The translations under genes were made by a program, and so were the position numbers. A DNA stretch of 64,000 nt from Acidobacteria bacterium Ga0077534. GTDB lineage: Bacteria; Acidobacteriota; Blastocatellia; Pyrinomonadales; Pyrinomonadaceae. The number at the start of each line of letters is the position of its first letter. Position 1 is the first letter of the stretch. The notes under the pieces were generated by a model that was not told the origin of the DNA, did not search any database, and saw nothing but the letters and a program-made list of their open reading frames with translations. This document shows positions 1-64,000 of the stretch, one piece after another. Where the stretch lies: positions 1 through 64,000 of the forward strand of contig LNEI01000001.1 in the NCBI GenBank assembly GCA_001464455.1, in the 5' to 3' direction.

Positions 1-41
1 AGCTTTGGCCGTGATGCTGGCTTGGATGCTACAAACATTCC

Positions 42-54
42 GCTCCTACGGAGC
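42..54. repeat. Short palindrome (REP-like)
   Basis: GCTCC at 42-46 and GGAGC at 50-54 form a five-base stem around the loop TAC. It lies in non-coding sequence at the left edge and resembles the small hairpin repeats seen elsewhere in this window. It is too short to be certain. Confidence 0.3.
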
Positions 55-163
55 TGAGAACCGTGTGCTTTTATCTGAAACTCGACCAGAACTACGGTGA
101 CGACCGAACAATTCGGTCCCAACGGACTTAAATTTGAAATCACACAACCTTTAGGAGGAACAT

Positions 164-275
164 ATGCCAGATTTTTATCCAACGAACATGGGAGACAAGG
201 CCGCTTGGCATGCTAATTTTGCGGCGAATATTGGGCCTTTGGCGGCGAATTATAATTTGACGGCGGGGCAGTTGA
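164..275 (+). pseudogene. Head of a truncated small protein gene
   Basis: An optimal Shine-Dalgarno (GGAGGA, 5 nt before the ATG) precedes an ORF that starts MPDFYPTNMGDKAAWHANF and then runs through an Ala/Asn-rich amphipathic stretch. From about residue 38 the translation (NYTSPLDVLRSS...) stops looking like the same protein, and the frame runs on to 478 over the start of the Nramp-like gene. I read this as the well-expressed N-terminus of a gene whose body has been lost, the junction lying near 275. The family is not identified. A genuine 104-residue protein cannot be excluded. Confidence 0.45.
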
Positions 276-312
276 ATTACACCTCTCCGCTAGATGTACT
301 TCGATCTTCGCC

Positions 313-341
313 TTTCGAAATGGATTCAAAAGAGTTATATT
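313..341 (+). promoter_or_regulatory. Weak candidate promoter for the Nramp-like gene
   Basis: TTTCGA (313-318), a 17-nt spacer and TATATT (336-341) lie 60 nt before the ATG at 402. The -10 is good and the -35 is poor. The AT-rich composition after the gene remnant fits a promoter. Confidence 0.22.
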
Positions 342-401
342 CGTGTTTTCTTTTACTGATCTCACTGAAGATGAACGACGACGGTAGTAGTAGACGGTTT
401 A

Positions 402-1703
402 ATGACTCGCTTTTTGCCACGAGAGTTAGCGCAAAGGTTGCGCCGCGTGCCTTCGCGGGTTCGGCGGGCGCTGTCTGAGTATCGTCTTTTTGCCTACCTG
501 GCCGTTCTCGGCCCCGGAATAATCGCAGCAAATGCAGGTAATGACGCGAGCGGCATCGCGACGTATTCGAGTGTCGGTGCGGAGTTTGGCTATTCCCTGC
601 TGTGGGTCTTTCTTCCGATGGTCGTTAGCCTGATGATCGTGCAGGAAATGTGCGTGCGGATGGGCGTCGTGACCGGGCAAGGGCTGGCCGACCTGATCCG
701 CGAACAGTTCGGCGTGAGATGGACCGCACTGATCATGCTCGCTCTGCTGATCGCGAACACCGGCGTGATCATTTCGGAATTTGTCGGCATCGCACAGGCC
801 TCGGAGCTTTTCGGGATACCGCGATATTTCACCATCCCGCTGGCCGCCGGCCTTATCTGGTGGCTGGTCGTCAAAGGCTCGCAGAAGCGCGTCGAACGCG
901 TCTTCCTGGCGATGTCGCTGGTGTTTTTCTGCTACGTGATCTCGGCGTTTATGTCGGGCCCGGACTGGAACGATGTCGGCAGCTCGTTCGTGTCACCCTC
1001 GTTTCAGGGCGATTTTGTCTATCTGTTCATGATCATGGCCCTGATCGGCACGACGATCACGCCGTTCATGCAGGTGTATGTTCAGTCGTCGGTGGTTGAG
1101 AAACGGATGGACGTCGAAGACCTCGGCGTTGCCAGAGCTGACGTGGTCGTCGGGACCATTTTCGCATGCGCGATCGCCGCGTTTATCGTCATCTGCTCGG
1201 CCGCGACGCTGCATCTGAATGGCATTACGGAGATAGATTCTGCCGCAACGGCTGCCGAAGCCTTCGTCCCGATCGCCGGCGTCTACGCCAAATACCTTTT
1301 CGGCATCGGCCTCTTCGGTGCGGCGATGCTGGCAATGGGCGTGCTGCCGCTGGCGACGGCGTACAGCCTGAGCGAGGCGCTGGGATTTGAAAAGGGCTTG
1401 TCACGCTCTTTTCGTGAGGCCCCGATCTTTATCGGGATATTCACGGCACTGATCCTCGTCGGTGCGATCGTTGCCCTGATTCCCGGCATTCCGCAGATCC
1501 AACTCCTGATCACAACGCAGACAATAAACGGGCTTCTGCTGCCGGTGATCCTGATCGCGATCGTCCGGCTTTCAAGCAACCGTGAGATAATGGGCGAGCA
1601 CGCTAATACGCCGCTATTCAACGTAATAGCGTGGATAATTTCTCTGACAGTCTCAGGTCTCTCGCTGGCGTTGATTGGGAAAACGATTGCTGATATGTTT
1701 TAG
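402..1703 (+). CDS. Nramp-family divalent metal transporter, atypical site motifs
   Basis: A 433-residue polytopic membrane protein with about eleven hydrophobic segments and Nramp-type spacing. Nramp proteins import Mn2+, Fe2+ or related divalent metals with protons across the inner membrane. In canonical members helix 1 carries DPGN and helix 6 carries MPH; here the matching places read NAGND (residues 44-48) and TPFMQ (220-224). The metal site is therefore remodelled, as in Nramp-related subgroups with different substrates, and the substrate should be left open. ATG 402 is the only ATG after an in-frame stop at 372, and no good ribosome-binding site is visible. The MscS-type channel gene follows after 9 nt, probably in the same transcript. 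Confidence 0.8.
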   Translation: MTRFLPRELAQRLRRVPSRVRRALSEYRLFAYLAVLGPGIIAANAGNDASGIATYSSVGAEFGYSLLWVFLPMVVSLMIVQEMCVRMGVVTGQGLADLIREQFGVRWTALIMLALLIANTGVIISEFVGIAQASELFGIPRYFTIPLAAGLIWWLVVKGSQKRVERVFLAMSLVFFCYVISAFMSGPDWNDVGSSFVSPSFQGDFVYLFMIMALIGTTITPFMQVYVQSSVVEKRMDVEDLGVARADVVVGTIFACAIAAFIVICSAATLHLNGITEIDSAATAAEAFVPIAGVYAKYLFGIGLFGAAMLAMGVLPLATAYSLSEALGFEKGLSRSFREAPIFIGIFTALILVGAIVALIPGIPQIQLLITTQTINGLLLPVILIAIVRLSSNREIMGEHANTPLFNVIAWIISLTVSGLSLALIGKTIADMF

Positions 1704-1712
1704 CGATCAACA

Positions 1713-3221
1713 ATGGCACCACAAACTTCGCAGAAGAAGATCGTCTACTCGTTTATCGCCATCCTTGCTTTAACGGCGATCCTGGTCATTTTCCCCTCTG
1801 ACGAGACCCTGAACCAACTTTTGGCGGAAGGGCTAGGCCTCTCGATCGAAAAGGGCGTGATCACTTCACCTACCGGCGAGAGCCTGTCGATGATGATGGA
1901 GAAATCCATCTACATCGCTCAGAGTATTGCCCACGTTCTAAAGGTCATCTTGTGGATGGCCCTCATAGTTACACTGGTTCGCCTGGTCTTTTTCCTGATC
2001 GGCAAAACCGTCTACCGCGGGTCGGCCCAGGCCCAGGTATCGTCGCTCTTGAAAACGGTCCTGTCCGTCGTGATCTATATCGTCGCGTTCTTTGTCATCT
2101 TCCAGTCGCAGTTCCCCGATATCCAACTCGCTCCCCTGTTTACCGGTTCGACGATCATCGGGATCGTCGTCGGCCTGGCACTGCAGGACACGCTAGGAAA
2201 TCTTTTCGCAGGGCTCGCCCTTCAGGCGGACCAGCCGTTTCAGGTCGGCGATGTCGTCGTTATCGCAGGGCGTGGAGAAGGCGTGATCGAATTTGTCTCG
2301 TGGAGGGGGGTTCAGATCAGGACGTTCCAGAATAAACTGCTTGTGATCAGCAACTCGGTTCTCGGAAAAGAAACGATCGAGGTTTCACCGAAGAATAACG
2401 TAAACGCGAGGGTCGTTTTCTTTAACACGCTTTACTCACAATCACCGACGCGTACGATCCAGCTGGTCCGTGAGACCGTACGTCAGGTCGAGAATGTCTC
2501 GCAAAAGATGCGCCCCATCGTCCGCGTGAGGAACCTGGGCGACAACGGGATCGATTTTGAGATCAAGTATTGGATCGACGATTACCGGACCTACAACGAT
2601 ACCGATGCTCTGATACGCCAACGAATATGGTATCTATTCCGCCGCGAGGGCATCGAATTCGCATACCCGACGCGGACACTGCACATCGAGCAGAAAGCGG
2701 CTGAGCAGCTTCCGGACGAAGCGTTCAACAGCATTGCTGAACACCTGAACAGAGTGCCGATCTTTAACCCGCTTTCGGACGAAGAGATCGAGAGGCTTGC
2801 GAACAACTCCCTGTCGCGGATCTACGCACCGGGCGAGGCGATCGTTCGCATGGGGCAGGAAGGCAATTCGATGTTTGTCATCATTCGCGGATCGGTCAAG
2901 GTTCAAATACCGGATGGCGATTCACAGAAGGTGGTCGGAACGCTCGCCGAGGACGATTTCTTTGGCGAAATGAGTTTGCTAACCGGCGAGCCTCGCTCGG
3001 CAAACGTGGTCGCGATCGTTGAAACCGAAGTGCTCCGGATCGACAAGACTGGGCTAAAGCCGATATTGGAAGCCAACCCATCTCTAGTCGAATCGATCTC
3101 GGTGATGGTCGAGGAACGTCGGCTTTCGCTCTTGTCCGCGACCGGAGATAACTCAGCCGAGGAGAATCAGCAAAAGAAGAGTGCGCTTGGCTCTATAAGG
3201 AAGTTTTTCGGCTTGAAATAA
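1713..3221 (+). CDS. MscS-type channel fused to a cyclic-nucleotide-binding domain
   Basis: A 502-residue inner-membrane protein. Hydrophobic segments lie near residues 10-27, 74-97 and 113-131, followed by the pore-lining MscS helix at about 142-170 (GLALQDTLGNLFAGLAL) and the MscS beta domain. Residues about 349-470 form a cyclic-nucleotide-binding domain whose phosphate cassette reads FGEMSLLTGEPRSA (417-430), with the Arg that normally contacts the cyclic phosphate. Such fusions are known as bCNG-type channels, and some are weakly or not mechanosensitive. Here I infer ligand-gated or ligand-modulated ion or osmolyte flux. The gene lies 9 nt after the Nramp-like gene and converges on the next gene with a 3-nt gap. 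Confidence 0.88.
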   Translation: MAPQTSQKKIVYSFIAILALTAILVIFPSDETLNQLLAEGLGLSIEKGVITSPTGESLSMMMEKSIYIAQSIAHVLKVILWMALIVTLVRLVFFLIGKTVYRGSAQAQVSSLLKTVLSVVIYIVAFFVIFQSQFPDIQLAPLFTGSTIIGIVVGLALQDTLGNLFAGLALQADQPFQVGDVVVIAGRGEGVIEFVSWRGVQIRTFQNKLLVISNSVLGKETIEVSPKNNVNARVVFFNTLYSQSPTRTIQLVRETVRQVENVSQKMRPIVRVRNLGDNGIDFEIKYWIDDYRTYNDTDALIRQRIWYLFRREGIEFAYPTRTLHIEQKAAEQLPDEAFNSIAEHLNRVPIFNPLSDEEIERLANNSLSRIYAPGEAIVRMGQEGNSMFVIIRGSVKVQIPDGDSQKVVGTLAEDDFFGEMSLLTGEPRSANVVAIVETEVLRIDKTGLKPILEANPSLVESISVMVEERRLSLLSATGDNSAEENQQKKSALGSIRKFFGLK

Positions 3222-3224
3222 CGG

Positions 3225-4064
3225 CTACTGGACGTTGCCGTCGTAGATATCGTGCAGAACCTCTGAGATCGTTTGACGCTCGCCTTTTGATCGGTCCGAA
3301 GCATCTATGGCGGGCTTAGGCTCGATGTGGCGTGTGAAAGATACAGGAATAGCATCGTTAGACTCCGGATTGTCGGCGTAGTCGCGGTCATTCCAAGCCT
3401 CAGATCGATCCTCATCGACGATCGACTGCAGTTTTTTGATCTCTTCAATGTCGTGCGCTGGCTGCGCAGAAAGAGCATTGCGACTCTGCTCAAGGAATTT
3501 AATACCTCGATTGCGCCGCATTCGCTCGAGGGCTCTGATCGCCGAAGACGTAAGCGGAGCCTCAGCAGGGGCACGCTCGATCTTTCGAAGCATCCTAACG
3601 TACTCGCGAAGTTCTTTTGAAGGGTAGACTATTGCAGATTCACGAACCGACGGATCGTCGACTACCTGAGAAAGGTACTTCACCGCGGAACTGTGATCGT
3701 CGAGTTTCTGATGTAGGGCTCCTAGCGCAAATGAAAGGAGCGGCGGAGCCGCGGACATCGACCGGTATATCTCCTCTCCGCGACCTATCGCCTCCTGGAT
3801 CTCGAAGCCGTACCAGCGTCTGTCATCCTCGCGAAGTATCTCGTTAGCGGTTAGGTAAAATTCGAATATGCGACGGGTCTCATTCCGGCCCTCCGATGAA
3901 AAGACCTTCCATATAAAGAAGGTCAAAACGCCGACAAAGAAAAGGAGGAAGACCGGAAACCCGGCAACCCAGAGCATTGCGCCGATTATGCCCAGAGCCG
4001 CAGCGTACTGGGCCTTCTCCTTGATCGCGGCGCTCGTTCTCTTTTCGATCGACGTATTGCTCAT
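3225..4064 (-). CDS. Membrane protein of unknown function
   Basis: A 279-residue protein with no recognised domain. A basic N-terminus is followed by a hydrophobic hairpin at about residues 19-50, probably two membrane passes. A long soluble, charged, mostly helical region follows, and the C-terminus is acidic and Ser-rich. The helical part (roughly 75-185) could be TPR-like, but no repeat is convincing. It lies 18 nt downstream of the small Lys/Ala-rich gene on the same strand, so the two are probably co-transcribed. Confidence 0.7.
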   Translation of the reverse strand: MSNTSIEKRTSAAIKEKAQYAAALGIIGAMLWVAGFPVFLLFFVGVLTFFIWKVFSSEGRNETRRIFEFYLTANEILREDDRRWYGFEIQEAIGRGEEIYRSMSAAPPLLSFALGALHQKLDDHSSAVKYLSQVVDDPSVRESAIVYPSKELREYVRMLRKIERAPAEAPLTSSAIRALERMRRNRGIKFLEQSRNALSAQPAHDIEEIKKLQSIVDEDRSEAWNDRDYADNPESNDAIPVSFTRHIEPKPAIDASDRSKGERQTISEVLHDIYDGNVQ

Positions 4065-4082
4065 TGATCGCTTAAAAGGCCA

Positions 4083-4403
4083 TTATTCTTTGGTTGCGGC
4101 CGGTTTTTTTCTTGTAGCAGTCTTCTTCGCGGTTTTCGGTTCCGCTTTTGCGCACGTAGGCTCTTCGTAGTTTGCAGCGGTCGCCTTTTTCGCCTCTGCC
4201 TCAACCTTCGATCCCAGGTCGCTAAGGGCGTCACCAAATTTTTCGATCATTTTCATCGACGAGTCGGCAACATAGCGGGCAGCTTCATTTAGTGTCGCCA
4301 TCTCCATTTGCAGAAGCTTGGAAAACTTCTCATCAAGCGGCAGAGCATTAAATTCCTCTTCGAACTTCCCGCCGCCCGCTTTCTGTTTACTTTCTTCAGT
4401 CAT
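4083..4403 (-). CDS. Small Lys/Ala-rich protein, possibly phasin-like
   Basis: A 106-residue protein with an amphipathic helical core (about residues 15-75) and a Lys/Ala/Thr-rich tail resembling histone H1-like or phasin tails. The helical core with conserved-looking Met and Leu positions would suit a phasin-type granule protein. The tail would also suit nucleic-acid binding. Neither assignment is proven. The start is an ATG with an AGGAG-type sequence upstream. It precedes the membrane protein gene at 3225-4064 and lies downstream of the Fur-family gene. Confidence 0.65.
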   Translation of the reverse strand: MTEESKQKAGGGKFEEEFNALPLDEKFSKLLQMEMATLNEAARYVADSSMKMIEKFGDALSDLGSKVEAEAKKATAANYEEPTCAKAEPKTAKKTATRKKPAATKE

Positions 4404-4487
4404 TATCTAATTCTCCTCTGTGTCAATGCCCGACTAGTTCGGGATATAACAGATTTTTACGCCGGGCAGTTCTTAAATGTTCCAAAG

Positions 4488-5006
4488 CTAATTTATCGCC
4501 GTCTTGACCCTAACCCGAGGCTGAGCACCTGACGGAGCCGACTGACTTTCGGCTGTGTTTACCTGACAATCTGCACAAACGCCCCACATTCGGAGGCTGT
4601 GATGAGTCGGCCTAAAGCCAAAGTTGCTTGCCATCTCATCCTGTAGGGCTTCTATATCTGGTGAAAAGAACTCGATCACGCGGCCGCACTCAGTGCAGAT
4701 CATGTGGTCATGGTGTTCGTGATTGTAATGATGCTCGTAGTAAGTCTTTCCGTCACCAAAACCAACCTCACGAGCCAAGCCAGCCTCTGTTAGAAGTTTG
4801 AGAGTGCGATAAACGGTCGTAAGTCCTACGCTCGGATCTTTCTTGTGAACTAACGAGTACAGATCCTCGCTCGTAAGATGATCTTCGGTTCCAAGGAATA
4901 TCTCCAGGATCAGATCACGTTGACTGGTCCTTCTCAATCCAGCTTTCTGGATATGTTCCAACAGGATCCCTTTCTCAACCTCAAATTTTGCCTTTTTTCT
5001 AACCAC
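4488..5006 (-). CDS. Fur-family metal-dependent transcriptional repressor
   Basis: A 172-residue Fur-family protein. The winged helix occupies about residues 15-85 ([15 protein letters not shown], then [17 protein letters not shown]). The metal region follows, with [11 protein letters not shown] at 91-101, and Cys104/Cys107 and Cys144/Cys147 give the structural zinc site. Such proteins bind operators as dimers when loaded with Fe2+, Zn2+ or Mn2+, or sense peroxide. The subtype (Fur, Zur or PerR) cannot be set from motifs alone. The start is GTG at 5006. After the second Cys pair there is a 25-residue tail. The neighbours give no clear iron or zinc operon, although Nramp-like and ZIP transporters lie in the same window. 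Confidence 0.9.
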
Positions 5007-5033
5007 AATATCAGCCGATTTTCATAGACGATA

Positions 5034-5918
5034 CTACCATTTCAACTTAGATTTCGCTATCGATACTTTGGTTCGCATCGTTTCGATACGATCGTGGCTG
5101 ACACCCTGGCGGGCGGCAAGTTCAAGGGATTTTTCTCCGAGCAAAAGATATATCTCGAGTAGATCTTCGGAAACATTTTCATTCAGCGACGTTAAATGAC
5201 GTGTAAAAGTTTCGATGTCCGCCCGGGCAAAAGTCCCAGTGAGAGCAGCAGCCGAATCCTGTTCCGAGAGATTTTTAACGGTACTAATGACCAGAGGCAT
5301 GAGAATGCTCTTCGCGTCAGCGGGCGTGATGCCGCATTTCGTCATTATTTCGATGGCCGATTCGAAAAGAGCGACCAGATGGCCACATGCCGTGACCGCC
5401 GCGGCATGATAGAGAGTCTTGAACCGAGTATCGATCGAAAAGGGCGATCCACCGAGGCTGGTTACTATCTCCTTACCCGTTTCAACCGCCCTCTCCGTTC
5501 CCTCGACGCAAAAATATGAGCCCTCAAACCGCTCGCGTCCGAGTTCAGCATTGCTGATGGATACTAGCGGATGGATAGAACCAGTATCGCACCCCTTACG
5601 TGCAAGAGGGTCAAGTATAGAGGACGGATACGAACCGCTAGTGTGATAGACGAGGGGAGAATACTGGATCGCAGATGCTAGATCGCGAGCAACGTCGATG
5701 ATAAACGGATCCTGTGTCGTAATAAAGATGACATCGGTTGCGATTCTGCCAAGGTCGGCCGCCTTCAACACGACTGTTCCCGGGTCAAGCGATGAGATCC
5801 AAGACGGAGCAATATCATGCCGAATCACCAGACTTTCGACACGAAACTTTTCTCTAGGGAGACTTAATGCTAGGGCACCGCCTACACGGCCTGCACCGAT
5901 GATCGAAACACTCAACAT
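5034..5918 (-). CDS. Rossmann-like / DUF2520 domain protein
   Basis: A 294-residue protein beginning with a dinucleotide-binding fold (IIGAGRVGGALA, residues 6-17). Its body matches the paired Rossmann-like plus DUF2520 architecture related to ketopantoate and 6-phosphogluconate-type dehydrogenases. The later segment has the long helical pattern of the DUF2520 half (KTLYHAAAVTACGHLVALFE). Family members are probably NADP- or F420-dependent oxidoreductases of unknown substrate. Length is normal and the protein appears intact. It starts 48 nt downstream of the large ATPase gene on the same strand, so the two may share a transcript, but no functional link is known. Confidence 0.85.
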   Translation of the reverse strand: MLSVSIIGAGRVGGALALSLPREKFRVESLVIRHDIAPSWISSLDPGTVVLKAADLGRIATDVIFITTQDPFIIDVARDLASAIQYSPLVYHTSGSYPSSILDPLARKGCDTGSIHPLVSISNAELGRERFEGSYFCVEGTERAVETGKEIVTSLGGSPFSIDTRFKTLYHAAAVTACGHLVALFESAIEIMTKCGITPADAKSILMPLVISTVKNLSEQDSAAALTGTFARADIETFTRHLTSLNENVSEDLLEIYLLLGEKSLELAARQGVSHDRIETMRTKVSIAKSKLKW

Positions 5919-5966
5919 AGGGATAAACTATATCGCCTATGCTAAACGAAGCGAAATGCCGCACCT

Positions 5967-8900
5967 CTAGGCTTCGGTGTTCACGAACTCCTCGACCTTT
6001 TGCACCTCGGACTCCCAAAACTCGTCCTGATCACTAGTCCCGTCAAAATCACTAACTTCCGTCAGACTCTCAGTCGCCAGGTCTGCGATATCGAGGCTTT
6101 CAGCGGCCAATTTTAGGATCCGAATATCCTGTCCTGAAAGCACCGGCATATTATCGGTCGACATCGCCGTGATTATCTTCGAGAGCGAGCCTCGCATTGC
6201 GTCCGACTCTGCATTGTGCAAGAGAGCCTTCTCATTTTGCCTAAAAGCATCCCTAAACGCCCGGATACCATCGATAACAGTGGATTCAAGCTCCGCGGGC
6301 AATTGAAGGAGCCTCTCGGTTTCGGCTAGGCTAAAGGAGCAACCGCAGAACGGCCTCGTTTTTAAAACCGTACTTACATTAGCGGAGCAGTGAAGCTGGC
6401 GCATTTCCCGGATCAGCCTTCGGGCACGATCCAGGTAGGATCGATCAAGCCACAAAATTGCAGAAAGAGCTTCGAATGTCGACCACGCCTCAGATCGAAT
6501 TATTAACTTGAGCCCCTCTCCTGAAGGATCGGCTGTCATCACTTCATCATGGCGTTCGGCGTAATACGAAGTGTAGAGTTCCTTGAAATTTGTCCAAACC
6601 TCGATAAACTGATTACCTGCAGCATTGACCGCGTTGAAATTGCCAGCCTCGATCGCGTTGATTAGGCTGAGCTTGGAATTTTCAAGCACCTCGTCACCAG
6701 TGTTTTCGCACAGCGTCAGATACGTGCGTATATCGCCCCTCATCCTGACCCCCGCCGTAAAGTCGCGCAAAACGCGAAGATCGATCTTTTTTGCCTCGAA
6801 CTCAGACTCAGAATCGGAAAACAGGTCAGCTATTAGCTGTAAACATTGATCGAGCGACAGGTCATTCCTTATCAGCGAATCGATGAAATCAGCCATCGCT
6901 CCGAAGGATTTGCGGAGATTGGCTGCCGTCCTCCAGATGCTAGCATTGAGATCATCGTCAGGTAGTGCGTCAAAATCACTCAGTACCTTGCTCTGATTCC
7001 AACCTGTCAGCCATCCGCCTAGTGAATCGACGATCAACTCGCGGTCCTCGTTGCGGTCGATCGATTTTAAGGCGGCATTGCCGGTTATCAGCTTAGCCCA
7101 GATAAGCAGACGTGAGGAAGAATATTGCTCGTTCAGTGGCTTCGCCAGTCCAACAATGTCGTCCCAAATTATCTGTAGATCAAGCGAGCGATAATTTATT
7201 CGATTGCCGTTGGAGGTTACGAATTCATATAGCTTTTGAGCGACGAGCGCCCCCAAGACTACGTGTTGAGCGTCGCGTGTGAGTCCATACGGTTCCGCTG
7301 AGAGCGCCGCGGCTAAATCACTTAACGGGATCGCTCCATCCTGATTTAAGCCCGAGAACGCCGCCTTGATTAACGCGTGCTCGGCAAGCCTCTCGCCCGC
7401 GATCGGGACGATAGTATCGCCTGCCCTTTCGGCAAGTTGTAGCGGGACCGCAAATGTATCAGCAAGTCGCTGCGCTTCTGAACTTGTAGCTCCTGATCCG
7501 CTCAGAAAAGTAGCTATCAGCTCTGCGACCTGCTTGAAACCAAGAGTTTCCTTAAATTCGGGGTGCTCCGGATACGAAGAATCGAAAACTGGTGCTAGTG
7601 CCGCAGAGAGAATTTCGCTTAGTGAGTGCGCTGAGCGGCTTTCTTCGCTAAACTTGTGTGAGAAAGCCCCAACCGAAAGCACCGCGTCCCGGAAAAATAC
7701 CCGCGCCCACACCTTCTCAAGAGCGATGGAACTTACATGAAGAGCCGTCGCGAGTGATTCGCCGTGATGTTCGCGAACCTCGGGATCGTGCTGCAGGATA
7801 TAGTGTCGTTTGATCGCATTTGTCTCCTCGTCGGTAAGCGTCGCGATCTTCCAAACTGCTGTCGAATCCGTATCTCTTGTGGGTCGTTCCGATTCAGGTT
7901 CTATCGTGACCGTCCAGTCAGGCGTCTCCTTGCGATCACGAGTTCCGTCATCGCCCTCGGATGGTGGCCAAACTAGTTCACCTCGTCTAATACCACCGCG
8001 CCATTCGATGTTACAAAGAACCGTGCTCTCGGAGCCATCGAAATCTTTCCACTTTTCGGCACCTTGTGCGACGAGGCTTTTCCAGACCTGTTCCGACGGG
8101 ACCTTGGCACTTGCCGCAGACAGAATGGCTTCGAGATCGACCGTAGAACCGATCCTAAGACAATATTTGCTACCCGAACCGTCGCGTCCAGTCCGATCAA
8201 CGGCATTTGGCAGTGCCTCAAAAAATGATGCGAGTAGCGCTTCGACATTCAGTCCAGGCGTATCCACCGAGTCCGTCCCTACGATCATCATCGAAGCAGC
8301 GATCTCGTCGGCCGAAGTTCCCTGACCACTCAAGGAGAGCATCAGCAGGCCCTTAAGGATCAGCTTAGCCGGATGCCGGAATAAGACAGATGTTTTGCCG
8401 ATTACCTCGCGTTCAAGGTGATCAAATGCGTAGAAGGCATCTTCGAGGTCCGGCACGGATCTTAACTTCTGCTCTACGCTGTCGAAAACCTCGTCCAGCC
8501 CGATGAGCGAATTCGCGGGACGCCCGAGGATTTTCACACCGGCCTCTGCTGCAAACCCGAGCAAAGCAAAATCGTGTATATGTAGACGAATTAACGGGGC
8601 GATTTCGACCGTCGCCGGGTGAAGCGGATAAAGTGAGGTAAATCTCTGCTCGCTCCAGCGAAAACCAGGCATCTGCTGGCGGTAATCTTCGTAGATCTCA
8701 TGAAGCACGCCACGCATGTGGTTGTGCTTCGAAAATATTACGGATTCTACGATCTTATACAGGTGCTCTTGGTCGAGGTAGTCAATGGAGAAACTCCGCG
8801 ATATCGATGCATTCGGACCATCGGCTCCCGAAATATCGTCATCGAGCGCGACGCCTACGAAAACGCCGATCGCTTTTGCGGCCTCGGCGATCTCACTTAG

Positions 8901-9446
8901 CATCGCACCATCATCCCGAGAAACGCGGGTGTCGCGGCCTAACGCAGTGTCGATCAGGATCACAAGAGGCGTGTCGCCCGACTGATCTGAGACCCTAAGT
9001 AAAAGATCGTAGAGCGAATCGTTAAGCTCGTTAGGGTTTGTCTCGAGTATCGGGGCGACCGCTCGTTTCAACTCATCGATCAGCGACGTCCCCGAACCCC
9101 GGCGGACAAATGCCACATTTCCGTGACGACGCGAGAGCCTCTCGGCCGAAGAGGCAACGTGCGAATCCGATATTTTTGAACGTAATTCCGTCCGGGCAAC
9201 TATCGCGGACAGAACAGAAATGAAATGACTCTTACCTACTCCGCGAAAACCCGCCAGAGCCGACGCGTTTCCATGGCCCGAACGAACCCCCGCGATGCGA
9301 TCGATCCATTTGACCATCAGATCTGCCGTAATGTCCGTGAAATGGTAACCCGACAAAGTTAGCCCAGGATCCGCCGCAAAATCGTGTAGATGCGTGAACG
9401 GACAGATCTCGACTATGTCCTTAACCTTTTCTGACAAACGTTTCAT
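5967..9446 (-). CDS. Giant P-loop ATPase resembling BREX BrxC/PglY (DUF6079-like)
   Basis: An 1159-residue protein. The Walker A is GFRGVGKS (residues 66-73). The expected Walker B is LVILIDTALGRD (161-172), where the acid after Asp is Thr rather than the usual Glu. LYPLHPATVEIAPLI (272-286) is the Tyr-Pro-x-His-Pro signature shared by the large ATPases of BREX (BrxC, PglY) and DUF499-type proteins. The rest is long and helical. Near the C-terminus Cys1020, Cys1034 and Cys1036 (FCGC) sit where such proteins often have a small zinc-knuckle. In BREX these ATPases act with PglX methyltransferase and PglZ; none is present here, so this is either an orphan defence component or a repurposed ATPase. 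The ATG at 9446 lacks a strong ribosome-binding site. It is divergent from the M48 protease gene. Confidence 0.75.
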   Translation of the reverse strand: MKRLSEKVKDIVEICPFTHLHDFAADPGLTLSGYHFTDITADLMVKWIDRIAGVRSGHGNASALAGFRGVGKSHFISVLSAIVARTELRSKISDSHVASSAERLSRRHGNVAFVRRGSGTSLIDELKRAVAPILETNPNELNDSLYDLLLRVSDQSGDTPLVILIDTALGRDTRVSRDDGAMLSEIAEAAKAIGVFVGVALDDDISGADGPNASISRSFSIDYLDQEHLYKIVESVIFSKHNHMRGVLHEIYEDYRQQMPGFRWSEQRFTSLYPLHPATVEIAPLIRLHIHDFALLGFAAEAGVKILGRPANSLIGLDEVFDSVEQKLRSVPDLEDAFYAFDHLEREVIGKTSVLFRHPAKLILKGLLMLSLSGQGTSADEIAASMMIVGTDSVDTPGLNVEALLASFFEALPNAVDRTGRDGSGSKYCLRIGSTVDLEAILSAASAKVPSEQVWKSLVAQGAEKWKDFDGSESTVLCNIEWRGGIRRGELVWPPSEGDDGTRDRKETPDWTVTIEPESERPTRDTDSTAVWKIATLTDEETNAIKRHYILQHDPEVREHHGESLATALHVSSIALEKVWARVFFRDAVLSVGAFSHKFSEESRSAHSLSEILSAALAPVFDSSYPEHPEFKETLGFKQVAELIATFLSGSGATSSEAQRLADTFAVPLQLAERAGDTIVPIAGERLAEHALIKAAFSGLNQDGAIPLSDLAAALSAEPYGLTRDAQHVVLGALVAQKLYEFVTSNGNRINYRSLDLQIIWDDIVGLAKPLNEQYSSSRLLIWAKLITGNAALKSIDRNEDRELIVDSLGGWLTGWNQSKVLSDFDALPDDDLNASIWRTAANLRKSFGAMADFIDSLIRNDLSLDQCLQLIADLFSDSESEFEAKKIDLRVLRDFTAGVRMRGDIRTYLTLCENTGDEVLENSKLSLINAIEAGNFNAVNAAGNQFIEVWTNFKELYTSYYAERHDEVMTADPSGEGLKLIIRSEAWSTFEALSAILWLDRSYLDRARRLIREMRQLHCSANVSTVLKTRPFCGCSFSLAETERLLQLPAELESTVIDGIRAFRDAFRQNEKALLHNAESDAMRGSLSKIITAMSTDNMPVLSGQDIRILKLAAESLDIADLATESLTEVSDFDGTSDQDEFWESEVQKVEEFVNTEA

Positions 9447-9662
9447 CTACTTTCGGATATACGACGAAATAAAAGAAAACTGCTTCTTCTGTCGGAGCGT
9501 CTTAATAAGTAATTAGGGTAGTACTTTCAGTGCCAACCGATGGGCACAAAATATTTTAACAAGTTTTGTCACTAATTGAAATACAATTTTTACGGTGGCC
9601 TTGCTTAATTTTACAGGTGGTCTACGCGCAACTCTTTTGAGGGTATGAGCATCATAAATGCA

Positions 9663-9691
9663 TTGATTAGGACGGGCTTTAGGTCTACAAT
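9663..9691 (+). promoter_or_regulatory. Promoter of the M48 protease gene
   Basis: TTGATT (9663-9668), a 17-nt spacer and TACAAT (9686-9691) form a good vegetative-type promoter. The predicted start at about 9698 leaves a roughly 19-nt leader carrying TTGGAG (9705-9710), six bases before the ATG at 9717. The rest of the 270-nt divergent gap (9447-9662) is AT-rich with no clear feature. Confidence 0.55.
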
Positions 9692-9716
9692 CGTTTGAAA
9701 AGGTTTGGAGAATTTT

Positions 9717-10916
9717 ATGCAAAACGAATTTGGTCGTCGTGTTGGTGCCTCGATTTTTGCTTTCAGCCTACTGGTTGGAACGATTGGGGTTGTCCCTGCT
9801 GTTTCGATGGCACAAGCCTCTGGTTCTGATGACGCCAAAAAGGTCGCCAAGAACGACGGCGATATATCAAAAAAAGATAACAAGAAAAAGGATGCCAAAC
9901 CGGCTCCTACGCCATCGGGCCTCGGTGAAAAAGAAAATCCTGCCCTGATCGGTAAACGAAATATTAATGGCGGTACGGACAAGGTGTTTGGATGGTTCGG
10001 CGGCTCTAAGGAAAAAGAGATGCAGATCGGCCGTCAGCTTGCCCTAGAGGTTGAGCAGCAGGCAAAGATGGTTGACGATCCAGTCATCACCGAATACGTA
10101 AACCGTGTCGGCCAAAATGTCGTACTTCATTCAGATGCAAAGATCCCGTTCACGATCAAGGTCATCGACAGTGATGAGGTCAATGCATTTGCTCTTCCTG
10201 GCGGATTTTTCTTCGTAAATAAAGGGTTGATACTCGCTGCTGAGAATGAATCGGAACTCGCCGGAGTGATGGCCCACGAGATCGCACACGTCGCTGCAAG
10301 GCATGCGATGGAAAATCAGGGAAAAGGGGCTCTCCTTCAGTATGGAATGCTGGCCGGTATCCTTTTCGGCGGCGGTATCGCCAGCGGTATTCTGCAGAAC
10401 ACGGCTGGAATTACGCAGGCCCTCGCGTTCTTCAAATTTAGCCGCGGTGCTGAAGAAGAAGCTGACCGCTTAGGTGTACAGTATTTGTATGCTGCGGGAT
10501 ACGACCCAAACGGCATGTCGACAATGTTCGAGAAGCTCGCTTCGCAGAACAAGAAAAAGCCCGGAACCCTATCAAAGCTGTTTTCTTCGCATCCCCAATC
10601 GGTCGACCGACGAGACGCGAGCATCGCTCTGGTCGCCCGTTTTCCAGAAAAAGAAGAGTACATCATTAGCACATCTGAGTTTCAGCGAGTCAAAGGTCAT
10701 TTGATGAAGATCACTAACGCAAGAGCGGGGATCACAACTGACTTCGATTCGCCTGATGACAGCAAGCCGACGCTCAAGAAGCGGCAGGCCGAGGGTTCTG
10801 AGGCACCGACAATGGATGGCCAACCAGGATCTTCGACTTCGGATGGCCCACCCAAGCTGAAGAAACGCGATCAACCTGATCCGCAACCTACGCCGACCCA
10901 GTCGCCTCTTCAGTAA
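9717..10916 (+). CDS. Exported M48-family metalloprotease
   Basis: A 399-residue protein counted from ATG 9717; an upstream TTG at 9705 is really part of the ribosome-binding site TTGGAG. A signal peptide (hydrophobic core FAFSLLVGTIGVV, likely cut after VSMAQA) precedes a Lys/Asp-rich linker. The peptidase M48 domain carries the zinc helix HEIAH at about 187-191 and the third ligand in EEEADRLG at about 246-253. Family members such as BepA and LoiP degrade misassembled outer-membrane proteins in the periplasm. The C-terminal 60 residues are Pro/Ser/Thr-rich and contain LKKR twice. A BamD-like gene lies on the opposite strand beyond the terminator. The gene has its own promoter and terminator and is monocistronic. 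Confidence 0.9.
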   Translation: MQNEFGRRVGASIFAFSLLVGTIGVVPAVSMAQASGSDDAKKVAKNDGDISKKDNKKKDAKPAPTPSGLGEKENPALIGKRNINGGTDKVFGWFGGSKEKEMQIGRQLALEVEQQAKMVDDPVITEYVNRVGQNVVLHSDAKIPFTIKVIDSDEVNAFALPGGFFFVNKGLILAAENESELAGVMAHEIAHVAARHAMENQGKGALLQYGMLAGILFGGGIASGILQNTAGITQALAFFKFSRGAEEEADRLGVQYLYAAGYDPNGMSTMFEKLASQNKKKPGTLSKLFSSHPQSVDRRDASIALVARFPEKEEYIISTSEFQRVKGHLMKITNARAGITTDFDSPDDSKPTLKKRQAEGSEAPTMDGQPGSSTSDGPPKLKKRDQPDPQPTPTQSPLQ

Positions 10917-10935
10917 GAGAAGTAAATATAATAAC

Positions 10936-10970
10936 AGGCCGTCTCGATATGCGATTCGAGACGGCCTTTT
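10936..10970 (+). terminator. Rho-independent terminator after the M48 gene
   Basis: A perfect 12-bp stem (AGGCCGTCTCGA at 10936-10947 with its complement at 10956-10967), an 8-nt loop and a trailing TTTT. It starts 19 nt after the protease stop codon. Confidence 0.85.
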
Positions 10971-10982
10971 CGATTGTTATTC

Positions 10983-11089
10983 TAAGCTCGGTTATCGACA
11001 CGAAGGTCACGGCAACGGCGTGTTTAGCTGCGATCCCTCTGCTCCAAGCTAAGGCCGTTGGGATAATCACCCACAATTAACCGAGCTTA
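10983..11089. ncRNA. Candidate structured RNA or palindromic element
   Basis: Three nested perfect stems fold this 107-nt stretch into a rod. The outer stem is 12 bp (10983-10994 with 11078-11089), the middle is 7 bp (CAACGGC 11013-11019 with GCCGTTG 11054-11060) and the inner is 6 bp (TTAGCT 11024-11029 with AGCTAA 11047-11052) around a 17-nt loop. Unpaired strands of 18 and 17 nt make a large internal loop between the outer and middle stems. There is no coding frame. The pattern does not match tRNA, SRP RNA or tmRNA signatures I know, and it is shorter than 6S RNA. The strand cannot be decided, because every pair is Watson-Crick. A non-autonomous palindromic mobile element is the main alternative. 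Confidence 0.35.
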
Positions 11090-11099
11090 CAATCGAATA

Positions 11100-11125
11100 C
11101 GGGCGGCCTATTTCTAAGCCACCCG
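11100..11125 (-). terminator. Probable terminator after the BamD-like gene
   Basis: On the minus strand CGGGTGGC and GCCGCCCG pair over 8 bp with one G-U wobble, which would be an A-C mismatch on the plus strand, so the minus orientation is favoured. The loop is 10 nt. The following sequence TATTCGATTGT is only moderately T-rich. Confidence 0.4.
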
Positions 11126-11166
11126 AATTTGCATTTGCCTGAAGCTATTGATTACCAACCAATACG

Positions 11167-12696
11167 TTACTGCTTGATCGGGGGCTCCGCCTGAGGGACA
11201 ACTTTAGCCGCTGCGGGCACGACCTTGATAACTGTAGTTGGTGCCTGTGGTATCTGATTAACGAGAATGTCTCCCTGATTGTCGATGATCTGGTCGATCA
11301 GTTCGAACTTTTCCCGGTCGAAGTCCTTGCCCATGAGCACGCCATTTCGGTCGATGGTCATTGGGTATATCCCGAATAACTGATTCTTGAAATTCTGGAA
11401 GAAGGATACATTCTCAGGAGGCAGAACCTTCATCCTTTCTGGATTCGGGGCCGGGATCGTTGCGCCGATAAGTTCCAGCTGTTCAGTCGACTTCTTGACG
11501 TACTCGCTGTTCGGAAAATCGCTCACGATCCTCTGAAAATACCGGGCCGCCTGGTCAGTCTCTTCTTCGATCAGGTACGTAACGGCGAGCTTATAGAGGA
11601 CCTCATCTGTAAAATCAAAATCGGGGTACTTATCGATGATCTCGCGGTAACGAGACTGAGCTCCCTTTAGCCCTCCCTTTTTTTGCTCGACCGATTGCGC
11701 ATAGTAATAATTTGCGATCAAAAGATTATGAAGGCCAAGATTGTCCTGTACCTCTTTTAGGCGAAGCGATGCCTCAGTAGCGATGACTGGCTCCTTGTCT
11801 TTGCACTGCTGCAGAAGAGCCTTGAGGCGTGTTTCCGCACGCTTCGCACGCGTAGCGTCGCGGTCAGGCAAACCTACCTGTCTCATCTCTGCCTCGCCGA
11901 TCTTGAGTATCACGCGACATGAGAGCGGGTGGGTCGGGAAGAATGTCAGCCATTCCTGATACGCGCCAATAGCCTGAATAAGAGCGCTAGTCGAGCCTTC
12001 GAGATAAAACGAATCGCCCACGGCGAGCTTCGACATTGGCAAATATGGGGAATCCGGATAGGTCGTGATGATGGTCTGGAACAGCAGTCGACCGACATCG
12101 TAGTTCCTCTTTCTTACTTCGCGGGTGGCAACCACGAACAATTCTCTGTCGCGTCCCACCTGCACGCTGCCTAACAGTTCTTCGTATTCATCGCTTCCGC
12201 CGCCGCCGAAAATCCCAAGAAATTTCTTTTTCTTCTTCTTTTCGCGGGCCTGTCCGATGGTGGAAACCGGAGTTGCCCGAGTCGATGCGACCTCAAGTTG
12301 AGCCGTATCGGCCCGTGCTTGATATTCGTTGACCGCCTGCTCGAGCGTATCAAGATCGACCCTTTCGTACTTCTCGCCGCGATCGACTTTGCCACGGAGG
12401 CTATTGAGATCGGAACTCAGCCGTGAGCCGTCCTTCTCCAGAGAAACAAGTCGACCGAGAGGCGTATCGAGCTTTTTCTCGTCGTCCTTCTTGGCCTTGT
12501 CCTCCTTGTTCTCTTCCCTCAAAACCGATATGACACTGTTAAGTGACCGGCGCACCCGCTCGATCTTGTCACGCATGACTTCGAGGCGCTGAAGGTCCGT
12601 ACCGTCACCCGGCCGATTTTGACCAAACGCGGAAGAAAACCCCGATATTAGGATGACCAGCGACAAAAGAATAATTCGATTCTGTTTAAGCGACAT
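11167..12696 (-). CDS. BamD-like tetratricopeptide outer-membrane assembly protein
   Basis: 509 residues from ATG 12696, preceded by GGAATAG. A GTG start at 12750 would overlap rpe and add a non-signal extension, so it is rejected. A signal peptide (IILLSLVILISGFSSAFG) leads to a coiled, Lys/Asp-rich region (about 25-150), then TPR-type helices with the outer-membrane lipoprotein pattern (DSPYLPMSKLAVGDSFYLEG, later YPDFDFTDEVLYKLAVTYL and FPNSEYVKKSTEQL). No lipobox Cys is visible, unlike E. coli BamD. The role is inferred as part of the BAM machinery or a similar periplasmic scaffold. It is the last gene of the fmt-rsmB-rpe run, starting 34 nt after rpe ends. Confidence 0.78.
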   Translation of the reverse strand: MSLKQNRIILLSLVILISGFSSAFGQNRPGDGTDLQRLEVMRDKIERVRRSLNSVISVLREENKEDKAKKDDEKKLDTPLGRLVSLEKDGSRLSSDLNSLRGKVDRGEKYERVDLDTLEQAVNEYQARADTAQLEVASTRATPVSTIGQAREKKKKKKFLGIFGGGGSDEYEELLGSVQVGRDRELFVVATREVRKRNYDVGRLLFQTIITTYPDSPYLPMSKLAVGDSFYLEGSTSALIQAIGAYQEWLTFFPTHPLSCRVILKIGEAEMRQVGLPDRDATRAKRAETRLKALLQQCKDKEPVIATEASLRLKEVQDNLGLHNLLIANYYYAQSVEQKKGGLKGAQSRYREIIDKYPDFDFTDEVLYKLAVTYLIEEETDQAARYFQRIVSDFPNSEYVKKSTEQLELIGATIPAPNPERMKVLPPENVSFFQNFKNQLFGIYPMTIDRNGVLMGKDFDREKFELIDQIIDNQGDILVNQIPQAPTTVIKVVPAAAKVVPQAEPPIKQ

Positions 12697-12730
12697 ACTT
12701 CTATTCCAAAAAATTAGGCCCCGTTGGGAA

Positions 12731-13393
12731 TCAAACCCAAACGGCGGCACGTTCCATCAGCTCACGCACAGCACCGGCTGCGTCTTCACGGCCATAAACG
12801 GCGGAGCCGGCAACGATTATTTCTGCACCGGCAGCGACGACCTCGGCAATGTTGTTAATACCGACACCGCCATCGATCTCGATCCTGACGTCGAGTCCAC
12901 GATCGTCGATCATTCGACGAAGCCGTCGAAGCTTATCGAGCATAGTGGGCACGAATTTCTGCCCCCCGAAACCGGGATTTACCGACATTAGCAGGATAAA
13001 GTCGGCATACGGAAGAGCTTCTGTTAGTGTTTCGAGCGGCGTTGCCGGATTGATCGCCACACCGGCCTTGGCTCCGGCGTCTCGGATCGCCGTCAGCGTC
13101 CTTTGCAGATGATGGTCCACCTCGACGTGCACTGAGACCATGTCGGCACCCGCCTCAACGAACTCTACGGCATACCGCCCCGGTTCGGTGATCATCAAGT
13201 GAGTATCGATGATCATATCGGTCGATCTCCTGATCGACTTGACGACGGGCAGTCCTATCGTAATATTTGGTACAAAGTGCCCGTCCATAACATCGACGTG
13301 CAGAACCGTGGCTCCGCCAGCCTTTACGCTTTCGATAGCCTCGGCGAGCCTCGTAAAGTCCGCCGAAAGAATAGATGGTGCTATTTCGAACAT
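12731..13393 (-). CDS. rpe: Ribulose-phosphate 3-epimerase
   Basis: 220 residues from ATG 13393. The family starts almost directly with the first barrel strand, here IAPSILSADF, so an alternative TTG at 13432 overlapping the previous stop codon is less likely. The enzyme interconverts ribulose 5-phosphate and xylulose 5-phosphate in the pentose phosphate pathway. TIM-barrel motifs are present: HVDVMDGHFVPNI with the metal His and catalytic Asp, THLMI, MSVNPGFGGQKF, and IDGGV with the second catalytic Asp. The length is normal. It follows the PASTA-protein gene and precedes the BamD-like gene. The fmt-rsmB-PASTA-rpe order is one found in many bacteria. Confidence 0.97.
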   Translation of the reverse strand: MFEIAPSILSADFTRLAEAIESVKAGGATVLHVDVMDGHFVPNITIGLPVVKSIRRSTDMIIDTHLMITEPGRYAVEFVEAGADMVSVHVEVDHHLQRTLTAIRDAGAKAGVAINPATPLETLTEALPYADFILLMSVNPGFGGQKFVPTMLDKLRRLRRMIDDRGLDVRIEIDGGVGINNIAEVVAAGAEIIVAGSAVYGREDAAGAVRELMERAAVWV

Positions 13394-13428
13394 GTTTGAA
13401 AACTTTTCCCCGTCCACATTACCCAGCT

Positions 13429-14073
13429 TCAAGGCCGAGCCGGCGGTCGATTTGCTGCGGCCGGCCTAGCCGGAGTCGACGGCTTCGGAGTCGATGCCGG
13501 AGCATTCTTGTTAGTCTTGTCCGAGCCGCTGTTGCTTCCAGATTCTTTCTTAGTCGAGTTGGTCTCCGAAGACTCCGATTCTGAATTCGCGTTGGCTCCG
13601 GTAGCTGTGTCCGCATTCACGTCTCGAGCGGTATCAGCCTTCTTACGGTTGGAGTTTGTATTCGCCTTCGGCTTTTTCGGTTTATCGGAGATCATCTCTT
13701 CGATCTTTTCCGCATCATCTTCTTCAGTCGTAGTAACACCCGGCGGCAAAGCTTCACCGCCGCCTTTGCTGGTCACCACCAATATCATCTGTCCCGACTT
13801 GACCGTTTCCCCCGCCTTCGGAAGTTGCTCTATAACTGTGTCAGGCGGCTCGACCGAAACCCGATCAGCTCTTTTTTTGATCTTCAGTCCAAGTAATGCG
13901 AGTTCCTTTTCGCTTTCCGCGAGGTTCTTGCCCGTCACCTCCGGAACCTTTATCTCGGCCCCCTGCAAGGACATATAAACCACCCCGACCAGCCCGAAAA
14001 GAAAAACTCCGAGAAGGGCCGCGAGCGATGCCAGCCTACCGATCGCTGAAAATCCTGAATTCAGAAGACTCAT
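13429..14073 (-). CDS. Membrane-anchored single-PASTA-domain protein
   Basis: A 214-residue protein with a short cytoplasmic start and one transmembrane segment (about 13-35). One PASTA domain follows (about 38-103, starting IKVPEVTGKNLAESEKEL and ending VTSKGG). A low-complexity tail rich in Ser, Asn, Thr, Lys and Pro makes up the second half. PASTA domains bind muropeptides or lipid II stems, usually in Ser/Thr kinases or penicillin-binding proteins. Here there is no kinase domain, so it may be a cell-wall sensor or anchor. The kinase gene that often neighbours rsmB in other phyla is absent. The tail is probably disordered and crosses the periplasm. Confidence 0.85.
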   Translation of the reverse strand: MSLLNSGFSAIGRLASLAALLGVFLFGLVGVVYMSLQGAEIKVPEVTGKNLAESEKELALLGLKIKKRADRVSVEPPDTVIEQLPKAGETVKSGQMILVVTSKGGGEALPPGVTTTEEDDAEKIEEMISDKPKKPKANTNSNRKKADTARDVNADTATGANANSESESSETNSTKKESGSNSGSDKTNKNAPASTPKPSTPARPAAANRPPARP

Positions 14074-14143
14074 TACATCAAACTCCTAACAAACAAGCCG
14101 CTAGTTTAACAAACAACTGGGATTTTTAGAATCCAGGTCGGTG

Positions 14144-15436
14144 TCAATTAAGCCTTCGAAACCCGGCAATAAAAAATCCGTCCATTCCGTTACGGTGCGG
14201 CCAGGTGCGAGCGTATCCCTTCGCTTCTATCAGATCAGACGGCACGCGAAGGCTGATCTGTGCAAAGTGGGGATTCCGCGAAAGAAATCTCTCCGCAACA
14301 ACTTCGTTCTCCTCCGGTTCAACCGAGCAGGTCGAGTAGATGAGTTCCCCGCCATCGACTAGCAGTTTTGATGCATTTTCAAGGATCGAAAGTTGTTTCG
14401 CTTGAAGCTCTAAAAAATGATCCTCGGTTAAATGGTATCGAATTTCCGGATTATGTCTTATCGTTCCCGTTCCCGAACACGGGGCGTCAACCAGCACACT
14501 GGCCAAAACGCGCTCGGCAAACGGGAGAGCAGTGACGGCGTCGTAACGGACTACGGAAACAGTTCCGGGCTGTTGAATTTCACAGGTTCGCTGCAGGAAC
14601 CCGACGCGTTTCTCGTGAATATCACCAGCAACGATCAAGCGAGCAGCCCCTGAATAGTTTCTCGCGACAAGCCCCGTCTTCCCGCCCGGTGCTGCACACA
14701 CATCCAGAAACCTACTGCCCTGACCAAGTTCGACGCTGTTTGCGACGATCTGCGAAGCCTCGTCCTGGAGATAGATGGATCCTCGAGTTGCCAAGGTGCG
14801 AACGCGAGCATCGCCCGCCGCCGCGATCCAGCAACCTAATGTCCGACTCGAAGCCCTCGAATCTCGCACGAGTCCTTCAACCTCAGCATCCATTTGAAGG
14901 ATGCGGAAGGCGGTTTCGGGAAGAATATTGTTTGCTTCGGCAAATCTTTCCGCCTCATCGATACCCAGATCACGCACCCATTTCTCTATCAACCAACGCG
15001 GATGCGATGTGTTCACTGAGATCCGATCGACCCTGTCGACAAACTCGATCTGCGGCCTTTCACGCGAAAAGGTGCGGAGAACAGCATTGACAAAGCCCTT
15101 TGCCGAGGTTTTTTTTGCCCTGACGGTTAGATTAACACTCTCATTCACCGCCGAATGTGTTGGAACACGGTCTAGGGCAATGATCTGGTAAAGTCCGATC
15201 CTGAGAGCGATCCGAACCGCAATATCGAGTTTTTTTCCTTTAGCTATCGTGTCGATAACCCGGTCGAGATATATCTGCCGCCGCAGAACGCCTAGTGTTA
15301 TCTCATGGCACAATGCCGCATCGGCCCGGGAAAGACCTTCCTCGTAAGCTGGAAGTAAGACGGATGAGTATGCTCTCTCCCCGGCGATCTTGAGCAAAAT
15401 GTCGAAAGCCGAAGTGCGGGCGGGCGAGATATTCAT
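14144..15436 (-). CDS. rsmB: 16S rRNA (cytosine-967-C5)-methyltransferase
   Basis: A 430-residue two-domain enzyme. An N-terminal NusB-like RNA-binding domain (about 8-130) is followed by a SAM-dependent methyltransferase with motif I DVCAAPGGKTG. The two cysteines of the m5C mechanism lie in VDAPCSGTG and YSTCSVEPEENE. It methylates C967 of 16S rRNA before or during 30S assembly. The ATG overlaps the end of trhO by 4 nt (ATGA), indicating translational coupling. The start is the first codon before NISPARTSAFDILLKI. It sits between fmt/trhO and the PASTA gene. Confidence 0.95.
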   Translation of the reverse strand: MNISPARTSAFDILLKIAGERAYSSVLLPAYEEGLSRADAALCHEITLGVLRRQIYLDRVIDTIAKGKKLDIAVRIALRIGLYQIIALDRVPTHSAVNESVNLTVRAKKTSAKGFVNAVLRTFSRERPQIEFVDRVDRISVNTSHPRWLIEKWVRDLGIDEAERFAEANNILPETAFRILQMDAEVEGLVRDSRASSRTLGCWIAAAGDARVRTLATRGSIYLQDEASQIVANSVELGQGSRFLDVCAAPGGKTGLVARNYSGAARLIVAGDIHEKRVGFLQRTCEIQQPGTVSVVRYDAVTALPFAERVLASVLVDAPCSGTGTIRHNPEIRYHLTEDHFLELQAKQLSILENASKLLVDGGELIYSTCSVEPEENEVVAERFLSRNPHFAQISLRVPSDLIEAKGYARTWPHRNGMDGFFIAGFRRLN

Positions 15437-16221
15437 TCGTCTATCTTATACTTTTCTTTCTTTCGGGAATTCAGACGCAGCGAAAGATCCTGTTTCGTTC
15501 CTTTTTGAAGGCTGGCGTCGACAGTCACACGTTCGTCGAAAACAAAACACTCGCCCTCCCAAAGGCTCTTCTCCCGAGGGACTGTCTCGAGGTATTTAAG
15601 GATTCCGCCTTCAAGCTGAAACACCTCGTCAAAACCGAGCTGTTTCATATAAGGAGCGAATTTTTCGCATCTGATACCGCCGGTGCAGAACATCGCCACC
15701 TTCTTGTGACGTTCGGGGTCGAGGTTTTCAGCCACATAATCAGGAAGTTCGCTAAATTTTACGGTCTTTGGATTTACCGCACCCTTGAAAGTCCCAGTTT
15801 CGTACTCGTAGTCGTTCCGCGTGTCGAGCACGAAAGTTTCGGGGTCTGAAATGATCTCATTCCACTTCTCCGGCGGCACGTGCGTTCCGGTTCCAAGTGA
15901 AATATCGACGGGTTTCTTGAGCGTAACGATCTCTGGTTTTATCTTTACATCTATCTTTCTAAATGGCGCCGCATCGTTAAATGAGGTTTTCATCGGCAGT
16001 TTCGTCAAAAGTATCCTTTCCGATTCTCGAACGAAGTGCTCAACCTCTGCCGGGCTTCCGCAGACCATGCCGTTATAACCTTCGAGGGCGATTATCACAG
16101 TCCCGCGAACACCCGACGCAAGCATCGCCGCCTTCAGATCTTCCTTGATCTGCGCGAGCTCGCCGAGCGGAGACATGTCCTTGAACTCGTAAAACGAAAT
16201 TATCTGTATCTTCTCACTCAT
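15433..16221 (-). CDS. trhO: tRNA uridine-34 hydroxylase (rhodanese domain)
   Basis: 262 residues from ATG 16221, placed one base after the fmt stop and preceded by GGGAA; the start seven codons upstream would lie inside fmt. An N-terminal ferredoxin-like part (about 1-95) is followed by a rhodanese domain (about 110-225) with catalytic loop CTGGIRCEKF. TrhO makes 5-hydroxyuridine at the tRNA wobble position in an oxygen-dependent reaction. The C-terminus has the usual FVFDERVTV segment but lacks the Cys-rich zinc tail of some homologs and ends with a Lys-rich stretch. It is translationally coupled to rsmB, so three RNA- and translation-related enzymes are made together. Confidence 0.93.
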   Translation of the reverse strand: MSEKIQIISFYEFKDMSPLGELAQIKEDLKAAMLASGVRGTVIIALEGYNGMVCGSPAEVEHFVRESERILLTKLPMKTSFNDAAPFRKIDVKIKPEIVTLKKPVDISLGTGTHVPPEKWNEIISDPETFVLDTRNDYEYETGTFKGAVNPKTVKFSELPDYVAENLDPERHKKVAMFCTGGIRCEKFAPYMKQLGFDEVFQLEGGILKYLETVPREKSLWEGECFVFDERVTVDASLQKGTKQDLSLRLNSRKKEKYKIDE

Positions 16222-16222
16222 C

Positions 16223-17155
16223 CTAATTCCCAAACCGCTCACCCGCCACAGGCTTTAGCCCATTAAGAATATCGCGTATCGGCATCCTGCGCTTGCCTTC
16301 GCTTTGAGCTTCCTCGATCGAAAGTGCGGTGCTACCGCCAGCAGCGACAACAAGTCTCCCGCCTTCCGCAATCAAGATCTCGCCGGGCTCCATGATCTCT
16401 CCCTCAAATTGGGTAACGGTTACCTTCCAAATAGTAAAGCGCGAACCGCGGAACATAGTAAAGGAGCTCGGGAACGGCTGAAAACCGCGCACACGCCTGG
16501 ATATCTCGACCGCCGTTAATGACCAATCTATCAGCCCATCCTCTTTTTTCATGATCGGAGCAAGCGACGCATTGGCGTGGTCTTGCTTTACCGGGGTTAT
16601 CTGATCGATCTGCGACAGTGTCCGCGAAAGGAGATCGGCTCCGAGGCCACCGAGACGCGACATTAATTCGATGGACGTTTCCTCCTGACCGATACCTGTT
16701 GCCTCCTGCAAAAGGATATCGCCGGTATCGAGCCCTTCGTCCATTATCATCGTTGTAACGCCGGTTTCGGCATCGCCATTCACGATCGCCCAATTTACCG
16801 GAGCGGCTCCTCGATATTTGGGCAGGAGCGAAAAATGAACGTTTATCGCCCCGCGAGGAAACGCCGTTAGAAATGCTGCGGGCAATATGCGCCCGTACGC
16901 AACGACCACCGCCACGTCGGCATTTAACGACCGAAAGGAGTCGGCGGCTTCCGGCGTACGAACCTTTGTCGGCTGAAAGACATCGAGCCCGCGAGCGAGA
17001 GCCAACTCCTTGACCGGCGAAAATACTATCTTATTGCCCCGCCCCGAAGGCCGGTCGGGCTGCGTATAAACGCCGACGATCTCATGACCATCGGCGATAA
17101 TTCGTTCCAGCGAGACCGCCGCCGGAGCGGGCGTCCCCATAAAGACTATCTTCAT
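16223..17155 (-). CDS. fmt: Methionyl-tRNA formyltransferase
   Basis: A 310-residue intact enzyme starting KIVFMGTPAPAAVSLE. It transfers formyl from 10-formyl-tetrahydrofolate to initiator Met-tRNA. The formyltransferase signature is present: HFSLLPKYRGAAPVNWAI contains the catalytic His, and MDEGLDTGDIL carries the Asp. The C-terminal OB-like tRNA-binding domain covers about 205-310. The ATG overlaps the stop of the alkaline phosphatase gene (ATGA). In many bacteria the partner def precedes fmt, but here def lies 5 kb away at 22382. Confidence 0.97.
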   Translation of the reverse strand: MKIVFMGTPAPAAVSLERIIADGHEIVGVYTQPDRPSGRGNKIVFSPVKELALARGLDVFQPTKVRTPEAADSFRSLNADVAVVVAYGRILPAAFLTAFPRGAINVHFSLLPKYRGAAPVNWAIVNGDAETGVTTMIMDEGLDTGDILLQEATGIGQEETSIELMSRLGGLGADLLSRTLSQIDQITPVKQDHANASLAPIMKKEDGLIDWSLTAVEISRRVRGFQPFPSSFTMFRGSRFTIWKVTVTQFEGEIMEPGEILIAEGGRLVVAAGGSTALSIEEAQSEGKRRMPIRDILNGLKPVAGERFGN

Positions 17156-18699
17156 TTTCGTCCGATCCGCATGGCATCAGCCATCACGAAAAATATCCAG
17201 TTTTGTTCCATCGACCCGCGTATTAGGTGGGCGTTGACGCCGGTCGCAAATATCGCTACGTCCTCACCGGCATGAGTTTCGGATGACATCGGAATATTTG
17301 CTTCCTGTTTGTAGTTAGGGTCCGTAACACCAGCCTGCGTCAGATTCGGACGCTCGCCGGTGCGTGCACCCGGGCCATTCGCGTAGCCGAGCGTGGTGAA
17401 AGGCTTCCTGTTCCGGTCGGCAGCATAACTGTCTGCTAGGGCTCCATTCGCCCCGACCTGACGAACCAGCCCGAGAATATTATTTCCACGCACGGGATAG
17501 CCTTGAATAAAAAACGTGTGGCTGTGATCGGCGGTGACAATGATCAGGGTTTCGTCCAGATTAACGCGTCTGATGGTCGCACGCACTGCATCCGAGAGTG
17601 CAACGGTATCCCCCAATGCTCGGTATGCATTGCCGTCGTGATGGCCATGGTCCACCCGTCCGCCCTCGACCATTAGAAAATAGCCATTTTTATTCGTCGA
17701 CAAGATATCGATCGCCTTGTTCGTCATTTCGGTGAGCGAAGGCTCGCCTGCAGAATCCTGCGGGCGGTCGTGCTCGTACTGCATATGCGAAGGTTCGAAT
17801 AGGCCGAGAACCTGCTTATCTTTTTTCGGATCCAGAGCATCGAACTGCTTTTTGTTCCAGATATAGCTGGAATTTTTACGCCTCGCAACCCATTCCGCCG
17901 GGAGGTTGCGTCCGTCGAGACGCTCGCCTTTTCTGTCTGCGTATTCCGGATCAGGCGCCGTGTTTGGCAGAAACTTCGAGCGCCCACCACCAAACGCAAC
18001 CTCGAGTCCGTCGCCGTACTTAAATTCAATAAGTTGACGAGCGATGTCCGGAAACTTAGCCTCATGAGCAGGTTTGCTTTGATTGCTGATATCTTTATCC
18101 GATTCCCAGTCCCGATCCGGCGAATGAGCATAGCAAGCCGCGGGCGTCGCGTGTGTAAGGCGGGCGGTCGAAATAACGCCGGTCGAACGGCCCGATTCCT
18201 CTGCGTATTGGATGAGCGTTTTCGTCTCATTTCCCGCGACGGTGGTGTGATCGCCATTTACAACATTCTGGTTCACCGAAATGACGCCGTCATCGGTCTT
18301 TACGCCGGTCATCATCGCACTCATCGTCGGGGCAGAATCCGATGTTTGCTGGTTAACGCTATAGGTTTTTGAAAGGGCCGTAAACGGAAATTCTTCGAAA
18401 CTAAGACGATTCTCTTCGCCGCTTTCCCCTCGCATTTGCGCTTCAAAAATGCGGGCCGCGGTCATCGTCGATATCCCCATACCGTCACCCACGAAAAGGA
18501 TCACATTTTTTGCTTTCCCATTCCGCATCTTCTGCTTCTTCGCCATCTCCACCGCATTCCAACCGTCAGTTAGCCACATGTCGGCGTTTTCGACACGCTT
18601 TACCGGAAATGGTGCCTGCGGCGGTGGTGCCTGCCCGATCGCACTGAGGGCAAGGCCAAGGATCATTAGAGACGCTGTTATTCTTTTTGTGATGTACAT
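17152..18699 (-). CDS. Exported alkaline phosphatase, PhoA superfamily
   Basis: 515 residues from ATG 18699; a TTG six codons upstream has no ribosome-binding site. The signal peptide is TKRITASLMILGLALSAIG. Metal and catalytic motifs include FVGDGMGIST, DSAPTMSAMMTG with the phosphorylated Ser, VEGGRVDHGHHDGN and TADHSH. The enzyme hydrolyses phosphomonoesters in the periplasm to release phosphate. The 4-nt overlap with fmt is unexpected for a periplasmic scavenging enzyme. A TATAAT lies immediately before the ATG and the terminator of the preceding gene lies just beyond it. The C-terminal region includes a HAGEDVAIFATG segment holding late metal-ligand residues. Confidence 0.93.
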   Translation of the reverse strand: MYITKRITASLMILGLALSAIGQAPPPQAPFPVKRVENADMWLTDGWNAVEMAKKQKMRNGKAKNVILFVGDGMGISTMTAARIFEAQMRGESGEENRLSFEEFPFTALSKTYSVNQQTSDSAPTMSAMMTGVKTDDGVISVNQNVVNGDHTTVAGNETKTLIQYAEESGRSTGVISTARLTHATPAACYAHSPDRDWESDKDISNQSKPAHEAKFPDIARQLIEFKYGDGLEVAFGGGRSKFLPNTAPDPEYADRKGERLDGRNLPAEWVARRKNSSYIWNKKQFDALDPKKDKQVLGLFEPSHMQYEHDRPQDSAGEPSLTEMTNKAIDILSTNKNGYFLMVEGGRVDHGHHDGNAYRALGDTVALSDAVRATIRRVNLDETLIIVTADHSHTFFIQGYPVRGNNILGLVRQVGANGALADSYAADRNRKPFTTLGYANGPGARTGERPNLTQAGVTDPNYKQEANIPMSSETHAGEDVAIFATGVNAHLIRGSMEQNWIFFVMADAMRIGRK

Positions 18700-18702
18700 A
18701 GG

Positions 18703-18708
18703 ATTATA
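18703..18708 (-). promoter_or_regulatory. TATAAT directly before the phosphatase start
   Basis: A perfect TATAAT ends three bases before the ATG. No convincing -35 exists at 16-18 nt, because that space is the T-tract and stem of the preceding terminator. If used, the transcript would be leaderless or would begin at the start codon. It may be coincidental. Confidence 0.25.
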
Positions 18709-18710
18709 GA

Positions 18711-18748
18711 AAAACAAAAAGGTGTTAAGTCTCTATAAACTTAACACC
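18711..18748 (-). terminator. Rho-independent terminator
   Basis: A perfect 10-bp stem (GGTGTTAAGT with ACTTAACACC, 8-nt loop, 18721-18748) is followed on the minus strand by TTTTTGTTTTT. It ends transcription of the exported-protein gene at 18786, which stops 37 nt upstream. Confidence 0.85.
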
Positions 18749-18785
18749 CTGAAAATGATATAGAAAAACCGCCGGGTTGATCGGC

Positions 18786-19676
18786 TTAGTAGCCGCAATG
18801 GTAATTCGAGAATTCGTAGGCCTTGCTCCATTTCGAACCGCTTCTACTATAAGCGGTAAACCCGGCCCCCTCGAATGACTGAGTGTAGGTAAACACCTCG
18901 CTGTTTCCATCACCATCAAAATCGAAGACATCGAGAAGCAGTTCGTGGTAAACGCCGTCGTCGACCGACTTGATCTCACCGCTCATAACGCTTCCCTGAT
19001 CAACACTTCGATACTCGGAATAGCCAACTGAATATTTGCCGTTCGCACCCTTCGCAGCGATGAAAAACAAAAGTCCGCGCGTAAGTTTGTCGATCTCGAC
19101 CCAGTATGACCCAACAAGCTCCGCCTTACCGTCATTCTCGAGATCCAGAGCAGTCAGATTGTGATATCTAAGGACTTTCGGTGTTAATTTCTGCTTCGTG
19201 AATTCGGCCCTCGCAAGGGTGTCTGCTTCGGCCTTTTCCGCGGCGGTTGGCTTACGCCGATAACTGGCAGTGTTCTTGATCGGTGCGTTTGTCGCGAGAG
19301 CCATTACAAAACCTCTTAGCGGGCTCTTCGTCGCTTTTGTTGTTGCCATACCGAGATTCTTGGCGCAATCGGAGGCGGGATTCCAACTCTTAACGGTCGA
19401 GGTGCCGCCATTCGCTCCGCCGAAAACGAGCTTGTAAGCGGTTCCTTTTCTGAAATAGCTTCGCCCAAAAGCGTTCAATGCCGGCAGGTCATCGCTTCCA
19501 TTCACTGGATTTTCGAGTTTTCCTTTGTCGATCAATGCAAGCGGTTCAAGAGTCGCCCCGTTATTGAGCACCGCAAAAATGATCGGACGGCTCGCTCGAG
19601 CCTGAGCGTTGAGCGTAACCGCCGCTAGCGATAACAGAACAACAAAAGCTACTGATCTTTGAAAAAGCATATTCAT
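18786..19676 (-). CDS. Exported protein with FG-GAP-like Asp-rich repeats
   Basis: About 297 residues from ATG 19676; ATGs at 19682 and 19670 are alternatives, and the longer ORF upstream is inside pruA. The signal peptide is FQRSVAFVVLLSLAAVTLNAQA. Two calcium-loop-like motifs, LDLENDGKAELVGSYW and FDFDGDGNSEVFTY, resemble FG-GAP/VCBS beta-propeller repeats. The overall protein is not recognised. It probably sits in the periplasm or on the cell surface and binds Ca2+. It lies 20 nt downstream of pruA and is followed by a strong terminator, so it is likely the last gene of that transcript. Confidence 0.7.
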   Translation of the reverse strand: MNMLFQRSVAFVVLLSLAAVTLNAQARASRPIIFAVLNNGATLEPLALIDKGKLENPVNGSDDLPALNAFGRSYFRKGTAYKLVFGGANGGTSTVKSWNPASDCAKNLGMATTKATKSPLRGFVMALATNAPIKNTASYRRKPTAAEKAEADTLARAEFTKQKLTPKVLRYHNLTALDLENDGKAELVGSYWVEIDKLTRGLLFFIAAKGANGKYSVGYSEYRSVDQGSVMSGEIKSVDDGVYHELLLDVFDFDGDGNSEVFTYTQSFEGAGFTAYSRSGSKWSKAYEFSNYHCGY

Positions 19677-19696
19677 CAACATAGTAAAGGCGTAAA

Positions 19697-21265
19697 TCAG
19701 ATCTTCTGTGCCGTAGATTTGCCCTGCATGAACTGCAGCAGATACTCGCGTCCACCCGCCTTCGAATCGGTACCGCTCATATTGAAGCCGCCAAACGGGT
19801 GAACACCGACCAGAGCTCCGGTGCATTTTCGATTCAGGTATAAATTGCCGACATGAAAATCACGTCGAGCACGATCGAGACGTTCCTGAGAAGCCGAATA
19901 CAAAGCCCCGGTCAGTCCAAATTCCGTTCCATTGGCGATCTCAAGCGCGTGATCAAAATCCCTCGCCTTTATGACAGCCAGCACAGGAGCAAATATCTCT
20001 TCCTGCTCAACGGTCGCCCCGGGCGCGACGTTGTCAATGATCGTCGGCTCGATGAAAAAGCCCTTCGAATCGTCACCTTTACCACCCGCAACGATGGTAC
20101 CGCCTTCCGCGACGCCCTTTTCAATATAGCCGAGGGTTTTGTCGAAAGATCGCTTATTGATCACGGCAGCTACATTGGTATCGCCCTCGGTCGGCTGGCC
20201 GAGGTTGAGCTTCTTTGTCAGTTCAACGACTTTGGCCATTAACTCGTCGTGAACCTTTTCGTCGACTATCAGCCGAGAACACGCCGAGCACTTCTGCCCC
20301 TGAAAACCAAATGCCGCCTGTACGATCCCGGTCGCCGCCGAATCCAGATCGGCATCATCAGCGACCACGATCGCGTCTTTTCCGCCCATTTCGGCAACCA
20401 CGCGTTTGATCCATATCTGGCCTTCTCTAGCCTTAGCAGCTTCCTCGTTAATGTGTAAGCCTACGCCCTTTGAACCGGTAAACGAAATAAACCGCGTCTT
20501 CGGATGCGTGACCATCGCTTCGCCGGTCGCGGCGGAGCCGGAAATAAAGTTCACGACACCCGGCGGCAAGCCAACCTCTTCGACGACCTCCATGAATTTT
20601 GCGGCGATCGTCGGGCTGTCTGAGGACGGTTTAAGAACGACAGTGTTGCCCGTCACAACGGCCGCCAAGGTCATACCCGCCATGATCGCGAGCGGGAAAT
20701 TCCACGGCGGGATCACCGCCCCGACGCCGAGCGGAATGTACTCAAAGATATTCTTCTCGCCCGGATAAGGCGTAACCGGCTGTTCCTGCGACCATCGCAG
20801 CATCTCGCGGCCGTAGAACTCGCAGAAATCGATCGCCTCAGCCGTGTCTCCGTCCGCCTCGGCCCACGTTTTCGAAACCTCGAAAACCATCCATGCCGAA
20901 AACTCGTGTTTGCGTTCGCGCATGATCGCCGCGATCTTGAAAAGATACTCCGCTCGCTCGGCGGCCGGCACGTTTCGCCAAGATTTAAAGGCTTCCGTCG
21001 CCGCATCAATCGCCTTTTCGACAAGGTCGGTATCCGTATCGCCCTCGGAAAATACACCAACAACCTGCGACCGATCCGATGGGCTGATGCTTTCGAACTT
21101 GTCCTCAAGCGTAATCTTTTCTCCATTGATAACGATCGGATACTCACGCCCAAGCTCGCTCTTGACTTTCGCCAGAGCATCCCGCATCGCCTGCGCGTTT
21201 TCCGGCTTTGAGAAATCGATAAATGGTTCGTTTCTGAATTCGTCTAAAGTTCTTTGTGTTTGCAT
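19697..21265 (-). CDS. pruA: L-glutamate gamma-semialdehyde dehydrogenase
   Basis: A 522-residue aldehyde dehydrogenase of the free-standing P5C dehydrogenase (RocA/PruA) type. It oxidises glutamate semialdehyde from proline breakdown to glutamate with NAD+. Signatures seen are PPWNFPLAI, FTGSKGVG, AEMGGKDAI with the general-base Glu292, and GQKCSACSR with the catalytic Cys326. The N-terminus (EYPIVINGEKI) and the C-terminal LYLNRKCTGALVGVHPFGG match that subfamily. No proline dehydrogenase gene is in the window. ATG 21265 is the first codon, with only a modest AGTAG upstream. Confidence 0.95.
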   Translation of the reverse strand: MQTQRTLDEFRNEPFIDFSKPENAQAMRDALAKVKSELGREYPIVINGEKITLEDKFESISPSDRSQVVGVFSEGDTDTDLVEKAIDAATEAFKSWRNVPAAERAEYLFKIAAIMRERKHEFSAWMVFEVSKTWAEADGDTAEAIDFCEFYGREMLRWSQEQPVTPYPGEKNIFEYIPLGVGAVIPPWNFPLAIMAGMTLAAVVTGNTVVLKPSSDSPTIAAKFMEVVEEVGLPPGVVNFISGSAATGEAMVTHPKTRFISFTGSKGVGLHINEEAAKAREGQIWIKRVVAEMGGKDAIVVADDADLDSAATGIVQAAFGFQGQKCSACSRLIVDEKVHDELMAKVVELTKKLNLGQPTEGDTNVAAVINKRSFDKTLGYIEKGVAEGGTIVAGGKGDDSKGFFIEPTIIDNVAPGATVEQEEIFAPVLAVIKARDFDHALEIANGTEFGLTGALYSASQERLDRARRDFHVGNLYLNRKCTGALVGVHPFGGFNMSGTDSKAGGREYLLQFMQGKSTAQKI

Positions 21266-21319
21266 ACTACTTTCATTCTACCCGCCTCAAGACTGGGTGC
21301 TAAGGTCACGGAATATCGA

Positions 21320-22030
21320 TCAAAACGTTATCCCGTAATACGCCGCCAGAGCATTATTCCCTCGTCCAGAGTTGCCGAAGCTATAACCGGTCGTCAAATA
21401 CTGTCTATTCGTCACCGCAAAATTAAATCCGGCCGAAGCATAGCCAATTCGGTTGTTGCCTGAGAACCAGTCGGCTACGAAGCTAACTCGTTTGGCGATC
21501 GGCTGATTAACGCCGACGATCGCTCCGGTTTTGTCCTCACCAAAAAAATCGCGGCCGCCAAATACGTGATACGCCCCGCCGGTAACGGTCATGCCATTAA
21601 GCGGTTCGACTGTTTTGCTGGCGACGCCGTAAACCATAACGGCTGTGCGTTCGCCGTTTCTTGGCCGAAGCGGGACGAAAACTACAGTGCCGCCGGAGAC
21701 GGAAACTCCAAGTTTTTCATTTCGATAAATATTCTGCTTGACACTGAACTCGGCCTGGGCCGTCGACCTCGTACCGTCGTAGGTCTGGTAGTAGTTCGCG
21801 CCAAACTCGGTGCGGTTCGTCACACCGTAGGCGACGCGGAAACCGTATGTCTGATACCCGCCGTCGCGATAGCTGGTCGGCTTCGCGATAAAATCCCCTT
21901 CCAGTCCCCAGGACCCTTTCTGGATCGTATCGGCAGTCGGGATGTTATAAAGCGTTGTTTGAGCTAGCGCCTGATCAGAAAGGCTAAACAAAAGGACCGC
22001 AACAATTACCAGTGCCACTGTTCTAAACAT
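21320..22030 (-). CDS. Putative outer-membrane beta-barrel protein
   Basis: A 236-residue protein with a clear signal peptide (TVALVIVAVLLFSLSDQALA, cut before QTTLYN). Alternating Tyr/Gly-rich beta strands follow, such as YQTYGFRVAYGVTNRTEFGANY, and the C-terminus ends in Phe (YYGITF), the usual barrel-assembly signal. It has no recognised domain. It is probably a small porin-like or structural outer-membrane protein that would need the BAM machinery. It stands alone between pruA and the def region, with 125 nt of non-coding sequence upstream. Confidence 0.7.
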   Translation of the reverse strand: MFRTVALVIVAVLLFSLSDQALAQTTLYNIPTADTIQKGSWGLEGDFIAKPTSYRDGGYQTYGFRVAYGVTNRTEFGANYYQTYDGTRSTAQAEFSVKQNIYRNEKLGVSVSGGTVVFVPLRPRNGERTAVMVYGVASKTVEPLNGMTVTGGAYHVFGGRDFFGEDKTGAIVGVNQPIAKRVSFVADWFSGNNRIGYASAGFNFAVTNRQYLTTGYSFGNSGRGNNALAAYYGITF

Positions 22031-22155
22031 ATCTTCCCTCCATCGGCACTCTTTGGATTTGGACTGCTCTCGACCGGGGCGTCGATCAAGAACTGTCGCT
22101 CGAATTTTTGAATTCCCTTTATTCTAAAACACTTTCTCCGCAAATCAAGAACCGT

Positions 22156-22380
22156 TCACCGGTTCCGTTGACGCATGATCTCCCGCTGTTCCCATTCGTC
22201 GAGAATTTCAGGAAAAATAGGCGGCCCAGCCTCGTGCCAGCCAACCACGAAGCGCGGTTTCTGAGTATCGCTCGCGTGCTTTACGTAACTAAGAAGCAGC
22301 ACCCAGCCTTCGCTTAAATATTTGTTCAGTTCACCGCACGATCCGAGTTCAGCGGTCAGTTTTGTGTCTTGGATGTTCAA
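22156..22380 (-). CDS. Small conserved-looking protein downstream of def
   Basis: A 74-residue hypothetical starting at TTG 22380, one base after the def stop codon, with GGAAG and GGAA upstream in the def tail. The sequence has no signal peptide. It contains LNKYLSEGWVLLLSYVKHAS and a Trp/Glu-rich acidic end (FPEILDEWEQREIMRQRN). The composition is protein-like and the spacing suggests coupling to def. I do not recognise the family. It could be a small regulatory or ribosome-associated protein, but nothing shows this. Confidence 0.55.
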   Translation of the reverse strand: MNIQDTKLTAELGSCGELNKYLSEGWVLLLSYVKHASDTQKPRFVVGWHEAGPPIFPEILDEWEQREIMRQRNR

Positions 22381-22381
22381 C

Positions 22382-22906
22382 CTAGTTCCACTTCCCTGTT
22401 TTTTGTAGTGTCTTGATCTTGCGCTTGGCGAACTGCCGCTTCAGCGGCGTCATCCGGTCGAGAAACACAATTCCGTCGCAATGATCTGTTTCATGAAGTA
22501 TACACCTAGCAGCAAGGTCTTGAACATCAATTTCTACCTGTTCGCCCTTAATATTCTGCGCGCGGGCAATGACCCGCATTTCGCGGCGTACGGTTTGGTA
22601 AAGACCTGGAAACGACAGACAGCCTTCGTCACCGTTTTGCTCGCCTTCGACGTGGATGATCTCAGGGTTGATCAGTACGTGGCGTTCACGGGCCCGTTCG
22701 TCCGTTTCAGGCGTGTCCATTACGAATAACCTCTTAGACAACCCGACTTGCGGAGCCGCCAGCCCGACGCCATGCGCGTCAGCCATGGTCGCAAACATAT
22801 CCTCGACATAACGGGTCAGTTCTTCGCCAAATTCGTCTTCCCCGACGGGTTTCCCGACGGTTAAAAGTACGGGTTCCGGATAATGTACAATCGGCAAAAT
22901 AGCCAT
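22382..22906 (-). CDS. def: Peptide deformylase
   Basis: A 174-residue enzyme that removes the N-formyl group from nascent proteins. The three motifs are intact: GVGLAAPQVG (46-55), EGCLSFP (94-100) with metal ligand Cys96, and HETDH (138-142) with both His ligands and the catalytic Glu139. The metal is Fe2+ or Zn2+. Length is typical. It is separated from its usual partner fmt (16223) by several unrelated genes, but both are on the minus strand. Confidence 0.97.
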   Translation of the reverse strand: MAILPIVHYPEPVLLTVGKPVGEDEFGEELTRYVEDMFATMADAHGVGLAAPQVGLSKRLFVMDTPETDERARERHVLINPEIIHVEGEQNGDEGCLSFPGLYQTVRREMRVIARAQNIKGEQVEIDVQDLAARCILHETDHCDGIVFLDRMTPLKRQFAKRKIKTLQKTGKWN

Positions 22907-22942
22907 CTCTCAATTCTACGAAATGTTCGATAAAGACACCAA

Positions 22943-23104
22943 TTAAACTGAGTCGCCCATGCAGCGACAAACGATTGGGCGTACCCCTGCGGAGTGAGCA
23001 GACGAGCCGGCAACACGATAAGCAACTATATTCGCTTGCTCGTCCGTGACTGTCAGGGTGATGTAAAGCTGGAAACCGCAGCTGTCGAGTTTGTGCCGCT
23101 TCAA
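22943..23104 (-). pseudogene. 53-codon protein-like open frame, possible remnant
   Basis: From a TTG at 23104 to a TAA at 22943 the minus strand reads a peptide with a plausible strand-like segment (FQLYITLTVTDEQANIVAY) and a Cys-rich end (RPIVCRCMGDSV). There is no ribosome-binding site or recognisable family. It overlaps a hairpin repeat. It may be a decayed gene end or a translated repeat element. Confidence 0.2.
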
Positions 23105-23164
23105 AAGGCCCCGATTGCATCATGTTGATCAATGGAGCTTTAGGAAGCTAGAAAGATCCGTGAA

Positions 23165-23197
23165 TTCCGAAGTTTACTTGTTAAGAAAACTCCGGAA
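23165..23197 (-). terminator. Possible terminator hairpin after the M3 gene
   Basis: An 11-bp stem with one G-U pair on the minus strand (A-C on the plus strand) and an 11-nt loop lies 22 nt after the M3 peptidase stop. No run of T follows, so it may be a processing or stabilising hairpin. Confidence 0.3.
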
Positions 23198-23219
23198 CCT
23201 ACGGAATATGTTAGTCAAA

Positions 23220-25376
23220 CTATTTTTTGCTTGTCGGAAAGCCGCGTTTGATCATCAGAGCATCTACGATCGGATCCCGGCCGCGAAAATTTCGATATGC
23301 CTCGGCCGGGTCGACGGTGTTGCCGACCGAGAATATCTCCTTCTTGAGTTTCGCACCGATCTTCTTGTCATACGGGCCGCCTGCTTCGGTGAAGGCTCCG
23401 TAGGCGTCAGCCGTCAGCACATCTGACCACAGATAGCTGTAGTAGCCGGCCGAATAGCCGTCGCTTGCGAAAACGTGGCCGAACTGCGGCGTGCGGTGAC
23501 GCATGACGAGTTCCTTAGGCATCCCGAGAGCGTTGAGGGTTTCGCGTTCGAATTTGTCAGGATCTATCGTGACATCGCCCGCAAGGTGCATTTTCATATC
23601 TACGAGAGCACTCGCGAGGTATTCGGTCGTAGCAAAGCCCTGATTGAACGTATCAGCCTTCACGATCTTGGCTACGAGGTCAGCCGGGATCGGCTTACCG
23701 GTCTGATAATGAAGGGCAAATTTGTTCAGCACTTCCGGGGTCGACATCCAGTGTTCGAGGATCTGCGAGGGGAATTCGACGTAGTCACGAGCAACGTTTG
23801 GGCCCGAAAGCGACGGATATGTCACGTTGGACGAAAGACCGTGAATAGCGTGGCCAAACTCGTGGAACATGGTCTCAGCATCATCCCATGAGATCAATAC
23901 GGGCTCGCCGGGTTTGCCCTTGACGAAATTCGAGTTGTTCGACACGATAACCGTTACGTCGCCGTCGACACGGCTCTGTTGGCGATATTCGTTCATCCAG
24001 GCACCCGAACGCTTGCCGTCTCGGGCATATGGGTCGAAGTACCAAAGGCCTACGTGCTTTCCGGTCGTCTTGTCTTTGACCTCGTAAACGCTGACGTCAG
24101 GATGAAAGACAGGTATCCCGCTCGTTGGTGAGAACGAGAAATTGAATATCTCACCGGCCATCCAGAACATAGCCTCACGGATCTTGTCGAGCTGCAGATA
24201 TTTCGATACCTCGTTCTGGTCGAGATCGTAGCGATCCTTGCGGACCTTTTCCATGTAGAACCGATAATCCCACGGCTCGATCTTGATCTTCGCCCCTTCT
24301 TTGTCAGCGAGGGCCTGCATGTCAGCAACTTCCTCCTTGACGCGGGCGATCGCTGCGGGCCAGACACCTTCCATCAGCTTCATGGCGTTTTCAGGCGTTT
24401 TGGCCATTGCGTTTTCAAGGCGCCAGTGAGCGTGGGTTTCGTAGCCCAGCAGCTTTGCTCTCTCAATACGAAGTTTCAGTATCTCTGGGATTATCTTGTT
24501 GGTATCGCGAGCATCGCCGTTATCACCGCGGTTGACAAACATTTTCCAGACCTTCTCCCGCAGATCGCGGCGGGTCGAGTTGGTTAGGAACGGATCGACA
24601 GACGAGCGGGTATTGCGGATGATCCATTTGCCGGAAAGGTTCTTCGAGGCGGCTGCCGCTGCGGCGGCGTCTTTGTAAGCCTGCGACATTCCGGCCAGGT
24701 CGGCTTCGGAATCGAGCGTTAGCCAGACCTGGGTTTCGTCGCCGAGCAGGTTTTGGCTGAACTTGGTGAAATGGCCCGCGAGTGACTGATTTATCTCAGA
24801 TAGTCGGGATTTCTTCGCCGCGTCAAGCTTCGCCCCGGCGCGGACGAAATTTTTGTGATAGAGCCACGCGAGACGATACCGCTCGCCGCGGACCATTCGG
24901 TTCTTCGATTCAGCGTTGTAGACTGCTTCGATACGCTTAAACAGCTTTTCATTCTGAGTGATCTTGTCGGCATGCCCGGCGAGTCTTGGATCCATTTCTG
25001 CCTCGACTTTGCCGTATTCGTCGCTGCTCATGTTGGCAGCCCACAAGTAATAGATGGTCGACACCCGGGCGAGCGTTTGGCCCGATTTTTCCAAGGCTAC
25101 GATAGTGTTCTCGAACGTAGGAGCAGCAGCCTGATTTGCGATCTCTTCGACCTCACGAAGATTTTCCGCCATCGCCGCTTCAAGCGCAGGTTTAAAGTCG
25201 GAAACCTTTACCTTATCGAAGGGCGGGATGCCGCCGTGAGGCCCGGTCCATTTGTCTAGAAGCGGGTTGGCCGCGATGGTTGCGGCGGTTGTGCTCGTGG
25301 TCTGATTGCTCATAAATGCTACGGCGACGCCAAGCGCCGCAAAAACAAGGATAAAGTATCGAATATGTCTGATCAT
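23220..25376 (-). CDS. Exported M3-family peptidyl-dipeptidase/oligopeptidase
   Basis: 718 residues from ATG 25376, chosen because AGGGGAG lies 8 nt before it; an upstream in-frame start adds an Arg-rich non-signal extension. A signal peptide or anchor (FILVFAALGVAVAFM) is followed by a full peptidase M3 fold. The zinc helix is HEFGH at about 505-509 in the context ETMFHEFGHAIHGLSS. Family members cleave short peptides; the Dcp-like branch releases dipeptides from C-termini. Export suggests periplasmic breakdown of peptides. Length matches the Dcp/OpdA class. The gene appears monocistronic. Confidence 0.93.
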   Translation of the reverse strand: MIRHIRYFILVFAALGVAVAFMSNQTTSTTAATIAANPLLDKWTGPHGGIPPFDKVKVSDFKPALEAAMAENLREVEEIANQAAAPTFENTIVALEKSGQTLARVSTIYYLWAANMSSDEYGKVEAEMDPRLAGHADKITQNEKLFKRIEAVYNAESKNRMVRGERYRLAWLYHKNFVRAGAKLDAAKKSRLSEINQSLAGHFTKFSQNLLGDETQVWLTLDSEADLAGMSQAYKDAAAAAAASKNLSGKWIIRNTRSSVDPFLTNSTRRDLREKVWKMFVNRGDNGDARDTNKIIPEILKLRIERAKLLGYETHAHWRLENAMAKTPENAMKLMEGVWPAAIARVKEEVADMQALADKEGAKIKIEPWDYRFYMEKVRKDRYDLDQNEVSKYLQLDKIREAMFWMAGEIFNFSFSPTSGIPVFHPDVSVYEVKDKTTGKHVGLWYFDPYARDGKRSGAWMNEYRQQSRVDGDVTVIVSNNSNFVKGKPGEPVLISWDDAETMFHEFGHAIHGLSSNVTYPSLSGPNVARDYVEFPSQILEHWMSTPEVLNKFALHYQTGKPIPADLVAKIVKADTFNQGFATTEYLASALVDMKMHLAGDVTIDPDKFERETLNALGMPKELVMRHRTPQFGHVFASDGYSAGYYSYLWSDVLTADAYGAFTEAGGPYDKKIGAKLKKEIFSVGNTVDPAEAYRNFRGRDPIVDALMIKRGFPTSKK

Positions 25377-25559
25377 CGTGGAACTCCCCTGAAGTTTTCT
25401 ACTTCGAATATACCGCCGAACCGCGATGCGTTTCAACGCCGGTGGTTTGACGAAGGGCGGCGATATGAGGTTGGCGAGAAAGCGGTCGACGCGATAAAGA
25501 AAAAGCTTTCATCTGCGAAGTCCGGTGAGTATAATGAAGTTGCGATCGCGGCGTTCCTG

Positions 25560-25569
25560 CCCCCCCCCC
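25560..25569. repeat. C10 homopolymer tract
   Basis: Ten consecutive C residues, followed shortly by another C5, lie 14 nt before the ATG of the small exported protein gene at 25583. Such tracts can vary by slippage or be miscounted in assembly. Confidence 0.8.
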
Positions 25570-25582
25570 GCAAAACCCCCAG

Positions 25583-25918
25583 ATGAAAAAAATACTGCTA
25601 TCGATTCTGCCGCTCTTCGCCGCGCTTCTTTTCACAGGCGATCTGTATTCTCAATCCACACGGTCGTCGAGCCAGGATTCGTCGTCGCTCGCTTCTTCGC
25701 TGGCCCGGGGAACGGGCAAGGCTGCGATCATCGTTGTTGGATCCGCAGCCGAGGCCACCTGGGTGACGACAAAGTTTACAGCCAAACACATGGTGAAACC
25801 GGTTGCCAAGACCATTTTCTTGAAGGCGATACCGAAAGCAACCCTATTTGCGATAAAGCGGTCACCGGCAGTTACGAAAAAGATAGCTCCGACCCTGCTA
25901 AAGATCGCACTGCTTTAG
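25583..25918 (+). CDS. Small basic exported protein
   Basis: A 111-residue protein with signal peptide KKILLSILPLFAALLFTGDLYSQ, then a Ser-rich linker. A Lys- and Ala-rich amphipathic body without acidic residues follows (EATWVTTKFTAKHMVKPVAK and on). It resembles in style the Trp/Lys-rich proteins at 32094 and 32541 but lacks their GTKWV repeats. The function is unknown; cell-envelope or polyanion binding is possible. No Shine-Dalgarno exists: the upstream sequence is C-rich with a C10 tract, so expression may depend on tract length. It converges on the lipoprotein gene with a 3-nt gap. Confidence 0.6.
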   Translation: MKKILLSILPLFAALLFTGDLYSQSTRSSSQDSSSLASSLARGTGKAAIIVVGSAAEATWVTTKFTAKHMVKPVAKTIFLKAIPKATLFAIKRSPAVTKKIAPTLLKIALL

Positions 25919-25921
25919 CCG

Positions 25922-26284
25922 TTATTTCAGCGTCAGGATCGCACCCGTCTTCTCGAAGTCGTAAATATAAAGCTCGAGCGATTTGCCGTCCTTTTGAAAC
26001 TCGACCTTTGCTGCGCCGTCTTCTTGTTTCCCACCGACCGGTTTCCAGCCGGCGGCGATCAGCGCCATCTGATAGGCCGATAGGACAGTCGGTTTGTCGT
26101 CCGGGTGGACAACCTTTAGCTCCGTCGGCGTGCTTCCCCAAACGCGTGCTCGCTCCTTGATGGGCAGATTCATCGAATCCCATGGCGCGGTAACCGCAAC
26201 CGCGGCAGGGCCGCTGGAACCGCAAGCCGCTGCAAATGCGAGCGAAAAAAGAACGATCGAGACAAGGATGATATGGTTTTTCAT
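25922..26284 (-). CDS. Small lipoprotein of unknown function
   Basis: About 120 residues from ATG 26284; a GTG two codons upstream is less likely. The signal peptide ends in a lipobox FAAAC followed by GSSG, so Cys becomes the lipidated N-terminus. The mature part has an alpha/beta feel (ERARVWGSTPTELKVV, then SAYQMALIAAGWKPVGG) and ends in beta-strand-like YIYDFEKTGAILTLK. I do not recognise a domain. The small mature size suggests a single small fold tethered to the membrane. Confidence 0.72.
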   Translation of the reverse strand: MKNHIILVSIVLFSLAFAAACGSSGPAAVAVTAPWDSMNLPIKERARVWGSTPTELKVVHPDDKPTVLSAYQMALIAAGWKPVGGKQEDGAAKVEFQKDGKSLELYIYDFEKTGAILTLK

Positions 26285-26309
26285 AAGCACATTAGATTGT
26301 CCGAAGACA

Positions 26310-26936
26310 TTAAGAAATGGACGTCAGGACCTCATAGTCGCGTTGGGCCGCGCGGATGACCTCGTACGCTTCGGCCCGCCCGTACGAGTAGGCGATCTCG
26401 CAGATGTTCGGTTCATCGGGCAAGCTTTTATATGTCAGAAAATAATGCTCGAAGCGTTCAAGGATCCCCTTTGGCAGCTGAGAGATTTCCCTGTACTGCT
26501 CAAAGACCTTATCGCCCTTTAGTACCGCAATGATCTTATCATCGGCCTCGCCGCCATCTATGAGGCAGAAACCGCCGATCGGCGTCGCCTTTAGAATGAT
26601 GTCGCCACGCGGAATATGGTGCTCGCTCAAAACAAGAATGTCGAGCGGGTCGCCGTCGCCTTTTTCGATGGATCTACCGGATTTTGTTCGGGCCATCGCG
26701 GCGATATTCTCGGCACAGTAAGTTTGCGGAATGAATCCGTAGTTTGCCGGTACGACGTTTGAGTATTGCTGCGGCCGGTCTATCTTAAGATAGCCAGTCT
26801 GTTTATCGACCTCGTACTTTACCGTGTCGCGCGGAACGATCTCGATAAAAACCGTTACCGTTTCTGGAGCGTCGTCACCGACCGTGATGCCGTGCCACGG
26901 GTGAGCCTTGTTTTTACTGAATCTGGAATTGATCAT
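26310..26936 (-). CDS. ppa: Inorganic pyrophosphatase (family I)
   Basis: A 208-residue soluble pyrophosphatase that hydrolyses PPi to two phosphates with Mg2+. Signatures include EIVPRDTVKYEVDKQTG, YGFIPQTYC and the metal-binding DGDPLDILVL with the Asp cluster. LIDGGEADDKIIAVL supplies further acidic ligands. The N-terminal segment NKAHPWHGI is typical of the PPases that start with a short HPW extension. The enzyme pulls biosynthetic reactions such as aminoacyl-tRNA synthesis. The gene is divergent from the crotonase-like gene, 47 nt away. Confidence 0.95.
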   Translation of the reverse strand: MINSRFSKNKAHPWHGITVGDDAPETVTVFIEIVPRDTVKYEVDKQTGYLKIDRPQQYSNVVPANYGFIPQTYCAENIAAMARTKSGRSIEKGDGDPLDILVLSEHHIPRGDIILKATPIGGFCLIDGGEADDKIIAVLKGDKVFEQYREISQLPKGILERFEHYFLTYKSLPDEPNICEIAYSYGRAEAYEVIRAAQRDYEVLTSIS

Positions 26937-26983
26937 CTGCTCCGAGCCAAGGAATCGGTTCGTAACTGATATTATTTAGGTCT

Positions 26984-27583
26984 GTGGCAATAAAGTCTAA
27001 CGAACTGGAGACAATTGAAGCTCAAGACGCTCTGATCATACGTTTTACGCGGCAAGAGATACGGAGTCCGTTGTCAGTGACGGTGCTGGACCAGTTGAAA
27101 GTGCTTCTCGGCAGTTCGGCTGCTGAAAGGTTTTCATGCATTGTATTTACGGGCACAGGAAATAGCTTTGCGTCCGGAGCAGATCTGCGGGAGATAGCTG
27201 ATCTGTCCGGCGAACGCGTAAGACAGTTTGCCGGAAAAGGTCAAGACCTGATGAAGCAGGTAACGGCGATGCCGCAGCGGACATTTGCCGCGATCAACGG
27301 GTACTGTTTCGGCGGGGCGTTAGATCTGGCTTTAGCTTGTGATCATCGAATAGCTTCACCTGCCGCGAAGTTTGCCCATCCCGGCACCGGGCTCGGTATT
27401 ATCACCGGTTGGGGCGGTACGCAGCGGTTGCCGCGACTGATCGGGCAGGCTAACGCGCTTGAGATGTTTTTTACGGCTTCGCCGATCGACGCTCAGCGGG
27501 GATTCGACATCGGGCTTGTCGATCTGGTTGCGGATGATATATTTAGAAATGAGCTTCTCGATATCGGCCAGGAGGTTTTATGA
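26984..27583 (+). CDS. Short crotonase-family protein
   Basis: A 199-residue enoyl-CoA hydratase/isomerase-like protein with a GTG start preceded by TTTAGG. The oxyanion-hole motifs are present (FASGADLREI and INGYCFGGALDLALACDHRIA). The first catalytic Glu, normally in PEI before LGI, is replaced (HPGTGLGII), while the Glu of the ALEMFFT helix remains. The protein stops about 60 residues early, lacking the C-terminal helical trimer segment. It may be a non-hydratase crotonase or a degenerate copy. The stop overlaps the next start (ATGA), so the two are translationally coupled. Confidence 0.82.
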   Translation: MAIKSNELETIEAQDALIIRFTRQEIRSPLSVTVLDQLKVLLGSSAAERFSCIVFTGTGNSFASGADLREIADLSGERVRQFAGKGQDLMKQVTAMPQRTFAAINGYCFGGALDLALACDHRIASPAAKFAHPGTGLGIITGWGGTQRLPRLIGQANALEMFFTASPIDAQRGFDIGLVDLVADDIFRNELLDIGQEVL

Positions 27584-28296
27584 AGAAATTTGTCGTAGCA
27601 CTTTTCGGTCTCAAGATCTGGCTCCTGCTCGTCTTCGCAACGCTTTTCTTTCCAGCCTATACAGCTGAAGCCGAGCGTATCGAGGCCGCACCGACACCCA
27701 CACCCGCGGCAACAGCGGCAGACAAAACAACACGAAAGACCAGCGAACCCTACACCGGTGATCTTTCGATATTTGAGGATGCCGAGCGGGCCAAGAACCT
27801 CCAGATCGACCGCGTGATGGATCTGCTCGGGATCGGCGAGAAGAAGACGGTCGCTGACATCGGGGCCGGATCGGGATGGTTTACCGTACGAGCTGCCAAA
27901 CGGGTCGGAAACGAGGGACAGGTGTTCGCGGTCGAGATAAATCAGGAGTTTATCGATCACATCAATAAACGAGCAAAATCCGAAGGCTTTTCGAACATCA
28001 AGACCGTACTTAGCAAGCCCGACGATCCGATGCTGCCTGCAAATTCGGTCGATGCGGTCTTGATCCTAAAAACCTATCACGAGATCGCCGAGCCCGTGAT
28101 CCTAATGAAAAAGCTAAAGGCAGCCATGAGGAAAGGCGGCCTCGTTGGCATCATTGACCGAGACGGAAATGGAGCCGATCATGGACTCGATGCCGCGACG
28201 GTGATCCGCGAGATGAAGCAGGCGGGTTTCGCTCTGAAAGGGCAATACGATTTTGTAAAGCCCGATAACATGGACTACTTCCTAATTTTTGAATAG
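27580..28296 (+). CDS. Class I SAM methyltransferase with a signal peptide
   Basis: A 238-residue protein. It begins with a strong export signal (VVALFGLKIWLLLVFATLFFPAYTAEA) and a Pro/Thr-rich linker. A methyltransferase core follows with motif I VADIGAGSGWFT and post-I acid VFAVEI, then DAVLILKTYHEIAEP and GGLVGIIDRDGNGADHG. Export of a SAM-dependent enzyme is odd because SAM is cytoplasmic, though similar exported methyltransferase-like proteins are known. The signal may be an uncleaved anchor, leaving the domain unable to work unless it faces the cytoplasm. The substrate is unknown. It is coupled to the upstream crotonase gene and lies 6 nt before the AtuA C-domain gene. Confidence 0.82.
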   Translation: MKKFVVALFGLKIWLLLVFATLFFPAYTAEAERIEAAPTPTPAATAADKTTRKTSEPYTGDLSIFEDAERAKNLQIDRVMDLLGIGEKKTVADIGAGSGWFTVRAAKRVGNEGQVFAVEINQEFIDHINKRAKSEGFSNIKTVLSKPDDPMLPANSVDAVLILKTYHEIAEPVILMKKLKAAMRKGGLVGIIDRDGNGADHGLDAATVIREMKQAGFALKGQYDFVKPDNMDYFLIFE

Positions 28297-28302
28297 ACCG
28301 AT

Positions 28303-28638
28303 ATGCAGATCCAACTAGTTAGAATTGCCCACGCCCGCTCGGGCGATAAGGGCGACACCGCGAATGTGGGGCTGATCGCCCTCAAACCCGAATATTACTC
28401 GACCCTCGTCCGCGAGGTAACCGCCGAACGCGTTAAACAGCATTTCGGTGAAATGGTCAAAGGCGATGTCGAACGTTTTGAATTGCCAAATCTCAACGCC
28501 CTTAACTTTCTCCTTCACGGCAGCCTCGGCGGAGGCGGCACCCTCAGCCTGATGACCGATGCCCAGGGCAAGACCTTTTCGACAGCGTTGCTGCGAATGT
28601 TCATCGACGTGCCCGAAGAGGTTTTAGCCACGAATTAA
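28303..28638 (+). CDS. AtuA C-terminal domain as a separate protein
   Basis: A 111-residue protein beginning IQLVRIAHARSGDKGDTANVG, the signature of the small domain found at the C-terminus of acyclic-terpene-utilisation AtuA proteins or encoded beside them. The large AtuA domain is encoded separately at 30582 on the other strand. Atu/liu pathways break down isoprenoid or leucine-derived acyl-CoAs. The last codons (LATN and stop) lie inside a palindromic repeat that continues into the gap, so the natural C-terminus may have been replaced. Confidence 0.85.
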   Translation: MQIQLVRIAHARSGDKGDTANVGLIALKPEYYSTLVREVTAERVKQHFGEMVKGDVERFELPNLNALNFLLHGSLGGGGTLSLMTDAQGKTFSTALLRMFIDVPEEVLATN

Positions 28639-28693
28639 CACCAATGGACACTAATAAGAGGCTCCTAAAATTCGTGTAATTGCAATTCGTGGC
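28627..28693. repeat. Inverted-repeat element with GCCACGAATT ends
   Basis: GCCACGAATT (28627-28636) and AATTCGTGGC (28684-28693) are perfect inverted repeats bounding a 67-bp unit that contains another TTCGTGTAATT. It covers the last codons of the AtuA C-domain gene and reaches to 11 nt before the next ATG. I recall similar ATTCGTGGC-type intergenic repeats in other genomes; copy number here is unknown. Confidence 0.6.
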
Positions 28694-28703
28694 AAAGAGT
28701 CTT

Positions 28704-29465
28704 ATGTCTGTAGTTCTATCGACAACTGAAGATGCGATCCGCGTGCTGACGCTCAATCGGCCGGATAAACGCAATGCGCTGAACGATGAGCTGATCGCCG
28801 CGTTGAAAATGGCGTTGAGCGAAGCGGATGCGGATGAGGGCGTGAAGTGCATCGTCATTCGCGGTGCGGGAAAGGATTTCTGTTCCGGGGCAGACCTTTC
28901 GGCTTTGCAAAAGATCGCGACGGCTTCGTACGAAGAGAATCTCGAGGACGCTCGTTCGCTCGGAGAGTTGTACAAACTGATCCGTCGAGTCCGTCAGCCT
29001 GTTATCGCTGCGGTGAAGGGAAGGGCGTTGGCAGGTGGTTTTGGCTTGGCCTTGGCGTGTGACCTGATCTTTGCACACGACGAAGCCCGGTTTGGATTTC
29101 CCGAGGTCAAGATCGGCTTTGTTCCCGCCATGGTCGCTGCGGTTGTGCGGAGAAATATGTCGGAGAAGGACGCATTTGCGATTCTCACATTAGGAAACGA
29201 GATCAGCGTAGCCGAACTCCACGACCGAGGCATCGTCGAAGCGATCATTCACGGCGAAGATTTCGACTCCGAGATCATCGCGATCGCCAAACAATACGAA
29301 AAACTCAGCGCCTCTGCCGTCCAAATGACCAAACGCCTGCTCTACGACATCGACACCCTAACATTCGACGCCGCCATCGAACACGGTGCCCAGGTAAACG
29401 CCACCGCCCGCATGACCGAAGATTGTCAGAGGGGAATCGCGAGGTTTTTGAAAGAGGTAATTTGA
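28704..29465 (+). CDS. Enoyl-CoA hydratase/isomerase family protein
   Basis: 253 residues from ATG 28704 with AAAGAG upstream; the longer ORF from TTG 28680 lies in the repeat element. Crotonase features are TLNRPDKRNALNDEL, FCSGADLSAL, AAVKGRALAGGFGLALACD and FGFPEVKIGFVPA with the first catalytic Glu. The position of the second Glu reads Ala (DAFAILTLG), as in some methylglutaconyl-CoA hydratase or other subgroup members. Its position beside AtuA-type genes suggests leucine or isoprenoid acyl-CoA catabolism, but the substrate is an inference. The stop overlaps the next TTG start. Confidence 0.9.
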   Translation: MSVVLSTTEDAIRVLTLNRPDKRNALNDELIAALKMALSEADADEGVKCIVIRGAGKDFCSGADLSALQKIATASYEENLEDARSLGELYKLIRRVRQPVIAAVKGRALAGGFGLALACDLIFAHDEARFGFPEVKIGFVPAMVAAVVRRNMSEKDAFAILTLGNEISVAELHDRGIVEAIIHGEDFDSEIIAIAKQYEKLSASAVQMTKRLLYDIDTLTFDAAIEHGAQVNATARMTEDCQRGIARFLKEVI

Positions 29466-29938
29466 AGCGATCTACGATAATAGTTTTCGCAGTCCTCGGA
29501 ATTGTGGCTCTTGCACTGCTCTATCCCAAGAAAGAGATTCTTGTCCCCGCAATGGAAATAGCCGTAAGATCCGATTCATCTACGCCGCTTGCGGACCTTG
29601 AAGTAAGTCGTAATTGGAATCATTATCTTGGATCGGGATGGAGGTCCAGAGTCACTCGACCCGATTCCGACGGCAAGGTACGCTTCGTTGAAGTAAGCCG
29701 TCGATTGCCATTAATTGTCAAAGCTTTCTACACGGTTTGGTCGCCGATAGCAGAACATCAGTATCCCGGCGGTGCAGGAAGTATTAATGCTCGCGATACC
29801 AACAATTACAGAATATGGCAGCGAATCGACTTTGACGATCGAAATTGCTGTCCAACAGAAATCACAGTTTCATTGCATCCGCCTGGCGACGAACTAGATT
29901 CTACCTTTATATTTGGTGACATAGATCCGAACGAATAG
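29462..29938 (+). CDS. Membrane-anchored protein of unknown function
   Basis: 158 residues from TTG 29462, which overlaps the crotonase stop (TTGA) and has AGAGG at ideal distance. Earlier in-frame codons lie within the crotonase gene. A signal anchor (STIIVFAVLGIVALALLY) leads to a soluble beta-rich region with Trp- and Tyr-rich segments, an RDTNNYRIWQRIDFDD stretch and vicinal Cys (NCCPTE). I recognise no family. It is followed by a hairpin terminator. Confidence 0.6.
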   Translation: MKRSTIIVFAVLGIVALALLYPKKEILVPAMEIAVRSDSSTPLADLEVSRNWNHYLGSGWRSRVTRPDSDGKVRFVEVSRRLPLIVKAFYTVWSPIAEHQYPGGAGSINARDTNNYRIWQRIDFDDRNCCPTEITVSLHPPGDELDSTFIFGDIDPNE

Positions 29939-29963
29939 CCTTAACTCCAGAAGCTTTATAAGA

Positions 29964-29991
29964 AGCCCCGAACGTTTCGACGTTAGGGGCT
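29964..29991 (+). terminator. Terminator hairpin
   Basis: AGCCCC/GGGGCT (6 bp), a single mismatch and AACG/CGTT (4 bp) form a stem around TTTCGA, followed by CTTGCTTGTTG. It lies 25 nt after the stop at 29938. Confidence 0.55.
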
Positions 29992-30037
29992 CTTGCTTGT
30001 TGATTAGTAGTGGAACGGACAAAGTGGTTCGTCCGTG

Positions 30038-30370
30038 CTAGGAAGCAGAAGCTCGCGACGGGAGCGGTTTTTCGTAGGGTTTTCGGGCCTTTAGAAAGAT
30101 GGTGCGGATGATGACGCGGCCTGGTTCGGCGCCGTGTTCGAGGTCAAATTGGTACGTGTAGTGCCCGGCAGATATGCGCTTGCAGACATCGTCGGCCAGA
30201 TGAAATGTGATGGCATCAGCAAATTTTCCGAGGCCTTCATCAGCGTGGCCGAGCAGTTCATTCTCATCGCCTAACAGGTAAACCGGCACATTCTCCGTTA
30301 AGAGTTCGCACTTTGGGTAAAGATCGCCTAGAACGTGTCTTCGTGATAACGATAAGGGGCTAAATGACAT
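30038..30370 (-). CDS. Small hypothetical protein
   Basis: A 110-residue soluble protein with no signal peptide and no recognised domain. The sequence mixes charged and hydrophobic residues normally (LLGHADEGLGKFADAITFHL, then YTYQFDLEHGAEPGRVIIRT) and ends with a basic Ser/Arg tail. The beta-strand-like centre suggests a compact fold. It has no obvious operon partner: 211 nt of non-coding sequence precede it and it converges on the plus-strand terminator at 29964. Confidence 0.6.
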   Translation of the reverse strand: MSFSPLSLSRRHVLGDLYPKCELLTENVPVYLLGDENELLGHADEGLGKFADAITFHLADDVCKRISAGHYTYQFDLEHGAEPGRVIIRTIFLKARKPYEKPLPSRASAS

Positions 30371-30581
30371 TTTATTGCTCCGTCCTAAAGGAAAATCTGG
30401 TTGCGTGATCGTCTATCGAGCAACCTTTCGTTTCCAAATAAAAAGCCCGCTCTCAAACCTATCCAAAACCGTTAAAGACGAAGCGTAATGGCTCAATCAA
30501 GAACCTTACGAGAGAAGGGGTGACACTGGTACAGTGACACGGATACGCCGTATTTGCAAGGTCTCGAAGCCCTGCACTCGA

Positions 30582-32012
30582 TCACGCCTCAATAATGGCT
30601 ACCTGAGTTTCGATCAGGGACTTTGGGATCAAGGCTGGAAAATAGGCCATGATCTCCTCAACCTTTGGCCGCCCTCCGGCGAAACCCGTAACCGCCGGGG
30701 GGCCGGTTAGGATCAACGGCGCGATCTCTTTGGTAAACCTTTCCACATCGGCTTTGCTCTGGCCGTGTACGCCGATTCGGAACTGTACTTCGGGGATATC
30801 AGAGAGGTCGCGTGCTGGGCCAACCACCCCGTCAGCCGAAGCGGCTGCCACCCCTCCTTCAAAAGGAGGGGAGCTGAGAGCCAAGTGACCATGCGTGGCG
30901 TTGACGCCGACGAACTCGGTTAAGATCGTGTCAAATTTTAACCCTAATCGATCCAGTCGTTCACGGAGTATTCGGTCAGCCGCCTGAGCTTTTTCGTAGG
31001 CATCGGGCCATGAGTAGACGAGCGTGCCGACGGCTTTGTAGCCACCCGTGTAAGCGATCGAAACCTTGTAGAAATCCGTCTTCGGATTGCCCTTGATGCC
31101 AAATACGCGAACCTTGTTTTCCCCGGCGGGCTCAAGATTGATCGAAGAGAAATCGGCAACGACGTCTGGCGTTATGTACACCTTCGGATCCCCCATCTCG
31201 TAGAGAAGCTGCTCGGTCACGGACTGAACGTTAACGCGCCCGCCGGTTCCGTCGTGCTTGGTGACGATGAACGTGCCATCGGGCGAGGCTTCGACGATCG
31301 GGAAGCCGATGTTTGCCATGTCGGGGATATTTTGCCAATCATATTGGCAGTTGCCGCCGCTCGATTGGGCTCCGCATTCAATGATGTGGCCCGCGATCGT
31401 CCCTGCCGAGACCTTATCCCAATCATCAAAGCTCCAGCCAAATTCGTGCATCAGCGGGGCGAGGGTCAAGCCAGTATCAGTCAGGCGTCCGCCGACGATG
31501 ACGTTGGCACCTTTGCCTAATGCCTCGACTAGAGCTTCGGCTCCGAGATAGACATTAGCGGACTGAACCTTGTCACGGATCGCGGAAAGCGGTGTGCCAT
31601 CGTCCATCGAGTTGATCTCGACGCCCTGTGCCAAAAACGTGTCGAGCCTGTCCAAAATGTCATCGCCGGTAATAACCCCGATCTTGACCTTGCCGGAAAA
31701 GCCAAGCTCAGCAGCTACCTCTTTGATCGCAGCAGCGCAGCCCGGTACGTTAACGCCGCCGGCGTTCGACAGCACTTTGATATCTTTCTCGACACAATCG
31801 GGCAGGATCTCGCGCATCAGCGAGACAAAATCGCGTGCATAACCGGCGTTCGGATCACGCAGTTTTTGCTTTTGCACGATCGACATCGTTACCTCGGCGA
31901 GGTAATCGAGCATTAAATAGTCGATCGGCCCTTTGCGAACCTGATCGACCGGAGCCGTGAGCAGATCGCCCCAAAATCCCTGGCCACCGGCCACTCGAAC
32001 GGATGATTTCAT
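30582..32012 (-). CDS. AtuA family protein (DUF1446), large domain
   Basis: 476 residues from ATG 32012; upstream codons overlap the next intergenic region. The start [13 protein letters not shown] and the motifs [52 protein letters not shown] and [14 protein letters not shown] identify the acyclic-terpene-utilisation AtuA family. These proteins are encoded with acyl-CoA carboxylases in citronellol/geraniol or related pathways and have no settled enzymatic role. The small C-domain is a separate gene at 28303. About 18 residues near position 385-402 ([18 protein letters not shown]) are encoded by an inserted palindromic repeat in frame. Confidence 0.9.
30819..30874. repeat. Palindromic repeat inserted in frame in the AtuA gene
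   Basis: Two perfect hairpins stand side by side: CAGCCG/CGGCTG (30833-30847, loop AAG) and CCCCTCCTT/AAGGAGGGG (30851-30871, loop CAA). Read in the AtuA frame the unit adds about 18 residues, [18 protein letters not shown], without a stop. Peptides of this type are familiar from genomes where intergenic repeats have entered ORFs. Confidence 0.7.
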
Positions 32013-32027
32013 AATGCTTTTAGTAGA

Positions 32028-32070
32028 CCAAACAAAGAAAAAGCGGTCAACCAACGTGGCCGACCGCTTT
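32028..32070 (-). terminator. Rho-independent terminator
   Basis: A perfect 9-bp stem (AAAGCGGTC with GACCGCTTT, 32040-32070) is followed on the minus strand by TTTCTTTGTTT. It ends the Trp/Lys-rich protein gene at 32094 before the AtuA gene. Confidence 0.75.
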
Positions 32071-32093
32071 CGAGATTAAGCAGGATCATTAAA

Positions 32094-32450
32094 TTAAGGC
32101 CGGCGGGCTGGTTTGCCCACGATCGCATTTCTGCCTTTGCGATAGACCCATTTTGTGCCGTTTGCGGTCTTGACCGCGACCCATTTTCCGCCCTTCCACG
32201 AATTGCTGGCGACCCATTTGGTGCCGGTCCACGTACGGTTTCCGATTGTTGTTCCAACACGGCGGCCCGTTCGGTATGTTTTCTTCGAACCGCGGGCAAC
32301 AGTTTTGCCGACGGTTTTCGAGGTACCGACAACTTTGTCGGCGGCCTTCTTCATCATCGAATCCTGAGCCGCGATATCTGCCGAGCCTGCAAATAATAAA
32401 AGAGCCGCGGCGACAGTCACAGAGACGATATATGCTTTAATTTTTCGCAT
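32094..32450 (-). CDS. Small exported Trp/Lys-rich repeat protein
   Basis: A 118-residue protein with signal peptide AYIVSVTVAAALLLFAGSADIAAQ. A basic body carries tandem motifs around Trp: TWTGTKWVASNSWKGGKWV, then GTKWVYRKGRNAIVG. It is a paralog of the next gene upstream (32541), sharing the order W-x-GTKWVAS-x-(S/T)WKGGKW-(V/I)-A...KWVYR-(K/E)G. No known domain is recognised. The very basic charge and Trp spacing suggest binding to envelope polysaccharide, nucleic acid or anionic lipid. A terminator follows. Confidence 0.7.
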   Translation of the reverse strand: MRKIKAYIVSVTVAAALLLFAGSADIAAQDSMMKKAADKVVGTSKTVGKTVARGSKKTYRTGRRVGTTIGNRTWTGTKWVASNSWKGGKWVAVKTANGTKWVYRKGRNAIVGKPARRP

Positions 32451-32540
32451 GATAGATAGTTCCCCTTAAGCAATTTGATCTTTACTGCGCCCTAATCCTA
32501 CCATTTTTGGCCAGCCATACAAAAGCGTCGATCCCGCCAC

Positions 32541-32984
32541 CTAAGGCTTTTTAACTTCTTCCCCGACGAGGATCTCTTTGCCCTCGCGGTAAACCCACTT
32601 CACGCTATCTACCGACTTCTCAGCGATCCACTTACCGCCTTTCCATGTCTTTGACGCTACCCATTTCGTGCCATCCCAGGTTTTCTCACCAACGGTGGTT
32701 CCTACACGTCGAACTGGCCCTGCGACCTTCTTGGCGGTATCGACTGATCTCTCACCAACATCCTCCGCTGTTTCTCCTGTAGTCTTAGCCGCCTTTTTCG
32801 TGCCTTTGACTGCTTTCTTGGTCAGGTCTTTGGTCTTGTCGGCGACCGCACTCGCGGCGTCCTTTGTTTTGTCGACGACCTTCTCGCCGACGTCTTTCAC
32901 CTTATCGACAACCTGCGACGATGCCGAACCGACTCCGAATAAAAGCATTGCACCGACAAAAATTACAGATATTAAATATTTCAT
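32541..32984 (-). CDS. Small exported protein, paralog of 32094
   Basis: A 147-residue protein with signal peptide YLISVIFVGAMLLFGVGSASSQ. A long amphipathic Lys/Asp/Ala/Val heptad-like stretch resembling late-embryogenesis-abundant (LEA) proteins occupies about residues 25-90. The C-terminal 60 residues are Trp/Lys repeats (TWDGTKWVASKTWKGGKWI, ending KWVYREGKEILVG). The tail matches the paralog at 32094 closely, while the LEA-like part is longer here. Function unknown; stress protection in the periplasm is a possibility. It is probably co-transcribed with 32094 (90-nt gap). Confidence 0.7.
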   Translation of the reverse strand: MKYLISVIFVGAMLLFGVGSASSQVVDKVKDVGEKVVDKTKDAASAVADKTKDLTKKAVKGTKKAAKTTGETAEDVGERSVDTAKKVAGPVRRVGTTVGEKTWDGTKWVASKTWKGGKWIAEKSVDSVKWVYREGKEILVGEEVKKP

Positions 32985-33039
32985 AATAAACTCCTACAAG
33001 TACAAAGCTATCATGAAAGGGTGAGCTGGGTATGTACGG

Positions 33040-33447
33040 TTACGTACTTACGGGGCGGACGTTTGCGTTGATGAATTTTACGATATCTTCAGTCGAAGTA
33101 CCGGGCAGGAACACCTCGGAAACGCCGTTCGCTTTCAGCGTTGCGATATCTTCCTGAGGAACGATGCCGCCAACCAGTACGAGCGTATCGTCCATACCGT
33201 TTTCGCGCATGAGCGAGATTATCCGCGGACAAAGCGTATTGTGAGCGCCGCTCAGGATCGAGATACCGACGGCGTCGACATCTTCCTGTAAAGCCGCAGC
33301 CGCGATCATCTCCGGTGTTTGCCGAAGACCCGTGTAGATCACTTCCATTCCCGCATCACGAAGAGCACGAGCAATGACTTTTGCTCCACGATCGTGTCCG
33401 TCGAGTCCGGGTTTGGCGACCAGCACGCGTATTTTTCTGTCTGACAT
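33040..33447 (-). CDS. Free-standing B12-binding domain of methylmalonyl-CoA mutase type
   Basis: 135 residues from ATG 33447; a TTG two codons earlier is unlikely. The cobalamin-binding signature DGHDRG and the later SGAH and VLVGGIVP motifs match the C-terminal domain of the mutase large chain. Here it is a separate small subunit, an arrangement known in archaeal and some bacterial mutases. The partner would be a separate substrate-binding subunit, which is not in this window. It converts methylmalonyl-CoA to succinyl-CoA or acts on a related acyl-CoA. The gene lies downstream of the DUF3298-like gene on the same strand, 13 nt away. Confidence 0.88.
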
Positions 33448-33460
33448 AATCAACAGTATA

Positions 33461-34204
33461 TTAGCGAGCCATTCGCGAGAGCAAACCGCCCGGCTTCAGG
33501 AATGGTTTTATTACGCTCCACGAGTACATAAACTGACCATCCGGCTCGAGAGCTCGGGCCACGTGCGGGAAACCATAGCTATGATGAAAAGTGATCCCCT
33601 CATCATTTACTGAAAATTCATTAAGAGACAATTTGTGGAATTCTGCTGATTCACTGAACTGGGATTCGGCGTCGAAGTCGTTATTCTCTTTGTCCGCCTT
33701 GATCTCCGCTATCGCTTTGACTATTTCCTTTTCCATATCTTGTCGAACCATCGAGAGCAACCCGGACAAATTTTGAAATGCGAGAGCCGGCGTGATCCGT
33801 GTGCCGGTGGTTGAGTCGATCACAACGCGAACCGTACGCCCGCTCGGATACGCGCCGCTGCCTTCCATAAACACTGAAACTGACAACAGGCCATTCTTGT
33901 TGTGATCGACCTGGAAACCCGCCTCCTCCAGCCATTGATACTCACCCATTTCCTCCTGGATGTTTATGTCGAGCAAATTTTGAAAGCTCAGAGCCGCTTC
34001 TATCTTTCGTGATATTGCGGGGGTGGCGGCCTTAACTTTCGGGTAAGTGATCGTAAACGCTCGCTTGTGGTCAGCTATCGGGTTTTTGCGGGTGTAGGTG
34101 ACCTTTCTTTCGGTGACCGTTACCGTTTGGCTAAAAACGGCCGCTACTGACAACAGCGAGATGGCGATAGCTAGAATTACTTGTTTCATCATGCGGAATA
34201 TCAT
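33461..34204 (-). CDS. Exported DUF3298/RsiV-like protein
   Basis: About 247 residues from ATG 34204, whose ATGA overlaps the hydroxylase stop; ATGs five and six codons later also fit a signal peptide ([22 protein letters not shown]). The body has the DUF4163/DUF3298 layout. An early strand pair includes [21 protein letters not shown], a middle strand [29 protein letters not shown] gives the DUF3298 signature, and a late [20 protein letters not shown] is the usual terminal beta segment. Related domains occur in lysozyme-sensing anti-sigma RsiV and deacetylase PdaC. The role here is unknown, probably periplasmic. Part of an operon with the hydroxylase and the B12-domain gene. Confidence 0.75.
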
Positions 34205-35016
34205 CGATCCATGTTTGGCGATGCAAACATACATCGTAGCTTTTGGTAGATACCTCGTCGTTCTTTCAGTTCCGCCGCCATTTCAAACCAAGCGTGGGTG
34301 TTTGCCCATAGCGCGTTGTAACTTTTGAGCGGCTTAATGATGCCGTATCTCGGGGTTTCGGTTTCTTCGACGAAGGAGCCAAACAGCCGATCCCAGATTA
34401 TCAGCACTCCGGCGTAGTTCTTATCGAGATATGGGTTGTTTACGCCGTGGTGCACGCGGTGGTGCGACGGCGTGTTGAAAATATACTCGAGCGGCCCGAG
34501 TTTATCGATCAGCTTTGTGTGTATCCAGAATTGATAGATCAGATTAAAGCCGTGCATTATCGCGAACATCCATGGAGCGAACCCGAGCAGCATGATCGGG
34601 GCATAGAACAGCCACAGCACACTCCCGCCGAACCAGCTCTGCCGCACCGCGACACTCAGATTGTATTGTTCGCTTGAATGATGGACGACATGGAAATTCC
34701 AGAAGAGCCGCGATTCGTGGCTGACGCGATGGAAGATGTAATATGCCAGATCGTCAACAAAAAAGAGAATGACCCACGACCACCAGGCGTTCGGCGGAAA
34801 CTTGTAAGGAGCTAGTTCGTACGCCAAAAGATAGATCGCTCCAGTAACGAGGCCAAAAAGTGCGCCGAACACAACACTCATGAAACCCATGAAGATATTG
34901 TTCCAGGTGTCTTTGCGATCGTCGTACTGGTGTAGATCCTTGCGATATGACCAAAACGCCTCTGCGGCGATCAGGATCGCGAAGAATGGGATGGCGATGA
35001 CGACCGGACGAAGCAT
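34201..35016 (-). CDS. Sterol desaturase/fatty acid hydroxylase superfamily protein
   Basis: A 271-residue integral membrane di-iron enzyme with about four membrane segments. The histidine clusters are HRVSH, HVVHHSSEQ and HRVHHG, the eight-His pattern of this superfamily. Such enzymes hydroxylate or desaturate sterols, fatty acids or carotenoids using O2. The substrate is not determinable. The ATG is 183 nt from the divergent heme-protein gene, and the stop overlaps the next start by 4 nt, showing an operon with the RsiV-like and B12-domain genes. Confidence 0.9.
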   Translation of the reverse strand: MLRPVVIAIPFFAILIAAEAFWSYRKDLHQYDDRKDTWNNIFMGFMSVVFGALFGLVTGAIYLLAYELAPYKFPPNAWWSWVILFFVDDLAYYIFHRVSHESRLFWNFHVVHHSSEQYNLSVAVRQSWFGGSVLWLFYAPIMLLGFAPWMFAIMHGFNLIYQFWIHTKLIDKLGPLEYIFNTPSHHRVHHGVNNPYLDKNYAGVLIIWDRLFGSFVEETETPRYGIIKPLKSYNALWANTHAWFEMAAELKERRGIYQKLRCMFASPNMDR

Positions 35017-35075
35017 AGAAATATAATACCAAGAATTGGCGATCTAGAACTTATCGTTTGATGCTCGATTGGAGC

Positions 35076-35091
35076 GACGGGCTTGCCCGTC
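35076..35091. repeat. Palindromic hairpin GACGGGC-TT-GCCCGTC
   Basis: A perfect 7-bp hairpin in the divergent gap 35017-35199. Its GGCTTGCC core is shared with the hairpin at 37066-37083, suggesting members of the same intergenic repeat family. Nothing else is seen in this gap besides presumed promoters. Confidence 0.5.
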
Positions 35092-35199
35092 AATGTTGTT
35101 TCGTTAGCGTTCGCGGCCAACGCCGGCGCTAAACGGGGTGATCGATCTGCTCGCTGTACTTTTTTTGTTCCAGGGCGTATTCGTAGTAAGATTCTCGCG

Positions 35200-35667
35200 A
35201 TGAAAAAGGTTCTAAGATATGGAGTGGTCGGTCTGGCATTCGTACTGATCCTGCTGCAGTTCTTTCGGATAGACAAAACCAATCCGCCGCTCGTCGATGG
35301 CGAGACTCTCGAGGCTGCAGTGGCGGTCTCGCCCGATATTTCGCTGATCATGGGCCGTTCTTGCAACGACTGTCATACAAATAAGACCATCTATCCTTGG
35401 TATTCAAATATTCAACCCGCCGGCTGGTTCCTCAAAAGCCACATCGACGAAGGCCGCGAGGAATTGAACTTCAGCAAATTCAATATGTTCGAGAAAAAGA
35501 AGAAGATCCGTAAGCTCGAAGAGGTCTGCTCCGAGGTCGAATCCGGCCAAATGCCGCTTCCGTCGTATACATGGATCCATCGTGACGCCATTCTGACGGA
35601 GAGCGAGAAGCAGGCGATCTGTTCGTGGACGAAAACTGAGATCGCCAAGCTCGAAACAGCACAATAG
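35200..35667 (+). CDS. Heme-binding domain protein, cytochrome-like
   Basis: 155 residues from ATG 35200. An N-terminal signal anchor (YGVVGLAFVLILLQFF) is followed by a heme-binding domain with one CxxCH site, SCNDCHTNKTIYPWYSNI, and PAGWFLKSHIDEGREELNFSKF. This is the Haem_bd-type domain rather than a classical class I cytochrome c. It is probably exported and heme-attached by the Ccm or similar machinery, and may act in electron transfer or heme handling. The upstream longer frame has no signal peptide. The stop is 5 nt before the small frameshift gene. Confidence 0.85.
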   Translation: MKKVLRYGVVGLAFVLILLQFFRIDKTNPPLVDGETLEAAVAVSPDISLIMGRSCNDCHTNKTIYPWYSNIQPAGWFLKSHIDEGREELNFSKFNMFEKKKKIRKLEEVCSEVESGQMPLPSYTWIHRDAILTESEKQAICSWTKTEIAKLETAQ

Positions 35668-35672
35668 TAACG

Positions 35673-35899
35673 ATGCTCGCCCTTTTGATACTTTTTGCGG
35701 GAATGCTGCTCGGCTGGGTCATCAACAACGGAACAAAAAAGATCGCGTTCCAACACGGCGTGCGGCCCACAAGGATCCTCAGTTCGGTCCAGCCGATACA
35801 GCCCGCCTACTCCCTTACCAGATCTTTGAGCCACTTCCATCCGTCGCGGAAGATACAACAGAACTCCTGCACACGACACCAGAACAAAAAGTCCAATAA
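35673..35899 (+). CDS. Small membrane protein requiring a -1 frameshift
   Basis: From ATG 35673 the zero frame reads a membrane segment, MLALLILFAGMLLGWVINNG, then reaches ACA AAA AAG, exactly the slippery heptamer A AAA AAG at 35735-35741 used by dnaX. The zero frame continues implausibly into the antisense of the CapA gene. In the -1 frame, 52 codons with protein-like content follow (KDPQFGPADTARLLPYQIFE and onward) and end at TAA 35897-35899, 10 nt before the convergent CapA gene ends. The product would be about 75 residues. Either a programmed -1 frameshift or one missing A in the sequence or genome explains this. The family is unknown. Confidence 0.55.
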
Positions 35900-35909
35900 C
35901 AATTCCCCT

Positions 35910-36986
35910 CTACTGCGCCAGCTTTGCCCGGATGACAGTTTCGGTCACACCGATCTTCCTAAAAATAGCAGTCGATTCGGTCGCTGTGGCTCGACGCGGT
36001 TTGGCATAGTCGTCAATAACGACGGGGATCATTTCGATCATATCGATTGCCGCACGCGGCCCGATCGAGCCGCCTTTCTTAACAGTTATCTTCAACATCA
36101 GGCCGGTGCGTGTGTCGGGCTTTCGCTGGTCAAAGATAAAATTGCCTAGCGAGTAAAATATCTGGCGGCCTTTGTATTCTTCGATGGTCTGAATCCAATG
36201 CGGATGGGCACCGATCACAATGTCGGCACCGGCATCGATCGCATTGTGGGCAAAAGCGATCTGGGTTTTGTCGGGTTTCGTCACGTATTCGATGCCCGCA
36301 TGCATCGTCGCGATCACCAGATCACTCGTCTCACGGGCCGTTTTGATCGCCGCGCGAAGACTCTCGACATCCTCGCACCTTGCAACATAGTCGTTTTTTG
36401 CGACCCCGCCGTCATTGATCGACGCATACGATGCACCCACGAGCGCGATGCGGATTCCTTTGACCTCAATGACGGCGGGCTTCCAGGCTTCGGCAAGTGT
36501 CGCACCGGTTCCTGTGTGCTTGATGCCCAACTCGTCAAGAAAGGTTCGCGTATACAGAAGTGCGTCGAGTCCCTGGTCCATCGAATGATTATTCGCGAGA
36601 TTCATCAGCGTGAATTTGTATTCAGCCAGAGGCTTCACGTGATCACGACGCGCATTGAAGATGAGGCCCTTTCCGATCTTTCTATCGTTACCCGAAACCG
36701 GTGTTTCAAGATTGCCAAAGTTAAAGTCTGCGGCCATGAATTCATCCCGCAACCCGGTAAAAGGAAAATCGGGCCGGCCGGCTCGGTCTGATGCATTCGC
36801 AACACCACGCGAAAGCATTATGTCGCCCACCGCGTTGAAGACGACGGTTCGTTCGGGTTCCTGCGTCGGAGTTGGTTTAGCTGTATTCGTAACCGCCGGC
36901 CCGCCGGAGCACGAAGACAAAACCGCCACGATCAGAGCAAGCGAACTTAGAAGTACGACACGGCCTATGCGAGTATTCGATCTCAT
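35910..36986 (-). CDS. CapA-family lipoprotein (poly-gamma-glutamate type)
   Basis: A 358-residue protein with a lipoprotein signal (LALIVAVLSSC, lipobox LSSC) and a Pro/Thr-rich linker. A metallophosphoesterase-like CapA domain follows: FNAVGDIMLSRGV, FGNLETPVSG, LANNHSMDQG, ATMHAGIEY, IGAHPHWIQ and YSLGNFIFDQ. CapA proteins take part in poly-gamma-glutamate export or retention; many homologs outside Bacillus have unknown substrates. No capB or capC is present. It is lipid-anchored, probably facing the periplasm. Monocistronic, with a hairpin-rich region upstream. Confidence 0.9.
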   Translation of the reverse strand: MRSNTRIGRVVLLSSLALIVAVLSSCSGGPAVTNTAKPTPTQEPERTVVFNAVGDIMLSRGVANASDRAGRPDFPFTGLRDEFMAADFNFGNLETPVSGNDRKIGKGLIFNARRDHVKPLAEYKFTLMNLANNHSMDQGLDALLYTRTFLDELGIKHTGTGATLAEAWKPAVIEVKGIRIALVGASYASINDGGVAKNDYVARCEDVESLRAAIKTARETSDLVIATMHAGIEYVTKPDKTQIAFAHNAIDAGADIVIGAHPHWIQTIEEYKGRQIFYSLGNFIFDQRKPDTRTGLMLKITVKKGGSIGPRAAIDMIEMIPVVIDDYAKPRRATATESTAIFRKIGVTETVIRAKLAQ

Positions 36987-37040
36987 GTAATTGAAGTGCT
37001 AAGAGAAGATACGCCAGCGGTCAATGCGTGTCAATGCGAC

Positions 37041-37203
37041 GTGGGCTACGCCCAAATCGCACGGCGGCGAGGCTTGCCTCGCCTACCGACACTTACACCC
37101 GCGCTCGCCGGGAAGGGCTGCGGAGCAGCCCTGCCCGGCAAAAGGTTGCGTGACATCACGACAGTGAGGCGAGCCTCACCGCCTTGCAATATCGGCGAAG
37201 CCG
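37041..37203. repeat. Cluster of five intergenic hairpins
   Basis: In order: TGGGC/GCCCA (37042-37054), GGCGAGGC/GCCTCGCC (37066-37083), a 14-bp stem with one opposed mismatch (37107-37139), GTGAGGC/GCCTCAC (37164-37179) and CGGC/GCCG (37193-37203). All have 2-3 nt loops. The cluster fills most of the 229-nt gap before the NtrX-like stop codon and looks like stacked REP-type repeats. Confidence 0.7.
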
Positions 37204-37215
37204 CAACGAGTCAGC

Positions 37216-38568
37216 TCATCTTGCTTGGATGCCCAGATTCCGCATCCTTCGATAAAGATGACTACGATCGACACCCATTTCTTCGGCAGCTTTTGCTACA
37301 TTCCCATCAAACTCGGCGAGTTTGTGGAGGATGAATTCGCGCTGATAAGCGTCAGTCGCGTCCTTAAAGCTCGGAAAGCGGAAACTGATCGCCGAAGGCT
37401 CGCCGGAAACATCCAGTTCGGGCAGATCGTCCGCTTCAATGGTATCTTTTGCCGACATGATAACGATGCGTTCTACCGTATTTTTCAGCTCACGAACGTT
37501 ACCGATCCACTGATAGCCCTGCAAAGCGTCGACCGCGTCGGAGGTAAAGATCTTCGGCGTCTTTCCATAGTCCACGGAGAATTTTCGATTAAAATGCTCG
37601 ACCAAGACCGGAATATCCTCACGCCGCTCACGCAGCGGCGGCACCTGAAACGGGATAACGTTAAGCCGATAAAAAAGATCGGAGCGGAAATGGCCGTTCT
37701 CTATCAGCCCGTCAAGCGGTTTGTTGGTTGCCGAGATCACACGAACGTCGACCGTTACGGGTGTGTTGCTTCCGACCGGTTCGAAGCGTTGCTCCTCGAG
37801 AACCCGGAGCATCTTCGCCTGGACCCGCGGCGACATATCGCCGATTTCGTCAAGGAAAAGCGTTGCTCCGTCGGCAACCTCAAACTTCCCTTTCTTAGCC
37901 TTCGAAGCACCGGAAAACGCACCTTTTGCATGGCCGAAAAGCTCGGATTCGACAAGTTCCTCGGGTATCGCAGCAGAGTTTATTTCGACGAACGGTGCGT
38001 TTCTTCGCTTCGATTGTGCGTGGATCGCCCGCGCAACAAGTTCCTTACCCGTTCCGCTCTCTCCAGAGATAAGAACGCGGCCGTCAGTCGGAGCGACGAT
38101 CGCGATCTGTTTACGAAGCGCCCGCATAACGATCGAGTCGCCGACCATTACGTATTGCTCGGCAAGTTCGCTCTGGAGCTGTTGATTTGTAAGTTCAAGC
38201 TGTCGCTGACGGACGGCGTTTTTGACCGTGACGATCGTCCTTTCCAGACTCAGCGGCTTCTCGATAAAATCGAAGGCTCCGAGCTTGGTCGAACGCACTG
38301 CTGTTTCGATATTCCCATGGCCCGAGATCATCACAACCGCCGAATCGACACCGTCTTCTTTCAGCTTCTGAAGCGTTTCCAGGCCGTCAATACCATCGCC
38401 GAGCCATATGTCGAGCAGAATACAGGCGTAGTTCGCCGCCTTAACGCGCTCAAGACATTCCTCGCCAGAGGACGCAGTCTCAACGACAAACTGCTCGTCC
38501 TCCAGAACGCCGCGAAGCGTATCTCGAATTCCCGGTTCGTCGTCGACAATTAGGACTGAATTGATCAT
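37216..38568 (-). CDS. NtrX-like sigma-54-dependent response regulator
   Basis: A 450-residue protein. The receiver domain covers 1-120 with phospho-acceptor Asp53 (LLDIWLGDG) and Lys104. The AAA+ domain has Walker A GESGTGKE (169-176), the sigma-54 contact loop GAFSGA (216-221, where the consensus is GAFTGA) and Walker B TLFLDE (236-241), plus the KGKFE and GNVREL motifs. A Fis-type helix-turn-helix ends the protein (NVAKAAEEMGVDRSHLYRRMRNLGI). NtrX-type proteins regulate nitrogen, redox or envelope genes. The Thr-to-Ser change in GAFTGA is mild but touches the key contact residue. The NtrY-like kinase gene is 5 nt upstream. Confidence 0.92.
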   Translation of the reverse strand: MINSVLIVDDEPGIRDTLRGVLEDEQFVVETASSGEECLERVKAANYACILLDIWLGDGIDGLETLQKLKEDGVDSAVVMISGHGNIETAVRSTKLGAFDFIEKPLSLERTIVTVKNAVRQRQLELTNQQLQSELAEQYVMVGDSIVMRALRKQIAIVAPTDGRVLISGESGTGKELVARAIHAQSKRRNAPFVEINSAAIPEELVESELFGHAKGAFSGASKAKKGKFEVADGATLFLDEIGDMSPRVQAKMLRVLEEQRFEPVGSNTPVTVDVRVISATNKPLDGLIENGHFRSDLFYRLNVIPFQVPPLRERREDIPVLVEHFNRKFSVDYGKTPKIFTSDAVDALQGYQWIGNVRELKNTVERIVIMSAKDTIEADDLPELDVSGEPSAISFRFPSFKDATDAYQREFILHKLAEFDGNVAKAAEEMGVDRSHLYRRMRNLGIQAR

Positions 38569-38573
38569 TTGTT

Positions 38574-40730
38574 CTAGCCGGTAACCGGCAATTCAATTAT
38601 AAACTTTGCACCTCGAGGCTGATTAGCAGCCACATTGATACGCCCGTTATGTTCGGTAATTATGCGTTTTACTATCGCGAGCCCTAGGCCCGTACCGCGG
38701 CCCTTGGTCGAGAAATATGGCTGGAACAGCTTCTGCAGATCGGCAGAGGCGATACCTTTCCCATTATCGGCTACCTCAGTCACGATCAGATCGCGGGCGG
38801 CATCAAATCGGGTTGAAACAACTATTCGTGGCTCTTCGGCGTCTTCGTCAAAAGCCTCAACTGCGTTTTCGATCAGGTTCACGAACACTCGTTTCATCTG
38901 TTCTGAGTCAAGTAGCACCGGCGGCAGATCGTCACCCAATTCCAGATCGATGATCAGTCGCGTGAAACGCCCGACAAACACTGCCTTTGTCATAACGATC
39001 ACATCGTTAAGATCGCCGAATTCGAGTTTTGTGTCTGGCAGCCGGGCAAACCTCGAGAATTCGTCGACCATCGTCTTGAGCGATGTTACTTCGCGTAGGA
39101 TCGTGGCGGTGCTTTCGTGTACGACGCTGGATATCGGCCCCTTGTCGCTGATTCGATTTCCCGTACCATTTTCCTCATGCCCGCTGTCCGCAAATCGCTT
39201 TGCGATGCGTTCCGCAGAAAGCTGGATCGGCGTGAGTGGATTCTTGATCTCATGTGCCATCCGGCGAGCGACTTCCTGCCAAGCCGAGGCTCGTTGTGCG
39301 GCAATAAGCTCGGATAGATCCTCGATCACGAGGACAACGCCGTCGTCAGCAGGCAACTTGGTGGCGGTCAACGCAACAGTAAGTTCGTCGCCATTTCCGT
39401 TTATAGATCCTAGCCGCAAACCCGCTTGATCAGATGCATGGCCGACACGTCGAGCTCGCGACAAAAGCCTCTCGAATATTTCGAGATCACTGTCCTCAAC
39501 CAGATCACCTAGCTTCGTAATTGTAAGCCCCTTCTTTTTAAGAATCACTATCGCCGATTCATTAATGGTTGTGATCTTGTATTCCTGATCGAACGAGATG
39601 ACGCCATTGGGAAGCGTCTCGAGAACAGTTTCGATATAACGGCGGCGATTTCCTATCTCTATCGAATTGGACTCGAGCTTGGCGGACATTTCATTAAAGG
39701 TCGCAACAAGGAGGGCAAGTTCATCCTCAGCCAGGACATCCACCCGGTGACTCAGATTGCCCTGAGCTATTTCCCCGGCACCCTCCGCCAGCGCCTTGAT
39801 AGGAGCGGTCAATCCGCGAGCTACGTAAAAAGCGATCCATGTCGAAGCAAAGATCAAAAGGAATGTCAGAACTCCGAGCGTCAACAGGCCAACTCGGCGG
39901 ATCGTGATCTGTGTCTGTTTCAGCCGCTCAAACTCATCGACCGAGCGCTCAACAACCTGGCTCAGTGTACGTTCACCAAACGGGTCGGGCACGACCACGA
40001 TCCGTCGCCCGCCAGAAAGTGTGGCAATGCTGACGTCAAATCCCTTCCCATCCCTGAGTGCGGGCTCCGCGGTGCTGCCCTCTTTCACAAAACGAAGGAG
40101 CGAATCCAGCTCAGTCTTCTCGTCAGGCGAAATAGGTCGCTCAAAAAATGCAAGGGTTCGGTTATCTGTCGTCAACAGGCTTATATAAACCAGACTGCCC
40201 GCCGCCGCGACGCTGGCAAGATCGTCGTTGTTCGGCTCGGCCTTTTCAAAGGCCTTGGCCAGCATTCTGACCGACTCGTCGAGCTTTGCTATCCGATCGA
40301 GCAACGACTGACTCTGCATCCCTTTTGTTTCGCGAAGTACATTCTCGGGGATACTGGTAAACCAACGATCGAGCGCCCGATTCATAAAGAGATATGAAAA
40401 GAACGCCATTGCTATGATGGGCAGCAAGCTAAGTGAAAAGAAGTATATCAGCAACCGGGTCTTTATCTTCGCCCCAAGCGTAAATGTCCTTCTTTCGCGG
40501 ACAAGCTTTATGATGCTTCGCAGAAATATGAAGCCGAAAATAATGAGGGCGGCGAAATTGAGCCCAGACAAAGCGTAAAGCAATACCAGATCACTCGACG
40601 ACTCGATAGTGAAATCTTTCCAGAGGTTTGTCGATTGAAGAAGCGCGAGCGTAACAAACGAAGCCGCCATGACCGATCCGATCAGCCACGGAATTTTTCG
40701 TCGTTTCGGCTTTGGTCCCAGCGTTTCCAC
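38574..40730 (-). CDS. NtrY-like membrane sensor histidine kinase
   Basis: A 718-residue kinase. Membrane segments lie near 15-32, 47-70 and 88-115, and a fourth near 288-310 closes the periplasmic sensor loop. HAMP (about 310-365), a PAS-like domain (about 375-485) and a HisKA domain with phospho-site His in RMAHEIKNPLTPIQLSAERI follow. The HATPase domain shows VNLIENAVEAF, EVADNGKGI and GTGLGLAIVKRII. The layout is that of NtrY. It phosphorylates the adjacent NtrX-like regulator. The signal sensed is unknown. The divergent CPBP gene starts 55 nt away. Confidence 0.93.
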   Translation of the reverse strand: METLGPKPKRRKIPWLIGSVMAASFVTLALLQSTNLWKDFTIESSSDLVLLYALSGLNFAALIIFGFIFLRSIIKLVRERRTFTLGAKIKTRLLIYFFSLSLLPIIAMAFFSYLFMNRALDRWFTSIPENVLRETKGMQSQSLLDRIAKLDESVRMLAKAFEKAEPNNDDLASVAAAGSLVYISLLTTDNRTLAFFERPISPDEKTELDSLLRFVKEGSTAEPALRDGKGFDVSIATLSGGRRIVVVPDPFGERTLSQVVERSVDEFERLKQTQITIRRVGLLTLGVLTFLLIFASTWIAFYVARGLTAPIKALAEGAGEIAQGNLSHRVDVLAEDELALLVATFNEMSAKLESNSIEIGNRRRYIETVLETLPNGVISFDQEYKITTINESAIVILKKKGLTITKLGDLVEDSDLEIFERLLSRARRVGHASDQAGLRLGSINGNGDELTVALTATKLPADDGVVLVIEDLSELIAAQRASAWQEVARRMAHEIKNPLTPIQLSAERIAKRFADSGHEENGTGNRISDKGPISSVVHESTATILREVTSLKTMVDEFSRFARLPDTKLEFGDLNDVIVMTKAVFVGRFTRLIIDLELGDDLPPVLLDSEQMKRVFVNLIENAVEAFDEDAEEPRIVVSTRFDAARDLIVTEVADNGKGIASADLQKLFQPYFSTKGRGTGLGLAIVKRIITEHNGRINVAANQPRGAKFIIELPVTG

Positions 40731-40785
40731 GAGGCAAGTTTAACATGCGATCACTCGTTAGCTAGAATCATTTACAGACAGCCAA

Positions 40786-41682
40786 ATGCATACATTTCTT
40801 TTCAATTCTGAAGGCATTCTTCGCAGCGGTTGGCGGGCGTTGATCTTTCTCTTCTTTTTCGTGCTGGTCGCGGCAACCTTGGGTCTATTGTCGACAGCTC
40901 TAATGTTCTCAGTCGGCGTTAGCGCGACATCGGCGCCGCGTACATATTTTCTCATCAATGGGCTCGCATCGCTGATTCCCGCAGTCATAATTGGCTGGCT
41001 CTGCGGCAGGTTTCTGGAGCAATTGCCTTTCGACGAGCTCGGCATCTCATTTAGAGGAAGGTGGGTTCTGAACCTGGCTGCCGGCTCTGTTGCGGGGATC
41101 GCAACACTATCGATGGCAGTACTTATCGCATTTGTCTTTGGCGGACTCAGATTTGAAGTGAATACCGTCCCGGTTGCAGAAATTGCCCTGGGTTTGCTCG
41201 GCTCACTCGTTGTTCTCGCTGTTGGTGCAGCCTTTGAAGAGGTGTTATTCCGAGGATATCTGCTTCAGACCTTCATGCGTTCGAACCTTGCTTGGCTTGC
41301 GATCCTGATCACCTCTCTTTTCTTCGGTCTGGTTCACTCTGGTAACCCGAATGCAACCATCTTTTCTGTTTCAAACACGATCCTTGCGGGAGTTTGGTTC
41401 TCGGTCGCATATTTACGGACAAAGGAATTGTGGTTCGTAACCGGTCTGCACTTGATGTGGAACTGGACGCAGGGTTCCGTCTTTGGTATCGAGATCAGTG
41501 GTTTAACAGAGATCACGCCTGTGTCTATTCTAAGAGAGGTCGACGCGGGCCCGACCTGGCTCACCGGTCAAACGTACGGCATCGAAGGAGGAATCGCGTG
41601 CACGATCGCCTTGCTTATCTCGATAGGAGCAATATATCTTTGGCCTCGCACTAGCGACTTAAGCGATCTGGATCTTAAATGA
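40786..41682 (+). CDS. CPBP-family intramembrane metalloprotease
   Basis: A 298-residue protein with about eight membrane helices. CPBP/Rce1-like motifs are EEVLFRGYLLQTF (motif 1 with Glu pair and Arg), FFGLVHSGNPNA (motif 2 with His) and GLHLMWNW (motif 3 with His and Asn-Trp). These are intramembrane proteases or their non-proteolytic relatives, several linked to peptide processing or immunity. All predicted catalytic residues are present. The end overlaps the end of nadC by 24 nt on the other strand. No peptide-toxin gene is obvious nearby. Confidence 0.9.
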   Translation: MHTFLFNSEGILRSGWRALIFLFFFVLVAATLGLLSTALMFSVGVSATSAPRTYFLINGLASLIPAVIIGWLCGRFLEQLPFDELGISFRGRWVLNLAAGSVAGIATLSMAVLIAFVFGGLRFEVNTVPVAEIALGLLGSLVVLAVGAAFEEVLFRGYLLQTFMRSNLAWLAILITSLFFGLVHSGNPNATIFSVSNTILAGVWFSVAYLRTKELWFVTGLHLMWNWTQGSVFGIEISGLTEITPVSILREVDAGPTWLTGQTYGIEGGIACTIALLISIGAIYLWPRTSDLSDLDLK

Positions 41683-42516
41683 AATATCCACCGCCCGAGC
41701 TGAGTGTGTGATCTTCCCAACTGAGATCAGATCGACGCCCGCTTCTGCGTAAGATCTCACCCGATCAAGCGACATATTCCCCGAGGCCTCGATCATCACT
41801 GCGGGATTCATCGATCGTGCCATTTGGACAAGCTTTGCTGCCTCTTCGGGGGTTTGGTTGTCGAGCATGACGATCTCAGCTCCGGCATTGATAGCTTCGC
41901 GTAGCTGTGCCCAGTTTGATATCTCGACCTCGATCTTGTGCAGATGGCCAACGCTTTTCTTAGCCGCCTGAACGGCTTCGGTGATACCACCGGCGAGGGC
42001 GATGTGGTTGTCTTTTATCAAAACACCATCATCGAGCCCCATTCGATGGTTCTTTCCGCCGCCAACCGTAACGGCGTATTTTTCCATCATTCGCAGGCCC
42101 GGCGTGGTTTTCCTGGTATCGACGATCTGTGCATTTGTACCTTCGATCGCCTTCACGAACTGCCGCGTCAAAGTCGCTATCCCCGACAGCCGTTGCACCA
42201 GGTTTAATGCAGTACGTTCACCTACAAGCAACACATCCGAATAGCCCTTCAAGGTCGCAAAGACGGTTCCCGATGCGATCTCATCACCGTCGCTACAGTT
42301 AGTCTCGATCTCGGAACTGTCAGGATCGAGATGAAAAAACACTGCCTCAGCCACGTCGAGTCCGCACAGAACAAGGTCTTCCTTTGCAAGAAATCGTCCA
42401 AAGCCCCGCGTGTCACGCGGAACAGTTGCCGTAGTCGTAATGTCGCCGCGCCCAATGTCCTCAGCGAGAAATTCGCCGATGCTCGCCATCATTTCGCCGT
42501 TTTCGAGCCAGTTCAT
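41659..42516 (-). CDS. nadC: Nicotinate-nucleotide pyrophosphorylase (carboxylating)
   Basis: A 285-residue quinolinate phosphoribosyltransferase. It converts quinolinate and PRPP to nicotinate mononucleotide in de novo NAD synthesis. Motifs include EDIGRGDITT, LNLVQRLSGIATLT, DTRKTTPGLRMMEKYAV, GGGKNHRMGLDD and VMLDNQTPEEA. The length is normal. The ATG overlaps the stop of the exported-protein gene (TAATG). nadA and nadB are not in the window. Confidence 0.96.
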   Translation of the reverse strand: MNWLENGEMMASIGEFLAEDIGRGDITTTATVPRDTRGFGRFLAKEDLVLCGLDVAEAVFFHLDPDSSEIETNCSDGDEIASGTVFATLKGYSDVLLVGERTALNLVQRLSGIATLTRQFVKAIEGTNAQIVDTRKTTPGLRMMEKYAVTVGGGKNHRMGLDDGVLIKDNHIALAGGITEAVQAAKKSVGHLHKIEVEISNWAQLREAINAGAEIVMLDNQTPEEAAKLVQMARSMNPAVMIEASGNMSLDRVRSYAEAGVDLISVGKITHSARAVDISFKIQIA

Positions 42517-43211
42517 TAGTTATCGATCTTTCCCGGAATCACCGGTGCCGCGATCTGAATATCACCGTAAGTATAAACTGAAGTAGCTCTCATGAAGCGA
42601 GTATCGCCAACCATGTCATGTTCGACGACCTTGCGAACGATCAAGCCTGCTCGGTTGATCCAAACATTTGTGATCTCCGATCTCGTCATCCCATCCGGCG
42701 TAGAATCCGCGCTGACCTTGCGAACCTCGTACTGGGTTACTTCGTGGCCGTCAATTGTTCCACGCGCGATCAGCTTTCCATTGCCCATCGGTGTGTGCGA
42801 ACCGCCTTCGTATGCCCCAAATCTCGCTACAGCTTCCGCACTTCCCGCCCGCTTGATCGGCGGAACCGCGACGGATTCCCAGTCTTCTTCATTTGTCCGG
42901 CGATACGTCGTCCCTTCAATAACGATGGTTTCAATACGCGTGCTGCCATTTTCTGTAATGTACTGATATCGCTCGGTCGGAGCGGTAGCGAATGTCTCGA
43001 CCGAACGGTTTGTGACATCACCGTCACGGCGGTTGAACCATTCAGTCGTATGCACTACGCGAAATGAAGCACTATCAAGCTTTCTATCCGCAAGCCCGAC
43101 AGTCGCTGCAGGGTCTCCGGCGGGTGCCTTAACCTTTTGCGCCAGTACCGGCAATGTCGAGCCGATAAGAAAAAAAGCGAAAACTACAGTTAAAAAAACC
43201 TTCTTGTTCAT
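42516..43211 (-). CDS. Exported protein, LolA-like in style
   Basis: A 231-residue protein with signal peptide KKVFLTVVFAFFLIGSTLPVLAQ. The body alternates beta strands: SFRVVHTTEWFNR, YQYITENGSTRIETIVIEGTTYRR, then LIARGTIDGHEVTQYEVRKV and ITNVWINRAGLIVRKVVEHD. This resembles the LolA/LppX-like half-barrel that carries lipids or lipoproteins through the periplasm, but the match is by pattern only. GGGG lies upstream of the start. It is translationally coupled to nadC and is probably unrelated to it in function. Confidence 0.6.
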   Translation of the reverse strand: MNKKVFLTVVFAFFLIGSTLPVLAQKVKAPAGDPAATVGLADRKLDSASFRVVHTTEWFNRRDGDVTNRSVETFATAPTERYQYITENGSTRIETIVIEGTTYRRTNEEDWESVAVPPIKRAGSAEAVARFGAYEGGSHTPMGNGKLIARGTIDGHEVTQYEVRKVSADSTPDGMTRSEITNVWINRAGLIVRKVVEHDMVGDTRFMRATSVYTYGDIQIAAPVIPGKIDN

Positions 43212-43299
43212 TAATCGTCCCCTAATTGTAAGTGTTACCGAGCAATACTAGGATATCACGCAGATATGGTTTTCGCTCAAAAATCTAAGATTGCCCGTC

Positions 43300-45981
43300 C
43301 TATGTCAGGGCAGTCAAATTCTCTTCTAGGGTTGCTATCTGGCCGGAAAGTTCAGTAGCCCGCTCTCTAAGTGCCTCAACCTTCTCCGCTGGAGCACGCT
43401 CAACAAAATTCGCGTTCGACAGCTGGGCGTCGAGCCTCGACCTCTCTTCCGAAAGCTTCGAAACTGAATTTCGCAAACGCTCTCGCTCTTTATCAAAATC
43501 GATCAGTCCCTCTAATGGGATCGCAATTCGAGCGTCGGAAGTTACCGCTTTGGCGGACGCCTGTGGGACATCGAGATCGTCAGCGACTGTCAAGCGTTCG
43601 GCCCGGCCGAGTTTCAGTATCTGCGCTTCATTGGTGCGAAAAACATCCTGAAAATCTGAATCGGCAGCAATATGAACATTGAATTTTATCGACGGCGAGA
43701 TGCTCATCTCACTTCTAATGTTTCGAACTCTCTTAATGACTTCGATGACCGCACCCATTTCTATCTCAGCCCGCTCGTCGATAGCGTTCACATCCCCCGG
43801 CGGAAATGTTGTTAGCATAATCGTAGCGTCAGATGTCGAATAAGCCGGAGCATTCAACGCCGAGGATGTTCCGGGTAATTTTAGCCATAGTTCCTCGGTC
43901 AGATAAGGCATGAACGGATGCAGCATTCTAAGTGCGATCTCAAGGATCGTAAGAATTCTTGTCGTTGCAGCCAAGTCGCCCGCATTTATCTCGTCTTTCT
44001 TCAGCTCAATGTACCAGTCACAGAAATCATCCCAGAAGAAGTGATAGAGAAGGCTGACGGCTGTGTGAAACTCATAACGGACAAGAGCCTTGTTGAGGTC
44101 GATCGCGGTTCGATTCAGCCGAGAGATAATCCATCGATCGGCGAGCGGCAGATCCTCCGCCATCAAGCTCGAAGGGTCGACCTTTGCGGCTTCGCTGTTG
44201 AGCAGCGAAAAACGGGTGGCGTTCCAAATCTTGTTTGCGAAGTTGCGATAGGTCTCGATCAGCAGATCGTTCCATTTGATGTCGGCACCAGTTGCGATCG
44301 ACGCGAGATATATTCTCGTCGCGTCGACACCAAACTTATCAAACATCTCGATCGGGTCGACACCGTTATTTCGCGACTTCGACATCGGCTTTCCGTCTTT
44401 GCCGAGCACGGTACCGGTGACCACTACGTCCTCGAAGGCCTTCTGATCCGTAAATTTCTTGGTCAGCATTATCATCCTGGAAACCCAAAGGAAAATAATG
44501 TCGCGGCCGGTTACGAGGACGTCGGTCGGTAAGAATGACCTAAGGTCGTCAGTCTCGGTCACTGTTCCATTCCACCCCAAGGTCGAAAACGCCCACAGGC
44601 CGCTCGAAAACCATGTATCAAGCACATCCTGATCCTGTCGCAGCCTCTTACCGCCGGCTTTCTCAAGGGCTTCCGCCTCGGTTCGTGCTACATAAACATT
44701 TCCCTCATCGTCATACCAGGCCGGTATCTGATGACCCCACCAGAGTTGACGCGAGATGGTCCAGTCCTTCAAGTTTTCCAGCCACGCGGTGTAGACCTTT
44801 TCGTGAGGGACCTGCGGCGAAAAATGCGGTACGCCTTCGGTACTCATAAGGTCGAGAGCCATGTCCCGCATTTCGTCCATTTTAACGAACCACTGCTCGG
44901 ACAAAATAGGTTCAACGATGGTTTTGCAGCGTTCGCATACAGGCAGCGATATCTCGTAATCCTCCACCTTCTCCAGCAAGCCAAGCTCGTCAAACATTGA
45001 GACGACCTTTTCTCTGGCGGCAAAACGGTCGAGGCCTTCAAAATCCGCTCCAGCAGCTGCATTCATCGTGCCATCGTCGTTCATGATGAGCAGCTGTTCG
45101 AGATCGTGTCGTTGACCGATCTGATAGTCGTTCGGGTCGTGCGCAGGGGTAACCTTTACCGCACCGGTTCCGAACTCGGCGTCGACATATTCGTCTCCGA
45201 CGATCGGGATCTCGCGGCTTGTCAGCGGCAACGCAATCGACTTACCGATCAAATCCTTATATCGTTCATCGGAAGGATTCACCGCAACCGCAGTGTCCCC
45301 AAGCATCGTTTCGGGCCGGGTGGTCGCAACGGTCAGCGTTTGCGATGATCCTACGATCGGATATTTAAGGTAGGTCAGCTTTCCGTCCTTCTTTGTCTCC
45401 TCTTTTACCTCAAGGTCAGAGAGAACGGTCTTGTCCTTCGGGCACCAGTTGACGATCCTCAGGCCGCGATAGATCCAACCTTCATCAAACAGGGTGCAAA
45501 AAACATTGCGAACCGCGAGGGACAGGCTTTCGTCCATCGTAAAACGATGCCGTGTCCAGTCAACTGACGCACCTTCACGGCGCATTTGTTCGGTAATGGT
45601 GTCGCCGTACTGCTCCTTCCAGACCCAGCATCGCCGAATAAACTCTTCACGTCCGATGTCCAACGGTGATTTGTTTTCCTCTTTTCTAAGCTGTTCGACA
45701 ACCTTTCGCTGAACGGAGATCCCTGCATGATCGGTTCCGGGAAGCCATAACGTCTTATAGCCCTGCATACGCTTCCACCGCGTCAGCACGTCCATGATCG
45801 TGTGCTGAAGGGCGTGCCCCATATGCAAGCTGCCGGTCACGTTCGGTGGAGGGATGACTATAGAATAGGCCTTTGCGTCAGGATCTTGGTTAATTTCCGG
45901 ACGAAAATACCCGTGCTCTTCCCAGCGTTTATAATGACTTTCTTCAGCGACCTTCGGGTCGTAAGCTTTCGCAAGTTCCAT
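43300..45981 (-). CDS. valS: Valyl-tRNA synthetase
   Basis: An 893-residue class I synthetase charging tRNA-Val. The HIGH-type motif is HMGH (53-56) in PPPNVTGSLHMGHAL, the KMSKS-type motif is PMSKSRN (near 530), and TTRPETMLGDTAV marks the editing domain that removes mischarged Thr. The C-terminal region (about 820-893) is the tRNA-binding coiled coil. Length is typical. A strong terminator lies between the upstream receiver-protein gene and this start, so valS has its own promoter. Confidence 0.98.
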   Translation of the reverse strand: MELAKAYDPKVAEESHYKRWEEHGYFRPEINQDPDAKAYSIVIPPPNVTGSLHMGHALQHTIMDVLTRWKRMQGYKTLWLPGTDHAGISVQRKVVEQLRKEENKSPLDIGREEFIRRCWVWKEQYGDTITEQMRREGASVDWTRHRFTMDESLSLAVRNVFCTLFDEGWIYRGLRIVNWCPKDKTVLSDLEVKEETKKDGKLTYLKYPIVGSSQTLTVATTRPETMLGDTAVAVNPSDERYKDLIGKSIALPLTSREIPIVGDEYVDAEFGTGAVKVTPAHDPNDYQIGQRHDLEQLLIMNDDGTMNAAAGADFEGLDRFAAREKVVSMFDELGLLEKVEDYEISLPVCERCKTIVEPILSEQWFVKMDEMRDMALDLMSTEGVPHFSPQVPHEKVYTAWLENLKDWTISRQLWWGHQIPAWYDDEGNVYVARTEAEALEKAGGKRLRQDQDVLDTWFSSGLWAFSTLGWNGTVTETDDLRSFLPTDVLVTGRDIIFLWVSRMIMLTKKFTDQKAFEDVVVTGTVLGKDGKPMSKSRNNGVDPIEMFDKFGVDATRIYLASIATGADIKWNDLLIETYRNFANKIWNATRFSLLNSEAAKVDPSSLMAEDLPLADRWIISRLNRTAIDLNKALVRYEFHTAVSLLYHFFWDDFCDWYIELKKDEINAGDLAATTRILTILEIALRMLHPFMPYLTEELWLKLPGTSSALNAPAYSTSDATIMLTTFPPGDVNAIDERAEIEMGAVIEVIKRVRNIRSEMSISPSIKFNVHIAADSDFQDVFRTNEAQILKLGRAERLTVADDLDVPQASAKAVTSDARIAIPLEGLIDFDKERERLRNSVSKLSEERSRLDAQLSNANFVERAPAEKVEALRERATELSGQIATLEENLTALT

Positions 45982-46002
45982 ACGTTCAAAAACCTCTATT
46001 CT

Positions 46003-46051
46003 AAAACAAAAGCGGCCAGCTTTCTTATCTCGTGTAGAAAAAACCGGCCGC
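46003..46051 (-). terminator. Rho-independent terminator upstream of valS
   Basis: On the minus strand GCGGCCGGTTTT pairs with AAAGCTGGCCGC over 12 bp with two G-U wobbles and a 16-nt loop, followed by TTTTGTTTT. It lies 24 nt after the receiver-protein stop and marks the end of the cell-division transcript. Confidence 0.75.
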
Positions 46052-46074
46052 GGGCAAACTAATTATTCGGGTGA

Positions 46075-47262
46075 TCAATCCTTCGGCTCTTGCTCAAGTG
46101 CCTCGCGAATAAGCTTTTCGGCGATCCGCGGAACTTCGACGCGGGCGATGTCTCTAACTACGACATCGGATAGCTTATGAACAACCCGCCGGACGATATC
46201 ATCTATAACATCTTCCGATAGCTTATTTGTCTGCGACTCATCGATAAGCCCCGCTGGCAACTCGCCAGCTGCGTACGGCACCGTTTCATGTATAGCAGGA
46301 TCGTCACCCGAAACCCGATTTCGGTCATCGAAAATATCCAGCAATTCGACCTCTTCGTCATCAGCGAGTTCCGCAGACGAAAGCAGTACCGGAACGACAG
46401 CGGGAGAGTTGCTAAAATCTATTGCGTCATAGGTTGCTGTGTCGGCATCGTCAAGTTCATGGACAGGATTTTCGGGTTCTTCGCCGCTACGGTTAACTGT
46501 CGCTGGGATATCATCTTCGAGCCAGTCTTTGGGATCGAGCTCCTTCTCTTGGAGAGACGGAAGGTGATCATCAGCCTGAACCCCATCTGCAACCACCGCG
46601 TCCGGCGACCAATCGAACTCCTTCACCGAATCATTTTGGTCGATTCCCGGCGACATCTCCGCATTTCTCGCAGAAACCTGGTTCGCCTCGATCATATCGT
46701 CGTCCATTCCAGCATCGCCAAGCAGATCGTCTAACGACTCATATTTTTCGACAGTGTCGAATTCTTGCACCTCAGCAGTTACAGCGAAGCTGCTTCGGTA
46801 CAGGTCGTCAATGTCGTCATCTTCGGGCAACGATGGAGATGGCTCGACAGCGATAAATTCAGACGCCAACGGATCGTTGGCACTCTTATCTGGAGACAAA
46901 AGCGTCGTCACACGATTAACCAAGTCGCGAATGGAGTTGAACGGCTTCGTCATGAATGCGTCCGCCCCTACACGATGCGCCTCATCACCATCGAATGGTT
47001 CGAATGATCCAACTAGAAGCATCACCGGAATATGCTTTGTCGCATCATCGGCCTTTATCATTTCACATATCTGGTAGCCGCTTGTCCCATCCAGCCCGAC
47101 ATCGACGAGAACGATGTCCGGCTGCATCTCAACAAACCGCTGCATCGCCGTCTGAGCATCACTCGCCGTCGAAACATCGATACCTTCGTCGGCAAAGGTC
47201 AACTCGACGACCTTACGGATCGTCACGGAATCATCTGCAAGCAAAAGCTTTGGTCTTGTCAC
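46075..47262 (-). CDS. Receiver-domain protein with long acidic linker
   Basis: A 395-residue protein. The receiver domain (1-125) has acidic pocket Asp10-Asp11, phospho-acceptor Asp54 (LVDVGLDG) and Lys106. A long acidic, low-complexity linker (about 130-335, rich in Asp, Glu, Ser) follows, then a C-terminal amphipathic helix bundle (DIVRRVVHKLSDVVVRDIARVEVPRIAEKLI). No output DNA-binding or enzymatic domain is visible. The tail resembles helices in polar-localised or chemosensory receiver proteins. It is the last gene of the dcw-pdxA run, and its kinase is unknown. Confidence 0.85.
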   Translation of the reverse strand: MTRPKLLLADDSVTIRKVVELTFADEGIDVSTASDAQTAMQRFVEMQPDIVLVDVGLDGTSGYQICEMIKADDATKHIPVMLLVGSFEPFDGDEAHRVGADAFMTKPFNSIRDLVNRVTTLLSPDKSANDPLASEFIAVEPSPSLPEDDDIDDLYRSSFAVTAEVQEFDTVEKYESLDDLLGDAGMDDDMIEANQVSARNAEMSPGIDQNDSVKEFDWSPDAVVADGVQADDHLPSLQEKELDPKDWLEDDIPATVNRSGEEPENPVHELDDADTATYDAIDFSNSPAVVPVLLSSAELADDEEVELLDIFDDRNRVSGDDPAIHETVPYAAGELPAGLIDESQTNKLSEDVIDDIVRRVVHKLSDVVVRDIARVEVPRIAEKLIREALEQEPKD

Positions 47263-47312
47263 GGCTTGAAAAGTGTCTCCAGGTAAGAACTGCCTTAATT
47301 CTATCAGAATTG

Positions 47313-48299
47313 CTATTTTGTAGGCGAACCGAGTACTAGTTCGCCTGCCAATTTTATCGCTGCGACCATACTGGACGCGTCCGCAACACCCCGCCCTGCA
47401 ATGTCGTATGCCGTTCCGTGATCAACCGATGTTCTGATCAAGGGCAGCCCAAGCGTGACATTCACGCCACTCCCGAAAGAAAGTGACTTAACCGCGATCG
47501 TCGCCTGATCGTGATAAAGAGCAATGACCACATCAAAATCACCGCGAAAACCGCGAAGAAAGATCGTGTCAGGCGAATAAGGCCCGCTAACATCGATTCC
47601 CTTTTCACGGCAGTGCTCTATGGCAGGAGAAATCTCGAGCCGTTCCTGATCGCCAAACATCCCACCCTCTGACGCGTGCGGGTTCAGGCCGGCCACGGCG
47701 ATCGAAACTTCTCTACCAAGGAGCTTTCCCATTTCGCGGTTCGTAAAATCAATGAGTTTGATGAGCGCGGGCATCCGAACGAGATCTATCCCTTCGAGCA
47801 ACGAAACATGCGTCGAAAGCAGGACAGTCCGAAGTTGGCCCGCAAAAAAACTCATTCGAAACTCTTCTGTTCCGGTTAACTGAGCCAGAAACTCCGTATG
47901 ACCGGGAAAATCATAGCCCGCGAGCGAGATCGCTTTCTTGCTAATCGGCGCGGTGCAGATCGCGTCGATATCGGAGGATCTCCATAGATCGACAGCAGCT
48001 TCAATATTCTGAGCTGAGGCTCTACCGGTCACCTCCGCGTCGACCCCGATCTTAAAGTGTCCAGGTAGGTTATTAAGATCGACAACCTCGACGGCATTCT
48101 CTTCGTGATCGCCAAAGTTGACGAGGGTTAGATCCGTTCCAAACTCATCCGCACTTCGCCTCAGGACTGTGGCATCGCCGATAAGGACCGGTCGGCAAGC
48201 TGAACGCAGTTCCGGATCCGCTATCGCCTTTAGCGATATTTCAGGTCCGATACCGGCAGCATCTCCAATTGTTATCCCAACGCGAGGAAGTTTGTCCAT
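47313..48299 (-). CDS. pdxA: 4-hydroxythreonine-4-phosphate dehydrogenase
   Basis: A 328-residue PdxA that oxidises 4-phosphohydroxy-L-threonine for pyridoxal 5-phosphate synthesis. Motifs are ITIGDAAGIGPEISLKA, TAPISKKAI, the metal-binding PGHTEFLAQL, LNPHASEGGMFGDQE and YHDQATIAVKSLSFGSGVNVTLGLPLIRTSVDHGTAYDIAG. It lies 74 nt after ftsZ beyond a hairpin. pdxB, pdxJ and pdxH are absent from the window. Co-localisation with ftsZ is unusual but not unique. Confidence 0.96.
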   Translation of the reverse strand: MDKLPRVGITIGDAAGIGPEISLKAIADPELRSACRPVLIGDATVLRRSADEFGTDLTLVNFGDHEENAVEVVDLNNLPGHFKIGVDAEVTGRASAQNIEAAVDLWRSSDIDAICTAPISKKAISLAGYDFPGHTEFLAQLTGTEEFRMSFFAGQLRTVLLSTHVSLLEGIDLVRMPALIKLIDFTNREMGKLLGREVSIAVAGLNPHASEGGMFGDQERLEISPAIEHCREKGIDVSGPYSPDTIFLRGFRGDFDVVIALYHDQATIAVKSLSFGSGVNVTLGLPLIRTSVDHGTAYDIAGRGVADASSMVAAIKLAGELVLGSPTK

Positions 48300-48320
48300 A
48301 AGACTATCTTACCGCAGCAA

Positions 48321-48350
48321 GAAGGCCGCTCGCAGACGCGAGCGGCCTTC
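48321..48350 (-). terminator. Hairpin after ftsZ
   Basis: A perfect 13-bp GC-rich stem (GAAGGCCGCTCGC with GCGAGCGGCCTTC) around a 4-nt loop lies 24 nt after the ftsZ stop. The following TTGCTGCGG is not a clean T-run, so it may terminate partially, lowering pdxA expression. Confidence 0.55.
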
Positions 48351-48373
48351 GACTTAGATAATTTTCTACCTTG

Positions 48374-49501
48374 CTAGTCAGCCTGCCGCCTCATAAATGT
48401 TGGAACATCTAAATTCTCAGACGGGATGAGATCTGGCGGAAGCAAAATCTCCGATGCGGCCCGGGCAACTGCGTGAGTTTCGCGAGCCTTCACTGGCGGT
48501 GTTTGAACTGCCGCCTGAGAATCAAAGCCGGTCGCGATGACCGTGATCTTGATCTCGTCCGCCATATCTTCCTTAATGACCGTTCCCCAGATGATGTCTG
48601 CGGAATCATCGGCTTCGGCTTCGATTATGCCGATCGCGTTTTCGACCTCTTCGAGAACCATGTCCGGTCCACCGGTAAAGTTGATCAAAGCCGCTTTAGC
48701 ACCCTTGATTGAATTTTCTTCGAGAAGCTGGGAATCGAGAGCCTGTCGCATAGCGATAGAAGCTGCGTGCTCTCCTCGCCCCTCACCTATACCCATCAGA
48801 GCAACACCTTTGCCACGCATTACAGTGGTTACGTCGGCAAAATCAAGATTGATCACACCCGGGGTGATAATGAGGTCGGTAATACCCTGAACAGCCTGAA
48901 GTAAAACTTCGTCCGCCCGGCGGAACGCGTTCATGATAGTTATCCGCTCCTCGACGTTGCGGAGCTGTGAGTTCGGGATGGTGATCAGTGTGTCCACGCA
49001 CCCACGAAGTTCGGCGAGGCCTTTGTCTGCCTGGGCCATGCGCTTCTTACCCTCGACATTAAAGGGCTTTGTAACGATTGCAACGGTCAATGCCCCAAGC
49101 TCGATAGCAAGCGAAGCCACGACAGGTGCCGCCCCGGTCCCTGTTCCACCGCCAAGACCGGCGGTTACAAAGACCATGTCCGAACCTTCGAGAATGTCTA
49201 GAAGCTTCTCCGTATCCTCAAGCGCGGCGGCACGCCCGATCTCGGGATTCGACCCCGCACCCAGACCGCGAGTCGACGCGGTACCGAGTTGTATCTTCAT
49301 TGGAGCTTTCGACGAATTCAGGGCCTGAAGGTCCGTGTTCGCAACAATGAACTCGACACCTTTTATACCGGCCTCGATCATGCGGTTGACCGCATTACTT
49401 CCGCCGCCGCCTACACCGATAACTTTTATCCGAGCACCTGTTATTGGGGGCTCATCAATAAACATTTTTAGAGGGTTGATCGTCATCTGAGTATCGTCCA
49501 T
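48374..49501 (-). CDS. ftsZ: Cell division GTPase FtsZ
   Basis: A 375-residue tubulin homolog that forms the Z ring at mid-cell. The GTP-binding motif GGGTGTG is at 117-123. The N-terminal [16 protein letters not shown] and the T7 loop ([12 protein letters not shown]) that completes the GTPase site are present. The C-terminal linker is short (about 45 residues), followed by a conserved tail peptide ([11 protein letters not shown]-like, here [13 protein letters not shown]) that binds FtsA. An ATG with GGAG about 13 nt upstream is used. A 142-nt gap with a hairpin separates it from ftsA. Confidence 0.98.
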
Positions 49502-49607
49502 TCCAAATAGATCTCCGAAAATCGGAAATACAAAACAAACTGCTTGTGGTTAGCGGACAGAGTCGAGAAATAACAAGATATTGTGCTACCGGACTAAGAG
49601 AATACAA

Positions 49608-49631
49608 CGATTGGTATCAAAAATCCAATCG
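49608..49631 (-). terminator. Hairpin between ftsA and ftsZ
   Basis: CGATTGG and CCAATCG pair perfectly over 7 bp with a 10-nt loop; TTGTATTCTCTT follows. It lies 12 nt after the ftsA stop. It may attenuate transcription or stabilise the ftsZ mRNA start. No clear separate ftsZ promoter is visible. Confidence 0.4.
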
Positions 49632-49643
49632 TGAAACGGGTAT

Positions 49644-50879
49644 TTAGCGAAATTTATCCCGAAAATTTCCAAACCACTCTGCGACCTTTCTAGCCGATGA
49701 TTTTCCGCCGGCTTCACTGCGGATCTGGAATTTCATCGACCTCAATCCAAGCCCGCATGCGGTTGCCCACTGAGGACCATGAGCCTCGTCGGCAAGTCCG
49801 CCAAAAAACGCTGGGTCAAGCATGCCAACTCGGGTAGGAGCATCAAATACTTGCTCGGCTATCTCAGCCAGTCCGTAAACCAACGATCCGCCGCCCGTCA
49901 GGAATACACCGCCCGATATCTGTGCCTTTGCTTTTGAAACCGCACTTGCAACATGTTGGACTAATTCAACCGCACGGGGCTGCATTATGTCGCAAAGTAT
50001 CTCTTTCGAAAGGCCCCGCGTCTCGCTCCGGCCGAACGGGACGATCTCGATCAGTTCTTGCTTTTCTTCTTCGTCGAGGAGGAATGACGCAACGCAGCCA
50101 TAATGGTGCTTTATCTTATTCGCCTCAGGGATCGAAACCCGTAATCCTGTCGCGATGTCTTTCGTAAAAAGCATGCTTCCAAAAGGAAATACAGACGAAT
50201 GCTGCACGGCCCCGCGCCCGAAGATCATTAAGCTGGTGATCTCGGCGCCCATATTGACCACGGCACAGCCGTATTCCTTGTCGTCGTCGGTCAATACACT
50301 TTCGGAGGCTGCAAGCGGTTCAAGAACAAGATTTTCAACGTCGAGGCCAGCTTTCGTCACCGCCTTTATAAGATTCTGTCGTGCCGCACTCGGACTCGTC
50401 ACAACATGGACAAGAGCCTCCAAACGAGAGCCGTTCATTCCGATCGGTTCGGTTATGCCATCCTGCCCGTCAACAATAAACTCCTGAGGGAGCCGACTAA
50501 CGATCTCCCAGCCCGGTGTCAATGGCATTGCGCTAGCCGAATCGATCGCCCGGTCAACGTCTTCGTCAGTGATCTCTTTATCAGGCCCAGCGACCGCGAC
50601 CACGCCGTTTTTGTTTTCACCCTGCAGATGCTCGCCAGATAGATTTACGGTTGCACTTTCGATCTCTACGCCGCTCACGCGTTCGGCTTCGGCAACGGCC
50701 CTACGGATCGACTCCGCGACCGCCTCTGTTGAGGTCACGACGCCGCGCCGAAGCCCTTTCGATTCGCTCTCACCGAGCCCGACGATGTTCATACGCCCGT
50801 CGGGCGCAGGTTCGCCAATGACGCACCTGATGCGACTCGTTCCAATATCCAGCCCTACCGCATGTATTTCATTGCTCAT
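49644..50879 (-). CDS. ftsA: Cell division protein FtsA
   Basis: A 411-residue actin-like ATPase that tethers FtsZ to the membrane. Signatures are AVGLDIGTSRIRCVIGE, the SHS2-like 1C region around NVNLSGEHLQGENKNG, GCAVVNMGAEITSLMIF and VFLTGGGSLVYGL. The C-terminal amphipathic helix (SARKVAEWFGNFRDKFR) is the membrane-targeting sequence. It starts 5 nt after ftsQ, so the two are probably coupled. Confidence 0.97.
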   Translation of the reverse strand: MSNEIHAVGLDIGTSRIRCVIGEPAPDGRMNIVGLGESESKGLRRGVVTSTEAVAESIRRAVAEAERVSGVEIESATVNLSGEHLQGENKNGVVAVAGPDKEITDEDVDRAIDSASAMPLTPGWEIVSRLPQEFIVDGQDGITEPIGMNGSRLEALVHVVTSPSAARQNLIKAVTKAGLDVENLVLEPLAASESVLTDDDKEYGCAVVNMGAEITSLMIFGRGAVQHSSVFPFGSMLFTKDIATGLRVSIPEANKIKHHYGCVASFLLDEEEKQELIEIVPFGRSETRGLSKEILCDIMQPRAVELVQHVASAVSKAKAQISGGVFLTGGGSLVYGLAEIAEQVFDAPTRVGMLDPAFFGGLADEAHGPQWATACGLGLRSMKFQIRSEAGGKSSARKVAEWFGNFRDKFR

Positions 50880-50884
50880 TGAAA

Positions 50885-51703
50885 CTAAAAGTCCAAATAC
50901 TGAATGATCGGATGCACGCCGCCTGCATCGACCGATTTTATCTTCGCACCTTTTCCACTCAATGCGTCGATAGCCGTTTTCAAGCTCTTGCCGAGGTTGT
51001 CACGCGCAAGCGACACGGAGATAAACTTTCCAGAATCCTCGACCAGAGCGATAGGCTCGCGGGGATTTGCAAGACTAAACTCCTTAATGTGGGAAGCTAC
51101 TTCAAACTGCTTCGCTTCGTCCACCATTCGTTTGTATACTTTCAGCCGGGCAATATTGTCAGGGCCGGCTTTTTCTGTTTTTGATTCGTCCCATCCCTTG
51201 AGGAGAAATGGAAACTTTTCTTCGTTCCCCTTCACCGGCACGAGCACCGTCCCTTCGCCGTCAACGAGATAATTTCCGGATGACAGTTTAACGATCGCGA
51301 CCGGAACACGTTCGACAATATTCACCGTGATTCCAGCCGGCAAGGCCCTTGAAACCGACGCACTCTTAACAAAAGGAAATTTTTCAATTTTGATCTTCGC
51401 GTCAGCGAGGTCAGCGTTCCAAACCCCTGATTTTTCGACCGTGGAGTTAATGACCCGAACAATGTCTTCCTTCGGCGTACGCTCGATTCCGCGAACATCG
51501 ACTCCTCTCAGGTTGAAAAACTGGGAGGCCGTCGCCGTCTCATATCCAGACAAACTCATGAAAACAATTCCAGCGACGAGAAGGAGCAGTATCACTGTCG
51601 GAACCGCGAACTTAAGCATGTCCGCGGGAGTTCCACTGCGAGTTCGCCTGGAACTACGGACTCGAACTGAAGCCCTCGAAGTTGTTTTCTTCTTTTTCGG
51701 CAT
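50885..51703 (-). CDS. ftsQ: Cell division protein FtsQ
   Basis: A 272-residue bitopic protein. A basic cytoplasmic tail (many Lys and Arg, residues 1-28) leads to a transmembrane segment (about 29-51) and a POTRA domain (FFNLRGVDVRGIERTPKEDIV), then the FtsQ beta domain (NIVERVPVAIVKLSSGNYLVDGEG). It links early and late divisome proteins with FtsB/FtsL. Length is typical. It lies 25 nt after murC and 5 nt before ftsA. Confidence 0.93.
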   Translation of the reverse strand: MPKKKKTTSRASVRVRSSRRTRSGTPADMLKFAVPTVILLLLVAGIVFMSLSGYETATASQFFNLRGVDVRGIERTPKEDIVRVINSTVEKSGVWNADLADAKIKIEKFPFVKSASVSRALPAGITVNIVERVPVAIVKLSSGNYLVDGEGTVLVPVKGNEEKFPFLLKGWDESKTEKAGPDNIARLKVYKRMVDEAKQFEVASHIKEFSLANPREPIALVEDSGKFISVSLARDNLGKSLKTAIDALSGKGAKIKSVDAGGVHPIIQYLDF

Positions 51704-51728
51704 ACTTAAAAGCTCAATCCCCCGCCTT

Positions 51729-53108
51729 CTACTGCAGCTTTGCCAGGATCTCGTCCGAGAGCCCTGTAATGCTTCCGGCTCCGAGCGTTATTACGAGATC
51801 TCCCTGCTGAAGTGTGCTCGCAACTTGATCAGCGGCAGTCTCGATCGCGCCGATAAAGTGAGCGTTCTTGTGACCAAACTTACGAATATTGTCAGTCAAG
51901 ACCTCAGCGGTTATACCCTCGATCGGAGCTTCGCTCGCCGGGTAGATATCAAGAACAAAAAGAACGTCGGCATTATTGAAAGCCCGGACAAATTCGTCCA
52001 TTAGATCACGAGTACGGGAGTAACGATGCGGCTGAAAAACAACTACGGTTCGCTTCCCGCCGGAACTGTTCTTCGCCGCCGAGAGGGTGGCAATGACCTC
52101 GGTCGGGTGGTGTCCGTAATCGTCAACCACCGTCACACCGCCCGCTTCCCCTTTAAACTGAAAACGACGGTTCGCATTCTTAAAGCCCGCAAATGCCTCA
52201 ACGATCTTTTCAAACGGCACCTCCAGTTCCATCGCCACAGCCGTTGCAGCTAAAGCATTGTAAACATTATGGGTGCCCGGCACTGGCAAGAAGATATCCC
52301 CGAGCGTGGCCGAAGCTTTCCTTACGGTGAAAGTCGACCCAAAGGTCTCGTTGAACCTGATATCGTGAGCCGAGATATCAGCCTGGGCAGATAGACCGTA
52401 GGTTACGCGTCGCCTTTTTATCTGCGGTATGATCAACTGCACGTTGGGATCGTCAAGACAGATGATCGCCGCTCCGTAAAACGGCACCTTGTTCACAAAA
52501 TCGGTGAAGCACTGAACTACATCATCCATCCCTTTATAGGATTCCATGTGTTCTTTGTCGATGTTAGTCACCACGGCGATGGTCGGGTAAAGCATCAAAA
52601 ATGATCGATCGCTCTCATCTGCTTCCGTGACAAACCAATCGGACTGACCGAGCCTCGCATTCGAGCCCAAAGTATCGACAACCCCGCCAACCACGGTTGT
52701 CGGATCAACACCGGCATGGCCCAGGACCGTCGCTATCATCGACGTCGTCGAGGTCTTTCCGTGGGTACCCGACACCGCGACCGCATAAGGCTTTAGTGTC
52801 ATCAACTCCGCCAGCATCTCAGCTCGAGGAATGACGGGAATGCTCCTCGATTTCGCTTCAACGACCTCCGGATTATCTTCCTTGACCGCAGAGGAATAAA
52901 CTACAACCTGAGCAGATCCGACGTTCTCGGCTCGATGCCCTTCGGCGATTCCTACATTAAAGAGTGTCTCCAGCCTATCGGTGTTCTTAGATTTCTTAAC
53001 ATCGGAACCCGTCACCACAAATCCAAGATTGCAAAGCACTTCAGCGATGCCGCTCATGCCGATGCCGCCGATGCCGATGAAATGAATTCTTTTTACGTGA
53101 CGAAACAT
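51729..53108 (-). CDS. murC: UDP-N-acetylmuramate--L-alanine ligase
   Basis: A 459-residue cytoplasmic ligase adding the first amino acid to UDP-MurNAc. The N-terminal Rossmann motif is [16 protein letters not shown] and the ATP-binding loop [16 protein letters not shown]. The nucleotide and substrate residues in [11 protein letters not shown] and [10 protein letters not shown] are intact. Length matches the family. murC and murG are 25 nt apart, and so are murC and ftsQ. Confidence 0.97.
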
Positions 53109-53133
53109 TATTTTTGACTCTTGAACTCGACTA

Positions 53134-54207
53134 TTAAACGCTGTGCTTCAGCTCCTCTATGATATCGACCGCAGCAGCCGCTGCATTCGGGCGGCTAAGC
53201 TTTCTTGCTTCCGCCTCCATTCGTGTGATCGATTCAGGGTCCTGCGAATATGCGATTATCTGACTCGCAAGGATCTCTGGCGTCAGATCTTTTTGTAAGA
53301 TCATCTTCGCGGCATGCGCGTTTTGCAACGCCTCAGCATTTTTCTGCTGATGATTGTCGGCGGCACCCGGAAACGGCACCATTATCGACGCCTTTCCGGC
53401 AGCTGAAAGTTCGGCGCAAGTCGTGGCACCGGCACGGCAAATTATCAGATCGGCCTTGCCAAACTCCACAAAAATATCCGATATGAACGGCCTGATATCC
53501 GCCGAAAACTTAGACGAAGCGTAAGCATCCCGAATTCTTTCGAAATCCGCCTCGCCCGTCTGATGTGTTATGGCAAGTTTCTCAGCATGCGGTTCCAGCA
53601 GAGGCAAAGCGTCGGCCATTGCATTGTTTATCGCCCTGGCACCCTGCGAACCGCCAAAAATTAATATCTGAAGAACCTCGCCACGTTTTTTTTCAGGGAT
53701 CTCAAAAAACTCCTTTCGCACCGGATTTCCCGTTACTACAGCTTTCTTTCCAAAGAAAGGTACAGCCTCTTCGAATGTCAACGCGGCACGATCAACAAAT
53801 CTGGCTAGCTGACGGTTCGTAAAGCCAGGCAGAGCGTTTGAATCCATAACGAGCGTTGGCACACCCATTATTGCCGCCATAAGCAAGACGGGCCCCGATA
53901 CATATCCTCCAGCGCCCACAACGACATGCGGGCGAAACTGTCGTATTATCTTGCGGGCCTCAAGAAAACTCTTTGGCAGTACCGAAAGTCCCTTGATCTT
54001 GCCGACCACACCAACATTCTTTAGCCCGGCACTGTTTATTAGCGAAAGCTGATAGCCGTTGTCCGGGACGATCTTTTTCTCAAGCCCGCGGGCGGTGCCA
54101 ACGAACAAGACTTCCGACTCCGCGTCGCGGCTCATTACCTCGTTCGCCACAGCTATCCCTGGATATATATGTCCGCCGGTCCCACCGGCCGCGATCAATA
54201 CTTTCAC
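53134..54207 (-). CDS. murG: UDP-GlcNAc:lipid I N-acetylglucosaminyltransferase
   Basis: A 357-residue peripheral membrane glycosyltransferase (GT28) that makes lipid II from lipid I. The N-terminal [28 protein letters not shown], and C-terminal [13 protein letters not shown] and [37 protein letters not shown] motifs are canonical. Its ATG overlaps the last base of the ftsW stop, so translation is coupled to ftsW. Confidence 0.97.
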
Positions 54208-55364
54208 TAATCCATCCTCCGGCGAGCACGAGAAACTCGCTTTCGTTGGGGAGGTTCGCGATAATCCGTTGTCGAAAACTTTGAAATATTGAGCAAGATA
54301 CCAATGCCGATCATCGTTACGATCACCGACGAACCTCCATAGGAGATGAACGGCAGCGGAATTCCCTTCGCAGGTAGGATCGAAATAACGACGCTGATAT
54401 TGAAGAGTGCCTGGACGATGATCCCGGTTATAATTCCTATGGCGAGAAGGTTACCAAATCGGTCCGGCGCCATCACCGCCGCCCTCGCCCCTCGCCATAG
54501 CAGGAAGCTGAATGCGACGACAACCGCCAAAGTTCCAACGAGGCCTAGTTCCTCACCTACCACGGAGAAAATAAAGTCTGAGTAAGGATACGGCAAATAG
54601 AAAAGCTTTTGGTGCCCCTGTGCAAAACCCTCGCCGAAGATACCGCCCGAACCTATAGCGTAGAGCGACTGTACCACCTGATATCCTTCGTCATCGGCAT
54701 ATTGAAACGGGTCAAGAAACGCCATCATTCGAGCAACGCGCCATGGGGCGAAATATATCGCCCCGGCACCGATCAGAACCAACGCTCCGCCAAGAGCTCC
54801 AATATGAAACAACCTCGCTCCTGCCGAGAAATATACGACCGAGAAGACGGCACACAGAACAATGGTCGTACCGAGATCTTTCTCCAAAAACACAAGTCCG
54901 GCCATCAAGCCGAGTGCTATAACACTGGGAGCGACGGTTTCTTTAACGTCGCCGACAACGTCCTCTTTCTTGGTTAAAAAATATGCAAGAAAGATCGGCA
55001 GGGCGATCTTTGCGAGTTCGGACGGCTGGAACGAAAACCCCGAGATCCGAATCCACCGCTGAGCACCATTGATCGCTGGAAAACCAAAAACAGCTAAAAG
55101 TAAGACGATCGTGATGGCAAAAATCGAATAAACGACAACTGGTTTCTGGAAAATGTGGTAATCGATCTTGCTGACCAGAAACATCGCCGCAAGGCCGCCA
55201 ACGGTAAACGCGACCTGCTTGTAAAAATAGGTGAACTGGCTCGAACTTTCAGTCTCTTTGAGGGCAAACATCGCCGAGGCGCTATACACCATCATCGCGC
55301 CAAAAACCGCTAGTGCAGCTGCGATACCAAACATTAACCAATCTGTACGATTCTCGTCCCTCAT
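54207..55364 (-). CDS. ftsW: Lipid II polymerase FtsW
   Basis: 386 residues from ATG 55364, preceded by GAAGG; ATGs 7 and 14 codons upstream are possible but less typical. A SEDS-family protein with ten membrane segments. Signatures include VYSASAMFAL, INGAQRWIRISGFSFQPSELAKIALPIFLAYFL, the catalytic-region FLEKDLGTTIVL and LPAKGIPLPFISYGGSSV. It polymerises glycan strands with its partner FtsI. The C-terminus is Arg-rich and cytoplasmic. Confidence 0.95.
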   Translation of the reverse strand: MRDENRTDWLMFGIAAALAVFGAMMVYSASAMFALKETESSSQFTYFYKQVAFTVGGLAAMFLVSKIDYHIFQKPVVVYSIFAITIVLLLAVFGFPAINGAQRWIRISGFSFQPSELAKIALPIFLAYFLTKKEDVVGDVKETVAPSVIALGLMAGLVFLEKDLGTTIVLCAVFSVVYFSAGARLFHIGALGGALVLIGAGAIYFAPWRVARMMAFLDPFQYADDEGYQVVQSLYAIGSGGIFGEGFAQGHQKLFYLPYPYSDFIFSVVGEELGLVGTLAVVVAFSFLLWRGARAAVMAPDRFGNLLAIGIITGIIVQALFNISVVISILPAKGIPLPFISYGGSSVIVTMIGIGILLNISKFSTTDYREPPQRKRVSRARRRMD

Positions 55365-55430
55365 CAACTTTTCGCCTTCGGCCATCCAATCCCTGCCCGA
55401 GAGCACCCATTGGACTAATAAGCGGTTCCG

Positions 55431-56807
55431 CTACGCCGTAACCACTCTTTGCATGCCTTTAACAGCTTCCTTGAATACCCGGCCTCGTTCCTCGTAACTC
55501 CTGAACATATCGAAACTCGCACACGCCGGTGCGAGTAAAACAGCGTCGCCGTGAGTGGCGACCTCAAAACTCTTCATGACAGCATCTTCCATCGATTCCG
55601 CCCTGATCAACGGTGCGACGCCTGACAACTGTGACTCGATATTGTCAGCATCCTCGCCTATAAGGACGATGGTTCTGACCGAGTTTCTGATCAGATCGAT
55701 CAAAGGAGCGTAGGGCGCATTCTTGCCTCGTCCACCAAGGATCAAGATCGTCTTCCCTTCCCCACCGCTCAAGGCATCGATAGCCTTCGAGGTAGCGTCC
55801 ACCGAAGTCGCCTTCGAATCGTTGTAGAACTTCACGCCATCGATCTCGGCAACAAACTCGATCCGATGCTCTACACCCTTGAATTCGGAGACCGTCTGCC
55901 GCATCGATTCAGGCGACGCTCCGCACGCGAGTCCGGCTGCAAAAGCGGCAAGAACGTTTTCGACGTTATGGAGCCCTCGAAGAAATATCTCGCTACGCGT
56001 CGTCAGAACTTTCTCCTTACCGTTAGAACGGCAGATGAGCTCATCCGCCCGCAAAAACAAGCCCTCGTCGAGTTCGCTCTTGACGCTGAACATGACAACG
56101 TTTGCTTTCAATCCGCTCGCCCAACTGGCCGTGATCTCATCGTCGGCATTGAGGATCGCCACATCTTCAGAGGTCTGGTTCATGAAGATCCGATGTTTTG
56201 CCGCGGCGTATTCCTGAAAACCCTCGTAACGGTCCAGATGGTTCGGCGTTACATTCAAACAGAGTGCAACATTAGCTCGAAAATTCACTATCGTTTCCAG
56301 TTGAAAGCTTGAAAGTTCGGCCACTGTCCAGCCATCATCACTCGATGTCTCCGTGAGACTCAAAAGCGGCGTTCCGATATTGCCGCCAACCTGAGTTGCG
56401 ATGCCTGAATTCTTTAACAGATCACCGATGAGTGCCGTGGTCGTCGTCTTACCGTTAGAGCCAGTGATACCTACGACCCGGCCCTTCATAAACCTAAACG
56501 CGAGTTCTACCTCGCCGATCACTTCCCCGTCTTTGCGATCAACGTACCGAGCCGGTATCGTGTTTGTCGGAACGCCTGGCGAGATAACAACGAGATCGAC
56601 CTGATCCAAAAGCCACGATGGTATCTCGCCACCGAGTAGGCCGACTCCATGGGCTTCTCTCAATGACCGAGCCTGATCGCTCCAATGTTCGACCGATTTG
56701 CTGTCATGCAAGGCAACAGTTGCTCCACGCTGCGAAAGAAAGCGCGCGGCCTCGATGCCGGATCTACCCGCACCGAGGACCAAAGCTTTTCTTCCTTCTA
56801 TCTGCAT
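55431..56807 (-). CDS. murD: UDP-N-acetylmuramoylalanine--D-glutamate ligase
   Basis: A 458-residue cytoplasmic Mur ligase adding D-Glu. VLGAGRSGIEAARFL marks the N-terminal domain, and GITGSNGKTTTTALIG is the ATP loop. LNVTPNHLDRYEGFQEYAAAKHRIF contains the family-diagnostic His-Leu-Asp segment, and VKFYNDSKATSVDATSKAIDAL is the C-terminal signature. It starts 4 nt after mraY. Confidence 0.97.
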   Translation of the reverse strand: MQIEGRKALVLGAGRSGIEAARFLSQRGATVALHDSKSVEHWSDQARSLREAHGVGLLGGEIPSWLLDQVDLVVISPGVPTNTIPARYVDRKDGEVIGEVELAFRFMKGRVVGITGSNGKTTTTALIGDLLKNSGIATQVGGNIGTPLLSLTETSSDDGWTVAELSSFQLETIVNFRANVALCLNVTPNHLDRYEGFQEYAAAKHRIFMNQTSEDVAILNADDEITASWASGLKANVVMFSVKSELDEGLFLRADELICRSNGKEKVLTTRSEIFLRGLHNVENVLAAFAAGLACGASPESMRQTVSEFKGVEHRIEFVAEIDGVKFYNDSKATSVDATSKAIDALSGGEGKTILILGGRGKNAPYAPLIDLIRNSVRTIVLIGEDADNIESQLSGVAPLIRAESMEDAVMKSFEVATHGDAVLLAPACASFDMFRSYEERGRVFKEAVKGMQRVVTA

Positions 56808-56811
56808 ATAT

Positions 56812-57963
56812 CTACCGAAGCTTGAGCGTCGTCAAACTAAGCAGCGTGAATAAGATCGCAACGATGACAAAGCGAAAAACGATCTTTGACTCCTTCCACC
56901 CGGTCATCTCAAAGTGATGATGAAGCGGCGTCATCTTAAATATCCTTCTCCCCGGGTGCCCGCCACGTTTTGTTAACTTAAAGACCGACACCTGCAGCAT
57001 CACAGAGAGAGCCTCGATAATAAAGACGCCCCCGATGAATGGGAGAAGAAACTCCTGCTTTGTCAGGATCGCTACCGTGCCCAGTGCTCCGCCGATCGCC
57101 AGCGACCCGACATCGCCCATAAATACTTCGGCCGGCGGGGCGTTGTACCAAAGGAAACCAAGACTGGCACCAACCATCGCTCCACAAAAGACCGTTAATT
57201 CAGCCGACGCCGGGTTATGAGTGATGTCAAGGTAATTTGACCAACGTGCGTCGCTCGCGATGTATGTCAAGCCCGTCAGGGCAGACATCGCTATAAAGGT
57301 CACACTCGCAGCAAGCCCGTCTAGCCCGTCCGTCAAATTGACGGCGTTGGACGAACCGAGCAGCACAAAAACAATAAATCCACCGTATATTATTGGCCCA
57401 ACCCAACTTACACTTATCGCGGGATTGGCCTCAGCGGTTGCCTTTAGGAATGGGATACTCATGTTCCACGGATACTCGCTGAATGCCCAAAGCAACCCCC
57501 AAACCAGCAAGGCCGTTATCAATTGTCCTGCGATCTTCTGTTTCCCGGTTAACCCTAGGCTTCGCTTTTTGACGATCTTTATCCAGTCGTCTGCAAAACC
57601 CACTAGAGCAAATAAGGTCGTGGCCCCGAGAGCGATCCAAAGATACAAGCTATCCAACCGAGCCCACAATATAGTTGAAACAAAGACCGATCCGATGATC
57701 AAAACACCGCCCATCGTCGGCGTTCCGCGCTTTTCCTGGTGTGAAGCCGGGCCCTCCTCGCGGATCTCCTGGCCGAACTTGAGTTCAGCAAGTTTCTTGA
57801 TCACCTTGCCACCTAGAAGCAGCGAAATAAGCAAAGCCGTGATCGTGGAAAGTGCGGTCCGGAATGTTACATACTGGATAACATTAAGCCCCTTAAAGAT
57901 CCACGACTCGCTGACGCGTCCGTATTCCTGGAAGATGAACTGGTATAAGAAGTAGTAGAGCAT
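56812..57963 (-). CDS. mraY: Phospho-MurNAc-pentapeptide transferase
   Basis: A 383-residue integral membrane enzyme making lipid I from UDP-MurNAc-pentapeptide and undecaprenyl phosphate. Signatures are [36 protein letters not shown] with the Asp pair, [15 protein letters not shown] and [15 protein letters not shown], and [15 protein letters not shown]. About ten membrane segments are seen. It sits between murF (25 nt) and murD (4 nt). Confidence 0.98.
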
Positions 57964-57988
57964 GGTTATAAACCCAGGTCTCGTAATG

Positions 57989-59473
57989 CTAACCCGTTAC
58001 AGCTTCCGTCGATTTGGAATTTGCCTTCTCCAAATGAAACTTTTCCATCAATTTCGCGATGACATTCTCCGTCCGGACACCTCGCGACCCCTTGACCAGG
58101 ACAACGTCACCACCGACGACCATTTCACAAAGAGCATCGCCCGCGACGGAAGAATCCTCAGCAAATCGAACCTCGGAAACGCCTGCGGAACGAGCACCTT
58201 CGACGAGTTCGCGTCCAAATCCCCTTACCCCAATCAAAACGTCGATCCCGAGTTCCGCCAATCGTTTGCCGGTTCTGCGATGTATCTCCGCCGCGTCCGG
58301 CCCGAGTTCAAGCATTTCGCCGGCAACGACTATCTTCCGTCTCGGACCACCGCCATCAACCAAAGTTTGGACCATCGAGATCAATGCGTCGGGGTTGGAA
58401 TTATACGAATCATTAATAACCGTGAAGCCTTCAGCAAAGTGAAGGATCTCACCCCTCTGTTGCGGAGCCTCGACAGTGCTTAGTCCGGCGGCGATCTGTG
58501 CCGCGTTCATCCCAAAAGTTGACGCAACAGCCGCTGCGGCCAGACCATTTAGAATATTGTGCTTACCGTTGAGAGGAAACGAGACCTCTGCTTCTTCTCC
58601 TTTGATCGAAAGTACAAAAGTCGTTTCGCCAAAGCATTCGAACTTGATCTGCTCCGCACGAACGTCTGCCCGGCTTTCGATGCCATAACTCAGAACCGAT
58701 CCGCGACTCAACTCACTCATCGCCATCACCCGCGGATCATCCGCATTGAGGACAGCGACTCCGCCAGGTTTCATTCCTTCGATCAACTCGGCCTTCGCCC
58801 TTGCAATTCCTTCGATCGACCCGAGATGCTCAAGATGAACAGGCAAAACGTTTAATTCGACCGCAACGTCAGGAGGAGTTATCCGGCACAGACGGGCGAT
58901 CTCATTTAGCGGGGTCGACATTCCCATTTCGAGAACCGCGACGTCGTAGGTTGGGTCTTTCGCAAGATTGAGGACAGTTAACGGATGTCCGAGCCCATTG
59001 TTGTAGTTCTTAATGTTACGCAGAACCTTCTTTCCGCCAGCGGCGAGCACATGAGCGGTCAGCTCTTTCGCCGTGGTCTTTCCCGCACTTCCGGTGATGG
59101 CGACAACAGGTTTGTTCCACTCGCGGTAGACGCCGTGGGCGAGCCGCTGAAATGCAGCGATCACGTCATTCGCAAAAAGCAATCTCGAGCGGAATGGTTC
59201 GAGAAGTTCGCGATGCTCTTCGTAGCGCTCGGGCCTGACCACGCATGCAACCGCTCCTTGGCTTAGCGCCGAAGGCACGTAACGGGTCGAATCATCAAAA
59301 TCACCGTTGAAACCATTTTCCGTATATTCCGGCTGAGATAGTGCGAAGAACAGCCCGCCTGCGATAACCTCACGTGAATCGATAGCAAAAGAACCCACCT
59401 CGCGATCTCGCAAAGCGGGGTCAAGCTGCGCCGAGTCGGCGTTCATGTATTTGATCGCGTTATCAAGTTTCAA
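57989..59473 (-). CDS. murF: UDP-MurNAc-tripeptide--D-Ala-D-Ala ligase
   Basis: A 494-residue Mur ligase. The ATP loop is [37 protein letters not shown] and [25 protein letters not shown] are MurF-type. The C-terminal domain has [19 protein letters not shown]. Residues 1-90 form the uridine-binding domain. The start overlaps the ftsI stop by 11 nt. In most dcw clusters murE lies between ftsI and murF; here that gene is missing. Confidence 0.96.
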
Positions 59474-61487
59474 ATCTGTACCTATTTGATCTGATCTCTA
59501 CAAAAGGAGCCGACCGTGCCGAGAAACGAAGTCGCTCAGCAGATACTTTTTCCTTCTCTTTTTCTTTCGGCTTCGGCCTTTTATCGATCACCGGCTTCTC
59601 TGTGACGACCGGGGGCGTTGTCCCCTTCTTTGTAGGGGACGAGGATTTCTCCTTGTCTGCAGTCAGCTCGTCAGCGACCGGAGTCTCGGGGATATCCTTC
59701 TCCACAAAAGTCTCTTGACGGATCCGAGCGTCTGTCGGAACGTGTAGCTCGTGTAAAAGTTGCTGGGCGATGTCACGAAAAACCGGAGCGGCGACCATTC
59801 CGCCATCGCGGGCTCCCGATCTTGGCTCATCCATTATCACGCCAATCACTATCTCGGGGTCGTCAGCCGGAGCCATGCCGATAAATGACGAAATGTACTT
59901 GCTTGAATCAACGCTCTTCGTCTTAGCGTTAAACTTCCATGCCGTGCCAGTTTTCCCTGCGGCTGTGTAGCCGTTCAACTGCGCCCGACGACCAGTTCCG
60001 GTCTGCACGACCTGTTTCAGCATCGTTCGCAAATGACGAGCAGTTTCAGGTGTAACTACTTGTATTTGTTCACTTTGCGAAGGCAGCTGCGGAGCCTCGC
60101 CCGGCCTCCTTGTCTCCTTTATCAGCCGCGGCCTGACCTTCACTCCATTGTTGGCTATCGTCGCAAATGCACTGGTCATTTGCAACGCAGTTACACCAAT
60201 TTCATACCCGATGGATAGCGAAGCTAACGAGTCACCGTTCCACTTCGAAAGCGGACGGACGATACCGCTTGTTTCGGCAGGAAGTTCTATCCCGGTCTTC
60301 TCGCCAAAACCCATTTTCTGCACCATCGCTGCAAAATCCTCTCGCCCGGCTCCGAGAGCCGTTTTTATCGCACACACATTGCTTGAATGCGCCATCGCCT
60401 GCGAATACGATACCGTTCCCACGGCATGAGAATCCTTAAAGACATGGTCAGCGATCTCGATGGTGCCATTTCCACTACTTATCATGTCCGTCGGCGTGAA
60501 CATCTTCTTCTCAAGGCCCGCTCCATAGGTAACGATCTTGAATGTCGAACCAGGTGAGTAAACGGCTTGAACTGCCTGATTTGTGATATGGGCTCGAGAC
60601 TTGTCGGTGATAAGATTCGGATCGAATGTCGGATAGTTTGCAAGCGCCAGTATCTCGCCCGTTTTCGCCGACATGACGACTGCAATGCCCGATTTTGCGT
60701 CCGCGGTCTTGACACCGTTTTCGAGTGCCTGCTCGACCATGTACTGCATTGCCGAATCGATCGTGAGGACAACATCGCTTGGAGCTGACCGCTCCGCTAT
60801 TTCCTCGTCATAAACCCGCCCCAAACGATCTCGCTGCTGCAGTTTCCTTACGATCGTCCCATGCAGTAGATCCTCCTGCGACTGTTCTATGCCGGCAACC
60901 CCTTCGTCGTTATCGTTACTATGGCCAACTACGTGAGCAGCCAGAGTTTGTTGGGGATAAGAACGTTTCTGTTCGTCCTTCCAGTGGAGGCCAGCATAGT
61001 TGGGAAGGTCAGCCTTGCGTGTATCACCAAGATCGAGAGCTTTATTTATGCGGGTTACCGCCTCTTCATCCAGCTTGCGTACCAGCGGGATGAAGCGCTT
61101 TTTTTGAGCTTTGCCCTCTTTTAATTGAGCGGCAAGCTGGGCGGCATCGATCTTAAGAGCCTTTGCTATGTTTCCGGCTGCTTCATCGATCTTCGTTTCC
61201 GGCATCTCTGTCGGATCAGCGTACAATGTCTTGACTCGCAGACTCATGGCCAGAGCCCTTCCGTTTCGGTCGAAAATCGACCCACGGAGCATTCGTGTCT
61301 GTTTGACATCCTGCCGCATTGAGACCGCCCGGTCCTTGAGCCATTCATGTTGCGAGACCTGTAGGTAGACCAGCCGAACGCTGATGCCGCCGATCCACAA
61401 GATCAAGAAGCCCACCACCAGCATAAATCTGGTGAAGGCTACTTGCTTCATGTTTCGCTTTCTAGGCTTGCGCACGGAGGTTTTCAT
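59463..61487 (-). CDS. ftsI: Division-specific penicillin-binding protein (FtsI/PBP3 type)
   Basis: A 674-residue class B transpeptidase with one N-terminal membrane anchor (about 13-36) and a dimerisation domain. The transpeptidase motifs are SPGSTFKIV (SxxK), AHSSNVCAIK (SxN) and AAGKTGTAWKF (KTG). It cross-links septal peptidoglycan with FtsW. After about residue 590 there is an unusual Lys/Glu/Pro/Thr-rich tail of about 70 residues with no PASTA domain. It overlaps murF by 11 nt and follows ftsL by 59 nt. Confidence 0.95.
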   Translation of the reverse strand: MKTSVRKPRKRNMKQVAFTRFMLVVGFLILWIGGISVRLVYLQVSQHEWLKDRAVSMRQDVKQTRMLRGSIFDRNGRALAMSLRVKTLYADPTEMPETKIDEAAGNIAKALKIDAAQLAAQLKEGKAQKKRFIPLVRKLDEEAVTRINKALDLGDTRKADLPNYAGLHWKDEQKRSYPQQTLAAHVVGHSNDNDEGVAGIEQSQEDLLHGTIVRKLQQRDRLGRVYDEEIAERSAPSDVVLTIDSAMQYMVEQALENGVKTADAKSGIAVVMSAKTGEILALANYPTFDPNLITDKSRAHITNQAVQAVYSPGSTFKIVTYGAGLEKKMFTPTDMISSGNGTIEIADHVFKDSHAVGTVSYSQAMAHSSNVCAIKTALGAGREDFAAMVQKMGFGEKTGIELPAETSGIVRPLSKWNGDSLASLSIGYEIGVTALQMTSAFATIANNGVKVRPRLIKETRRPGEAPQLPSQSEQIQVVTPETARHLRTMLKQVVQTGTGRRAQLNGYTAAGKTGTAWKFNAKTKSVDSSKYISSFIGMAPADDPEIVIGVIMDEPRSGARDGGMVAAPVFRDIAQQLLHELHVPTDARIRQETFVEKDIPETPVADELTADKEKSSSPTKKGTTPPVVTEKPVIDKRPKPKEKEKEKVSAERLRFSARSAPFVEIRSNRYRFET

Positions 61488-61546
61488 CTCGTCATTCTCG
61501 ATCCTTCAGCGGCACGTCGATCTAATACGGGGAAAGGGCTCAGCTT

Positions 61547-62023
61547 CTATCTCAATGCTACAAGCTTCCTGGTCTGATCAACTGGCTTTTTTGGTGAAGG
61601 TTCGAGGTCCTTGCGAACAGGCTGGGTCGCACTGATCTTTTGGACGAGCGGCTGACCCGCTGATGGATTTGGCCGCGCGGCCTTCATCTCGATCGGGTCC
61701 GCTGACGCCAGCATGTTGGTGCTTACAGAAGGGGCATCAAGCAGCCCCAGTTTCTTGGCCGACCGTTTTACCTCAGTTGGAGAAAGAGAAACCTCACGAG
61801 CGTGGATCAAACGCTGCTTTTCGGCTTCGAGCTGGTCGATCTGGCGCCGAAGTCGTGAATTTTTCATCCCGTAGTCCATCGACGCAAAATGCTGCTGGGC
61901 CGCAAAGAAAAACCCGCTAACCAGCAACGCGCCGCAAAGAAAAACCAAAAGATAAGATGTCATGCCGCGATTTGCCGCGTTCTTCGTACGTCCATTTTTT
62001 GCTGTCTCGTTTCTTTTGATCAT
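61547..62023 (-). CDS. ftsL: FtsL-like septum formation protein
   Basis: A 158-residue bitopic protein in the ftsL position. A basic N-terminus (about 1-20) is followed by a membrane segment (SYLLVFLCGALLVSGFFFAA) and a coiled coil (NSRLRRQIDQLEAEKQRL). The region EVSLSPTEVKRSAKKLGL is the short C-terminal motif typical of this family. A Pro/Ser/Lys-rich tail of about 60 residues extends beyond the usual end. Sequence divergence is normal for FtsL; the assignment rests mainly on topology and location between rsmH and ftsI. Confidence 0.85.
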   Translation of the reverse strand: MIKRNETAKNGRTKNAANRGMTSYLLVFLCGALLVSGFFFAAQQHFASMDYGMKNSRLRRQIDQLEAEKQRLIHAREVSLSPTEVKRSAKKLGLLDAPSVSTNMLASADPIEMKAARPNPSAGQPLVQKISATQPVRKDLEPSPKKPVDQTRKLVALR

Positions 62024-62047
62024 CTTTTGCTCCGATTCCCCTTCTTA

Positions 62048-63001
62048 CTATCTGATCTTTCGAAATGCACGAAGTTTCGCACTTCTCGAACGGGAGTTAC
62101 TGTCAAGCTCTTCTGCGGTTGGTTGCAGAGGCTTCTTGGTCAATATTTCGACTCGCTTCGCTGCCCCGCACATACACTGTGGAATTCGCGGCGGGCACTG
62201 GCATCTCCCTGAGAGACGAGCGAAAGCCTGTTTTACGATCCTGTCTTCGATCGAATGAAATGTGATGATCACCAACACTCCGCCGGGTTCCAGAACATCG
62301 ACCGCGTCCGCAATAAATCTATCCAAAACGCCTAGCTCGTCGTTGACCGCGATCCTCAACGCCTGAAATGTGCGTGTCGCCGGATGGGTCTTCTCCTTTG
62401 GCCCAACTCGAACCGCTCTCTTTACAAGATCAGCTAGTTCCGATGTCGTTGTTATCGGAGTCCCCGCCTTTCGCTTTTCAATGATCCATCGGGCGATCTT
62501 CCGCGACGCTCGCTCGTCGCCAAACTGATAAATGATATTCGCAAGTTCGTCTTGCCCCAGCCGTGCGATCAATTCGGCCGCGGTTTCGCTATCCGAAGAC
62601 TGATCCATCCGCATATCAAGCGGAGCATTAAAACGAAAACTGAACCCTCTGTCTTCACTATCAAGCTGCAACGACGAAACGCCAAGATCGGCGAGTATCC
62701 CGTGCGGCCGCCCAAGTCCGGCCTTTTCAACCGCCGACGCGATGCCTGAAAAATTCGTCTGTTCCGCAACGAAGCGACTTACAAACATCTCCAGCCTCGC
62801 TTTAGCCAGATCTATGGCTTCGGCATCCTGATCGATGCCGATAACACGATTCAACTCGTTGGCTTCGAGTATTAGCTTCGTATGCCCGCCGAGCCCTAGC
62901 GTAGCATCTACAAAAAGTCCGCCGGTCGCCGCATCGAGAAGTTCAAGACATTCCCGCGGCATTACCGGCTGGTGGATGCTGGCTACGTCGTCCGTTTCCA
63001 T
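62048..63001 (-). CDS. rsmH: 16S rRNA (cytosine-1402-N4)-methyltransferase
   Basis: 317 residues from ATG 63001, with GGATC upstream; longer versions starting at 63082 or 63073 add a non-conserved leader. SIHQPVMPRECLELL is the family N-terminus, followed by motif I FVDATLGLGGHT. LADLGVSSLQLDSEDRGFSF and FHSIEDRIVKQAF are diagnostic. It methylates C1402 of 16S rRNA and is the first gene of the dcw cluster; mraZ is not found upstream. Confidence 0.96.
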   Translation of the reverse strand: METDDVASIHQPVMPRECLELLDAATGGLFVDATLGLGGHTKLILEANELNRVIGIDQDAEAIDLAKARLEMFVSRFVAEQTNFSGIASAVEKAGLGRPHGILADLGVSSLQLDSEDRGFSFRFNAPLDMRMDQSSDSETAAELIARLGQDELANIIYQFGDERASRKIARWIIEKRKAGTPITTTSELADLVKRAVRVGPKEKTHPATRTFQALRIAVNDELGVLDRFIADAVDVLEPGGVLVIITFHSIEDRIVKQAFARLSGRCQCPPRIPQCMCGAAKRVEILTKKPLQPTAEELDSNSRSRSAKLRAFRKIR

Positions 63002-63144
63002 ATTCAAAGATCCAGGCGTCGAAAAATCCGCGTAAAAATCTCCTGAGCGCCCCACATTGTGAGTGCTTAACATCTTAAACAAGTATTTAGATTTTTACGT
63101 TCTTGTTGCCGATCCGCAGATTGGCGTGTTGCAAATACAGAAGC

Positions 63145-63174
63145 ATTTTAGGCTGTTATTCGGACCGGTGTCAA
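63145..63174 (-). promoter_or_regulatory. Promoter of the dcw operon
   Basis: On the minus strand TTGACA (63174-63169), an 18-nt spacer and TAAAAT (63150-63145) make a near-consensus sigma-70-type promoter. The predicted start is near 63137, giving a leader of about 135 nt before rsmH. An AGGAG at 63040-63044 in the leader has no start codon after it. No MraZ-type repeat array is visible. Confidence 0.65.
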
Positions 63175-63288
63175 GAGATATTTTCTTTTTCATCGTTAAT
63201 CAACTATTTAAGGCTAGAGGGCTTGATTCAGAGATTTTGTGTTTAAGCGCGTTGGTGCGGTAGGATATCGGATTGCGTTACGTGACCT

Positions 63289-64000
63289 ATGGACCCGCAG
63301 CTTTTACAACTACTCGTCTTCGGCCTGCTTGCAGCCGGCGGGAACATACTTGGCGGCCTCATCCTCTTCCCATCGCGACTCCATGATTTCTACAACAGAT
63401 CGCTGAAATATCTCCTCGCTCTCGGCGCCGGCTTCATGCTGGCAGTGACATTTCTAGAAATACTCCCGAAAGTCATCGGACTTTGGCAGAGTACTGGCCA
63501 CGATCTCACCGAAAGTCTAACAATGCCGATGCTCCTTATGCTCGGCGGTTATTTGATCACCCAGTTTTTCGAGCACACGATAGCCCCACATTTCCATCTC
63601 GGAGGCGAAATGCACTGCGACGAGCACGATCACGCGTCTATCTCGCCGCGAAGTGCCTACACAGCGATCGGCGGGCTTCTGATCCACACATTTTTCGATG
63701 GAGTGTCCATCGCTGCAGCTTCGCAGATCGATCTCAAGGTCGGAGCACTCGTTTTCCTTGCGGTTTTCCTCCACAAATTGCCCGAGGGATTCACGATCGG
63801 CTCAATGGTAATGGCTTCAGGAAAAGGGTTTCGACAGGTTATGTATGCCACAACGCTCGTCGGCCTTACGACATTTGTCGGGGTGATCGTGTTCTTTTTG
63901 ATCGGCTCGAGCACATCACAGGCGGTAGCTTATGCCCTGCCAATTGCCGGCGGCGTAACTCTGTATGTCGCTGCCAGCGACCTCGTTCCCGAGGTAAATC
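63289..64000 (+). CDS. ZIP-family metal transporter (partial at window edge)
   Basis: A gene starting at ATG 63289 (MDPQLLQLLVFGLLAAGGNI) and open to the end of the window, about 237 codons. The ZIP signatures are present: HTFFDGVSIAAASQI in helix 4 and HKLPEGFTIGSM in helix 5, with the metal-binding His, Asp and Glu residues. A His/Asp/Glu-rich cytoplasmic loop (about 105-125, GGEMHCDEHDHAS) precedes them. It imports Zn2+, Fe2+ or Mn2+ across the inner membrane. No obvious ribosome-binding site precedes the ATG. It is divergent from the dcw promoter. Confidence 0.92.
   Translation, partial: MDPQLLQLLVFGLLAAGGNILGGLILFPSRLHDFYNRSLKYLLALGAGFMLAVTFLEILPKVIGLWQSTGHDLTESLTMPMLLMLGGYLITQFFEHTIAPHFHLGGEMHCDEHDHASISPRSAYTAIGGLLIHTFFDGVSIAAASQIDLKVGALVFLAVFLHKLPEGFTIGSMVMASGKGFRQVMYATTLVGLTTFVGVIVFFLIGSSTSQAVAYALPIAGGVTLYVAASDLVPEVN

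What the first reader, a model, noticed from the sequence alone, without database searches (positions are those of the whole stretch)
5967..9446. Orphan BREX-like giant ATPase with an altered Walker B
Seen: Walker A GFRGVGKS at 66-73, an LYPLHPATVE motif at 272-281, Cys1020/1034/1036 near the C-terminus, and 1159 residues in total. Known: BrxC (BREX type 1) and PglY/DUF6079 (type 2) share this architecture and work with PglX and PglZ. Inference: the gene stands alone between a DUF2520 protein and an M48 protease, with no methyltransferase, PglZ, Lon or helicase. The Walker B reads LIDTALGRD, without the usual Glu after Asp. It could be a single-gene or two-gene defence or NTP-sensing system using the adjacent DUF2520 nucleotide-binding protein, or a domesticated ATPase.
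Basis: partly seen in the sequence, partly recalled or inferred. Interest (0 to 1): 0.72.

Follow-up and report, generated by a model that had tools for sequence, protein, structure and literature searches.

The report
Housekeeping cousin of phage-defence ATPase BrxC
A giant protein that resembles the core ATPase of the BREX phage-defence system is, in many acidobacteria, a vertically inherited chromosomal gene with no BREX partners and altered ATP-splitting residues, so it is more likely a cellular scaffold or switch than a defence gene.

Summary
By profile (DUF6079, 48 bits, cut-off 23) and fold (residues 6-431 match the BrxC N-terminus at Z 20.6, next family 13.2) it belongs to the BrxC/PglY superfamily. 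It is not part of a BREX system and does not look like a relic of one. It occurs in 33 of 36 genomes of its acidobacterial genus, in fixed order M48 <> ATPase > DUF2520 in 27 of 27 loci. The genome has no PglZ; plasmid, phage and IMG/VR searches found nothing. Fifty-five such proteins separate from 12 defence-type relatives on one branch (support 94). The Walker B glutamate is in 12 of 12 defence-type and 0 of 55 others; the Walker A lysine is in all 67. DUF2520 is a frequent but not obligate neighbour. In two other families the gene follows a class A penicillin-binding protein (13 of 13 loci), sometimes reduced to its C-terminal Cys/His domain. Best reading: a domesticated, ATP-binding, hydrolysis-impaired BrxC-like scaffold, possibly serving the cell envelope.

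The parts
5967..9446 (-). BrxC/PglY-like (DUF6079) AAA+ protein, 1159 aa
9228..9251 (-). Walker A GFRGVGKS (residues 66-73); Lys72 in 67 of 67 aligned relatives, Arg68 in 48 of 55 branch members against Tyr/Phe in 12 of 12 defence-type
8946..8963 (-). Walker B VILIDT (residues 162-167); Asp166 in 67 of 67, Glu at 167 in 12 of 12 defence-type and 0 of 55 branch members
8835..8843 (-). acidic triplet Asp202-204 at the end of the next strand (sensor-1 region by inference)
8604..8633 (-). LYPLHPATVE motif (residues 272-281), shared with defence-type relatives
5970..7145 (-). all-helical C-terminal domain (residues 768-1159); the part kept in the shortened relatives next to PBP1
6339..6389 (-). Cys1020, Cys1034, Cys1036 (with His966 at 6549-6551): likely metal site (inferred); present in both branches of the family
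5034..5918 (-). DUF2520 protein (Rossmann-like plus DUF2520 domain), next gene downstream; frequent, non-obligate neighbour
4488..5006 (-). Fur family regulator, next gene after DUF2520
9447..9704 (.). intergenic region between the divergent ATPase and M48 genes
9705..10916 (+). M48 peptidase, divergently transcribed conserved neighbour

Best explanation
A core, vertically inherited branch of the BrxC/PglY AAA+ family has been taken over for a cellular job in Acidobacteriota. Shown: the ORC/Cdc6-type AAA+ plus winged-helix N-terminus of BrxC, an intact Walker A and Walker B Asp, loss of the Walker B Glu across the whole branch, a family-wide Cys/His site in a helical C-terminal domain, fixed synteny, and absence of BREX partners. 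Inferred: it binds ATP and hydrolyses it poorly or not at all, so it works as a nucleotide-set scaffold or switch that may dimerise or form rings on DNA as BrxC does; the C-terminal domain carries the binding function. Weaker inference: it serves the cell envelope, because two distant families place it behind a class A penicillin-binding protein, and other members sit beside M48 or SurA-type genes.
For: DUF6079 48.1 bits, cut-off 23; 32 of 33 aligned members match DUF6079. VIA-align Z 20.6 (9zll, 395 residues, rmsd 4.9) and 20.2 (9zdx) to BrxC, next 13.2. Present in 33 of 36 genus genomes and 98 of 147 class genomes, two of these with defence-type matches only; 27 of 27 genus loci M48 <> ATPase > DUF2520. 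ATPase distances track those of seven flanking genes (Spearman 0.27-0.55; 0-5 of 500 permutations as high). PglZ over cut-off in 8 of 144 class genomes, on the ATPase's contig in none. No plasmid, phage or IMG/VR match. Walker B Glu 12 of 12 against 0 of 55; position 218, Arg/Lys in 12 of 12 against a non-basic residue in at least 47 of 55. PBP1 upstream on the same strand in 4 of 4 f24 and 9 of 9 f34 loci. In f34 one copy is whole, one has a ruined P-loop, two lack the AAA+ part and five keep little but the C-terminal domain. A paralogue carries a response-regulator receiver domain.
Against: Position 203 stays acidic in both groups (Glu in 10 of 12, Asp or Glu in 49 of 55), so another acid could catalyse; no activity was measured. 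The separating branch has SH-aLRT 94, just under the starred level, in a quick, midpoint-rooted tree with long branches such as L081 and L120/L126; I set the 12 labels partly after seeing Walker B, and only 4 of the 12 were checked and found beside PglX or PglZ. PBP1 is not a neighbour in this genus nor in L079 of f40; in L114 PBP1 is about 2.3 kb away. M48 adjacency may be plain synteny. The ATPase evolves fast (median identity 0.39 against 0.65-0.69 for M48, Fur, YfiO, Nramp and Rpe), as defence genes often do. The gene is missing from several genera of the same family.
Confidence: 0.6

Rival explanations
1. It is an active ATPase with an unusual catalytic acid (Asp202-204), working on the chromosome like an ORC/Cdc6-type DNA loader or organiser.
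For: Walker A Lys and Walker B Asp kept in 67 of 67, position 203 acidic in 49 of 55 branch members; ORC/Cdc6 proteins are the next fold matches after BrxC; BrxC itself binds DNA and oligomerises on it (PMC13326643, section 27).
Against: Loss of the Walker B Glu in 55 of 55 and of the aligned Arg/Lys at 218 in most; in f34 the AAA+ part is ruined or lost in 8 of 9 copies while the C-terminal domain stays.
Confidence: 0.22
2. It is a one-gene or two-gene (with DUF2520) anti-phage system.
For: PADLOC BrxC models match at E 5.7e-12; DUF2520 is next downstream in 72 of 78 class genomes that have both; fast evolution of both genes.
Against: Core and syntenic in the genus; no matches in plasmid, phage or IMG/VR collections; DUF2520 without ATPase in 28 genomes and ATPase without a DUF2520 match in up to 15 more; ATPase and DUF2520 distances correlate weakly (Spearman 0.17, 31 of 500 permutations as high).
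Confidence: 0.08
3. It is the left-over BrxC of a BREX system whose other genes were lost.
For: BrxC/PglY kinship; PglZ is rare in the class (8 of 144).
Against: Intact in most genus genomes, conserved place, conserved branch-wide residues that defence-type proteins lack; the branch is old, spanning several families and other classes of the phylum.
Confidence: 0.04
4. It is a nucleotide-dependent signalling or transcription regulator unrelated to the envelope, with winged helices binding DNA and the C-terminal domain taking input.
For: Winged-helix segment aligned with BrxC 1-551; a response-regulator receiver domain inside the L061 paralogue; an A/T-rich 10-mer in 18 of 27 ATPase-M48 intergenic regions against 7 in shuffles (relatedness not controlled).
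Against: No typical regulator domain in the window protein; C-terminal-only copies next to PBP1 lack the winged-helix part.
Confidence: 0.06

Closest known systems
BrxC of type I BREX (Acinetobacter; PDB 9zll, 9zdx, 9zn5; PMC13326643)
   Same: N-terminal AAA+ plus winged-helix fold (Z 20.6 over 395 residues); similar size; GxxGxGKSHFL Walker A.
   Different: No Walker B Glu (E269 in BrxC), no PglX/PglZ partners, NCBIfam BREX_BrxC 14.7 bits against a cut-off of 400.
PglY-type DUF6079 proteins in BREX loci (here L084, L085)
   Same: DUF6079 profile match; LYPLHP-like motif; Cys/His site near the C-terminus.
   Different: They score 1924.6 bits (L084) where the window protein scores 48.1; they have Walker B Asp-Glu, Tyr in the P-loop where this branch has Arg, and PglX as neighbour.
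SspC (phosphorothioation-linked defence)
   Same: Weak profile match over residues 30-106, E 9e-5.
   Different: Weaker than BrxC models; no Ssp partners were seen or sought.
ORC/Cdc6 AAA+ proteins
   Same: Next fold matches, Z 13.2 and below.
   Different: The giant C-terminal half and the BrxC-specific N-terminal fit go beyond them.

Membership tests
DUF6079 (PF19557) | Whole-protein score over the gathering cut-off (23 bits) | tested here: met
   48.1 bits, E 4.4e-13; 32 of 33 aligned members match. In the six-frame genome search each stretch alone scored 18.3, under the cut-off.
BREX BrxC/PglY | ORC/Cdc6-type AAA+ plus winged-helix N-terminus | tested here: met
   Z 20.6 and 20.2 to BrxC structures
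BREX BrxC/PglY | Walker B catalytic Glu (E269 in Acinetobacter BrxC) | tested here: not met
   Thr167; 0 of 55 branch members, 12 of 12 defence-type
BREX BrxC/PglY | Arginine-finger residues (K326/R330 in BrxC) | tested here: inconclusive
   Aligned column 218 Arg/Lys in 12 of 12 defence-type, non-basic in at least 47 of 55; window has Ser218 but Arg217; local alignment uncertain
BREX BrxC/PglY | Genomic partners PglX and PglZ | tested here: not met
   No PglZ in the genome; none on the ATPase contig in 144 class genomes; PglX not searched genome-wide
BREX BrxC/PglY | NCBIfam NF033441 BREX_BrxC cut-off (400 bits) | tested here: not met
   14.7 bits
BREX BrxC/PglY | alpha+beta domain, second wHTH and coiled-coil C-terminus (PMC12839542, section 16) | tested here: inconclusive
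   Secondary structure shows mixed strands at 475-534 and a helical C-terminus; no domain-level comparison made
DUF499 (BREX-related ATPases) | DUF499 profile match | tested here: not met
   Not among Pfam matches at E 0.1; HMMER filters may hide weak ones
SspC | Membership of an Ssp locus | not tested
   Only a weak profile match seen

The most novel reading that the evidence does not exclude
BREX's core ATPase has a housekeeping sister lineage: ATP-locked BrxC-like proteins that couple the cytoplasm to peptidoglycan synthesis (class A PBP) or envelope quality control, with the Cys/His C-terminal domain as the docking part; the defence BrxC may share an origin with this cellular scaffold.
Probability: 0.2. 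Interest if true: 0.8.

Novelty: new variant of a known kind. Interest (0 to 1): 0.58.

Why it matters
BrxC/PglY is treated as a defence component and defence-finding models match this branch (PADLOC E 5.7e-12), so core genes may be miscounted as BREX. A branch that keeps the scaffold but has dropped the catalytic Glu gives a natural test of which BrxC functions need hydrolysis. Two papers in the held library mention DUF6079 and my searches for BrxC with Acidobacteri, orphan or peptidoglycan and PglY with orphan showed no account of such a core lineage in the listings.

Tried and rejected
Rejected: a BREX relic and a one- or two-gene defence system (see rivals). DUF2520 as an obligate partner was rejected. 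The idea that DUF2520 is a PanG-type ketopantoate reductase came from recall; the paper search (listing only) and the PDB search, which gave 2i76 and 3d1l, did not settle it, so I dropped it.

Led nowhere: PDB search with the single sequence (none); PDB search with the profile gave BrxC 9zll first at only E 0.034; PDB search with L084 (none); the C-terminal model has no Foldseek match at E 0.001 and best Z 6.4 over 65 residues; the viral structure library gave only general AAA+ matches; promoter and terminator scans were at the level of shuffles; the intergenic 10-mer was tested against single-base shuffles of related sequences and is left uninterpreted. PglY plus orphan returned 125 papers, of which the ten listed were seen.

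Rows dropped before counts: L122 (no true match after alignment) and L127 (253 aa at a contig end) were left out of the tree; L031-L033 were left out as copies of L057, L035 and L058; L072 and L073 were left out of A1 as broken or cut. G051 and G071 were left out of the 96-genome list as defence-type matches only. In that list 18 genomes have the ATPase without DUF2520, but G144-G146 do not appear's printed answer, so at most 15 count. The PBP1 profile was built from L078, L080 and L083, so those three match by construction; Pfam confirms them.
Full report
What is there. Pfam gives DUF6079 at 48.1 bits (cut-off 23) and only a sub-threshold AAA_16; PADLOC gives BrxC-PglY models down to E 5.7e-12 and SspC at 9e-5; NCBIfam BREX_BrxC scores 14.7 bits against a cut-off of 400. 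The genome (4.2 Mb, 32 contigs) holds one copy and no PglZ. Named relatives and matching contig lengths place it in Acidobacteriota, class Blastocatellia, among genomes labelled Chloracidobacterium sp..

Distribution. In the relatives search 33 of 36 same-genus genomes carry it; three of these show it in two pieces (G006, G023, G024) and G005 is cut at a contig end, so some copies are broken or badly assembled. In the class, 98 of 147 genomes match, of which G051 and G071 have only defence-type matches; in the phylum 33 of 199. In 27 of 27 genus loci examined (window and L034-L059) the order is M48 divergent, ATPase, DUF2520 downstream; Fur was called next in 23 of these, opposite-strand ORF picks hiding it in others. 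Distances of the ATPase track those of seven flanking genes (Spearman 0.27-0.55, 0-5 of 500 permutations as high) but hardly those of DUF2520 (0.17, 31 of 500). It evolves fast: median identity 0.39, like DUF2520 (0.39), against 0.65-0.69 for M48, Fur, YfiO, Nramp and Rpe. Plasmids, phages and IMG/VR gave nothing (the IMG/VR scan uses short conserved patterns).

The DUF2520 link. Of 78 class genomes with both genes, 72 have DUF2520 directly downstream; the other six have them on different contigs. In the genus, 35 of 35 other genomes with the ATPase also show DUF2520 and the three without it lack both. But 28 genomes have DUF2520 alone; in 8 of 11 such loci fetched, M48 and DUF2520 stand directly side by side with no ATPase between them (L096-L102, L106). 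In family f3 the ATPase stays without a DUF2520 match. In genus g31 the ATPase is shortened to 953-1044 aa (L090, L107, L108). So the pair is old but neither gene needs the other.

Active site. Aligned with 12 defence-type DUF6079/DUF499-like proteins of the same phylum, 55 members of this branch keep Walker A Lys72 and Walker B Asp166 (67 of 67) but have Thr (32), Asp (9), Gly (8), Ser (3) or Asn (3) where all 12 others have Glu. At column 218, Arg/Lys in 12 of 12 faces a non-basic residue in at least 47 of 55 (3 Lys, 2 gaps, 3 not printed). The next strand ends in Gln202 in 12 of 12 but Asp202 in 43 of 55; position 203 is acidic in most of both groups, which is the main point against a dead ATPase. 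BrxC's E269 (Walker B), K326/R330 and R430 contact ATP, and an E269Q change lowers ATPase and stabilises ATP-dependent dimers (PMC13326643: section 27 and passages read). By that comparison this branch resembles the Glu-less, ATP-held state; this is inference. A tree of residues 5-431 puts the 12 on one side of a branch (SH-aLRT 94, quick method, midpoint root). I set those labels partly after seeing Walker B and partly from weak profile scores; neighbours were checked for six of the 12: L084 and L085 have PglX, L120 and L126 have PglZ (L126 also PglX), while L118 and L121 showed no BREX partner among the proteins tested.

Fold. The full model (pLDDT 83.3, pTM 0.52) matches BrxC 9zll_D and 9zdx_C at Z 20.6 and 20.2 over 395-396 residues, then ORC/Cdc6 at 13.2 and below. 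The C-terminal domain alone folds as helices (residues 768-1159, pLDDT 89.6, pTM 0.77) with no clear PDB relative; the BrxC C-terminal part was not resolved in the solved dimer (PMC13326643, section 27), so it could not be compared. His966, Cys1020, Cys1034 and Cys1036 are kept in 50-51 of 55 branch members and 9-10 of 12 defence-type proteins: a family-wide site, probably metal binding (inferred).

Neighbours elsewhere. In f24 (4 of 4 genomes) PBP1, with transglycosylase and transpeptidase domains, lies 1 bp or less upstream (L076, L077, L078, L080). In f34 9 of 15 genomes match and 9 of 9 loci have PBP1 upstream on the same strand; in seven it is the very next gene (10-218 bp), in L081 an 80-aa ORF call lies between, in L114 it is about 2.3 kb away. 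These f34 copies form a decay series: L081 whole, L083 with the P-loop lost, L111 and L112 without the AAA+ part, and L082, L110, L113, L114, L115 with the C-terminal domain only. In f24 and f40 a ~190-200 aa protein with a signal-like start follows the ATPase; those of L078, L080 and L079 are homologous (E 4e-55 to 3e-12). L079 (f40) has no PBP1. A SurA-type gene stands beside L065. Other neighbours look like ordinary chromosomal genes; MutS, UvrA, PyrF and TyrS are my reading by eye, not a call. The f8 paralogue L061 carries a receiver domain at 839-950.

Literature. PMC12839542 (outline, sections 12, 16 and 38 and found passages read) describes BrxC/DUF6079 and DUF499 in defence settings and reports discarding a small fraction of unassigned hits; I saw no mention of a core lineage in the parts read, and the word Acidobacter does not occur in its main text. 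Library searches for DUF6079 (2 papers), DUF2520 (2), BrxC with Acidobacteri (3), BrxC with orphan (5) and BrxC with peptidoglycan (6) gave listings without such an account.

Conclusion. Shown: superfamily membership, core inheritance, lack of BREX partners, branch-wide loss of the Walker B Glu, non-obligate DUF2520 link, PBP1 linkage in two other families with retention of the C-terminal domain. Inferred: ATP-binding scaffold or switch with weak or no hydrolysis (0.6). Speculative: envelope function (about 0.2 for the bold form).

Noticed in passing
L061:7911-11627 (+): A BrxC-like paralogue with a response-regulator receiver domain at residues 839-950 and no Cys/His site; a PyrF-like gene (by eye) overlaps its end.
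   Followed up: partly
L094:7995-14156 (+): A 2053-aa member of the branch whose C-terminal half matches nothing in Pfam at E 0.01.
   Followed up: no
L083:7630-10077 (+): A copy that keeps a recognisable AAA+ region but has lost the P-loop, next to PBP1: an intermediate in the decay series.
   Followed up: yes
L078:7174-7770, L080:4149-4757, L079:11052-11612: A homologous ~190-200 aa protein with a signal-like start directly after the ATPase in two families; no Pfam match at E 0.01.
   Followed up: partly
L121, L124, L125, L128: Four defence-type relatives have a divergent ~320-aa neighbour with similar N-termini by eye; the one tested (L121) has no PADLOC match.
   Followed up: no
window 9447-9704 and 26 homologous intergenic regions: A/T-rich 10-mer TGTTAAAATA (one mismatch allowed) in 18 of 27 ATPase-M48 intergenic regions against 7 in shuffles; relatedness not controlled.
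   Followed up: partly
L072:4642-8299: The ATPase of G023 is split into two ORFs (841 and 367 aa): frameshift or assembly error.
   Followed up: no
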